Below the pieces are notes generated by a model. It was not told where the DNA came from and did not search any database. It was given only the letters and a program-made list of their open reading frames with translations. Shown piece after piece: positions 1 to 34,911 of a DNA stretch of 34,911 nucleotides. Made by a program: the position numbers and the translations under genes. Source of the DNA: a virus; IMG/VR virus record IMGVR_UViG_3300022752_000210, positions 1 through 34,911 of that record; one strand, 5' to 3'. Numbering within the stretch: position 1 is the stretch's first letter; the number at the start of each line of letters is the position of its first letter.

Positions 1-38
1 ATGAATTATCTAATGAACTTAAAACTATATTTAAATGA
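1..38 (+). CDS. C-terminal end of an upstream gene (partial)
   Basis: Reading from base 3, an open frame enters from the left edge and ends ELSNELKTIFK-stop at 36-38. Its TGA overlaps the ATG of the next gene in an ATGA arrangement, the same coupling used repeatedly in this window (310, 7664, 9585, 10118, 11712, 17081), which supports it being a real gene end. Only 11 residues are visible, so no function can be read. In T4 the portal gene 20 lies a little upstream of gene 21, so a portal-region gene is possible but unproven. Confidence 0.5.
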   Translation, partial: ELSNELKTIFK

Positions 39-313
39 TTGATCCGGGATACACATATTCAAATGCAACAGGTTCAATGTGGTCTGCATTAATACCTGCA
101 GTGCCTAGTACGGCAATTTTATTAACCGGATCTACTACGTATAATGCAAGCGGATCTGCAGTCAAATTGTTGATATCCGGATCAGCTTCAGGTTCAGTGA
201 CCCTAGCTTCCGGCGGTACAATGCATTTAGGTGGACTTGCAACCGGAGTAACTCATGAATTTCGAGTTACCACTATCACATTAAATTCAGGCAACTTATT
301 CGTATTACGATGA
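35..313 (+). CDS. Hypothetical small beta-rich protein upstream of prohead genes
   Basis: A 92-residue protein rich in Gly, Ser, Thr and Ala, with alternating hydrophobic/polar stretches (for example residues 40-60) that suggest beta strands. I see no signal peptide, membrane segment or Cys. The start overlaps the previous stop by ATGA and the stop overlaps the next start by ATGA, so it is embedded in a translationally coupled operon leading into the prohead protease. I do not recognise the family. A small virion protein such as a capsid decoration or head-tail component would fit the location, but that is inference only. Confidence 0.6.
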   Translation: MIDPGYTYSNATGSMWSALIPAVPSTAILLTGSTTYNASGSAVKLLISGSASGSVTLASGGTMHLGGLATGVTHEFRVTTITLNSGNLFVLR

Positions 314-822
314 GCTACATATCAAATACATTACAAATGTTACGGGAAGGCGTTCAATTACCTAAAGATATCTTAGATAAAGAAGGTATTGAAACTGATG
401 ATGAGGTTAAATCTAATGAAGATGAAATTGAGGAAGTTTCGACTTCAGCCGGTGTACCTGGTTATTTAACTCCTAATGCGTTCGGAAAAAATCCTGATCC
501 GGAAATTTTAGGTTACAAGAAAGTTAAAAAGGTTAAAGAATCCAGTTACATGGAAATTAGTAAGTCTCTATTTCTAGAAGGTACTTACTCAGATTACAAA
601 AAAGATACGACATTATCTGCTAAGCAGAAAGTTAACAAAGCTATTCATGAAGTGAATAAGCGAATGTTTGAAATTGAACGCGTTATAAATCAGAACTTGA
701 AATTGAAACAGGAAATGAGTGTAGACACATCACAATTCTGGAAGTCAAGTAAGAATAAGTTGTATAAAATATCTGAGCGATTAGTTAGACTTGCTCATAA
801 AATTAAAGATTTAAATGCGTAA
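310..822 (+). CDS. Putative prohead core/assembly protein (gp67/gp68 position)
   Basis: A 170-residue protein. Residues 1-13 resemble the capsid-targeting leaders found elsewhere here and contain LRE followed by G, a possible gp21 cleavage site. Residues 30-45 are acidic. Residues 46-65 carry AGVPGYLTPNAFG, and the C-terminal half (about 100-170) is charged and helical, probably coiled-coil, ending KISERLVRLAHKIKDLNA. It sits directly before the gp21 protease, where T4 encodes the prohead core proteins gp67 and gp68. The role is inferred from position and general character. The pattern reminds me of conserved proteins at this place in other T4-like phages, but I cannot confirm homology. Confidence 0.65.
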   Translation: MSYISNTLQMLREGVQLPKDILDKEGIETDDEVKSNEDEIEEVSTSAGVPGYLTPNAFGKNPDPEILGYKKVKKVKESSYMEISKSLFLEGTYSDYKKDTTLSAKQKVNKAIHEVNKRMFEIERVINQNLKLKQEMSVDTSQFWKSSKNKLYKISERLVRLAHKIKDLNA

Positions 823-825
823 ACC

Positions 826-1422
826 ATGAAGCAATTAATTGTAGATTATATACCGTTTAAAGTTTCCACGGAAGCGATAAATGAAAGTATTAAAACAGGC
901 GGTAAACTCATAGTAAAAGGAGTATTGCAACGAGCTGATGCTAAAAATCAAAACGGTAGAAGATACCCCAAGCATGTATTGACTCGAGAAGAACGCAAAT
1001 ATCAAGAGTTGATCAAACAAAGAAGAGCTTTAGGTGAACTGGATCATCCGGACTCAACAGTCATCAACCTTAACAATGTATCGCATAATATAATTGAAAT
1101 GCATTGGGATGGTAATGATTTAGTTGGTACTGTTGAAGTTCTATCTACACCAGCCGGGAACATATTGAAAGAGTTGTTTAAATCCGGTATTACAGTAGGT
1201 ATCTCATCAAGAGGTATGGGCTCAGTTCGAGAATTGGAAGAAGGTATGTTAGAGGTACAAGATGACTTTGAATTGTTATGTTTTGACTTTGTAAGTAATC
1301 CTTCAACTCAAGGTGCATTTTTACAACCAATTCAAGAATCAGTTAACAGAGGTCTTATATCAAAAGCAAATAAATTTGATAGATTGAATCAAATTGTTAG
1401 TGATATTATTAGTTTAGGTTGA
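826..1422 (+). CDS. 21: Prohead core protease, T4 gp21-like
   Basis: A 198-residue serine protease of the T4 gp21 / herpesvirus assemblin-like class. It is expected to mature the prohead by cutting scaffold, capsid and internal proteins after (L/I)xE-type sites. Visible hallmarks are GELDHPDS with the probable catalytic His74, GISSRGMGS with the probable nucleophile Ser127 or Ser128, and the conserved LCFDFVSNPST block at 151-161. Length matches T4 gp21 (about 210). It lies upstream of the scaffold and capsid genes as in T4, although here five other genes intervene, four of them leader-type. The activity is central to interpreting those genes. Confidence 0.92.
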   Translation: MKQLIVDYIPFKVSTEAINESIKTGGKLIVKGVLQRADAKNQNGRRYPKHVLTREERKYQELIKQRRALGELDHPDSTVINLNNVSHNIIEMHWDGNDLVGTVEVLSTPAGNILKELFKSGITVGISSRGMGSVRELEEGMLEVQDDFELLCFDFVSNPSTQGAFLQPIQESVNRGLISKANKFDRLNQIVSDIISLG

Positions 1423-1430
1423 TAATTATA
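1422..1430 (+). promoter_or_regulatory. Variant late-promoter-like motif (ATAATTATA)
   Basis: ATAATTATA followed by GTAAATTAAA lies 23 nt before the ATG at 1445. It differs at one position from ATATTTATA, found before many other units, and its downstream context matches the site at 28894 (GTAAAATAAA). It overlaps the end of gp21. Assigned by recurrence and spacing only. Confidence 0.4.
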
Positions 1431-1444
1431 GTAAATTAAATAGT

Positions 1445-1876
1445 ATGCCGGCAGTATCAAAAGCACAACAAAGATTGTTCGGACTCGTAAAAGCAGTTAA
1501 GTCCGGTGATGTAAAATCCTCAGCAGTATCAAAAGATGTTAAGGACATTGCAAAATCTATGTCTACAAAAGAAATAGACAAATTTGCAGGTACTAAACAT
1601 AAAGGACTTCCTGAAAAGAAAAAGAAAGAAGAATCTGTACAGATTGAAGAATTACGTAATACTATTAGAGAAGTGATTAAACAGTCTATTATATCAGAAG
1701 CGCTTCCCACTTCGAATGCTCATCCGTGGGTATTGAAATCCATGGAGGAACTTCGTGATGATTTGGATTTTTATTTAGGTCCGAAGAATCAATATGCAGG
1801 ATCTAAAATTGACTTTAATCTTTTGAAAAAGAAGATGAATGAGTTAACAAAATTAATTAATAAATACAATCCTTAA
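1445..1876 (+). CDS. DUF3008-like protein with internal capsid-leader-like segment
   Basis: A 143-residue protein. Residues 1-60 (MPAVSKAQQRLFGLV..., ending KHKGLPEKKKK) match what I know of the small DUF3008 family of phages and bacteria, whose function is unknown. Residues about 69-85 (EELRNTIREVIKQSIISE) closely resemble the N-terminal leaders of later genes (pattern LIREEVKKVLxE) and end in a possible gp21 site before Ala. So a leader-like module sits in the middle, followed by a helical C-terminal domain (about 90-143). It is the first gene after gp21 and has its own promoter-like motif. The domain match is fairly secure; the internal-leader reading is inference. Confidence 0.75.
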   Translation: MPAVSKAQQRLFGLVKAVKSGDVKSSAVSKDVKDIAKSMSTKEIDKFAGTKHKGLPEKKKKEESVQIEELRNTIREVIKQSIISEALPTSNAHPWVLKSMEELRDDLDFYLGPKNQYAGSKIDFNLLKKKMNELTKLINKYNP

Positions 1877-1878
1877 AC

Positions 1879-2469
1879 ATGAAAAAAGAATCATTAAAAG
1901 AAGGATTTGCTACATGGGGTATCGTCACTCAGAAACCAATCAGTCTAAGTAAATTAGCTAAAGAAGCTTGGGAACCTACCAAACAGGAAGAAGCTCGAAT
2001 GTCTGAAGAAGATAAACAAAAGTTTTTAGAAGCTGTATCCAATTTCTCCAATTTAAGTAGTTCTATATATCGAGATCATTCATTGCAAGAACTCACTGAA
2101 ACTATCAAATCAATTGTAGAAGCTGCATCTCATATCACTGTAACGGAAACCGAAGATTGGTTTGATAGAGTTACAGTACAAAGACATATGAAGCAATTAG
2201 GGGAGTCTTATAAAACATTCGAAAAGACTGCAAAGCAAATCTCAGAACTTCAACAGAGATTAGAAGCTTGTTATGAAGATATAGGATCTACATTGGGTAG
2301 ATATTATAAAATGAATTCGGTAGTAACTGAAGGTGATGAATATCAGAAATTCTTTATGAATGCTATGAAAAAGTTCAATGTTAAATCTCCTGCCGATTTT
2401 AAAGATGAAAACAAGAAAAAGCAGTTTTTTGATTATATAGATAAAAACTACAAAGCGAAAAGTGAGTAA
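1879..2469 (+). CDS. Putative capsid cargo/internal protein, MKKESLKE leader
   Basis: A 196-residue, helix-rich, charged protein starting MKKESLKEGF. The first 24 coding bases are identical to those of the gene at 27280, defining a second leader class with LKE as a possible gp21 site. The C-terminal block (about 154-196, EYQKFFMNAMKKFNVKSPAD... IDKNYKAKSE) resembles a tail I recall from other phage internal or prohead proteins. The middle (about 60-140) looks coiled-coil. Its 3' end overlaps the next gene by 8 bases. Function is unknown; packaging in the prohead is inferred from the leader and position. Confidence 0.65.
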   Translation: MKKESLKEGFATWGIVTQKPISLSKLAKEAWEPTKQEEARMSEEDKQKFLEAVSNFSNLSSSIYRDHSLQELTETIKSIVEAASHITVTETEDWFDRVTVQRHMKQLGESYKTFEKTAKQISELQQRLEACYEDIGSTLGRYYKMNSVVTEGDEYQKFFMNAMKKFNVKSPADFKDENKKKQFFDYIDKNYKAKSE

Positions 2470-3130
2470 TTCAATATCATTGTCGAAAATAGCTCAGTCA
2501 GTAATAAAAGAATATGAGACTGATGAAATTAATGCTGATCTTGAAAGAGAAATGAAAGCAGCGTTATCAAAGATAACTTCATCTGCAAAATCAGTCAAAG
2601 TAGAAAAGGAAAATATTGAAGTCGAGTCGGAAGAAAACGGTGAACTGCAAGAAGCGTTAGATCCGATATCATGGATTGGTATCATATTAGCAGCTCCTAA
2701 AGTTGTAGAATTACTTACAAAAGCATTTAGTACTTTATTGTCTAAGATCAATAAATACTTTAAAAAAGGAAATCAACCTACTGACAATGAAACGGAAATT
2801 GCAAAGACAATTATCAGTTTCACTCATAAATGGCATTCTGCATACGTAAAGGTATTGCAATACATTTTAGAAGCAACCGGTTGTTTCAGAAAAGCAAACA
2901 TCACAGACTCAGCTGACAAGAAACGAGCCACTGAAATGTTATATTATATAATTGTAGCCGGTCTAGCAACCTATTCAGGAGTAGGCGCTGCAAAAGCATT
3001 TAAAGCTGCAATGGCTTCGAAAGATATAACTACTGCAGCATCGAGTTTCAATTTAGCTGCAATTGAATCGGCTATGGCTGCAATAAAATCTGGTGAAGTG
3101 AAAACTTTTTTAAGTAAAGTAATGATGTAA
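2462..3130 (+). CDS. Putative leader-bearing membrane-active cargo protein
   Basis: A 222-residue protein with a GTG start overlapping the previous gene by 8 bases. The N-terminus SLSKIAQSVIKEYE is leader-like, with IKE as a possible gp21 site. Two or three hydrophobic helices follow (about 70-90, 160-180 and near the end), with an Ala-rich C-terminal half (AAKAFKAAMA, AIESAMAAIKSG) and no recognisable enzyme motif. It could insert into membranes. I do not recognise the family. The first ATG is far inside the protein, so GTG is the best start. Confidence 0.6.
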   Translation: MSNSISLSKIAQSVIKEYETDEINADLEREMKAALSKITSSAKSVKVEKENIEVESEENGELQEALDPISWIGIILAAPKVVELLTKAFSTLLSKINKYFKKGNQPTDNETEIAKTIISFTHKWHSAYVKVLQYILEATGCFRKANITDSADKKRATEMLYYIIVAGLATYSGVGAAKAFKAAMASKDITTAASSFNLAAIESAMAAIKSGEVKTFLSKVMM

Positions 3131-3142
3131 TAATTTTTCACC

Positions 3143-3151
3143 ATATTTATT
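3143..3151 (+). promoter_or_regulatory. Late-promoter-like motif before leader gene 3182
   Basis: ATATTTATT at 39 nt before the ATG of 3182, in an intergenic gap. The motif and the bases after it through about 3163 are also found at 7014-7034, and with one change at 28145. This recurrence before unrelated genes supports a promoter. Confidence 0.55.
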
Positions 3152-3219
3152 ATTAAATTTAAATCACTCAAAAAAAAAATCATGAAATTATCAGAATTTA
3201 AATCTCTTATTAGAGAAGA
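3143..3219 (+). repeat. Left arm of cargo cassette A (promoter + UTR + leader)
   Basis: This 77-nt stretch matches 28145-28220 with one substitution and one length change in an A run. It covers the promoter motif, an A-rich 5' UTR and the first 38 coding bases of the leader. Identity includes noncoding and synonymous positions, so it exceeds what protein conservation would maintain. Confidence 0.8.
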
Positions 3220-3418
3220 GATTAAACAATCATTACAGGAAGCACATTATACTTCTAGAACATATATATCAAACTTAGAACAAGCATGGGACGGTCCTGT
3301 TGATGCGTACGATGATCTAAATAACTTTTTCGCTGATGTTAAGCAACATCCGGATGTATACGGTGACTATAAGGCATGGGCGAAACAAATTGCTAAAGTA
3401 TTACAAAAATATAAATAA
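3182..3418 (+). CDS. Small leader-type cargo protein
   Basis: A 78-residue protein beginning MKLSEFKSLIREEIKQSLQE then Ala, the archetype of the class I leader. Possible gp21 sites are IRE (residues 10-12) and LQE (18-20). The remaining 58 residues are Tyr/Asp/Lys rich (SNLEQAWDGPVDAYDDLNNFF) and probably form a small helical domain. No catalytic motif is evident. It has its own promoter motif and is followed 12 bases later by a second leader gene sharing one terminator. Function unknown; packaging in the capsid is inferred. Confidence 0.7.
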   Translation: MKLSEFKSLIREEIKQSLQEAHYTSRTYISNLEQAWDGPVDAYDDLNNFFADVKQHPDVYGDYKAWAKQIAKVLQKYK

Positions 3419-3430
3419 TAATCCTCAATC

Positions 3431-3967
3431 ATGAAATTATCAGAATTTAGAGCTCTTATTAAAGAGGAAGTTAAAAAAGTAATTACCGAAAATAATACGG
3501 TCGATAATACGTCTGAGTCATTTAGAAAATCGATCGAAGATAAGATTTCTAAGTTATTTGATAAATTAGTACCCGGATCCGGTCCTGCAGAAACCGTCGA
3601 GGGCGAAATGGTACGTGCTATTAATAGGATATTATTTCGATATTATAATGACGGAGATTTTTATTTTAGAGGCTACGGTAAAGAAACCGTATCACCGTCC
3701 GTTAAGTATTTACTGGTAGTTCCGCCGAGCGATGTTATACGCGAGTTAAAGACGTTATTCGCAAAAGCAAAGTTAAATGCTCCGGAAAAACATCCTACTA
3801 AGAAGTATCAATACGTCGGTATGTATGAGGACACCGATGGTTATCAGAATGCTATATATTTAGCTGCCGATGTCATTTACAAATATGTAAAATCTAAAAA
3901 TGGTAAATATACGCCGAATACAATGAATTCTAGAAACAATACTAAAATTACTAATAAATCTACTTAA
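3431..3967 (+). CDS. Leader-type cargo protein with conserved GPAETVEGEMVRAINR block
   Basis: A 178-residue protein. Residues 1-20 are a class I leader (MKLSEFRALIKEEV..., ITE as possible site). Residues about 45-90 (LVPGSGPAETVEGEMVRAINR then RYYNDGDFYFRGYGKET) form a block I have seen in phage and bacterial hypothetical proteins of unknown function. The C-terminus is Asn/Lys/Thr rich. The body is visibly richer in CpG-containing codons (CCG, TCG, CGC) than the capsid gene nearby, hinting at separate origin. It ends just before a strong terminator. No biochemical role can be assigned. Confidence 0.7.
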   Translation: MKLSEFRALIKEEVKKVITENNTVDNTSESFRKSIEDKISKLFDKLVPGSGPAETVEGEMVRAINRILFRYYNDGDFYFRGYGKETVSPSVKYLLVVPPSDVIRELKTLFAKAKLNAPEKHPTKKYQYVGMYEDTDGYQNAIYLAADVIYKYVKSKNGKYTPNTMNSRNNTKITNKST

Positions 3968-3972
3968 TATTG

Positions 3973-4005
3973 AAATGCCTCGAATAGAAATATTTGAGGC
4001 ATTTT
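3973..4005 (+). terminator. Intrinsic terminator with GAAA tetraloop (cassette A right arm)
   Basis: A stem of AAATGCCTC (3973-3981), a G-U pair and AATA pairs with TATT plus GAGGCATTT (3996-4004), closed by GAAA at 3987-3990 and followed by a short T run. The 42 bases 3973-4014 are identical to 28825-28866. It ends the 3182-3431 unit. Confidence 0.85.
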
Positions 4006-4153
4006 CATGATCGAAAATTCAAAAGTTATATTTTGAAAAAAATCAATCATATATATTACTGACTAATATACCTTATCATCTAATATAAGGTTACCAATTA
4101 CTTATTACTTATTATAGTTTACAATAACTATATTTCCAAAAACAATTACGGAT

Positions 4154-5050
4154 ATGAAAGACTTGCTAAAAGAAGCAATTGTAGAGGCTAAGGCTGTTCG
4201 TGAGACTGCACTAGCTAATGCAAAATTGGCTCTTGAAGAAGCATTTGCTCCAAGACTTCAATCTATCATTTCAGCAAAAATGAATGAAATGGAAGAAGAG
4301 GAAGATCAAGAAGAAGATGTTATTGAAGAACCGGTTGAAGCTGCCGAAGAAATGCCGGCAGAAGAAACTCCTGAAACTGAAGAATCAGAGGAAGACTTTG
4401 ATTTTGAAGAATCAGAAGAAGAAGATGATGACGCTGAATTGGACGAAATCATCAGAGAACTAGAATCAGATGAAGCAGATGCTGCTGAAGTGGAACTAGA
4501 AGAAATGGAATCAGAAGAGGAAGTTGATTTGGATGAAATTATCAATTCTTTACGCGAAGAAGAGATGGATTCAGAAGAAGAAGCAGAATTGGAAGAAGAA
4601 ATGGCTGATGATGAGGAAGTTGATTTAGATGAAATCGTTAGTTCTCTTCGTGAAGAAGACGAAGAAGTTGCAGAAGAGGAAGCTGAAGATCATTCAGCTG
4701 AATTGGAAGAAGCATACAATGTTATCACTTATTTGAAGTCAAAACTCACTGAAGTGAATATCTTGAATGCAAAGCTTCTATACTCAAACAAGTTGTTTAA
4801 ATCATTCAACTTAAGCGACAGTCAAAAAATGAAGGTTATAGAAAATTTCGATCGCGCCAATACAATGCGTGAGATCAAGTTGATTTACACTACATTGACT
4901 GAATCTTTCAAAGCACCTGTTGCTAAAAAGGTAGTAAAAGAAGGATTTGCAAGTAAGCCTGTAGCGTCAACTAGACCTAACAATGCTACTGTATTAACCG
5001 AAGGAAATGAACAAGCTAACAGATTTAAAAAGTTAGCCGGATTATTGTAA
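4154..5050 (+). CDS. 22: Prohead core scaffold protein, T4 gp22-like
   Basis: A 298-residue scaffold. Residues 1-40 are helical and Ala/Glu/Lys rich. Residues about 45-180 are an extremely acidic Glu/Asp tract with internal repeats (LDEIIRELESDE, VDLDEIINSLREEE, VDLDEIVSSLREED). The C-terminal domain (about 185-255, YLKSKLTEVNILNAKLLYSN... FDRANTMREIKLIY) is the typical gp22 region. LRE and LTE sites are plentiful, consistent with destruction by gp21 during maturation. It lies immediately before gp23 as in T4. A 186-base upstream gap carries AT-rich sequence but no clear ATATTTAT motif. Confidence 0.9.
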   Translation: MKDLLKEAIVEAKAVRETALANAKLALEEAFAPRLQSIISAKMNEMEEEEDQEEDVIEEPVEAAEEMPAEETPETEESEEDFDFEESEEEDDDAELDEIIRELESDEADAAEVELEEMESEEEVDLDEIINSLREEEMDSEEEAELEEEMADDEEVDLDEIVSSLREEDEEVAEEEAEDHSAELEEAYNVITYLKSKLTEVNILNAKLLYSNKLFKSFNLSDSQKMKVIENFDRANTMREIKLIYTTLTESFKAPVAKKVVKEGFASKPVASTRPNNATVLTEGNEQANRFKKLAGLL

Positions 5051-5071
5051 ACAATTTAAAAAATCAAAAAC

Positions 5072-6739
5072 ATGAGTACATCAAATTTGTTAAAAGACAC
5101 CGATAATGTATATCGGAAACAAATTGCTGAAACCAAGGGTTTGGTTAACAAGTGGAAAAAGACCGGTCTATTAGAAGGTCTAAAACATGAGTATGACCAG
5201 CATGGTATGGCTATTATGCTTGAGAATCAAGCAAAACAACTAGTAACCGAAGCAAACAGTACCGGTACTAGTACCAATTCAGAACAATGGGCAGGCGTAG
5301 CGCTACCGTTAGTTCGTCGTATTTTTGCTGAGATTGCTGCAAAAGACTTTGTATCAGTTCAGCCAATGAACCTTCCTTCAGGTCTAGTATTCTACTTGGA
5401 CTTCAAGTATGGTTCAACCGTAGCCGGTTTTAAAGGAGCAAGTGACAGAACTTCAACTGATCCTACTAAGCCTGGTTATCAAGTTGATTCAGTATTCGGT
5501 GTAACTAATGATACTGCTGATGCTAACCAAGGTCTTTACGGTGCAGGTCGTTTTGGTTATTCTATCAATGACCAAGTAACTGCCGTATTGTATACCTCAG
5601 CATCAGTAACACCTAACGCTGCTACTGCATCTATCGTTGCAGCTACTGCAGGTTTCACTGATTCAATTTTCAATTACGACACCAAGTTCTCAGCTTCATA
5701 TGCTGGTAAGCACGCTGATTTCAAAGTGATCACAGTATCTACTGCATCATTTACTCGTCCTGATCTTAAAGGTGTTAGAGCGTTTATTCCTACCGGTTCA
5801 ACTATTTCCGCTGTATTCCCTCAGTTTACTAGCTATGATGCTACTAACGAAAGAATTTCATTTGTAGTGTCCGGTTCAATTGCATTAACTGGAGCAGCTG
5901 TAACGTCAGTTACTTATCAAGTTCAGCCAGTTGCTGATAACAGAGGTGATTTCGAAGATACTTCAGGTGGTGCAACTAGCATTAACATCCCTGAAATCAA
6001 CGTTGAACTTCGTTCTGATACTATTGTAGCTAAGACTCGTAAGTTAAAAGCTATTTGGACTCCGGAATTCGCTCAGGACTTGAATGCATACCATTCAATT
6101 GATGCTGAAGCTGAATTGACTTCAATGTTATCTGAGTACATCTCAATGGAAGTGGATCTAGAAATTCTAGATATGCTTATCCAGAATGCAGTTACCACTG
6201 AGTACTGGTCAACTACCGTAGGTGAGTATTGGAATGGTAACGGTTTCACTGCCGACTCTTCAACCAATGCAGCTTCTGCGTACAACCAAGGTCAATGGTT
6301 CCAAACTCTAGGTACCAAGATCCAGAAAGTATCTAACAAAATTCATCAAAAGACTTTAAGAGGTGGTGCAAACTTCCTTGTATGTTCTCCTGATGTAGCT
6401 ACTATTCTTGAATCTATCCCTGGATATGCAGCTGACACTAATGGTGACAAGATGCAATTTGCGATGGGTGTACAGAAAGTAGGTTTGTTGAACAACCGAT
6501 TCACTGTATACAAGAATCCTTATATGTTAGAGAACACGATCCTATTAGGTTACCGTGGTGCTCAGTTCCTTGAGACAGGTGCTGTTTATGCTCCATATGT
6601 ACCGTTGATTATGACTCCACTTGTAATGGATCCTAATAACTTCACTCCTAGAAAAGGTGTAATGACAAGATACGCTAAGAAAGTCGTTCGTCCTGAATTC
6701 TATGGTAAGATCTACGTTAAAGGTTTGCAGTCTATCTAA
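5072..6739 (+). CDS. 23: Major capsid protein, T4 gp23-like
   Basis: A 555-residue HK97-fold capsid protein of the gp23 family. Hallmarks include EQWAGVALPLVRRIFAEIAAKDFVSVQPM (about 69-97), EINVELRSDTIVAKTRKLKAIWTPE (about 308-332), DLNAYHSIDAEAELTSMLSEYIS and the C-terminal MTRYAKKVVRPEFYGKIYV. The N-terminal 60 residues form a basic, helical propeptide ending LVTE before ANSTGT, so gp21 would be expected to cut after Glu60 (T4 cuts gp23 after Glu65). A strong terminator follows. Codon use is cleaner and less AT-extreme than neighbouring cargo genes, as expected for a highly expressed gene. Confidence 0.97.
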   Translation: MSTSNLLKDTDNVYRKQIAETKGLVNKWKKTGLLEGLKHEYDQHGMAIMLENQAKQLVTEANSTGTSTNSEQWAGVALPLVRRIFAEIAAKDFVSVQPMNLPSGLVFYLDFKYGSTVAGFKGASDRTSTDPTKPGYQVDSVFGVTNDTADANQGLYGAGRFGYSINDQVTAVLYTSASVTPNAATASIVAATAGFTDSIFNYDTKFSASYAGKHADFKVITVSTASFTRPDLKGVRAFIPTGSTISAVFPQFTSYDATNERISFVVSGSIALTGAAVTSVTYQVQPVADNRGDFEDTSGGATSINIPEINVELRSDTIVAKTRKLKAIWTPEFAQDLNAYHSIDAEAELTSMLSEYISMEVDLEILDMLIQNAVTTEYWSTTVGEYWNGNGFTADSSTNAASAYNQGQWFQTLGTKIQKVSNKIHQKTLRGGANFLVCSPDVATILESIPGYAADTNGDKMQFAMGVQKVGLLNNRFTVYKNPYMLENTILLGYRGAQFLETGAVYAPYVPLIMTPLVMDPNNFTPRKGVMTRYAKKVVRPEFYGKIYVKGLQSI

Positions 6740-6768
6740 TAGACCATAACTCTTAATATTGTACAATG

Positions 6769-6793
6769 AGGCGTCCGAAAGGACGCCTTTTTT
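6769..6793 (+). terminator. Terminator after major capsid gene
   Basis: AGGCGTCC (6769-6776), GAAA loop, GGACGCCT (6781-6788), then six T. A perfect 8-bp GC-rich stem with a GNRA tetraloop, 30 bases after the capsid stop. Confidence 0.93.
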
Positions 6794-6822
6794 CATGATT
6801 GGAAATAATATACGATTTAATT

Positions 6823-6831
6823 ATATTTATA
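6823..6831 (+). promoter_or_regulatory. Late-promoter-like motif before small zinc-finger gene
   Basis: ATATTTATA located 30 nt before the ATG at 6853, just after the capsid terminator. A small 5-bp hairpin (ATTAG/CTAAT, 6831-6843) lies between the motif and the start. Confidence 0.5.
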
Positions 6832-6852
6832 TTAGAACCTAATAACGGCGTA

Positions 6853-6990
6853 ATGAAAAAATGTAAAATATGCTCGAATGAATTCGAATCAAATACTAGA
6901 ATATACTGTTCAAATAAATGTAAGTTTTCGGATACTGAACTCAATAAAATTAGAACTAAAAAAAATATATTACCGGACCCGGATTGGTAA
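6853..6990 (+). CDS. Small zinc-ribbon protein
   Basis: A 45-residue protein starting MKKCKICSNEFE. Four cysteines are arranged C-x2-C (4, 7) and C-x3-C (19, 23), resembling the treble-clef/zinc-ribbon found at the N-terminus of some HNH nucleases and small phage DNA- or RNA-binding proteins. No nuclease domain follows. I chose ATG 6853 because it follows the promoter-like motif at a normal distance and starts the zinc motif cleanly. It sits alone between the capsid terminator and the cargo cluster. Role unknown. Confidence 0.55.
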   Translation: MKKCKICSNEFESNTRIYCSNKCKFSDTELNKIRTKKNILPDPDW

Positions 6991-7013
6991 CGGTACCTTT
7001 ACTAAACATTGAT

Positions 7014-7034
7014 ATATTTATTATTAAATTTAAA
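7014..7034 (+). promoter_or_regulatory. Promoter-like motif of the large cargo operon
   Basis: ATATTTATT plus the following 12 bases, identical to 3143-3163. It lies 24 nt before the ATG at 7038 and is the only clear promoter-like element before the tightly coupled genes 7038-11963. Confidence 0.55.
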
Positions 7035-7037
7035 ACA

Positions 7038-7433
7038 ATGAAGCTATCACAACTTAAACAATTAATACGAGAAGAAGTTAAATCTGTAATGAATGAAACC
7101 GGCGCGGATGCGGGACAGCTTCGCGATATGGTGGATAAGATAAACAAGGCTAATATTCTCCCATCGACAATCGGCGGTCTATCGAACATTAGGGCTACAG
7201 TAGCAGATGGGGGATATGGATACTCATACGGTTCACCGGGCATCGACGGACCTAAAATTGTTATTATTGGTTCCGGAGTACGAAAAAAGCCATTCAAACC
7301 ATCAGTACCATTTTCAATGCATATAGCTACTATTCATGATGGTGAGGTATTTGTTTCTGATTGGGATAAAATAGAATCGGAAAAGATATGTAAAAAGCTC
7401 GCACAAATGTTTGATTTGAAAGTAGTAAAATAA
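7038..7433 (+). CDS. Leader-type cargo protein
   Basis: A 131-residue protein starting MKLSQLKQLIREEVKSVMNE, a class I leader. ATG 7038 was preferred over upstream in-frame non-ATG starts because it places the leader exactly at the N-terminus, as in its paralogues, and downstream of the promoter motif. The body contains a Gly-rich segment (DGGYGYSYGSPGIDGPK, about 60-76) and a C-terminal alpha/beta-like part (FSMHIATIHDGEVFVSDWDKIESEKICKKLAQMF). Codons are CpG-richer than in gp23. Family and function unknown; first gene of the operon. Confidence 0.68.
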   Translation: MKLSQLKQLIREEVKSVMNETGADAGQLRDMVDKINKANILPSTIGGLSNIRATVADGGYGYSYGSPGIDGPKIVIIGSGVRKKPFKPSVPFSMHIATIHDGEVFVSDWDKIESEKICKKLAQMFDLKVVK

Positions 7434-7439
7434 TATATC

Positions 7440-7667
7440 ATGAAGCTATCACAACTTAAACGATTAATCCGAGAAGAAGTAAAAAAATCTTTAATGGAAG
7501 ATTATACTTATGAAGGTATTGAAGATGCTATATTAGGTGGAGTAGCAGATTGGGCTGGTATATCAAAAGAAAAACTTTGGAACGGTATGGGTCCGAAAGT
7601 CGGTAAAGCGTTAGATGTTTTAGTAAAAGAATTGAAGCCGGTATTAGATTCCAAGTTTACGAAATGA
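7440..7667 (+). CDS. Small leader-type cargo protein
   Basis: A 75-residue protein starting MKLSQLKRLIREEVKKSLME, a class I leader nearly identical at the DNA level to that of the preceding gene (ATGAAGCTATCACAACTTAA). LME before Asp is a possible gp21 site. The remaining residues form one small predicted helical domain (YEGIEDAILGGVADWAGISKE). It is 6 bases after the previous stop, and its TGA overlaps the next ATG. No function can be read. Confidence 0.65.
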   Translation: MKLSQLKRLIREEVKKSLMEDYTYEGIEDAILGGVADWAGISKEKLWNGMGPKVGKALDVLVKELKPVLDSKFTK

Positions 7668-8410
7668 TAAAATTGAAATTACTTATTGAAGATGAAGTGG
7701 ATGATGCATTCGGTAAAGTACCGTTTGCATCTAAACGTGCATTCAACAAGATAAAGAATCTTCCATATGATGATAATGTTTTAGATTCAGTTAATGATGC
7801 TATAAAAAACTACTTAAAGACTCCCGGTGAAAATTTATCTGATATTGAATTGAAGATTTTGATAGCAATAGTTGATTGGGTTCAAGGATTTAGAAGTGGT
7901 ATGACAAAGTCTGCTAATACTTTAATCAAGTTTAAATCATTGTTACAGTTAGCTAAAAGTAAATTCCCGCAAGTATTTGAACCGAGTACAGCAATAAATA
8001 CTCCTGTATACAGAGGCGTACATGGTGATTGGATTGATAAAATTTTAAATACGAATCGAAGCGATTGGGAACCGTATAAATCTCCTGATTGGAAATCATG
8101 TTACATACGAAAACGGCCTGTCGATTACAATCCTAGGACAGTACTTCAAAGTTGGACGACTGATGCAGAAGTAGCACGATGGTTCGGTAGTACTACAACA
8201 AAGAATTTAGAAGGTGGAAGAGGTACTATCATTTTAATCAGTGAACTTTCAAATGATTTTATTTTCAATGAAAATTTTCTTGGTACGGTATATGCAGCCG
8301 TATCCGATGCTGATAAAAATGAATCGGAAGTAGTACATTTTGGAGTTGAATATGCAAAACCTGTTAATGTATTAATAAGTGAAAACGTTTACAAATCTAT
8401 AAATCAATAA
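7664..8410 (+). CDS. Leader-bearing ADP-ribosyltransferase-like protein (Alt-like)
   Basis: A 248-residue protein. The N-terminus MIKLKLLIED is a class II leader with a possible cut after Glu9. The C-terminal domain has the R-S-E pattern of arginine-type ADP-ribosyltransferases: TPVYRG (Arg117), SWTT (Ser163, STS-like) and ESE (Glu220-Glu222, ExE motif). T4 Alt has the corresponding LYRS, STS and EME motifs, carries a short N-terminal targeting segment removed by gp21, is packaged in the head and is injected to modify host RNA polymerase. An equivalent role here is inferred. It is coupled to the genes on each side (4-base overlap upstream, 3-base gap downstream). Confidence 0.72.
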   Translation: MIKLKLLIEDEVDDAFGKVPFASKRAFNKIKNLPYDDNVLDSVNDAIKNYLKTPGENLSDIELKILIAIVDWVQGFRSGMTKSANTLIKFKSLLQLAKSKFPQVFEPSTAINTPVYRGVHGDWIDKILNTNRSDWEPYKSPDWKSCYIRKRPVDYNPRTVLQSWTTDAEVARWFGSTTTKNLEGGRGTIILISELSNDFIFNENFLGTVYAAVSDADKNESEVVHFGVEYAKPVNVLISENVYKSINQ

Positions 8411-8413
8411 AGA

Positions 8414-9172
8414 ATGATTAAGTTAAAAGAATTACTTGTCGAAGACTTGCGAGATTGGTTCGGTAAAGGCAAGAAAGGTGGCGTCGGAGGCGGCGGCTGG
8501 GATAGATACAATTCCTCAGGAGATAGAGTAGGAAAATGCGGTGATGCAGAAGAAGGTGATGCTTATTCAGCATGTTTATCAAAAGAAAAAGCTGAGAAGT
8601 TAGGCAAAGCCGGCCGAGCTGCTTTTGTCAAAAGAAAAAGAGCTGCTCAAAGAAAAGGTGGTGATGCGAAAAAAGGCGGCGAACAATCAAAAGGCCAAAA
8701 ACCTATAAAAGTAAAAACTGGTATCAATGAAATTGGTGATGCATCAGCAAAGCCATATAAATTTGAACTTACTCGCGATACTCGACCTGAAGGCGGGATT
8801 ATGGTGAAATATACTTTTACAACTGACTCAGGTTTAAAATATGAAATACGTATAATTGAATCTGAACTAGGTTTTGATAAAATTCGACTTGTAGTTGCAT
8901 TTAAACCTAAAACGGGTACATACGATACGCTTACAAATAGAAATGAACAATTCAGAATAATGGCAACAGTAATTGCAGCAGTTAAAACTCATGCAGCGAC
9001 AGTACCAAATGTAACTGAAATCAGTTTTACTCCTTCAAAGGCTGACGAAGGTGATATGCGTCGGGCAAATTTATATAAAGCGTATATTGCAAAACAGATA
9101 CCGGGTGCAAAAATAGATATATTTAGTGATGGTAGATACGTAGTAACTCTTCCGAAGGTAAAGAAAGCGTAA
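8414..9172 (+). CDS. Leader-type cargo protein with Gly/Lys-rich Cys domain and C-terminal phage domain
   Basis: A 252-residue protein. A class II leader (MIKLKELLVED) is followed by a basic Gly-rich domain at about 15-95 (GKCGDAEEGDAYSACLSKEKA, then AAFVKRKRAAQRKGG), which resembles a small domain of unknown function that recurs in phage structural and internal proteins. The C-terminal domain (about 105-252) has TLTNRNEQFRIMATVIAAVKTH and ADEGDMRRANLYKAYI, a pattern I associate with acetyltransferase-like domains of large phages, without certainty. The basic segment could bind DNA within the capsid. Catalysis is not demonstrable from sequence alone. Confidence 0.65.
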   Translation: MIKLKELLVEDLRDWFGKGKKGGVGGGGWDRYNSSGDRVGKCGDAEEGDAYSACLSKEKAEKLGKAGRAAFVKRKRAAQRKGGDAKKGGEQSKGQKPIKVKTGINEIGDASAKPYKFELTRDTRPEGGIMVKYTFTTDSGLKYEIRIIESELGFDKIRLVVAFKPKTGTYDTLTNRNEQFRIMATVIAAVKTHAATVPNVTEISFTPSKADEGDMRRANLYKAYIAKQIPGAKIDIFSDGRYVVTLPKVKKA

Positions 9173-9195
9173 ATTAAAAGTATAATTTCAATACA

Positions 9196-9588
9196 ATGAT
9201 AAAGTTAAAATCAATTTTAAAAGAAGAACATACTGAAGCATTAATGGCTTTACCTTATTTCAATGAATTTTCAATGAAATTCAATTGCAATCCTGCATTT
9301 AAGTATATAGGATTGAAAAATAAAGAACATGTATTTACTGCACCGTTAACAGATTTAGGTCAATTAAGACACATTATATCAGACGCATATTTCATGGCTC
9401 GAGTTACAGACAAGTATGCATATATTGGAATAGTATACACCTTGAATGGATTGGAACAATTTGACGCCACCGTATGTTTGATGAAGAAAAATAACGGGAC
9501 AATTGAAACCAAACTGTTTGATGATACTGATTCTGACTTTACAGATGCTAAAACAAATTTTATCAAGTTAATAAAGGTAATGGTATGA
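9196..9588 (+). CDS. Leader-type cargo protein, unknown
   Basis: A 130-residue protein starting MIKLKSILKEEH, a class II leader with LKE as a possible gp21 site. The body alternates beta-like hydrophobic stretches (AYIGIVYTLNGLEQFDATVCLMKK) with an acidic C-terminal part (LFDDTDSDFTD). No known motif is seen. A 23-base AT-rich gap precedes it and its TGA overlaps the next ATG. Function unknown. Confidence 0.62.
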   Translation: MIKLKSILKEEHTEALMALPYFNEFSMKFNCNPAFKYIGLKNKEHVFTAPLTDLGQLRHIISDAYFMARVTDKYAYIGIVYTLNGLEQFDATVCLMKKNNGTIETKLFDDTDSDFTDAKTNFIKLIKVMV

Positions 9589-10121
9589 ACATTCAATTGG
9601 AACAATTAAATTCTTTATTAGAGAAAAATGTACCGAATGATCCCGGTAAGTGGTCATATTATAAAAGTCAAGCAAAAAAGAAGTTTGATGTTTATCCATC
9701 AGCTTATGCAAATGCTTGGGCTGCTAATCAGTATAAGAAAGCTGGCGGTACTTGGAGAAAAACTAACGAAGCAATTGACGGTAAAAATTTATGTACAGAA
9801 TGTGCGATTAAGCTCATGAATTCATTAAAAGAAGCTACTATATCAGAAGCAGTATATCAAGGGCGTACCGTTACTCTAAACAAGCCTATGAGAGGAGATG
9901 TAAAGAAGTATAAAGTGTATGTTACAAATGACAAAGGTAATGTGGTAAAAGTGAATTTTGGTGACCCGAACATGTCCATAAAGAGAGATGATCCGGAAAG
10001 AAGAAAATCTTTTAGAGCGAGACATAAATGTTCTCAAAAGAAGGACAGAACGAGTGCGGGTTATTGGTCTTGCAAGATGTGGTCTTCTAAACCAGTAAGT
10101 CAAATTCTAAAAGGTAAATGA
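9585..10121 (+). CDS. Cargo protein with two phage-associated domains of unknown function
   Basis: A 178-residue protein. The N-terminus LEQLNSLLEKN is weakly leader-like. Residues about 19-65 (PGKWSYYKSQAKKKFDVYPS... QYKKAGGTWRK) form a block common in phage hypothetical proteins. Residues about 68-90 contain CTECAIKLMNSLKEATISE, where LKE and ISE before Ala could be internal gp21 sites. The C-terminal KSFRARHKCSQKKDRTSAGY then WSCKMW is another recurrent phage motif with two Cys. The start overlaps the previous stop (ATGA) and the stop overlaps the next start. I recognise the domains by pattern only. Confidence 0.65.
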   Translation: MNIQLEQLNSLLEKNVPNDPGKWSYYKSQAKKKFDVYPSAYANAWAANQYKKAGGTWRKTNEAIDGKNLCTECAIKLMNSLKEATISEAVYQGRTVTLNKPMRGDVKKYKVYVTNDKGNVVKVNFGDPNMSIKRDDPERRKSFRARHKCSQKKDRTSAGYWSCKMWSSKPVSQILKGK

Positions 10122-10840
10122 TGATCAAACTCAAAACATTATTAGAATATTCCTATAAATCTTCGAAGATTTTTGACTTCGATGATACTCTTGCTACGAC
10201 TGATACTAGAGTTCGAGTTGTACATAAAGATGGTACTGAATCTTTCTTGAATCCGGCCGAATATGCAGTGTATAATGCTAAACCGGGCGATGAGTTTGAT
10301 TACACTGAGTTCAACAAAATGTTGAAATCACCGAAACCGATCGATAAAATTTGGAAACTGTTAGTTGCTGCTACGAAAAATCCGGCTAATAAAGTTACCA
10401 TATTGACTGCGAGACGATTGGCATTTCCAATCAGATACTGGTTGAAACGTATGGGATTGGATGTATATGTAGTAGCAGTAGCTTCATCAGATCCGCAAAA
10501 GAAAGTGGATTGGATTGAAAAGGAAATTAAAAGAGGCGCAACAAATATCACATTTATTGACGACTCGATAAAAAATGTAAAAGCTGTAGCTAAATTAAGT
10601 GATGAATATCCTGCAGTTTCTGTTAAATCTGTAACACCGGATCGAGTCGGTTCTTTAAAAGAATTTTCAGGTGCTACGATGAACGCACAGGAAATGGAGA
10701 GACACAAGAAAAAGTTGAAAAAATTGAACGCAATCATGAAACATCAGGGAGATCAAATGATGGTATATCCTGATTTAGAGAAAACGGTTATAGGAGCAAA
10801 GTTGTTGACGAGTCCTAACCCATTAAAAATAAAAAAGTGA
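10118..10840 (+). CDS. Leader-bearing HAD-superfamily phosphatase-like protein
   Basis: A 240-residue protein with ATGATG at its start. The second ATG (10121) gives MIKLKTLLEYS, exactly matching the class II leaders, and may be the true start. HAD motifs follow: motif I DFDDTLATT with Asp20 and Asp22, motif II TILTARR with Thr97, a Lys near 128-129 and motif III FIDDS at 147-150. Such folds are usually phosphatases, including nucleotide or polynucleotide 3'-phosphatases like the T4 PseT domain. The C-terminal tail (about 175-240) is basic. It overlaps both neighbours. Substrate unknown. Confidence 0.78.
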   Translation: MMIKLKTLLEYSYKSSKIFDFDDTLATTDTRVRVVHKDGTESFLNPAEYAVYNAKPGDEFDYTEFNKMLKSPKPIDKIWKLLVAATKNPANKVTILTARRLAFPIRYWLKRMGLDVYVVAVASSDPQKKVDWIEKEIKRGATNITFIDDSIKNVKAVAKLSDEYPAVSVKSVTPDRVGSLKEFSGATMNAQEMERHKKKLKKLNAIMKHQGDQMMVYPDLEKTVIGAKLLTSPNPLKIKK

Positions 10841-11715
10841 AACTGAAAAAACTTTTACCCAATTCTTTGAACGAATGCGTAGTTGCCACTGTACATTTGA
10901 ATGGTGAAACCATCTTAGCTAAGAATCGCGATAGAAAGTATTCTCCGAAAATAGAAATAATTCATGAACTTATTGATGGCGTTGAAGTAGTGTATATTCA
11001 TGATACAATTACAGATTGGTCTGAGGGCATGAATGAATATGGTATTGGTATTATCAATGCATCATTACTAGTACATTATGATGAAATTGAAGCAGACATT
11101 GTAACCGGTAAAGTTGATTTTGACAAAGAGAAAAAAGGAGTACAACCTTCATATGATGGATTAAAGATTAGAAAGTCTTTATCTGAACATCAATTGAGTA
11201 AAGCAATAAAATCTATTATAGAGTATAAAGGAGAAGATAAGAAAGACGTTGGAGTGAAAGGTATGACAATGATAGCCAATCCGAAACATGCATTTGTTAT
11301 TGAATTGACATCAGCACATTTACCTGTAATTAAAAAGATAGATAGGCCGATAGTTACCGTTCGAACCAATCACGGTATTGCTTATCCGGAGGCAGGATAC
11401 ACTTCCGGAATTAAACGAGAATCGTCCGTATCTAGAATGGAATTGGCTAAACGAGCTTTGAAAAAAGTTACTGATGCGAATCAAATTTTACCGGCATTAT
11501 CTAAACAATGGACAGATGACAATTTTCTAAACCCATATAGAAGAGAGAATAAACAGGAAATGCATACAACCGGCCAGATCATGATGAATTTAGACAAACT
11601 CGAGTTCAATTTCAGATGGGACAAAAATCATTCCAAATTCTTAGGAGTCGTAAACAAATTGCCGAAGGATTATAAACCAAAAATTACTATCAACTTAATA
11701 TCAGAAATACAATGA
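10837..11715 (+). CDS. Ntn-type amidohydrolase (C45/linear-amide hydrolase-like) behind a cleavable leader
   Basis: A 292-residue protein with a GTG start in a GTGA overlap. Residues 1-13 (MKLKKLLPNSLNE) are a class II leader. Cys14 opens CVVATVHLNGETILAKNRDR, the N-terminal signature of Cys Ntn-hydrolases (penicillin acylase, choloylglycine hydrolase and C45 acyltransferase groups), followed by TDWSEGMNEYGIGIIN (about 62-77) and VTVRTNHG (about 172-179). In these enzymes the Cys must become N-terminal to act. Here it directly follows LNE, a gp21-type site, so capsid protease could create the active enzyme. This link is inference; the fold assignment is reasonably strong. Confidence 0.78.
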   Translation: MKLKKLLPNSLNECVVATVHLNGETILAKNRDRKYSPKIEIIHELIDGVEVVYIHDTITDWSEGMNEYGIGIINASLLVHYDEIEADIVTGKVDFDKEKKGVQPSYDGLKIRKSLSEHQLSKAIKSIIEYKGEDKKDVGVKGMTMIANPKHAFVIELTSAHLPVIKKIDRPIVTVRTNHGIAYPEAGYTSGIKRESSVSRMELAKRALKKVTDANQILPALSKQWTDDNFLNPYRRENKQEMHTTGQIMMNLDKLEFNFRWDKNHSKFLGVVNKLPKDYKPKITINLISEIQ

Positions 11716-11963
11716 AACTGAAAAATTTAATTGACAATATTGTTGTTGAAAATTATGGAGGCCCGGGCGAAATGGTTTTGCCGGCAAATCACAAAGCAGG
11801 ATTGAAAGTACCGAAAGGTGGATCATGTTGCGCCAATTGTAAACATTGGGCCGCTGAAGAAAAAGTTTGTGTAAGTAAATACTACATCAAATGGGCCAAA
11901 ACGAATACAATTCCTTACCCGGCCGATGAGTATTGTACTAATTGGTGGGAGCCGATAAAGTAG
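11712..11963 (+). CDS. Cys-rich small protein with leader
   Basis: An 83-residue protein starting MKLKNLIDNIVVENYG, class II leader-like with VVE as a possible site. Cysteines 39, 40 and 43 (GGSCCANCKHW), Cys53 (VCVSKYY) and Cys73 (DEYCTNWWEP) give four spaced positions suited to a metal site. The pattern is reminiscent of small iron-sulfur (HiPIP-like) or zinc proteins seen in phage genomes, but the metal cannot be decided. It is the last gene of the 7038-11963 operon, coupled by ATGA to the amidohydrolase. No convincing terminator follows. Confidence 0.62.
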   Translation: MKLKNLIDNIVVENYGGPGEMVLPANHKAGLKVPKGGSCCANCKHWAAEEKVCVSKYYIKWAKTNTIPYPADEYCTNWWEPIK

Positions 11964-12101
11964 TCGATCTGCATTCATGATTAGAAAGCGAATAAGCCCG
12001 CATTATTTGAAATGAATATCAGTATTTAATTGACTTTAATTAGCTCTTAGAATTCATGTAATTATTAAATCGTTTTATTGCAATATTGTTCAACATCTAT
12101 C

Positions 12102-12110
12102 ATATTTATA
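12102..12110 (+). promoter_or_regulatory. Late-promoter-like motif before phoH-like gene
   Basis: ATATTTATA, 21 nt before ATG 12123, at the end of a 159-base AT-rich gap (11964-12122) in which I see no gene and no strong hairpin. Confidence 0.55.
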
Positions 12111-12122
12111 AGAAACCGTTAT

Positions 12123-12806
12123 ATGGATCAATTTTCAAACGAATTCAAGTCAGAGAAAAGAAAACCGAAAAATGAAATCAAGTTTTCAATTCAATTGAAT
12201 GATGAACAGAAAGAAGCAAAGCGATTAATACTTGATAATGATGTTATCATATTGAAAGGACAAGCCGGTTCCGGTAAATCGTTAGTAGCAGTACAAACTG
12301 CATTAGACTTGTTATTTAAGCGTGAGATAGAGAAAATAGTAATTACTAGACCTCTAGTTACTTCCGGTGAAGATACCGGTTATTTACCGGGTGGCATCAA
12401 AGAAAAGACTGATCCATTTACTGCACCTGTATACGACAACATGTACAGATGTTACAGTAAGGATAAGATAGACAAGTGCGTACAAGACGGCTTAATTGAA
12501 GTGATTCCATTAGCATTTATGCGCGGTAGAAACATGACAAATGTAATTGTTATAGCTGACGAATGTCAAAACATGACTCATAAACAGACTGAGTTGTTGC
12601 TTGGTAGATTATGTAAAGGTAGTAAAATTATATTGTGCGGCGATAATGCTCAGATAGATTTGAAAGACAGAAAACAGTCCGGATTTGACTTTTTATGTAA
12701 ACATATGACCACTATTAAAGGTTTCGTATCATTTACATTGAAGACAAATCATAGACATCCGATAGTAGAAGAAATTTTGAATGTATACAAACAGTTCAAT
12801 GATTAA
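12123..12806 (+). CDS. phoH: PhoH-like ATPase
   Basis: A 227-residue protein of the PhoH family, P-loop ATPases common in marine and T4-like phages and related to the N-terminal part of superfamily 1 helicases. Walker A is GQAGSGKS (46-53), Walker B is VIVIADECQN (141-150), and LCGDNAQIDL plus KTNHRHPIVEEIL follow. Length suits a single-domain PhoH. ATG 12123 is preferred over upstream non-ATG starts because it lies 21 nt after the promoter motif. There is no cargo leader, so it is probably a cytoplasmic protein. The in vivo role of phage PhoH (proposed RNA metabolism) is unresolved. Confidence 0.9.
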   Translation: MDQFSNEFKSEKRKPKNEIKFSIQLNDEQKEAKRLILDNDVIILKGQAGSGKSLVAVQTALDLLFKREIEKIVITRPLVTSGEDTGYLPGGIKEKTDPFTAPVYDNMYRCYSKDKIDKCVQDGLIEVIPLAFMRGRNMTNVIVIADECQNMTHKQTELLLGRLCKGSKIILCGDNAQIDLKDRKQSGFDFLCKHMTTIKGFVSFTLKTNHRHPIVEEILNVYKQFND

Positions 12807-12808
12807 TC

Positions 12809-12952
12809 ATGAAATTGAAGTCGTTACTCGAATCACCAAAATTGCAGTCGTTTAATAGAGTTCAATATTATTTGAAACACATCAAACGATTGCTTCCGAG
12901 TACATTTAAAGTATACATTTCGAACAATAAAATTATAATTGAAATTGATTAA
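12809..12952 (+). CDS. Very small leader-type protein (47 aa)
   Basis: A 47-residue frame beginning MKLKSLLESPKLQ, a class II leader with LLE before Ser, followed by a basic mini-domain (RVQYYLKHIKRLLPSTFKVY) and a short beta-like C-terminus (ISNNKIIIEID). It starts 2 bases after PhoH stops and ends 1 base before the next ATG, so it fits the operon exactly. The matching leader is the main evidence that it is a gene. Function unknown. Confidence 0.6.
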   Translation: MKLKSLLESPKLQSFNRVQYYLKHIKRLLPSTFKVYISNNKIIIEID

Positions 12953-12953
12953 T

Positions 12954-13607
12954 ATGTTTGCAGCAAATACGATTCATTTTAAAGATATTACGTTATCAGA
13001 ACCAATATCAGATTCTGAAGAAATTTTCATGAAATATGAACTGGACAATTTTGATAGAGAAGGATATGAACTGTTACCTATTGAGCAGGAATTTTACAAA
13101 GCGAATAACATCGGATTGTCATTCAAAGAAGTGTATGCAAAAGAATCCGGGCAAGAAAATGGTTGGTTTGCTTCAACTCAAAAATGGATAACTCAAAAGC
13201 AGTCGCATCCTAACATTTATTTGGATCATTCATTCTGCGTTTCTAGATATGGATACTCAGGTAAAGCATTGGAACAATTGAAACATTGGGCAATATATCG
13301 ACCTGAATTGAACAGATTGATTTACACTAAACCTAAATTTGGATTGGATTTCTGTTTGGATTGGATAACTCCATATGGGGTCATTGAATTGTCTCATATT
13401 GAATGGGACTTTCGAAGTTACAAAATATTTGAATGTCATAGAAAGAAATTTGAAGACATTATATTAGGCGTTGATTGGTTTTCAAAAGCTGCGGAAATAA
13501 TAGACAGAAAAATGGAATGGGTATTTCTAGATGCAGAAGCGCAGGGTAATTGGAAATCTAAATTGATAGGCTTAGACACTGCATTTAACTTATATAAATC
13601 AATATAA
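12954..13607 (+). CDS. Hypothetical protein between PhoH and endolysin
   Basis: A 217-residue protein starting MFAANTIHFKDITL. ATG 12954, one base after the preceding stop, was chosen over an upstream in-frame TTG. It is rich in Trp, Tyr and Phe, with blocks such as HPNIYLDHSFCVSRYGYSG and WVFLDAEAQGNW and no leader. I see no catalytic signature or membrane segment and do not recognise the family. It lies between phoH and the endolysin in one apparent operon started at 12102. Confidence 0.7.
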   Translation: MFAANTIHFKDITLSEPISDSEEIFMKYELDNFDREGYELLPIEQEFYKANNIGLSFKEVYAKESGQENGWFASTQKWITQKQSHPNIYLDHSFCVSRYGYSGKALEQLKHWAIYRPELNRLIYTKPKFGLDFCLDWITPYGVIELSHIEWDFRSYKIFECHRKKFEDIILGVDWFSKAAEIIDRKMEWVFLDAEAQGNWKSKLIGLDTAFNLYKSI

Positions 13608-13608
13608 T

Positions 13609-14205
13609 ATGGACTTAAATCGACTTCGGGGTACTGTACCTGATAATGTATTGTTACAACTGCCGGTTGTTATTGACAAATATAAAGTCAATACACCGTT
13701 ACGAATGGCACATTTTCTATCACAGGTATCGCATGAATCCGGTGAATTCAGGGTAACCGTGGAAAATTTAAATTATTCACTTGACGGTTTAAAGAAAGTG
13801 TTTCCTAGATACTTTCCTGGTAATTTAGCAGATACATATACCAGAAAACCTCAATTGATTGCCAATAGAGTGTATGCTAATAGAATGGGTAATGGTTCCG
13901 AATCTTCCGGTGACGGTTGGAATTACAGAGGTAGAGGCTACATTCAATTGACAGGTAAGAACAATTACTCTTTATTTAGTACTTCAATTGGAGAAGATTG
14001 TGTGACTAACCCGGATTTAGTTGCTAGTAAATATGCTATGATATCAGCTGGTTGGTTTTTCTTTGTGAACAATATCAATACCATATCAGATGCTGGATCT
14101 GATACAAATACAATTACTAGAGTTACTAGAGCGGTTAATGGTGGTACTATTGGATTGAATGATAGAATTTTGAAATTTAACAAGTATTATTCCTTGTTAA
14201 GATGA
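13609..14205 (+). CDS. GH19 chitinase-like endolysin
   Basis: A 198-residue glycoside hydrolase family 19 protein, expected to cut peptidoglycan for host lysis. Hallmarks are HFLSQVSHESGEF with probable catalytic Glu43, VENLNYS with Glu52, and the substrate-cleft block GDGWNYRGRGYIQLTGKNNY (about 101-120). There is no signal peptide, so release would need a holin or another membrane protein. The small membrane proteins at 22243 and 22446 are candidates but distant. Length fits a single-domain phage GH19 lysozyme. A new promoter motif overlaps its stop codon. Confidence 0.88.
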   Translation: MDLNRLRGTVPDNVLLQLPVVIDKYKVNTPLRMAHFLSQVSHESGEFRVTVENLNYSLDGLKKVFPRYFPGNLADTYTRKPQLIANRVYANRMGNGSESSGDGWNYRGRGYIQLTGKNNYSLFSTSIGEDCVTNPDLVASKYAMISAGWFFFVNNINTISDAGSDTNTITRVTRAVNGGTIGLNDRILKFNKYYSLLR

Positions 14206-14213
14206 TATTTATC
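14205..14213 (+). promoter_or_regulatory. Late-promoter-like motif before neck genes
   Basis: ATATTTATC, 18 nt before ATG 14223, overlapping the endolysin stop. Confidence 0.5.
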
Positions 14214-14222
14214 TAAAATAGT

Positions 14223-15374
14223 ATGCCAGAAACTATAATTCCAATTTGGCCGGGATCTAGTTCATTTGCTCCCGGTGATACTCCATTCGGATTTTATGAT
14301 GCCGATCCGGACTTCTCCGGTTCTGCCGATAAAGTAGCGAAGTGGTGTGCACAACGATTAGGATATCCGATAGTAGAAATTGAATTGCAAGACATAAATT
14401 TCTATACAGCTTTTGAAGAAGCAGTAACTGAGTATTCAAATCAAGTAAATCAATACAATATTCGAGAAAACATGTTGAATCTTCAAGGTGCTTCTGCTAG
14501 TACCAATTTGAGTCAACGCGTTATATCGAACAATTTGAGTAGAATAGTTGAATTGTCTACGGAATATGGTATTGAATCTGGTTACGGCGGTCCTATAGCA
14601 TGGAAGAGTGCTAGTTTACAATTGACTCGAGGCGTACAACGATATGATTTGAGTTCAAGTTTACTGTTAGAAGGATCTGATACGTATGGTGATATTGAAA
14701 TCAAAAAAATATATCATCAAGCCACTCCTGCAATGGCTCGATACTTTGACCCATTTGTAGGTACCGGTATGGGTAGTATGCAAATGTTGGAACAATTTGG
14801 TTGGGGTAACTATTCACCGGGCGTATCATTCATGTTGATGCCAATATATGGTGACTTGTTGCGATTACAGGCCATTGAATTTAATGATCAAATTAGAAGA
14901 TCAGCATACGGATTTGAATTGCACGGTAACAGATTGACTTTAAGTCCAATTCCTAACGTTGATATGAAGTTATGGATTGAGTATATAGTAAAGTCAGAAA
15001 GAAGTGTTCCTAGTAGAGTTGCTGCAGGAGCAATCGCCGATTACAGTAACGTACCGTACAATAGAATTACATATGGTGATGTGAATCATCCCGGTAGACA
15101 ATGGATATTGATGTATACATTGGCGTTGTGTAAGGAAATGTTAGGATACGTTCGAACCAAATATTCAACAATACCAATTCCTAATTCCGAAACCACATTG
15201 AATGGAGCGGAACTACTTCAATCTGCTCAGGCAGAAAAAGATGCATTGATTGCACAGTTACGAGAGAATTTGGATGCATCTGGTAGATTAGCTCAATTGG
15301 AAAGAAAAGCCAGCGAGTCAGAGCAACTCCAAAATCAATTAAATAAGATTCCATTACCGATATTCGTACTGTAA
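14223..15374 (+). CDS. 13: Neck protein, T4 gp13-like
   Basis: A 383-residue protein. The N-terminal region FGFYDADPDFSGSADKVAKW (about 21-40), ELQDINFYTAFEEAVTEYSN and the later YDLSSSLL, MQMLEQFGWG and LSPIPNVDMKLWIEYI match the layout of gp13-type neck proteins of T4-like phages, which complete the head and accept the tail. The C-terminal 60 residues are a helical, Gln/Glu-rich extension (SAQAEKDALIAQLRENLD). It heads a unit with gp14- and gp15-like genes, supporting the call. It is longer than T4 gp13 (about 309). Confidence 0.75.
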   Translation: MPETIIPIWPGSSSFAPGDTPFGFYDADPDFSGSADKVAKWCAQRLGYPIVEIELQDINFYTAFEEAVTEYSNQVNQYNIRENMLNLQGASASTNLSQRVISNNLSRIVELSTEYGIESGYGGPIAWKSASLQLTRGVQRYDLSSSLLLEGSDTYGDIEIKKIYHQATPAMARYFDPFVGTGMGSMQMLEQFGWGNYSPGVSFMLMPIYGDLLRLQAIEFNDQIRRSAYGFELHGNRLTLSPIPNVDMKLWIEYIVKSERSVPSRVAAGAIADYSNVPYNRITYGDVNHPGRQWILMYTLALCKEMLGYVRTKYSTIPIPNSETTLNGAELLQSAQAEKDALIAQLRENLDASGRLAQLERKASESEQLQNQLNKIPLPIFVL

Positions 15375-15375
15375 T

Positions 15376-15909
15376 ATGCCACTATTTGGATCCGGACGAG
15401 ATGCTTCGTTAATTTATCACATAAATAAAGAACTTTTACATAGAATAGTCGACGTAGAAGTTTTAATATATCGACATGATGTTGCTAAAAGCGACGTGAA
15501 TTTGTACGGTGAGTCTAGAAGGAAAGTGTATAACACACCTAAACTCGTACACGCTTTGATCAATCTATCTCCAATAGAATCGAATGCTGATGAAAATTTG
15601 ATAGATAGAACTCAAATAGTGGAATTCGCTTTTCTTAAAGACGATTTAATTGAGAATGATTTAATTCTTCAAGTTGGTGATATAATTGAATATGATGCTG
15701 CATTTTGGGAGGTAGACAATGCTACAGACACTCAGTACTGGGTTGGTAGAAACCCGTTAACTAGATTTGGGACGACTGATCACGGTTACTCAATATCAGT
15801 GGTAGCAGCTGCTCATAGAACTAGATTGTCTGGATTGGATATAATAGATACTAGTGCAAGTAGTGTATCCGATTCAGCCGTAAGAAAGTCAACTCCTAGA
15901 TATTTATAA
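15376..15909 (+). CDS. 14: Neck/head-tail joining protein, T4 gp14-like
   Basis: A 177-residue protein beginning MPLFGSGRDASLIYHINKEL. The central part (VEVLIYRHDVAKSDVNLYGE, IVEFAFLKDDLIENDLILQV, GDIIEYDAAFWEVDN) follows the pattern of gp14 neck proteins, though it is shorter than T4 gp14 (256). It sits between gp13-like and gp15-like genes with 1- and 2-base gaps, which is strong contextual support. The C-terminal tail is Ser-rich and probably flexible. A generic head-tail connector is the alternative. Confidence 0.65.
   Translation: MPLFGSGRDASLIYHINKELLHRIVDVEVLIYRHDVAKSDVNLYGESRRKVYNTPKLVHALINLSPIESNADENLIDRTQIVEFAFLKDDLIENDLILQVGDIIEYDAAFWEVDNATDTQYWVGRNPLTRFGTTDHGYSISVVAAAHRTRLSGLDIIDTSASSVSDSAVRKSTPRYL
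15900..15908 (+). promoter_or_regulatory. Possible promoter-like motif at gp14/gp15 junction
   Basis: ATATTTATA, only 12 nt before ATG 15912 and inside the last codons and stop of the upstream gene. The spacing is shorter than at other sites, so this may be chance. Confidence 0.25.
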
Positions 15910-15911
15910 AT

Positions 15912-17084
15912 ATGCGACGTCGAGTTTCGAACAAAAATGAAAGTACATTTGGTTTAGATGAGAATATCAAGCGAGTAGAACAGATTCGCCGTGATACCGA
16001 CTCGATTCGCCCTGTAGCAGTTTCACTGTATGATGTAGATTACAATGTGAAATGGTATATTGAAAATATAGTAGTACCCGGTATAATTCAATTAGGTAAA
16101 ATATCAGACATACCGGTAGAATTTGCTTCACCGGAAAAATGGGCCGGCATTCAAAGTTCCGGTTATTTACGAGATCCTGAAGATAAAGTTTTATGTCCGG
16201 TCATAGTGATTAGAAGAACTGGTATGTCAAGTCGTACAGACGTGAATCCTAGTCCTATATTTCGAGATATCTTTATAAAGGATAGCAGTAATGCACTCAT
16301 ATTTCAAAAGAAATATAGTAAAGAAAACAGATACGATCAAATGTCTCTGTTAAGTAGACCTCCATTAAAAGAGTATTATGCAATAGACCTACCGCAATAT
16401 GTTGAATTGCAATATGATATTACTGTATGGACTGAAAGGTTAGATCAATTGAATGATGTGGTGGAACAGTTTATTTATCAAAGCGGTAAAGCGTACGGAG
16501 ATACATATAAATTTATTTCATATGTAGACGCTTCCAGTTTAGATTTGACCAATAATATTGGTGAAGATAGAATAGTGCGAAGTGTAATTCCTTTACGAAC
16601 CAAAGCTTATTTGATACCGGAACATGTAAATAAAAATCAAGCTAACATGAAAAAGTTTTTCAGTGTTAACAAGATTTTATATACAATGGAAACTACCGGT
16701 ACCACTGAATCTATAACGCAAGCCACTGGAACTTCTAAAACTTCCGTGACTTCAACCGCAGGTGCTGGTGGAGTAAAAATTGATTTGAGTACTGATGTTA
16801 TTGAATATTTAAATGCAAATTTAACAGTACCGAGCGATTCTATAACGACAAATACAGCTACATTCAATAACGTTAGAATTTTAACGGCCCCGCCTACGTT
16901 ACCCTCAACTGATAAAAATTCATTTACATATTTTGTTAACGGTCAATTGATACCCGTTTCATATGTAGTTTCCATAGCAAATGTAGGATCAAGTGTAGTA
17001 GTTACTTTAGATACGTCATCTCTAGGATTTACATTATCCGGAGACGATGTGGTATTGTTATCAGGTAAACTAGAATCTGTATGA
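15912..17084 (+). CDS. 15: Tail completion/sheath stabiliser, T4 gp15-like, with C-terminal extension
   Basis: A 390-residue protein. The region about 150-190 (YAIDLPQYVELQYDITVWTE, RLDQLNDVVEQFIYQ) matches the shape of the T4 gp15 block (YELSIFTRYEDDMFQIVEQI), and WSL-like ends are replaced by SVIPLRTKAYLIPE. T4 gp15 caps the tail and stabilises the sheath. Residues about 255-390 are a Thr/Ser-rich linker plus a beta-rich domain (FTYFVNGQLIPVSYVVSI...) absent from T4 gp15. Its TGA overlaps the fibre gene ATG. Assignment rests on pattern plus gp13-gp14-gp15 order. Confidence 0.62.
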   Translation: MRRRVSNKNESTFGLDENIKRVEQIRRDTDSIRPVAVSLYDVDYNVKWYIENIVVPGIIQLGKISDIPVEFASPEKWAGIQSSGYLRDPEDKVLCPVIVIRRTGMSSRTDVNPSPIFRDIFIKDSSNALIFQKKYSKENRYDQMSLLSRPPLKEYYAIDLPQYVELQYDITVWTERLDQLNDVVEQFIYQSGKAYGDTYKFISYVDASSLDLTNNIGEDRIVRSVIPLRTKAYLIPEHVNKNQANMKKFFSVNKILYTMETTGTTESITQATGTSKTSVTSTAGAGGVKIDLSTDVIEYLNANLTVPSDSITTNTATFNNVRILTAPPTLPSTDKNSFTYFVNGQLIPVSYVVSIANVGSSVVVTLDTSSLGFTLSGDDVVLLSGKLESV

Positions 17085-20000
17085 GTTTAAGGTTTAGAAG
17101 TGAACAGTTAAGATCACCGTTAAGCGGTACATTCACCGGAAGTTTTATAGGTGATGGATCGCAGTTAACTAATCTTAATGTAAATACTGGCTCATTTGCT
17201 ACTACCGGTTCCAATACATTTACAGGTGCACAAAACGTACAGTCGAGTGTAACTGCAAGTAACGTATCATTGAAATCCGGTAACTCGGATGATAGTACAC
17301 CGTACAATCATCAAATTAAATTGAATTATTATGGCGGTGATTATCCGCACTACATAGTAACAGAACATTCAATCAGCGAAGCAAGTAATTCAATTGATTT
17401 TTGGGTCAATAAAGGATATCAAGTAGCAAATCCATACAGCAATACGACTCAATTGGCACTTCGAGTTACCGGTAACGGTGTTCTGGTATCAAAATCATTG
17501 CAAGTCACCGGTCCAGTTATTGCGAACAGTTTTACAGGTAGTTTATACGGTACATCGAGTTGGGCTGAAAATGTAATCAGTGCTTCATATTCGCAGACTG
17601 CAAGCTATGCATTGAATGCGTCCGGGGTAGATACTTCTAGTTTAGTAACTACATCATCATTTAACAATTACACTTCAAGTGCACAGGGCCAAATAAATAG
17701 TTTAACTCAAGCTACCGGTTCATATGCTACTACCGGTTCCAATACATTTAAAGCTTCGCAGACGATTGACGGTAATCTGTTCATGAGTGGAGCGTTTAGA
17801 TTGATTTATAACAATGATCCGGCCAATAACATGTTGTTCGGTCAATTTGATGGTAGTAACATATACGGGCCATACTATCAATTATTTGGAAATCAATATT
17901 CAAATGTATCACAACGTGGTAGTGCCGAGTTTGTATATGATGTACGAAATGGCGGCGATAGCGGTTTTAACATAGCATCTTTTAATGGCAGTAGTTGGAC
18001 CAGAAGATTTAGAGTAGCAGATACTGGCACTGTAATAACTGGCTCATTGAATGTAACGGAAGGAATAACAGGATCACTATACGGTACTTCAAGTTGGGCT
18101 GAAAATTTTAATGAAACGGATCCGGTCTTTACTTCTGTATCCGGTACATTTGCAACGACAGGTTCAAACGTATTTATCGGTGATCAATCTATAACCGGGG
18201 ACCTAAATATAACCGGTTCACTTAAAGTTACTACATCGGATGTAAACTCTGCATACATACAGGGTACAGGTAATTACAATAGACTATTTATTGATAACAC
18301 TGTATCGCCACCGGACGAACCGAATGTAGGATTTGGGCTATCTGCAAACGGTCAATTGCATTGGTCAATTGCTTCATATGGACCGAATCGAGATTTTACG
18401 CTTTATCACGATGCACCGGGGTATGGTAGTGATGTTATTAAAATAGACGGTTCGACTGAACTTATTACAATAAATAAACCTGCCAGTGCAAGTAAAGGTA
18501 TTACCGGATCATTATACGGTACTTCAAGTTGGGCCGAGAATGCATCAACTGCTTCAAACATATTAGGCGGAAAAGCGACTCACATACCGTACTTTATAAC
18601 GGATACTACACTTTCTACAAGTTCCCTGTATCAATCAGGTTCATCCACTGTCATAATCAATCAAGATAATGCAACTACGGCTAATCCGGAAGCATTATAC
18701 GTGTGGCAGCCGAGTACCACATCATTCAATGTAATAAGTGGTAAAGGTAATTTGGATAATTATCTACAATTGAATATTCAAAATACAAATCAAGGTTCAA
18801 ATGCTTCTTCGGATATAGTAGCTACAGCTAATAACGGTAATGAGTCTGAAAATTACATTGATGTCGGTATAAACAGTGAAAATTATAACGGCTTTTTAGG
18901 AGGACCGAATGATGCATATGTATACAGTCATAGTAACAATTTATGGATAGGTAATGCAAATGACAATCACAGTATATATCTATTCAACAGTTCTAGTTTA
19001 GAGCCGATAGTCACTATCACGCCTAACAATAACGTAGAAATCACCGGTTCATTGAATGTAACTGGTAATTTAGTAGTATCAAGTATTACCGGTTCATTGT
19101 TAGGTAGTTCATCATATTCAAGTACTTCATCATATTCAAGTACTTTAGGTGCTAGTTTAAGTCAGCCGGCTAACAATCAAGTAAGACTATTAAGTAGTAA
19201 CGGATCTACATTAGGTAGTACGATTACAATTAATAATGTTACTTCAGCATCACACGCTGCTAATGCCACTTTAGCCGACACTGCAACCTATGCGGTTACG
19301 GCAGGTAATGGCGGGGTGACGCAATTAGTGGCAGGTTCAGGTATTACATTAGTACCTGCGGGCGGGCAGGGTGCAGTTACTATTATAGCATCAGCCGGCG
19401 CCGGTGTAACGATAATATCCGGATCATTGGTAACCGGATCATTTACAAATGTAACCTCATATACATTCAATCATAATTTAAATACTAGAACTCCTATAAT
19501 AACCGTATTTGATTCAAATTACAATCAAATAATACCGGAAAATATACAATTGATAGATTCATCTAGTGCATTAATTACGTTTCCGACCAATGAAAGTGGA
19601 TTTGCAATCGGTTCAACCGGAGGTACGACGGGTACGGTATTGTCATCATCATATGCAACATTCTCAGATTATGCTACAACGGCTTCTTATTACAATGAGA
19701 AAGATCCTATATTTGTAGCTAAGAGTGCTTCATTTGCTACTACCGGGTCCAATGTATTTCGAGGCAATCAAACGGTAACAGGTAGTTTATTTACTTCCGG
19801 TTCAAATACATTAGTGGGTAATACGGTATTATCCGGTTCATTGAATATATCCGGGTCGCAGATATTTTATGGTGTATCGCAATTATATGGTAATCATACA
19901 TTAAGTGGTAGCAACACAATTACCGGTAATACCGTATTAAGTGGTAGCATTGAAGTTAGCGGATCTTCAAATTTCCATAATAGTATATTTATAGTTACAG

Positions 20001-20560
20001 GCTCAGCATTTTTCACCGGCTCACACGTAGTACGTGGTACAACGACCGTTACCGGTTCATTGAATGTAACTGGAGATCTTAACGTAATAAGTGGTAGTAG
20101 TTTTTATAGATGGGGTAACAAATTATTTAATTACGGACAATTTGTAAATACCGCTTCCATATCAGCGACTGCAAACGTATCCGCTTCATTTCCATTTCCG
20201 GTAACGCAGTTCAGTGAAGGTGTTAGTGTGGTAAGTGGTAGTAGAGTTACATTTCAACATACAGGATTGTACAATTTACAAATTGCTGCACTTGCAAGTC
20301 AAGGAACGAATACTCCGAATCTTCATATATGGTTCAAGAAAACCGGATCAAACATGGAGTATTCTGATACTGTAGTACAATTGCAAAATAACAGTCAGAC
20401 TGCATTGAACTGGAATTATGCATATCCGTTTAATGCAAATGAATATGTTGAGGTATGGTATCATACTAGTGCAGCTAATACTTCATTTCCATACGGAGCG
20501 GCCGGTAGTGGTTTTCCGGCATCACCTTCTATTACATTAACAGTAACACAGATCGCTTAA
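17081..20560 (+). CDS. Long repetitive tail fibre with C-terminal jelly-roll-like domain
   Basis: A 1159-residue fibre. Most of it is built from short beta repeats: GSLYGTSSWAEN three times (153-164, 331-342, 476-487), FATTGSN(T/V)F six or so times, and VTGSLNV(T)G and SGSNTxxGNT blocks, as in trimeric beta-helical fibre shafts of marine phages. The last ~150 residues (from about YRWGNKLFNYGQF through FQHTGLYNLQIAALAS to SITLTVTQIA) look like a C1q/TNF-type jelly-roll receptor-binding head. It probably contacts the host surface. It overlaps the gp15-like gene by ATGA and precedes two shorter relatives. Confidence 0.85.
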   Translation: MSLRFRSEQLRSPLSGTFTGSFIGDGSQLTNLNVNTGSFATTGSNTFTGAQNVQSSVTASNVSLKSGNSDDSTPYNHQIKLNYYGGDYPHYIVTEHSISEASNSIDFWVNKGYQVANPYSNTTQLALRVTGNGVLVSKSLQVTGPVIANSFTGSLYGTSSWAENVISASYSQTASYALNASGVDTSSLVTTSSFNNYTSSAQGQINSLTQATGSYATTGSNTFKASQTIDGNLFMSGAFRLIYNNDPANNMLFGQFDGSNIYGPYYQLFGNQYSNVSQRGSAEFVYDVRNGGDSGFNIASFNGSSWTRRFRVADTGTVITGSLNVTEGITGSLYGTSSWAENFNETDPVFTSVSGTFATTGSNVFIGDQSITGDLNITGSLKVTTSDVNSAYIQGTGNYNRLFIDNTVSPPDEPNVGFGLSANGQLHWSIASYGPNRDFTLYHDAPGYGSDVIKIDGSTELITINKPASASKGITGSLYGTSSWAENASTASNILGGKATHIPYFITDTTLSTSSLYQSGSSTVIINQDNATTANPEALYVWQPSTTSFNVISGKGNLDNYLQLNIQNTNQGSNASSDIVATANNGNESENYIDVGINSENYNGFLGGPNDAYVYSHSNNLWIGNANDNHSIYLFNSSSLEPIVTITPNNNVEITGSLNVTGNLVVSSITGSLLGSSSYSSTSSYSSTLGASLSQPANNQVRLLSSNGSTLGSTITINNVTSASHAANATLADTATYAVTAGNGGVTQLVAGSGITLVPAGGQGAVTIIASAGAGVTIISGSLVTGSFTNVTSYTFNHNLNTRTPIITVFDSNYNQIIPENIQLIDSSSALITFPTNESGFAIGSTGGTTGTVLSSSYATFSDYATTASYYNEKDPIFVAKSASFATTGSNVFRGNQTVTGSLFTSGSNTLVGNTVLSGSLNISGSQIFYGVSQLYGNHTLSGSNTITGNTVLSGSIEVSGSSNFHNSIFIVTGSAFFTGSHVVRGTTTVTGSLNVTGDLNVISGSSFYRWGNKLFNYGQFVNTASISATANVSASFPFPVTQFSEGVSVVSGSRVTFQHTGLYNLQIAALASQGTNTPNLHIWFKKTGSNMEYSDTVVQLQNNSQTALNWNYAYPFNANEYVEVWYHTSAANTSFPYGAAGSGFPASPSITLTVTQIA
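17537..18541 (+). repeat. Three copies of GSLYGTSSWAEN-coding repeat in fibre gene
   Basis: Copies at 17537-17572, 18071-18106 and 18506-18541 encode the same 12 residues, with only a few synonymous differences. Each follows ITGS/FTGS and precedes a variable insert. They mark module boundaries where recombination could swap fibre segments. Confidence 0.75.
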
Positions 20561-20561
20561 A

Positions 20562-21224
20562 ATGAGAATATTTCAACCGATTATAACAGGCTCATTGAAT
20601 GTATCAGGATCAGTGACGGCATTTTCATTTACTGGAAGTTTACAGGGTTCTGCTTCATACGCTGTAACTGCATCATATGCAATGAATGGTGGCGGTGGTA
20701 GTTCCAATCCGGGAGGATCAAATACTCAAATTCAATACAATAACTCAAATGCATTCGGTGGCGTACCGGTTTTAACTTATGATGGTAGTAGATTGGTAGG
20801 TACCGGTTCTTTTAGTGGTAGTTTTACCGGTGAATTTAATGGTACTGTTACTACTGCAGCTACTGCATCCTATTCTACTAATTTCACTGCAGCTACTAGT
20901 TTAACGGTTGATGGTGCTCAAATTCGAGGAGCATCAGTCAATTCTACTATAGTTGGTAGTAACAATTTATTTACGCAAGCAACCGGTTCATATACATCAG
21001 CAATTGCAAATTACACTTTACGTAATGGTGCAAATGCTAGAGCTGGTCAATTTATTACTGTATGGAATGGTACAACCACCTCATATACAGATATATCTAC
21101 AGTTGATATTGGTAGTACCTCAGATATAACATTCGTATCATCAATAGTATCTAGTAACATTCAAATTAATGCTACGGCATTAACCTCAGGCTGGACTATA
21201 AAAATGTTAGTCACATATTTATAG
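20562..21224 (+). CDS. Short tail fibre protein, paralogue of 17081
   Basis: A 220-residue protein that opens with the fibre repeat language (IITGSLNVSGSVTAFSFTGS, then SYAVTASYAMNGGGGSS). It contains GGSNTQIQYNNSNAFGG, a block common in marine phage fibres, and ends in a beta-rich domain (about 140-220, TLRNGANARAGQFITVWNG...). It starts 1 base after the long fibre, apparently in the same transcript. Likely an accessory or distal fibre; which subunit it binds cannot be read. Confidence 0.75.
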   Translation: MRIFQPIITGSLNVSGSVTAFSFTGSLQGSASYAVTASYAMNGGGGSSNPGGSNTQIQYNNSNAFGGVPVLTYDGSRLVGTGSFSGSFTGEFNGTVTTAATASYSTNFTAATSLTVDGAQIRGASVNSTIVGSNNLFTQATGSYTSAIANYTLRNGANARAGQFITVWNGTTTSYTDISTVDIGSTSDITFVSSIVSSNIQINATALTSGWTIKMLVTYL

Positions 21225-21255
21225 AATATAGTTGGATAGGGAAAACTAAATAAAT

Positions 21256-22035
21256 ATGCCTAATGAATTTGTAGCTCGTAATGGGCTCATATCACAAAAC
21301 AATTCTGTAGTAACAGGATCACTCGTTGTAACTCAAGGAATAACGGGTAGTCTTGCAGGTACTGCTTCAAATGCCATTTCAAGTAGCTTCGCTTCAACAG
21401 CATCACTCGCACCTGCATATGTATTAAATTCTACAACAGCATCCATGTTGCAACCTTATGTATTGACTAGCTCAACCGCTTCGATGACAGTATCGAGTTC
21501 TAGTTTTGCGACTACTGCATCATTTATCTCACCTACATTTATATCTGCAAGTGCTGCTGCTTCCGGGTTTGCTTCTGTTAAATTGTATAGAAAAGTAACC
21601 GCCGATAACTCAGTAACAAATACTTTAACGAGGACTGTATTGAGTTCAATCCTAATTCCAGCAAATACGGTTAGCGTTGGTGATACAATTTATATACTAG
21701 CAAGAAACAAAAGAACAGGTAACAATTCTGCTATGACTCCAAACATACATATTAACACAACTGCAACTGCTACTGGTAATAGGATTTATAACATAACACA
21801 AGCAGCAGCAAACAATACGGTTTATCTTAATAAGTTTGGTATAGTGAAATCTGCAACTGTTACAGAAGTAGGTCAAGAAGGTATTAGTAATGATATAGGC
21901 GTAGGTGCTGTAAACACATCTGTTACCACCTATAATGTAGATTGGACAGTAGATCAATATATTGTGTTTTCAGTTGCGTTGGGAAATACTGCTGATACTT
22001 CTACCCTTAGTTTATTGGTAGTAGAAATAAAATAA
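21256..22035 (+). CDS. Short tail fibre protein with jelly-roll-like C-terminus
   Basis: A 259-residue protein. Residues 1-100 carry fibre repeats (VVTGSLVVTQGITGSLAGTA, SFASTASLA, SSSFATTASF). Residues 105-259 (FASVKLYRKVTADNSVTNTL... LSLLVVEIK) form a compact beta-sandwich-like head, different from that of the long fibre. The shared shaft and different heads suggest alternative receptor-binding tips or separate fibre parts. It is preceded by a 31-base gap with no clear promoter motif. Confidence 0.75.
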   Translation: MPNEFVARNGLISQNNSVVTGSLVVTQGITGSLAGTASNAISSSFASTASLAPAYVLNSTTASMLQPYVLTSSTASMTVSSSSFATTASFISPTFISASAAASGFASVKLYRKVTADNSVTNTLTRTVLSSILIPANTVSVGDTIYILARNKRTGNNSAMTPNIHINTTATATGNRIYNITQAAANNTVYLNKFGIVKSATVTEVGQEGISNDIGVGAVNTSVTTYNVDWTVDQYIVFSVALGNTADTSTLSLLVVEIK

Positions 22036-22041
22036 ATTAAT

Positions 22042-22170
22042 ATGATACATACGATTATAGTTGAAGATGTACTGTATGAGTTTGAGGACTATACTGAGTA
22101 TTTAAACTTCATAGCAAAAAGATATGGGTTTGGAAGTTGGGAAGCTTATTTATTAAGCCAAACCGAATGA
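22042..22170 (+). CDS. Small acidic protein (42 aa)
   Basis: A 42-residue frame MIHTIIVEDVLYEFEDYTEY... FGSWEAYLLSQTE, starting 6 bases after the fibre stop. The composition is protein-like (acidic N-terminal beta-like half, aromatic C-terminal helix). No terminator separates it from the fibre gene. I do not recognise it. A region of about 70 AT-rich bases follows, containing the next promoter motif. Confidence 0.45.
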   Translation: MIHTIIVEDVLYEFEDYTEYLNFIAKRYGFGSWEAYLLSQTE

Positions 22171-22205
22171 ATATTGAATTAATAAATCGAATAATTTTTT
22201 TAAAT

Positions 22206-22243
22206 TGATTTGATTGAGATATTTATTGTTAAAAATGAAATCA
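22206..22243 (+). promoter_or_regulatory. Promoter-like motif inside a start-codon hairpin
   Basis: ATATTTATT at 22219-22227 lies 24 nt before ATG 22243. The flanks TGATTTGATT (22206-22215) and AATGAAATCA (22234-22243) can pair over 10 positions with one G-G mismatch, the right arm reaching the A of the start codon. It resembles a weaker version of the element at 23147-23211. Confidence 0.4.
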
Positions 22244-22458
22244 TGGTAAACAAAGTTAATTTCTTTGAGTGGTTGGAGTTAAATGCGCCAAGTTCAATTT
22301 GGTTGATCATTCTATTTTTAATTCCTGCTGCAATTATGAGTATTCATGCTGCAATTGTAGCTTCAATTAATGTAGATAATTTATGGACCGCAGTATTATG
22401 GATTCTATTGTATCCGGTTATTGTTGGATTAGGTAAAATCAAAATGTGGAAACCTTAA
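22243..22458 (+). CDS. Small two-helix membrane protein
   Basis: A 71-residue protein with two hydrophobic segments (about 18-37, IWLIILFLIPAAIMSIHAAI, and about 46-64, LWTAVLWILLYPVIVGLG) and a short basic C-terminus. ATG 22243 is preferred over an upstream TTG because the promoter motif lies between them. The topology would suit a holin-like or spanin-type protein, but it is not adjacent to the endolysin and no specific family is recognised. Its end overlaps the next gene by 13 bases. Confidence 0.6.
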   Translation: MVNKVNFFEWLELNAPSSIWLIILFLIPAAIMSIHAAIVASINVDNLWTAVLWILLYPVIVGLGKIKMWKP

Positions 22459-22841
22459 TTGCAGTAATTGCATTTGCAATATTGATAGCAATCAGTAAAT
22501 GGATTCAAGATACCCTGTTATTTAGATCATTTACTGCAGGGTGGATTACGCCATTCGATTCCATTAAAAATAGAAAGTTGTATAAATGGTTCAACCCTAA
22601 AATTAGTTGGAAAAACAAACATGAATGGTTTAAAGGAAATAAGGTTTTAACCTGGTTGATATCCAATCCATTAGTAGCACTTACAGATGCTTGGCATACA
22701 TTGGAACTGATTCGCAACTCGTTGCCCTATATTATTATAGCATTCATATCAGAATGTTATTGGGTATTGGCAATTTATTTGATTCAAATTTCAATATTTC
22801 ACGTGCTATTCACGTATACAAATAAAAGAAATAAAAATTAA
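22446..22841 (+). CDS. Small membrane protein of a type seen in Bacteroidota and their phages
   Basis: A 131-residue protein with a GTG start overlapping the previous gene. A hydrophobic N-terminal helix (about 2-17) and a C-terminal hydrophobic region (about 95-122) flank a Trp/Lys-rich middle: KWFNPKISWKNKHEWFKGN and LVALTDAWHTLELI. This W-x-NK...LTDAWH layout reminds me of small membrane proteins of Bacteroidota genomes, which is part of the host inference. Function unknown; topology is probably two or three membrane passes. Confidence 0.6.
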   Translation: METLIAVIAFAILIAISKWIQDTLLFRSFTAGWITPFDSIKNRKLYKWFNPKISWKNKHEWFKGNKVLTWLISNPLVALTDAWHTLELIRNSLPYIIIAFISECYWVLAIYLIQISIFHVLFTYTNKRNKN

Positions 22842-22879
22842 TTCAATAGATATTCATATATTATTGTAAATTAAATGTT

Positions 22880-23143
22880 ATGGAAAACAAAATCACACAA
22901 GAAGAACTGGCTTCAATCAAAAAATACCAGCAAACTTATTTGGATCTTACAAATCAATTCGGTGCCAAATCTTTGGAACGATTTCGATTGAATCTGGAAT
23001 TGGAAAAAGTATTTGAAAAATTGGAATCTTTGGAAACTCAAATTAGACAATGTTTGAATGATGAGTCCAATTTTCTAAAACAAATTGAAAGTAAGTACGG
23101 TATCTGTACTATAGATATCGACACGGGAGAAATTTTGAAATAA
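22880..23143 (+). CDS. Small coiled-coil protein
   Basis: An 87-residue protein dominated by helix (about 5-70), with heptad-like leucines (LASIKKYQQTYLDLTNQFG, LELEKVFEKLESLETQI), ending KYGICTIDIDTGEIL. Similar small coiled-coil proteins are common near tail genes of T4-like marine phages, with no known function. A weak promoter-like ATATATTAT lies 24 bases upstream. Its stop is followed within 3 bases by the inverted repeat controlling the sheath gene. Confidence 0.6.
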   Translation: MENKITQEELASIKKYQQTYLDLTNQFGAKSLERFRLNLELEKVFEKLESLETQIRQCLNDESNFLKQIESKYGICTIDIDTGEILK

Positions 23144-23146
23144 CGG

Positions 23147-23211
23147 ATATTTGATTTAAATTGATTATATTTATAAGTAAATCAATAATCAATTTAAATT
23201 GAATCAAATAT
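23147..23211 (+). promoter_or_regulatory. Long inverted repeat sequestering tail sheath start, promoter in loop
   Basis: The left arm at 23147-23168 equals the reverse complement of the right arm at 23185-23211 except for a 5-base bulge in the right arm. The right arm ends on the AT of the sheath start codon, and the loop contains most of the ATATTTATA motif. Transcripts entering from upstream could fold and hide the start; transcripts begun at the internal promoter would lack the left arm. T4 genes such as e (lysozyme) and the I-TevI gene are known to use this logic. Confidence 0.65.
23167..23175 (+). promoter_or_regulatory. Late-promoter-like motif of tail sheath gene
   Basis: ATATTTATA followed by AGTAAATC, 43 nt before ATG 23210. 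Its first two bases overlap the left arm of the inverted repeat. Confidence 0.55.
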
Positions 23212-25651
23212 GGCTGAAAAAGTAGTATCTCCTGGCGTGTTCTCAAATGAACGCGACCTATCATTCCTACCTCAGGGTATAGCACAAATTGGTGCGGCAT
23301 TTGTAGGACCCACCATTAAAGGCCCTGCTTTTATTCCTACCATCGTAGAATCATACGAAGAATTCGTTAAGTATTTCGGTGATACCACTGAAGAATCATA
23401 CGTACCGTATGCTGTTAAAGAATATTTACGAAACTCTGGTAGAGCTACAATAGTTCGAACTTTGTTTGAAGACGGTTACACGATGACTGCACCTGTGGGT
23501 ATCGTAGTATCCGGTTCATACGGTAAAAAGTTAGTTGCAACTCTACATCCTACTAGAACTATTAGTGGTAGTACTGCATTTTATGACAATACCAATCCGA
23601 CTGCATGTTTCGAAAAAACCACTATTACTAACAGTGGTACTACAAGTGGTAGTTTCGTAATCAATATTTCAGGTAGTGCATATACCTCAGGTAGTGTATA
23701 TTCATCTAGTATAGTATCGACTAACGGTACCTATTTAACTAGAACGTTCCCATTAGGTCCTAAGGCAGCTGGACCTGCTTATTTATATAATGCATTTGAA
23801 ACTACAATATCTGCTTCATTGGCTGCAGATGCTAATACTAGAGTAGAAATAGTTACCGGATCTGCAAAAGCATGGGATTTCAGTTACGATGCCACGTATG
23901 CAAGTACTCCTTGGATCACTTCACAGAAGGTAAATGGTGATATCACTAAAGATTTATTTAGATTTCATAGAATGTCTGATGGTCTACCTTCCAATTATGA
24001 AGTGAAAGTTGGTATTACAGACGTGAAACCTGCCGGATCAGTTCCAGGTTCTACGTATGGTTCATTTACAGTGATAATTAGAGCAGTTGATCAGACAGGT
24101 ATCCAGGGATCTCCTTTTAATACCGACGACTCCGATCAAAGGCCGAACGTATTGGAAGTGTTTGATAATGTTAACTTGGATCCAAATTCATCCAATTACA
24201 TTGCTCGTCGTATTGGTGACAGATATGCTACTATTGCTGATTCCGGCAAATTGATTTATTCCGGTAATTACAAAAATATATCTGCATACGTTCGAGTTGA
24301 AGTTGATCCGGATGTAGAAAACATAGCAAATTCACCCGATCTAGTTCCATTCGGATTTAGAGCTTTATATTCTCCAGTACCTTCCGGTTTTGTAGGTTCT
24401 GTAACAGTTCCTAGTGCTTCATATGTAGCATCACAAACTATTGGCGGTTCATACAATAAGAGAAAGTATTTTGGATTTGAATATGATTTTACTACCACTG
24501 ACAATTTAAATTATTTGAATCCGCTACCTGAATCAGGATTGACTACCGGTTCAAATGCAGACTTTTATTTAGGTAATTATACTCAACATGCCGGCGCCGG
24601 TTCTGGTACTGGGTCTATAGACTTAACCACATCGACTGTACTAGATTCTAGAAAGTTCATGGTACCGTTCCAAGGTGGATTTGATGGTACTAGGCCGAAC
24701 TTAGTGAAACTAAACGGTTCTGATATTAATACCGGAAACATGCAAGGATTTGACTTTTCTAGTACTACAGCTACCGGATATGTTGCATTTAAAAAGGGTA
24801 TTGATGCTGTAAAGAACCCTGACGAATTTGATATTAATATGCTAGTGTTGCCAGGTACCAATTACAGCGATCATACTAACATAATCAATTATGCTTTAGA
24901 TGTAGCTTTAGATAGAGCTGACACGTTTGTAGTATTTGATTCTGATGGTCTACCGTCTAAAGGTGTAACTCCTGATTCTGCATTGTCCAGTGTAGTAAAT
25001 GGTAACGTTACCACAGTAGATAACAATTACAGTGCTACTTATTGGCCTTGGGTTAAAATTCTAGATACCAATATAAACAAACCAGTATGGGTACCGACTG
25101 CGGTAGTATTGCCTGGTGTTATTGCTTACTCTGATAGAGTTGCAGCTGAATGGTATGCACCTGCAGGTTTAAATAGAGGTGGTTTACCTAATGTTATTGA
25201 AGCTTGGTCTCGATTAACTCAAGATGAACGTGATGCATTGTATACAGCTAGAATTAATCCAATTGCAACGTTCCCGGGTCAAGGTGTAAGTGTATGGGGT
25301 CAGAAGACTTTGCAATCTAAACCTTCTGCATTAGACAGAATAAATGTACGTAGATTGTTGATTGCAATTAAAAAGTATATTGCCACTTCAACCAAATATT
25401 TGGTATTCGATAACAATACTGCTGCAAATAGAAACAGATTCTTAAATATAGTTAATCCGTATTTGAGTTCAATTCAACAGCGTCAAGGATTGTATGCATT
25501 CAATGTAGTAATGGATGAAACCAATAATACACCGGATGATATCGATCGTAATATTATGCGAGGTGCTATTTACCTTCAACCTGCGAAATCAGCTGAATTT
25601 ATCATCCTAGATTTCAATATTCTAAGAACAGGTGCATCGTTTACTGCTTAA
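23210..25651 (+). CDS. 18: Tail sheath protein, T4 gp18-like
   Basis: An 813-residue contractile sheath subunit. The N-terminal VSPGVFSNERDLSFLPQGIA and GAAFVGPTIKGPAFIPTIVE... YFGDT are typical of gp18. The C-terminal polymerising domain includes WYAPAGLNRGGLPNVIEAWS, LTQDERDALYTARINPIATF and the end AEFIILDFNILRTGASF. The middle insertion domains (about 100-500) are Thr/Ser rich and longer than in T4 (gp18 is 659 residues). A terminator follows at once. Initiation is probably controlled by the hairpin just upstream. Confidence 0.96.
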   Translation: MAEKVVSPGVFSNERDLSFLPQGIAQIGAAFVGPTIKGPAFIPTIVESYEEFVKYFGDTTEESYVPYAVKEYLRNSGRATIVRTLFEDGYTMTAPVGIVVSGSYGKKLVATLHPTRTISGSTAFYDNTNPTACFEKTTITNSGTTSGSFVINISGSAYTSGSVYSSSIVSTNGTYLTRTFPLGPKAAGPAYLYNAFETTISASLAADANTRVEIVTGSAKAWDFSYDATYASTPWITSQKVNGDITKDLFRFHRMSDGLPSNYEVKVGITDVKPAGSVPGSTYGSFTVIIRAVDQTGIQGSPFNTDDSDQRPNVLEVFDNVNLDPNSSNYIARRIGDRYATIADSGKLIYSGNYKNISAYVRVEVDPDVENIANSPDLVPFGFRALYSPVPSGFVGSVTVPSASYVASQTIGGSYNKRKYFGFEYDFTTTDNLNYLNPLPESGLTTGSNADFYLGNYTQHAGAGSGTGSIDLTTSTVLDSRKFMVPFQGGFDGTRPNLVKLNGSDINTGNMQGFDFSSTTATGYVAFKKGIDAVKNPDEFDINMLVLPGTNYSDHTNIINYALDVALDRADTFVVFDSDGLPSKGVTPDSALSSVVNGNVTTVDNNYSATYWPWVKILDTNINKPVWVPTAVVLPGVIAYSDRVAAEWYAPAGLNRGGLPNVIEAWSRLTQDERDALYTARINPIATFPGQGVSVWGQKTLQSKPSALDRINVRRLLIAIKKYIATSTKYLVFDNNTAANRNRFLNIVNPYLSSIQQRQGLYAFNVVMDETNNTPDDIDRNIMRGAIYLQPAKSAEFIILDFNILRTGASFTA

Positions 25652-25660
25652 TTAAATTGA

Positions 25661-25682
25661 AGCGGGTTTCGGCCCGCTTTTT
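25661..25682 (+). terminator. Terminator after tail sheath gene
   Basis: AGCGGG and CCCGCT pair, closed by a T-G pair and a TTCG tetraloop, followed by TTTTT. A compact, stable hairpin 10 bases after the stop. Confidence 0.92.
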
Positions 25683-25697
25683 AAACAAAATAAAATC

Positions 25698-26261
25698 ATG
25701 AAACTATCAGAATTTAAATCTCTTATTAAAGAGGAAGTCGACTTAGCTTTATTTGAACATCAGTTAACTGAAGGTAAAATTTCAGATTTTTTATCTAAAA
25801 TAAAGTTAGCGGCTATGAAAGCGGCTAAGGACAATTACAGTGATGCGATTGCACATATTGATGTGGATAAATTGAAGGCTGAACCGATGTCTATATCGAA
25901 ACTTGATAAGGTGCAACGTGAATTGGAGTCGCAGTCTCAACAAATTTCTGAAGGATTTGTCGACAAATTGAAATCATTCGCTCGTAAGGGATTTGCTATC
26001 GGTGCAATTGGAAGTGTAATTTCCGGAGCAACTGTAGCAGTATCTGCTATGAATTATTTAGATTATTCATTCACTAAATGGTATTATACTACTATACAGG
26101 GTATGGCTAAACCGGAAGTAATGAAAGCAATGAATGATATATATGGTGCGAAGGTTGAAGAATCTAGTATATGGTTCACATTCGGAATGTATGTATTCAG
26201 TGTATTCTTCGTTATAGCTTTGTTATCATACGCATCAATTCGTATAAACAAGCAAAAATAA
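25698..26261 (+). CDS. Leader-type cargo protein with two membrane segments
   Basis: A 187-residue protein. The class I leader MKLSEFKSLIKEEVDLALFE is followed by HQLTEG, giving possible gp21 cuts after LFE or LTE. The middle is charged helix. Two hydrophobic segments follow (about 97-117, AIGAIGSVISGATVAVSAM, and about 155-178, WFTFGMYVFSVFFVIALLSY). A packaged membrane protein would be unusual and could act at the envelope during DNA entry; that is speculation. The gene sits just after the sheath terminator with no obvious promoter of its own, so it may depend on readthrough. Confidence 0.66.
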   Translation: MKLSEFKSLIKEEVDLALFEHQLTEGKISDFLSKIKLAAMKAAKDNYSDAIAHIDVDKLKAEPMSISKLDKVQRELESQSQQISEGFVDKLKSFARKGFAIGAIGSVISGATVAVSAMNYLDYSFTKWYYTTIQGMAKPEVMKAMNDIYGAKVEESSIWFTFGMYVFSVFFVIALLSYASIRINKQK

Positions 26262-26271
26262 AACATAAATT

Positions 26272-26601
26272 ATGAAACTATCGGAATTTAAATCTCTTAT
26301 CAGAGAAGAAGTTAAAAAAGTATTAGTAGAGCAAGATACAAATGAAGCTATGGAGGCGATAGAAGCCATTAAAAAGCACGTTAAGATTTTAATGGATACT
26401 GATATCGCGAAAGAGGATGCAGTGCTACAACGACTTCTGGCGAAGTATACAGGGCTTTTAGGTAAAATCACCGGATACATTAAAAAGAAAGGTGCTGAAT
26501 CTGCGGAGCCGACTGAAGAACCTGCTGAGGAACCTAAACGAGATCTTCGCAAAATAGAATCTCCAAAAGAAAAGACTGAAGAGGAGCCGGAGGTTGCATA
26601 A
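26272..26601 (+). CDS. Small leader-type cargo protein with acidic tail
   Basis: A 109-residue protein with leader MKLSEFKSLIREEVKKVLVE, a helical core (NEAMEAIEAIKKHVKILMDT, then AVLQRLLAKYTGLLGKITGY) and a Glu/Pro-rich tail (EEPAEEPKRDLRKIESPKEK). LVE before Gln is the possible gp21 site. It follows the membrane cargo gene by 10 bases and precedes a promoter-bearing gap before the tail tube gene. No enzymatic motif. Function unknown. Confidence 0.66.
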   Translation: MKLSEFKSLIREEVKKVLVEQDTNEAMEAIEAIKKHVKILMDTDIAKEDAVLQRLLAKYTGLLGKITGYIKKKGAESAEPTEEPAEEPKRDLRKIESPKEKTEEEPEVA

Positions 26602-26673
26602 ATTTAACAAACAATATACTGAGTTATTCTAAAATTATTGAATTAAACTAGTTAATTGTTTTTCAAAAGAAAG

Positions 26674-26682
26674 ATATTTATA
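26674..26682 (+). promoter_or_regulatory. Late-promoter-like motif of tail tube gene
   Basis: ATATTTATA, 38 nt before ATG 26712, in the 110-base AT-rich gap 26602-26711, which holds no other recognisable element. Confidence 0.55.
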
Positions 26683-26711
26683 ATTAAAGTATAAACTTAA
26701 AATAAAATACT

Positions 26712-27200
26712 ATGGCAGAACTATTAGATCCAAGTGAAATATTTTATACCAATTTTGAACCTAAAGTAGCAAACAGGTTCATCATGTATATAGAAGGGAT
26801 TCCTGCATTCATCATTAAAGCAGCTTCAAGGCCGTCTTTAACTTTCGGTGATGTAGTTATTGATCACATCAACGTAGAACGTAAGTTGAAAGGAAAAGGT
26901 CGTTGGGGTGATGTTACCATCACATTGTATGATCCAATTGTACCTAGTGGTGCACAAGCGGTCATGGAATGGGTTCGATTAGCTAAAGAATCAGTAACCG
27001 GCCGAGATGGATATTCAGACTTCTATAAGAAAGATATCACTTTCCATTCTTTAGGTCCTGTTGGTGATAAAGTGGAAGAGTGGACCGGAAAAGGTGTATA
27101 CATCGGAGACGTTAATTTCGGTGAAATGGATTGGTCCAATGAAGACGCCGTAAATATCACTGTAACTCTTAAGGCAGATTATTGGATCCTGCAATACTAA
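26712..27200 (+). CDS. 19: Tail tube protein, T4 gp19-like
   Basis: A 162-residue tube subunit matching gp19 in length (T4 163) and in pattern: NFEPKVANRFIMYIEGIPAF, KAASRPSLTFGDVVIDH, RWGDVTITLYDPIVPSGAQA, and the end WSNEDAVNITVTLKADYW. It polymerises as the inner tube within the gp18 sheath. It is monocistronic, with its own promoter motif and terminator. The sheath-tube order is the usual one, though two cargo genes are inserted between them here. Confidence 0.95.
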   Translation: MAELLDPSEIFYTNFEPKVANRFIMYIEGIPAFIIKAASRPSLTFGDVVIDHINVERKLKGKGRWGDVTITLYDPIVPSGAQAVMEWVRLAKESVTGRDGYSDFYKKDITFHSLGPVGDKVEEWTGKGVYIGDVNFGEMDWSNEDAVNITVTLKADYWILQY

Positions 27201-27223
27201 AATTGCAATTCAATCAATATCAT

Positions 27224-27254
27224 AGTGCTCCTCCAAAATAGGAGCACTTTTTTT
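27224..27254 (+). terminator. Terminator after tail tube gene
   Basis: AGTGCTCCT (27224-27232) and AGGAGCACT (27240-27248) form a perfect 9-bp stem with a 7-base loop, followed by a run of seven T. Confidence 0.93.
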
Positions 27255-27279
27255 ATTAACTTGATATCATATCAATCAA

Positions 27280-28110
27280 ATGAAAAAAGAATCATTAAAA
27301 GAATCTGTACAGTTTCGTCCTAGTAGAATTAAATCTAAACGATCCGTAACGGACGGTAAATTTCATTTCGTATTTGAATTCACGCCGAGTAGATGGATAG
27401 ACGACCATATATCAATGGTACAGTATGATAATTCCGGTGAAGAGATAGCGAGTTACGATATACCAGAAGACTTTTTTGATACTATTAGTACGACTGATTA
27501 TCTAAATGCAGCATTTAAGGCGTTGAAAAAACATAAAATACGACCGATAAAGGAACATCATATTAAACTATCGCAATTTAAATCTCTTATTAGAGAAGAA
27601 ATTCAAAGCGTTCTGAGAGAGTTTAAAGATCCTAAACTCATAAAAGGTGTTGACATTACCATTGAAATGGATGATGAAGATGACAATTTTAAAGCTGGCG
27701 ATTATACGATTTCCGGTCTTACTAGAGGCGGTGTAATATTGTCGGGAATGGGAGAACGTAATCTTCACATCACTTTCGATGCACTTAAAGATGCCGGTTA
27801 TACTATCAATGAAAATGTAAATGAAGCTGATAATTTAGGAGCATTCAGAAGATTGGTTATCACTACCAATAAATTGGATATGATAAAAAGTGAAATTGAA
27901 GATTACATTAAACGGCCTAATATCAAATCAGATTATGCTGATGCGAAATTGTCAATTAAGCCCGGTGTAAAACCTAATGTATTGGTTGTAGACATTGAAG
28001 CAGTAAGCGGTACTGCATTAGCAAACAAGATATCTGATGTAGTTAAAAAGTTTGATAAAACTGCAAATATCAAAGTGAGAAAAGAACTCAAATTGAAACC
28101 AATTAAATAA
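27280..28110 (+). CDS. Fused double-leader cargo protein
   Basis: A 276-residue protein made of two cargo modules. Residues 1-8 are the MKKESLKE leader, identical in its first 24 bases to gene 1879, followed by a ~85-residue beta-rich domain. At residues 95-114 a complete class I leader (IKLSQFKSLIREEIQSVLRE) appears internally, with ATT where paralogues have the start ATG, and is followed by a second module (about 115-276, VDITIEMDDEDDN..., FRRLVITTNKLDMI, LSIKPGVKPNVLVVDI). If gp21 cuts both leaders, this would yield two products. It lies between the tube terminator and the next cassette. Function unknown. Confidence 0.72.
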   Translation: MKKESLKESVQFRPSRIKSKRSVTDGKFHFVFEFTPSRWIDDHISMVQYDNSGEEIASYDIPEDFFDTISTTDYLNAAFKALKKHKIRPIKEHHIKLSQFKSLIREEIQSVLREFKDPKLIKGVDITIEMDDEDDNFKAGDYTISGLTRGGVILSGMGERNLHITFDALKDAGYTINENVNEADNLGAFRRLVITTNKLDMIKSEIEDYIKRPNIKSDYADAKLSIKPGVKPNVLVVDIEAVSGTALANKISDVVKKFDKTANIKVRKELKLKPIK

Positions 28111-28144
28111 TTACAAAAATTTCATATTTTGAATCAGAATACTA

Positions 28145-28220
28145 ATAATTATTATTAAATTTAAATCACTCAAAAAAAAATCATGAAATTATCAGAATTT
28201 AAATCTCTTATTAGAGAAGA
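28145..28220 (+). repeat. Left arm of cargo cassette B (promoter + UTR + leader)
   Basis: Matches 3143-3219 with one substitution (inside the promoter motif, giving ATAATTATT at 28145-28153) and one A fewer in the A run. The motif lies 38 nt before ATG 28183. The paired right arm is the terminator at 28825. Confidence 0.8.
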
Positions 28221-28821
28221 AGTTCAAAAAGTACTTTCTGAATATTATGCTGGAGGTAATGACACTATCGGTAAAGTAATGAAAAGTGGAGATTGGTCTT
28301 GGATTTCTGCTAAAGAACTAAGTAAGCGTCCATTTAAACAGTTAAATTTAGTTAGTAAGTTTGCACCGATCCACGCCGGTTTACAGAAATTTGCAAATGT
28401 AAAGGTACAAGACTTTTTTACCAATAAAGAGTATAATGAACTGGAAGAAATTCAAGAACAACTTATGGATGCCGGTTACGATGCTGCAGATCTCAAAAGC
28501 ATGTTTAATGATGTTTATAAAATAGTAGCTACTGCTATTAAAAGAAATCAATCCGGATTGTCAGAAGCAGCTCGAGTATCACAAAAAACTAAAGATGAAG
28601 TATGGGCTACCATAAAAAATACATTGAACACGGATAAGAGACACAGGCGTAATGACGCATTGGATGTAAAAGATTTGCTAGGCTTCGCAGGATTTTCGGG
28701 CGATAAAATACCTCTTGTTAGAAACATTGCTCATGAATTGGTAAAAGATGGAATATTGATACCGAGTGAATCTAAATGGGGAGAGCTTCGATTTAAAGTT
28801 AATAAAGCCGCTTTAAAATAA
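28183..28821 (+). CDS. Leader-type cargo protein, possible winged-helix C-terminus
   Basis: A 212-residue protein with leader MKLSEFKSLIREEVQKVLSE then Tyr. The middle is helical (KRPFKQLNLVSKFAPIHAGL, EYNELEEIQEQLMDAGYD). The C-terminal part (about 150-210, TDKRHRRNDALDVKDLLGFA, then LVRNIAHELVKDGILIPS and LRFKVN) has the helix-turn-helix plus hairpin rhythm of a winged-helix domain, which would allow nucleic acid binding; this is a guess from pattern. It is the sole gene of cassette B, between the duplicated promoter-leader arm and the duplicated terminator. Confidence 0.68.
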   Translation: MKLSEFKSLIREEVQKVLSEYYAGGNDTIGKVMKSGDWSWISAKELSKRPFKQLNLVSKFAPIHAGLQKFANVKVQDFFTNKEYNELEEIQEQLMDAGYDAADLKSMFNDVYKIVATAIKRNQSGLSEAARVSQKTKDEVWATIKNTLNTDKRHRRNDALDVKDLLGFAGFSGDKIPLVRNIAHELVKDGILIPSESKWGELRFKVNKAALK

Positions 28822-28824
28822 AAA

Positions 28825-28857
28825 AAATGCCTCGAATAGAAATATTTGAGGCATTTT
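28825..28857 (+). terminator. Intrinsic terminator identical to that at 3973
   Basis: Same 14-position stem and GAAA loop as 3973-4005. The identity extends over 42 bases (28825-28866), including the trailing CATGATCGA. It ends cassette B 4 bases after the stop of 28183. Confidence 0.88.
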
Positions 28858-28893
28858 CATGATCGATTCTTGTCAATTAAATTTAAATTTCTT

Positions 28894-28902
28894 ATATTTA
28901 TA
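28894..28902 (+). promoter_or_regulatory. Late-promoter-like motif before gp26-like gene
   Basis: ATATTTATA followed by GTAAAATAAA, 23 nt before ATG 28917. Confidence 0.55.
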
Positions 28903-28916
28903 GTAAAATAAAAGTC

Positions 28917-29774
28917 ATGTTAAAAAAAGTAGTTACGGATGAATATCCAAATACTGATATCAACGATATCAAACAGCATTTGATTCAACAACATAATCAA
29001 GCTCAAGTACAAAAACATCAATTTCCTACTGAGGTAATTTCACTGCCATCTCAAGGTAAAGTGTATTCACCGGATTCTCTACTGTCCTCAGGTCAAATTG
29101 AAATGAAATACATGACTGCAAAGGAAGAAGACATTTTGACTTCTGTAAATTTGATTAAACAGGGTCTTGTAATAGATAAACTGTTTCAATCTCTTATTGT
29201 TACCCCAATTAAATATGATGACTTGATTGCCGGTGACAAGGATGCAATAATGATAGCCGCTCGAATATTAGGATACGGCAAAGAATATCCAGTTCGAGTT
29301 ACTTGTCCGAAATGTCGCGAAGTTGAAACTGCAACGGTTGATTTAACTACTATAAGCGATAGACAGATACCGGAACATGTTGAAATGCAATCCCACAATG
29401 AATTCAAGTTCACGTTACCACAATCAAAAAGAGAAGTAACATTCAAATTGTTGACTCACGGTGATGAAATTAAACTTGAAAAAGAAATGAGTGTATTGAA
29501 AACTAAAAAAGATGGAGTACCTCCGACCATGTCACTCAAATTGAAGTTTTTAATTCAATCTGTTGATGGATTGCGAGACAAATCTGCTATTCATAATTTT
29601 GTAGACAATGAACTGTTCGCAGCTGATTCTAGAGCTCTACGATCATATATCAATCAAATTTCTCCGGGAGTTGATTTGAAGTTCAATTATACCTGCTCAT
29701 CATGTGGCAACGTAACGGAGGGCGTTGAATTTGAAGTAGGTACTAACTTTTTTTGGCCTGACTCCAGAATATAA
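28917..29774 (+). CDS. 26: Baseplate/tail-assembly protein, T4 gp26-like, with zinc ribbon
   Basis: A 285-residue protein. The block at about 42-125 (LPSQGKVYSP, MTAKEEDILTSVNLIKQGLV, GDKDAIMIAARILGYGKEYP) is characteristic of the gp26-type baseplate family. Two Cys pairs, CPKC (130, 133) and CSSC (260, 263), form a probable zinc ribbon. The frame ends FFWPDSRI at a seven-T run where a second open frame begins. Its position between tail tube and tape measure is the classic place for tail assembly chaperones, which often use frameshifting. Confidence 0.85.
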   Translation: MLKKVVTDEYPNTDINDIKQHLIQQHNQAQVQKHQFPTEVISLPSQGKVYSPDSLLSSGQIEMKYMTAKEEDILTSVNLIKQGLVIDKLFQSLIVTPIKYDDLIAGDKDAIMIAARILGYGKEYPVRVTCPKCREVETATVDLTTISDRQIPEHVEMQSHNEFKFTLPQSKREVTFKLLTHGDEIKLEKEMSVLKTKKDGVPPTMSLKLKFLIQSVDGLRDKSAIHNFVDNELFAADSRALRSYINQISPGVDLKFNYTCSSCGNVTEGVEFEVGTNFFWPDSRI

Positions 29775-29928
29775 GAAACAACTTCATGAATCAATTCATG
29801 AATTTGTATTCAATAGTCGCGGTGCTTATTCATGGGAAACGGTCTATAACTGGCCAATTGTACTCAGAAATTACTATTACACGTTATTAACCAAGTCATT
29901 GAAACAACTATACGGTACAAATAAATGA
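29740..29928 (+). CDS. ATG-less frame after gp26, probable frameshift extension
   Basis: In the +1 frame relative to gp26, an open frame runs from just after a stop (29737-29739) to TGA at 29926-29928, with no Met in 62 codons. Its sequence is protein-like: GLTPEYKKQLHESIHEFVFN and SWETVYNWPIVLRNYYYTLL. It overlaps the gp26 end at TTTTTTT (29748-29754). A +1 shift (TTT TGG to T TTT GGC) or a -2 shift would give a 336- to 337-residue fusion, with 57 residues read beyond the shift. Similar helical extensions follow gp26-like proteins in other phages as I recall them. A homopolymer sequencing error is the main alternative. Confidence 0.6.
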   Translation, partial: VLTFFGLTPEYKKQLHESIHEFVFNSRGAYSWETVYNWPIVLRNYYYTLLTKSLKQLYGTNK

Positions 29929-29936
29929 TTTGATTG

Positions 29937-29945
29937 ATATTTATA
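29937..29945 (+). promoter_or_regulatory. Late-promoter-like motif before tape-measure unit
   Basis: ATATTTATA followed by GAAAATTC, 22 nt before ATG 29959. Confidence 0.5.
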
Positions 29946-29958
29946 GAAAATTCAATAT

Positions 29959-30264
29959 ATGAAACTTTCAGAAGGTATAGTAGACATTCTATTAGACAAG
30001 TTAACTGATTATATATTAGGTAGAACGTTAAAAAGTAATGCGAAAGCTAGAGCTTCTTATGAAAAGCTCCTGCAGTCGTCAGATCAATATCAAACTGCAA
30101 GAAAAAATATAGATAAATTACAGGACAATCTAGAAGTTACCCTTCAACAATTGGTTCAATCTACAAAAGATTTAGTTAAAGCTCGAGATGAGTATGCTGA
30201 CAAGTATGGAGAACATGCTGCGTTAGACAAATATCCTATGATACGTCCTAGAAATAGAAGATAA
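29959..30264 (+). CDS. Small coiled-coil protein before tape measure
   Basis: A 101-residue protein starting MKLSEGIVDILLDKL, superficially like the class I leader (MKLSE) but lacking the LIREE core, so I do not class it as cargo. Most of it (about 30-85) is coiled-coil (SYEKLLQSSDQYQTARKNID, LQQLVQSTKDLVKARDEY), ending in a basic tail. Its TAA shares a base with the ATG of the tape-measure gene, so the two are translationally coupled; a tape-measure chaperone or partner is plausible from position. Confidence 0.65.
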   Translation: MKLSEGIVDILLDKLTDYILGRTLKSNAKARASYEKLLQSSDQYQTARKNIDKLQDNLEVTLQQLVQSTKDLVKARDEYADKYGEHAALDKYPMIRPRNRR

Positions 30265-32537
30265 TGGCGATACAAGATCCTAACAGACCGGAGCCATCAA
30301 ATAAAGGGCCGCTTGTAGACTCAAAGGGAGTACCTTTTACCGTAAATACCGATCAAGCTGATAAAGATATCAAATCTTTCAAAGATCGAATAAGTAAACT
30401 TACAGCTAATATTACAGTCAATACCAATGATCTTAAATTGGCTGATGATCTATTAGGAGGTATAGCTGACAAGTTGAAAGAGTCTGCGACTGAATTAGGA
30501 CCGCAGCTCAAAAACATTACCGGAAAATTCAATGAGAAATTGACTATATCATTGGACCGAATTGAAGATGTAGTCGATTTAATGGAATCAGGTGCCGATT
30601 CATTGAAATTACAGCGATCTATTCAAGCAGATATAGCAGATTTGGAAAAGGAAATTGCGGAATCAAAAGCTAAAGAACAAACTGAATATGCAACGATTCT
30701 TGATAATCAAAAATCTGTTCTGGCCAATTTAAAAGAACAGTTACAGGAATATGAAAAGATTAAAGAGGTTCGAGATCAAATTAGTCCAATAACCGAAGGA
30801 TTTTCAGATATATCTAAGAATGTAATAAGTGAATTTGAAAAAATACCGGGTGGTAAACTTGTATCAAAAGTATTTAAGTTTGATAAACTTGCTGACAATT
30901 TAACAAAGTCACTTGGTAATAAACTTACTCGAGGTGTAATGAGTGGTAAATTAGGTAAATTGTTCGGAGGTGGTAGTACAGCAGCAGGAGGCGCAGCTGC
31001 AGGCGGAACGGCTACCGGAGGCGCAGCTGCAGCAGCAGGTGGCGAAGCTGCCACTGCAGCAGCAAGTACCGCTGCACGAGGTGCATTAGCGGCAGTCGGA
31101 GGTATCGGAGCAGTAGTCGGAGGTTTAGTATTGGCTTTTGGGCTTCTATTGAAAAGAATGAACGATCTCAGAGATGATAGTATAGATTTGGCTAGAAGTC
31201 AATCGTTAACCACTAAAGAAGCAGGTAAACAGTTAAACTATTATAAAGACATCGCTTTAGAATCAAACTATACAGCCGGTGGATATGCTGAGATGACCGA
31301 AGAGACTAAGAAAACCGGTATAAGTTTACAAAATTTATTGGGAACAAATAAACTGATTAAAAAGGATGTAATCGACGCTGCAATGAAATTGCAAAAATTT
31401 ATGAGTTTAACTGAAGAAGAATCGATTGGGTTTATAGAAAGTATGTCATTTTTAGATGAACCGTTTAAAGATTCAGAGTTGACGTTACAGGCAATGACTG
31501 ATGAAATCAACAAGTTCACTGATATGGGTTTGAAATCTAACGACGTTGCAAAAGAACTAGCTAAAACTTCCAAATCTATTCTCATTAACTATAAAGGACA
31601 AAATGCAGCATTGGCGAAAGCGATTGGTACTGCAAAACAATATGGTATGACTTTGGAAGAAGCCAATAAATTCACTTCAAGTTTACTAGATTTGGAGAGT
31701 AGCATTCAGTCAGAAATGGAAGCTCGAGTGATTACTGGTAAAGATATCAATTTTGCACAAGCGAGGTATTTGCAACTTCAAGGTAAGACTGATGAAGCAT
31801 TGGCTTCAGTGATGGATCAATTGGGTGGTATAGAAGAAATTGAAAGTATGCTACCGATGCAGCGTGAAGCGTTAGCCAAGTCTTTCGGTATGAATGCTGA
31901 TGAAATGTTAAAGGCAATGAGTCACGCGAAAACCTTTAGAAATTTGACCGGTGATCAAATGAAGAAGATCAATGAAATGTCAGTTGCTGATATTGAAAGA
32001 TCTAAAACGTTGAGTGAAGCTCAGAAAGAATCAATAATCAAAGATCGACAAGCTGCTAAGATGTCAGAAATGGGTGCGTCTGCAATGGCTAAGTTAGGTG
32101 CGTTTATAGATATGCTAATATCTGGTGAATTCAGTTTACTTAATACTATGACCGGCGGCTACCTCGGTTCATCAAACCAAGCTGCGATGGATAAACGGTT
32201 CGGTATTACAAAAGAATCCAAGGCTCGAGCTGAGCAAGCGGCTGCCTCGAAGAAAGTCGAGGATATCAAGTTCACAGTACCTGAACCGCTTGCCGGCGAT
32301 AATCTTAAATTGACTCCAATGCAAATGCAATATAATACTGAACAGGTCACGCAGTGGATGGACGCTTTTAATAAAAACACTGAAGCTTTGAAGAAAAATT
32401 CGACTAACACTAATACACCTATTCAAGTTAATGTTACGATGGACGGTGAGGTAGTTGCTAGTAAAGTATCCGCTAGAAGTCGATTAGACAATACATATAC
32501 GCAGGGTGTCGGTAACAATTACGGTCAAAGGTCTTGA
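30264..32537 (+). CDS. Tape-measure protein
   Basis: A 757-residue protein, largely helical. The N-terminal ~210 residues are coiled-coil. A Gly/Ala-rich linker (about 230-270) leads to a hydrophobic segment (about 272-296, LAAVGGIGAVVGGLVLAFGL), then a second long helical region, and a C-terminal PIQVNVTMDGEVVASKVSAR of the type that ends many tape-measure proteins. It sets tail length and probably helps DNA cross the membrane. Position after tube and gp26-like chaperone supports this. The T4 counterpart function is in gp29, which I cannot align by eye. Confidence 0.8.
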   Translation: MAIQDPNRPEPSNKGPLVDSKGVPFTVNTDQADKDIKSFKDRISKLTANITVNTNDLKLADDLLGGIADKLKESATELGPQLKNITGKFNEKLTISLDRIEDVVDLMESGADSLKLQRSIQADIADLEKEIAESKAKEQTEYATILDNQKSVLANLKEQLQEYEKIKEVRDQISPITEGFSDISKNVISEFEKIPGGKLVSKVFKFDKLADNLTKSLGNKLTRGVMSGKLGKLFGGGSTAAGGAAAGGTATGGAAAAAGGEAATAAASTAARGALAAVGGIGAVVGGLVLAFGLLLKRMNDLRDDSIDLARSQSLTTKEAGKQLNYYKDIALESNYTAGGYAEMTEETKKTGISLQNLLGTNKLIKKDVIDAAMKLQKFMSLTEEESIGFIESMSFLDEPFKDSELTLQAMTDEINKFTDMGLKSNDVAKELAKTSKSILINYKGQNAALAKAIGTAKQYGMTLEEANKFTSSLLDLESSIQSEMEARVITGKDINFAQARYLQLQGKTDEALASVMDQLGGIEEIESMLPMQREALAKSFGMNADEMLKAMSHAKTFRNLTGDQMKKINEMSVADIERSKTLSEAQKESIIKDRQAAKMSEMGASAMAKLGAFIDMLISGEFSLLNTMTGGYLGSSNQAAMDKRFGITKESKARAEQAAASKKVEDIKFTVPEPLAGDNLKLTPMQMQYNTEQVTQWMDAFNKNTEALKKNSTNTNTPIQVNVTMDGEVVASKVSARSRLDNTYTQGVGNNYGQRS

Positions 32538-32551
32538 TTTTTAGTGCGACC

Positions 32552-32560
32552 ATATTTATT
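32552..32560 (+). promoter_or_regulatory. Late-promoter-like motif before terminal structural gene
   Basis: ATATTTATT, 21 nt before ATG 32573. AGTGC (32543-32547) and GCACT (32576-32580) could pair across it, a weak hairpin. Confidence 0.5.
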
Positions 32561-32572
32561 TAAATACGAGTA

Positions 32573-34911
32573 ATGGCACTTACAGAGTTAACATCCAACC
32601 TATCTAAATTCAGAAAACCTCTACAGACTGAACCGTTATCGGCATCACCGACGCCTAACTTAAAGTCTGCTTATTCACCTACACCGCAATCGATAAAAAC
32701 ACCATACAGCCCGAATAAGAACTTTAATGTTGTTGATAATACAAATATTAAGTCTCCGGTTACGATAAGACAGATGAAGCCTATTGCTGTCAAAGAAGGT
32801 GTATCGATATCTAGAGTGTCTACGGAATCAATTCATACCAAATCGCCGGTATCAATTACCAAAACTGCGATTCCGGAAAAAGAAAGTCCGGTATCAATAA
32901 ATCAACCGGTAGCTGAAATTCAATATAAATCTTCATTGGATATTGATACTCCGGTCAAGTATCGAATTAGAGATGTTCAAGACAATAGCAATTTAAATAT
33001 TGATTCTGCACCTGCAAGATATCAACCGAATAACAATATTGTAGATCAGGCATCCAATTTGGAAATCAATTCAATACCGGAACGATATATTGATAGAAGA
33101 TCATTTTCAATTTATTCCGGTGGTGTTAGACCCTCTTTAAGTAGCTTGGATATTGATTCTATACCTGCTGAATATTCAAATGTGATTGGATCCGGTAGAT
33201 TCATTTCATTGAATGCTAACAGTTCTGCATTAGATATTGATTCTATTCCAAGTAAATATTTACAGATAGTAGGATCCGGACAATTTGTACCATTTAGAGC
33301 CAATACCTCATTGTTGGATATCAATACCATTCCTAATTCTTACATTTCAACTGTAGGAACTGGTCAATTTGATCCTAGAAGAAATACTATATCAAATTTA
33401 GACATTGATTCTAGACCAGTAACTTACATTTCAACTGTAGGTGCCGGACAGTTTGATCCTAGAAGAAATTCTCTATCAAATTTAGACATTGATACGACTC
33501 CTACATCATATCAATCTGTAGTAGGTACCGGACAGTTTGATCCTAGAAGAAATTCTCTATCAAATTTAGATATCGATTCTAGGCCTACGAGTTACATTTC
33601 AATTGTTGGTTCCGGACAATTTTCACCGTTTTCCAGTACCAACTCAATATTAGATTTAAATTCCACTCCAAATAAATACATTTCAATTGTCGGGCCCGGT
33701 CAATTCTCAAATGATGCTACAATTGTAGGATCAAGATGGTCAGGTACAACTCCACCGGCAGTAAATTATTTTTCACCGGATCTCAGTCAAGGAGCTAAAG
33801 GTTTCACGGTTCGATTCACGAACAGAAATGAAAGTCAGTTTCTAGGAATTTCCGGTAACACGTATGCTTATACTGATACAATTGTAGTAGACAATAAAAC
33901 TATCAATTCACAATTAGGTATCGGTTCATCATTCAAATATACAGATAACGGTATAGTGAAGTTTAAAACCTTCAGTCCTATCGGCTATTCAGCAAAGAAT
34001 AGATATGAATTGAATTCAAACTCAACAAATAGTCCACTATTAAACAGATCAATTGAAGAAAATTCTCCTTCAGCATTAGATTTACAATATTCAAAATTCA
34101 ATTTACAGGACTCATCATATAATCCATATTATCTCAAACAACCGTATATAGTACGAGGAATTCAACGCCCGGGTAAAACAGATCCGCAATATTGGGGCGG
34201 TCATCCGTTAGCAGACGATGGATTTATTCAAGGAGGAATGGCTGCTGCAGTAGAAAGAAGTGCAGTGGATGTAGGTCGATTAACTCAATGGTTAGCTTCA
34301 CCTAAAGGATTGTTATGGGCGGCTCGTCAGGTAGGCGCCGGATTAATGAATCCTAGAGTAGAAACTCCCGGACCTGTTCCTTTAGGACTTACTCGAGTTC
34401 ATGCACCATTAAATACATTGGTTACCGCAGGTACTACTGCATTCGGTGTTCGACTAACGAAACATGGCAGTCCGCAATCGGCTGTAAATGAGCAGTTTAA
34501 GTACGAAAAAGTATTAGATTTACAACGAGTTGCTTCTGCATGGCTCACAACAAATCGATTAATCAAATTGAAGACGGAATTAAGTAATCCTGCTATATCG
34601 GCAGGATCAATGATACCGTCACTTACATATTTAGGAGGTCCTAATTCCGCATACGGAGTTGGTATTACTATTCATTCTAGATTTGTTGATAGTAATTTAA
34701 ATTTAAAATCTGGAGGTAGATTTATAGGTTTGGAATTCGGTAATAATTGGAATTCTAACGTATCATATTTAGGAGGCGTAGTCGGATTTAAATCTAACGT
34801 ATCTAAAATAGCATTTACGGTTGATCAATTAGAGAATTCACCGATTTCATTGAAAAGTACTGCTGAATATGGATATCGCGATGAACCTCTAAATAGTCGT
34901 TTAGGTCCGGA
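32573..34911 (+). CDS. Large repetitive tail/baseplate structural protein (partial, runs off right edge)
   Basis: The frame is open from ATG 32573 to the window end (779 codons, no stop). Residues 1-190 are Ser/Pro/Thr/Asn rich and disordered-looking, with IKSPVTI-like short motifs. Residues about 190-382 contain seven 28-residue repeats with core LDIDSxPxxYxxxVGxGQFxP. Further on is SPKGLLWAARQVGAGLMNPR followed by PLGLTRVHAPLNTLV, a block I associate with large tail structural proteins of marine and Bacteroidota phages. It follows the tape measure, so a hub or tail-tip role is likely but not shown. Confidence 0.8.
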   Translation, partial: MALTELTSNLSKFRKPLQTEPLSASPTPNLKSAYSPTPQSIKTPYSPNKNFNVVDNTNIKSPVTIRQMKPIAVKEGVSISRVSTESIHTKSPVSITKTAIPEKESPVSINQPVAEIQYKSSLDIDTPVKYRIRDVQDNSNLNIDSAPARYQPNNNIVDQASNLEINSIPERYIDRRSFSIYSGGVRPSLSSLDIDSIPAEYSNVIGSGRFISLNANSSALDIDSIPSKYLQIVGSGQFVPFRANTSLLDINTIPNSYISTVGTGQFDPRRNTISNLDIDSRPVTYISTVGAGQFDPRRNSLSNLDIDTTPTSYQSVVGTGQFDPRRNSLSNLDIDSRPTSYISIVGSGQFSPFSSTNSILDLNSTPNKYISIVGPGQFSNDATIVGSRWSGTTPPAVNYFSPDLSQGAKGFTVRFTNRNESQFLGISGNTYAYTDTIVVDNKTINSQLGIGSSFKYTDNGIVKFKTFSPIGYSAKNRYELNSNSTNSPLLNRSIEENSPSALDLQYSKFNLQDSSYNPYYLKQPYIVRGIQRPGKTDPQYWGGHPLADDGFIQGGMAAAVERSAVDVGRLTQWLASPKGLLWAARQVGAGLMNPRVETPGPVPLGLTRVHAPLNTLVTAGTTAFGVRLTKHGSPQSAVNEQFKYEKVLDLQRVASAWLTTNRLIKLKTELSNPAISAGSMIPSLTYLGGPNSAYGVGITIHSRFVDSNLNLKSGGRFIGLEFGNNWNSNVSYLGGVVGFKSNVSKIAFTVDQLENSPISLKSTAEYGYRDEPLNSRLGP
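33140..33716 (+). repeat. Tandem ~84-bp coding repeats
   Basis: About seven units encode SxLDIDSxPxxYxxxVGxGQF. GATCCTAGAAGAAAT recurs at 33371, 33455 and 33539, giving an exact 84-base period in the central units, which are nearly identical at DNA level, while outer units are diverged. More degenerate copies extend left to about 32935. Confidence 0.85.

Follow-up and report, generated by a model that had tools for sequence, protein, structure and literature searches.

How does an enzyme of a class that works through a free N-terminal nucleophile come to be encoded with its catalytic Cys placed directly behind what looks like a cleavage site of the phage's prohead protease? The question is raised by an open reading frame (ORF) at 10837-11715 (+ strand) of a T4-like phage sequence of 34,911 nt, the whole of which is called the window here. 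The ORF starts with GTG and encodes 292 aa, MKLKKLLPNSLNE followed by CVVATVHLNGETILAKNRDR. Cys14 comes directly after the leader MKLKKLLPNSLNE (10837..10875, + strand), which ends in the gp21-type site L-N-E and is predicted to be disordered. The proposed scissile junction, E13/C14 (10873..10878, + strand), has Glu as P1 and the catalytic Cys as P1' and rests on P1/P3 conservation in homologues. The GTG shares 4 bases (GTGA) with the stop of the upstream gene; because no other start precedes Cys14, a miscalled start was rejected.

A preliminary description, made from sequence alone, had proposed that this protein is an Ntn-hydrolase with Cys14 directly after a capsid-protease site and that leader removal in the prohead would both package the enzyme and switch it on. 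Its account of the junction is exact, as judged from the ORF reading and from 156 homologues; the remaining claims are taken up below.

Fold and catalytic residues of the hydrolase

The window protein alone had no family match in Pfam or PHROGs scans, and against NCBIfam C45_proenzyme it scored 29.6 bits (E 4.3e-7), under the curated cutoff of 85 bits. In family scans of 41 diverse phage homologues, C45_proenzyme was matched by 39 (best, 2e-13) and Pfam AAT by 20 (best, 4e-7). Profile positions before 99 of the C45_proenzyme model remained unmatched, and the phage family has no conserved pro-domain of ∼90 residues; unlike that pro-domain, the 13-residue leader of the window hydrolase shows no conservation between relatives. 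Sequence-profile matches in the PDB, to isocitrate dehydrogenase and flavodoxin, were judged to be chance.

An AlphaFold2 model, made with an alignment of 40 full-length homologues, reached a pLDDT of 86 and a pTM of 0.87; in residues 1-11 the pLDDT was below 50. In Foldseek, isopenicillin N acyltransferase (IAT) ranked first among solved structures, at 7e-10; CV2077, choloylglycine hydrolases, and penicillin V acylase ranked next. VIA-align Z scores were 20.2 for NAAA, 19.3 for IAT, 18.9 for acid ceramidase, 16-17 for bile-salt hydrolases (CBAH)/PVA, and 15.8 for TANGO2. The alpha-beta-beta-alpha fold is met, with Z scores of 15-20 against many solved members over residues 14-292, and residue 14 of the model superposes on the N-terminal nucleophile Cys of the solved relatives (C103/C126/C143/C2/C1). 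The protein is a cysteine Ntn-hydrolase with its nucleophile at residue 14; the fold and the nucleophile position are shown, and the mature N terminus itself is inferred. On this point the preliminary description held: the structure prediction that it had suggested around Cys14 was run and confirmed both the fold and the mapping of the nucleophile.

The mature domain comprises 279 aa (10876..11712, + strand). The catalytic set of IAT is Cys103, Asn119, Asp121, Asn246, and Arg268 (PMC13044924), and the spacings of the phage family match it: +16 and +18 from the Cys and 22 between Asn and Arg. On the + strand of the window, the corresponding positions are N30-R31-D32 (10924..10932), which holds the catalytic Asn and Asp (mature N17 and D19) at the same distance from the Cys as in IAT; N178 (mature N165; 11368..11370), the oxyanion-hole Asn in RTNHG; and R200 (mature R187; 11434..11436), the catalytic Arg, which follows the Asn by 22 residues like N246/R268 of IAT. 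In mature numbering, C1, N17, D19, N165, and R187 are invariant among the 41 diverse phage homologues.

The relatives of known structure differ from the phage protein at the N terminus. IAT (peptidase family C45; PDB 2x1c/2x1d) is the best Foldseek match, with a Z score of 19 and the same catalytic spacing, but it reportedly cuts itself and carries an alpha subunit of ∼100 residues, whereas the phage protein has a short, variable leader with a viral protease site at its end. NAAA and acid ceramidase share the nucleophile position (Z scores of 20.2 and 18.9 over about 205 to 210 residues), but they are lysosomal and autoproteolytic and have only 12 to 15% identity to the phage protein. TANGO2, CBAH, and penicillin V acylase share the fold, and their Met-Cys start resembles that of a phage subgroup described below, but they are activated by Met removal or self-cleavage and lack a targeting leader; the N-R-D triad of TANGO2 is also present in the phage hydrolase. 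The fold points to an N-acyl or other amide bond as the substrate, a tentative assignment. The only cultured host of a hydrolase relative is Chryseobacterium (Bacteroidota), which is a lead on the substrate and no more.

The junction before the catalytic Cys

Relatives were gathered from IMG/VR with full-protein, mature-only alignment, and distant-member queries, and two Chryseobacterium phages were added. The IMG/VR searches yielded 380 confirmed hydrolase stretches; a query with L081 gave no additional contigs. Two further, distant viral homologues are the BFVD entries A0A1B1IVH7 and A0A8S5L6I8. No cellular relatives were found in two GTDB contig scans, which rested on two short peptide patterns, and none were found on plasmids.

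Among 156 distinct mature phage sequences, Glu precedes the catalytic Cys in 148 and Met in 8, and no third residue occurs there. A hydrophobic-x-E motif is present in all 148 Glu-type homologues, with P3 always hydrophobic (L84, I56, V6, M1, and F1; L/I in 140/148). In 130 of the Glu-type sequences, the entropy of P1 is 0 bits even though both Glu codons occur (GAA, 96; GAG, 34), that of P3 is 1.33 bits (hydrophobic only), that of P2 is 2.86 bits, and that of P4-P12 is 3.2 to 3.8 bits. The LNE/C junction is not a chance occurrence: only Glu or Met stands before the Cys in relatives collected with the mature part alone as well as with the full protein. A hydrophobic-x-E/C or M/C junction is universal in the homologues, and the pattern of a site before the Cys reaches far beyond the window, being clean and widespread in phages.

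The junction is kept whatever stands before it: the shortest leader has 4 residues (MINE), others exceed 30, and some proteins have entire domains fused upstream. Fusions of the hydrolase to ∼100 residues from a different phage domain, or to two domains, also keep a junction such as LNE, VTE, or IHE; in the two-domain fusion of L010, 341 residues lie upstream of the hydrolase and the site persists. In the fusions of L089, L091, and L096, the junction site is the sole [LIV]xE in about 100 upstream residues. Conversely, 31 of 121 leaders contain an extra upstream [LIV]xE, yet another lies exactly at the Cys. A cut at the upstream site would already remove a targeting sequence. Cleavage at E/C is likely on this strong comparative evidence; the cleavage itself is inferred, with no proteomics to support it.

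The protease proposed to make this cut is encoded in the window itself. A gp21-type prohead protease (Peptidase_S77) lies at 826..1422 (+ strand; PF03420, E 1.6e-29; phrog_207, head maturation protease, 2e-53), and we propose it as the activator. An S77 gp21 is on the same contig in 27 of the 42 hydrolase records checked, including both Chryseobacterium phages; several records without gp21 are short fragments, in which absence carries little meaning. In many contigs tens of kb separate the hydrolase gene from gp21, which counts against activation by gp21; in its favor, the gene of L063 (5010 onward) sits between gp21 and gp22/gp23, in the prohead-core cluster. In the Chryseobacterium phages MA9V-2 and MA9V-1 (L234 and L235), the S77 protease is part of a very long open frame of 1213 to 1349 codons, in contrast to the ∼200 residues of gp21 elsewhere.

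In T4, the gp21 site is L/I-X-E, with the cut after the Glu, and N-terminal propeptides, among them those of the IPs and Alt, are removed in this way (PMC9026906); the LNE/C of the window protein fits this published motif. The gp23 major capsid protein of the window (5072..6739, + strand; PF07068, 7.9e-81) has a predicted propeptide site, LVTE60/A61, the position of which was predicted from the T4 layout. Relatives keep [LIV]xE/A or S at this site (LLDE/A in L063 and LINE/S in L052/L144), in agreement with the (L/I/V)xE specificity found at the hydrolase Cys. An acidic, E-rich ORF just before gp23 (4154..5050, + strand) is a probable gp22-like scaffold by position and composition only, and no convincing family match was found for it.

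All eight Met-type homologues have a bare Met-Cys start, and the forms examined show a blunt ATG-TGT start after noncoding sequence. The leaderless relatives are L182, L186, L227, L228/L229, L233, L271, L324, and L340; some Met-form contigs also encode gp21. On the tree, Met-Cys forms branch from among Glu-Cys ones, with at least three E/M changes, two of which are forced by well-supported branches. Because they are nested in this way, the fold does not require Glu, and what is kept is a free N-terminal Cys; a Glu before the Cys as a fold requirement was rejected on the evidence of these members. Cys is among the residues that permit Met removal by methionine aminopeptidase (PMC10052503), and a protease site before the Cys and a Met before the Cys are the two simplest ways to reach an N-terminal Cys. 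The preliminary description had named homologues with the same fold but without xE before the Cys as a refuting case. Such homologues exist (8/156), but since Met removal would give the same N-terminal Cys, they support its logic. They also suggest that direct use of this enzyme in the infected cell is possible. To that extent they count against our main reading, as gating by the head is not essential to use of the enzyme.

A putative head-activated zymogen and its rivals

Ntn-hydrolases require the free alpha-amino group of their N-terminal nucleophile, an established property (reviewed in PMC9140057). If the leader is removed only by gp21, the enzyme would be a prohead-restricted zymogen. 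In the mechanism that we propose, the hydrolase would be made with a short leader ending in the recognition site of the phage's own gp21 (S77) and would be off while the leader leaves the catalytic Cys without a free alpha-amino group. Inside the prohead, active gp21 would cut after the Glu, as in gp23 and other head proteins, and the new N terminus would be exactly the catalytic Cys. Activity would be confined to maturing heads and to the next host cell, which the enzyme would enter together with the ejected DNA. Longer leaders (MKLK.LL and MKNLIRSILNE) would probably double as capsid-targeting sequences, and the minority of relatives that lost the leader would be activated at once by host methionine aminopeptidase acting on the Met-Cys start.

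We consider a head-packaged zymogen activated by the prohead protease to be likely, with a probability of roughly 0.74; cleavage, packaging, ejection, and inactivity of the precursor are all inferred. That a gp21 gene is present in the same genomes and that repeated leaders end in the same motif is shown, and activation by capsid maturation, as put forward in the preliminary description, is supported to this extent. Its other half, that leader removal packages the enzyme, is weaker, and the evidence for packaging falls short of that for E/C cleavage. The first 10 residues are required for T4 IPIII head targeting (PMC9026906). Set against a capsid-targeting sequence (CTS) of about 10 residues, the leader of the window hydrolase has 13 and resembles that of a neighbor, but other members have leaders of only 4 to 8 residues (MINE, MKLLE, and MAKILQE), which fall below the T4 minimum. 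By the T4 measure these are too short, and the leader alone is thus probably not the packaging signal in every member. We found no virion proteomics for any family member; for MA9V-1 there is an SDS gel only.

The main rival is self-activation, in which the hydrolase would cut its own E/C bond in cis like IAT, acid ceramidase, and NAAA, and its resemblance to sites of gp21 would be coincidental or structural. In its favor, the nearest folds are self-processing enzymes, the nearest NCBIfam model, matched by 39/41 members, is named for a C45 autoproteolytic proenzyme, and self-cleavage is described superfamily-wide (PMC13044924, PMC9140057). However, a hydrophobic P3 and a P1 Glu within a variable, disordered leader have the look of a protease motif rather than of a fold requirement, Met-Cys members without these residues still retain the enzyme, and the family lacks a conserved pro-domain of ∼90 residues like that of the C45 model. 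Self-activation also leaves the likeness to gp23 sites and other leaders unexplained, and we regard it as unlikely; the evidence from the motif favors a cut in trans.

An ordinary capsid-targeting leader, with a real cut by the Cys but a protein that is no longer an enzyme or is active whether cut or not, is less probable still. CTS-like LxE leaders are indeed common in this phage on unrelated proteins, but the catalytic C, N, D, N, and R are invariant, the cut is always at the nucleophile even where an upstream LxE would suffice, and leaderless forms start precisely with Met-Cys. We can all but exclude that a different Glu-specific protease, whether host or phage encoded, cuts the hydrolase outside the head, so that the enzyme acts in the infected cell and is not virion cargo. 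Packaging is not shown, and leaders such as MINE and MKLLE seem too small as a targeting signal, which would suit this alternative; against it, the site has the motif of the phage's S77 protease and of the gp23 sites, and the L063 gene sits in the prohead-core cluster. To our knowledge, no Glu-specific host protease of the needed kind has been described.

Neither the fold nor the machinery for head targeting is new. In the open papers to which our literature search was limited, we found neither a head-protease-activated cargo enzyme nor a virion Ntn-hydrolase nor a cargo zymogen with a nucleophile made by the prohead protease, so the claim of the preliminary description that no example had been described held within that scope. 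Reviews attribute Ntn activation to self-processing or Met loss (PMC13044924, PMC9140057). The closest parallel is offered by T4 IPI-III and Alt, head cargo that enters the host and has an N-terminal propeptide cut by gp21 after L/I-x-E, but we found no report that the gp21 cut makes the nucleophile of such cargo, whereas here it would create the active site. If the zymogen reading is true, an Ntn-hydrolase family that depends on another protease and works only inside the viral head would represent a new route of activation, prohead proteolysis would gain a role beyond shell maturation in the timed activation of ejected effectors, and a site immediately before the nucleophile would serve as a sequence rule for finding more zymogens among phage head proteins. 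On balance we lean, with less confidence, toward the bolder reading that capsid maturation is a switch and that phages package Ntn-hydrolase zymogens; a potentially harmful amidase would then stay inactive in the cell that makes it and be active in the virion and in the next host.

Repeated leaders and neighboring genes

Sequence comparison showed that a 20-residue leader occurs eight times in the window, always on the + strand, with hydrophobic-x-E at position 20 (e.g., MKLSEFKSLIREEVKKVLVE) and a mean identity of 68%. They stand before unrelated mature sequences: MKLSEFKSLIREEIKQSLQE, followed by A (3182..3241); MKLSEFRALIKEEVKKVITE, followed by N (3431..3490); MKLSQLKQLIREEVKSVMNE, followed by T (7038..7097); MKLSQLKRLIREEVKKSLME, followed by D (7440..7499); MKLSEFKSLIKEEVDLALFE, followed by H (25698..25757); MKLSEFKSLIREEVKKVLVE, followed by Q (26272..26331); and MKLSEFKSLIREEVQKVLSE, followed by Y (28183..28242). 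One copy, IKLSQFKSLIREEIQSVLRE, followed by F (27562..27621), is internal to a longer ORF, 27280-28110. We infer that this leader is likely a capsid-targeting sequence and that its carriers are candidate head cargo of unknown function.

Across loci, the hydrolase leader is closer to other N termini of its own contig than to those of different contigs, in 11 of 49 cases (permuted mean, 3.0; maximum, 8; 1000 permutations). Both direct neighbors of the window hydrolase bear MIKLK/MKLK leaders resembling its own. Upstream, a HAD/polynucleotide-kinase phosphatase-like ORF (10118..10840, + strand; phrog_415, 7.5e-10) has the leader MIKLKTLLE and a 4-base overlap with the hydrolase start; downstream, a small Cys-rich ORF (11712..11963, + strand), noted for its leader likeness, has the hydrolase-like leader MKLKNLIDNIVVE, followed by N.

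Farther away, ORF 7664-8410 has MIKLKLLIE as its leader and carries a pattern like that of ADP-ribosyltransferases (R, then QSW, then ESE), which is kept in L095 and L098. It is perhaps an Alt-like packaged enzyme, a possibility without a family match and with a structure model of only pLDDT 38. In L010, around 3987-5834, a single ORF of 616 residues unites the counterparts of window ORFs 8414 and 9585 and of the hydrolase; with LNE at the hydrolase junction, it could conceivably be a head polyprotein. Elsewhere in the window, the product of 17081-20560 is long and tail-fibre-like, and it contains many GSL.V.G....GSLYGTSSWAEN-type repeats.

Follow-up and report, generated by a model that had tools for sequence, protein, structure and literature searches.

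A promoter-enclosing hairpin at the tail sheath start of a T4-related phage and its probable role as a transcript-origin switch

The start codon of the tail sheath gene in a T4-related phage lies at the edge of a long inverted repeat that encloses a promoter-like motif. This arrangement raises the question of whether sheath protein is made only from RNA begun at the gene's own promoter. The stretch of DNA analyzed here, referred to as the window, is a viral record of 34.9 kb. Genes for the head maturation protease, major head protein, tail sheath, tail tube, and baseplate hub were recognized in it, together with PhoH-like and polynucleotide-kinase-like genes. No relative of the window was found among the genome contigs searched.

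The hairpin and its genome setting

The features of the sheath leader are listed in Table 1. The hairpin begins three bases behind the stop codon of an 87-aa ORF and takes up nearly all of the 66 bases between that stop codon and the sheath ATG. No family could be assigned to the 87-aa ORF, which gave two remote matches only when used as a search query. Two ORFs of unknown function (187 and 109 aa; 25698-26601) separate the sheath gene from the tail-tube gene in the window, unlike in Flavobacterium phage immuto and other relatives, where the two genes are adjacent. Elsewhere in the window, two unrelated-looking ORF cassettes (3140-4004 and 28140-28857) are preceded by almost the same leader (ATTATTAAATTTAAATCACTCAAAAAAAAATC-ATGAAATTA) and followed by almost the same hairpin (AAATGCCTCGAATA..TATTTGAGGCATTT), possibly forming a repeated early promoter-terminator unit.

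Table 1. Features of the sheath leader and flanking genes in the window.
Feature	Position	Strand	Evidence and remarks
Upstream ORF, function unknown, putative source of read-through	22880-23143	+	87 aa; ORF list, aligned with L001-L003
Left arm, ATATTTGATTTAAATTGATTAT	23147-23168	+	Sequence and inverted-repeat search; missing from a transcript begun inside the loop
TATTTATA, putative late-promoter motif of the clade	23168-23175	+	Enriched before ORFs of relatives; found at the corresponding position ahead of the sheath gene in L001-L003 and in most relatives
Loop, containing the remaining bases of the promoter motif and the presumed site of transcription initiation	23169-23184	+	Fold
Right arm, ATAATCAATTTA-[AATTG]-AATCAAATAT	23185-23211	+	Sequence, fold; reaches into the ATG
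Self-palindrome TCAATTTAAATTGA inside the right arm	23189-23202	+	Sequence; folds of transcripts starting at 23180-23187
Bulge AATTG in the right arm, 5 bases	23197-23201	+	Sequence
Tail sheath gene, start covered by the hairpin	23210-25651	+	813 aa; PHROG 23 tail sheath, E 1.3e-68

The sequence-only reading had described a 22-base left arm and a 27-base right arm as exact reverse complements apart from a five-base bulge, and both the sequence and an inverted-repeat search bear this out. The arms match over 22 pairs, and the repeat ranks first in the window. Nowhere else in the 34.9 kb does a perfect 12-bp stem enclose a loop of 3-80 nt, and shuffled versions of the whole window contain a mean of 0.45 such positions. 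The RNA fold of the hairpin has a z-score of -4.7 (0/200 shuffles as good), and 2 of 5000 dinucleotide shuffles of the intergenic region 23144-23212 fold as well. The right arm had also been said to run into the sheath ATG. The contact is present, but the arm takes in no more of the ATG than its A and T, and the pairing frays there; the AUG is predicted to be 40-48% unpaired in read-through transcripts.

The promoter motif in the loop

A late-promoter-like motif had been read in the loop, and a motif is indeed found there, TATTTATA, which overlaps the end of the left arm by its first T. It differs from the T4 late motif TATAAATA, of which it is the reverse complement. Relatives were retrieved with the sheath protein, and the motifs were sought up to 70 nt upstream of their ORFs. 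TATTTATA was located upstream of 100 of 349 ORFs (4.4 expected), whereas TATAAATA preceded 3 of 349 (4.7 expected). In relatives, TATTTATA stands 20-45 nt before the starts of the sheath, tube, and hub genes. It also occurs in the cultured phage immuto, and in Microcystis phage Mel-JY01 it precedes several genes, though not directly the sheath gene. Because of its enrichment before the ORFs of relatives, TATTTATA is very probably the late promoter of this phage clade, and it would give a late-promoter motif to phages with few cultivated members. The cyanophage late promoter motif is NATAAATA (PMC2984593); none of the papers searched calls TATTTATA a late promoter or reports a hairpin of this kind at a sheath gene. 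A search of the relatives' records for gp55 families yielded only a marginal match in immuto, and the nearest 102-kb relative encodes a gp45-like clamp. With T4-like spacing, transcription is presumed to start at about 23180-23182.

On the plus strand of the window, TATTTATA is found at 15901, 21216, 23168, 26675, 28895, and 29938. The copy at 21216 would already feed late RNA into the sheath gene. Since upstream structural genes on the same strand have their own TATTTATA, the read-through that is blocked may itself be late mRNA; its source could be early, middle, or late RNA.

Pairing in relatives and its predicted effect

Conservation of the left arm in related phages, as expected from the first reading, held for the pairing and failed for the letters. 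The nearest relatives with this leader, L001-L003 (68-72% at the amino acid level; L001, 72%), share the promoter motif with the window in alignment but not the arm sequences, and the hairpin core, sought as an exact match in viral contigs, was not found outside the window. Pairing was therefore assessed by comparing how well the left arm upstream of TATTTATA pairs with the bases before its own ATG and with the arms of other phages. Initial stratified or clustered tests gave P values from 0.0002 to 0.1, depending on arm lengths and clustering. The main test used a left arm of 20 nt, a right arm of 14 nt plus the ATG, and clustered leaders without Shine-Dalgarno sequences, excluding the window. 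In it, own arms of sheath leaders paired better than swapped ones (Z -3.5, P 0.0002). The arm lengths of this permutation test were picked after looking at the data, which is answered only in part by a held-out set, a second batch of sheath leaders fetched later (Z -3.15, P 0.001). Decoys that keep relatedness (left arm reversed, complemented, or taken from further upstream; right arm reversed) gave no signal, and pairing of the left arm with the first codons gave a weaker signal than pairing with the pre-ATG bases. No signal was obtained when the same test was applied to tail-tube genes and to 168 other promoter-led leaders. A signal in the baseplate-hub set disappeared once four homing-endonuclease genes were removed. 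A broad test over all promoter-led genes revealed no general excess of promoter-enclosing hairpins, and the hairpin is thus gene-specific and not a property of all promoters.

The conservation is uneven. Pairing is not kept in about a quarter of the leader clusters, little of it is present in relatives L085, L181, L189, L207, L229, and L230, and relatives folded one sequence at a time often reach only modest z-scores; the hairpin of the cultured phage immuto is weak. RNAalifold gave no consensus structure on two alignments, as would be expected from arm registers that differ between leaders; this remains a weakness.

A first alternative takes the inverted repeat as a chance product or as a template-switch copy of the right arm, with a left arm devoid of function. 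The privacy of the arm letters to the window agrees with it, as does the very AT-rich composition of the region, with its AAATTT palindromes; the right arm, moreover, resembles the L001 leader, so that the left arm may have arisen recently as a reverse complement of the right arm. We consider this account unlikely, though the least so among the alternatives, as relatives keep the pairing at the sheath gene with other letters and the hairpin is placed exactly between the stop and start codons, around the promoter. A template switch as origin would also be compatible with a switch as function.

Many relatives carry another version of the arrangement, in which GGTTTCGRGTTAYGTTGTGA lies directly before TATTTATA and is complementary, counting U-G pairs, to UUACAACA-AUGGCYGAAA. 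A common form, GTTTCGAGTTAYGTTGTGA, is the antisense of the AUG together with codons 2-4, and in folds the stem covers these codons and leaves the promoter in the loop. The common version reaches from about -8 to +10 relative to the start, whereas the right arm in the window covers -25 to +2 and the arms have a different sequence. From these differences in sequence and reach, the window hairpin is an independent form. Arm pairs with other letters include GTTACG/CGTAAC (L060), GTTTCG/CGAAAC (L049), and CGTTATA/TATAACG (L047); at the start region of L001, TTTTTCAG pairs with CTGAAAAA and TTGTAT with ATACAA. In an alignment of the relatives' leaders whose register was set by a rule and not by pairing, 80% of cells were paired, compared with 38-51% in slid versions. 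Double-change cells numbered 15 (8.5+-2.6 in shuffles), and the covariation score was 0.131 (0.104+-0.011 in shuffles). As a separate observation, some sheath leaders that do bear a Shine-Dalgarno sequence (L005, L007, and L242) have an anti-Shine-Dalgarno stretch upstream of the promoter motif. In L005 (ACTCCTA/TAGGAGT) and L242 it is the Shine-Dalgarno sequence that is paired instead, and in L005 and L007 the stretch is located inside the coding end of the upstream gene.

The repeat in the window and the GTTTCG..GTTGTGA element of relatives could also act at the DNA level, as an operator or upstream promoter element bound by a regulator of the sheath promoter. In favor of this, the GTTTCG element immediately precedes TATTTATA, with little variation in the distance between them, and is specific to the sheath gene: 22 of 48 sheath leaders have it, compared with 1 of 320 leaders of other promoter-led genes. 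The letters of the element, on the other hand, co-vary with the pre-ATG bases, the U-G pairs at columns 10-40 and 11-39 of the rule-based alignment are not complementary in DNA, and the element is not recognizable in the window or L001, which makes this explanation improbable. A related candidate, GTTTCG as a -35-like box, was rejected in view of its rarity in other promoter-led leaders and its complementarity to the start region.

Cleavage of a read-through stem of about 20 bp by an RNase III-like activity, splitting the upstream mRNA from the sheath mRNA, would suit the window stem of about two helical turns. It is nevertheless very unlikely: the stems of relatives mostly have 6-10 continuous pairs, too short for a usual RNase III site, and processing would leave the promoter in the loop and the arm reaching the AUG unexplained. 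An intrinsic terminator of the upstream gene, suggested by the hairpin's position just after the end of the 87-aa ORF, is scarcely credible, because the stem is nearly all A-T and not G+C-rich, no T-run follows it, and the hairpin is absent from the results of the terminator scan.

A transcript-origin switch, by comparison, predicts a change in the start region. In folds of sheath leaders, 33% of start-region bases were paired to the left arm, compared with 17% for shuffled arms (P 0.0004) and 15-21% in other genes. In the sheath leaders of relatives, the predicted openness of the start region is 0.45 in read-through RNA and 0.68 in RNA begun at the promoter, and this increase exceeds that in other genes (P 0.0002). 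Folding the window leader with and without the left arm, a check named in the sequence-only reading, came out in the expected direction with a moderate predicted rise from 0.41 to 0.57. This is below the rise in many relatives (for example, from 0.17 to 0.68 in L013), since the short RNA keeps a small hairpin from the palindrome TCAATTTAAATTGA in predicted folds and the AUG is at a fraying end. Initiation in Flavobacterium has been measured to depend on the structure of the start region (PMC6847099). We infer a Flavobacterium-like host for the window phage because the leaders lack Shine-Dalgarno sequences.

An RNA transcript-origin switch on the tail sheath gene is the best explanation of these comparisons and a fairly probable one. 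Of the switch first proposed at this gene, we find the promoter between the arms and a start region that falls within the right arm, and the pairing recurs in relatives; that the promoter is late, that transcription starts in the loop, that the hairpin lowers translation, and what purpose it serves we infer. Read-through RNA from upstream would hold both arms, and the hairpin would then take up the bases before and at the sheath AUG, resulting in poor ribosome initiation. RNA begun at TATTTATA, inside the loop, would lack the left arm, and its freer start region would permit translation. Synthesis of a self-assembling tail protein would in this way be tied to the gene's own promoter, and the kept pairing suggests that sheath protein comes only from messages begun there. 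The wider reading is about evenly balanced between true and false: that an entire clade of T4-related phages, many of them probably in Bacteroidota or other non-Shine-Dalgarno hosts, uses TATTTATA late promoters of its own and guards the start of a single structural gene, the sheath, by an arm antisense to the AUG and codons 2-4, the pairing being kept while the sequence turns over, with sheath made only from its own promoter.

Comparison with known switches

In T4, read-through RNA is described as hiding the start regions of e, soc, 49, and I-TevI, and RNA from the late promoters lacks the left arm; at gene e, the read-through hairpin lowers expression about 100-fold (PMC3014915). The window leader resembles that of e in having a late-class motif between the left arm and the translation start, a predicted read-through fold over the start, and promoter RNA that would lack the left arm. 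It shares with the T4 type a start region within the stem, although the predicted occlusion of the AUG is only partial; a start region predicted to be more open in promoter-initiated than in read-through RNA; and pairing kept in related phages, as judged from own and swapped arms, decoys, the held-out set, and pair counts. Gene e, however, hides a Shine-Dalgarno sequence and uses TATAAATA, the consensus read by gp55, whereas the window leader has no Shine-Dalgarno sequence, uses TATTTATA, and belongs to a tail sheath gene. The effect at e is a measured one, while the switch in the window is a prediction from sequence and computation.

The promoter-in-hairpin layout is also that of I-TevI, I-TevII, I-TevIII, segB, and mobE of Aeh1 (PMC2988022). 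Those homing endonucleases are mobile-element genes, in contrast to the sheath gene, which is an essential structural gene. Four other promoter-in-loop hairpins of comparable or greater strength were detected in the clade (L003:6447, L003:10325, L092:264, and L101:1289), all preceding genes with matches to HNH or homing-endonuclease families. In these very strong hairpins the loop contains TATTTATA or TATTTATT and the ATG lies where the stem begins, which is the I-TevI/segB layout of T4 in another clade. The switch thus seems to be present in this clade in its classical setting, and the sheath hairpin of the window falls within the strength range of these four.

The test for promoter-enclosing hairpins recovers T4 e, I-TevII, and 26. 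The T4 sheath gene 18, homologous to the sheath gene of the window, has the late motif TATAAATA 36 nt before its start but, unlike the window gene, no significant promoter-enclosing hairpin in the same test (z -0.9). Known cases of the T4 switch are mostly at genes that are harmful if expressed early (lysozyme, homing endonucleases) or that lie in early regions. A switch with conserved pairing at the sheath gene suggests a cost of sheath protein made at the wrong time or in excess, perhaps through polymerization of sheath alone; T4 polysheath is an example of sheath polymerizing by itself. It also indicates how a start-occluding RNA switch can work where there is no Shine-Dalgarno sequence to hide. 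The window leader would work like the T4 switch, as a variant on the sheath gene of an apparently non-Shine-Dalgarno clade, and it is not counted in the T4 set because its promoter consensus differs.
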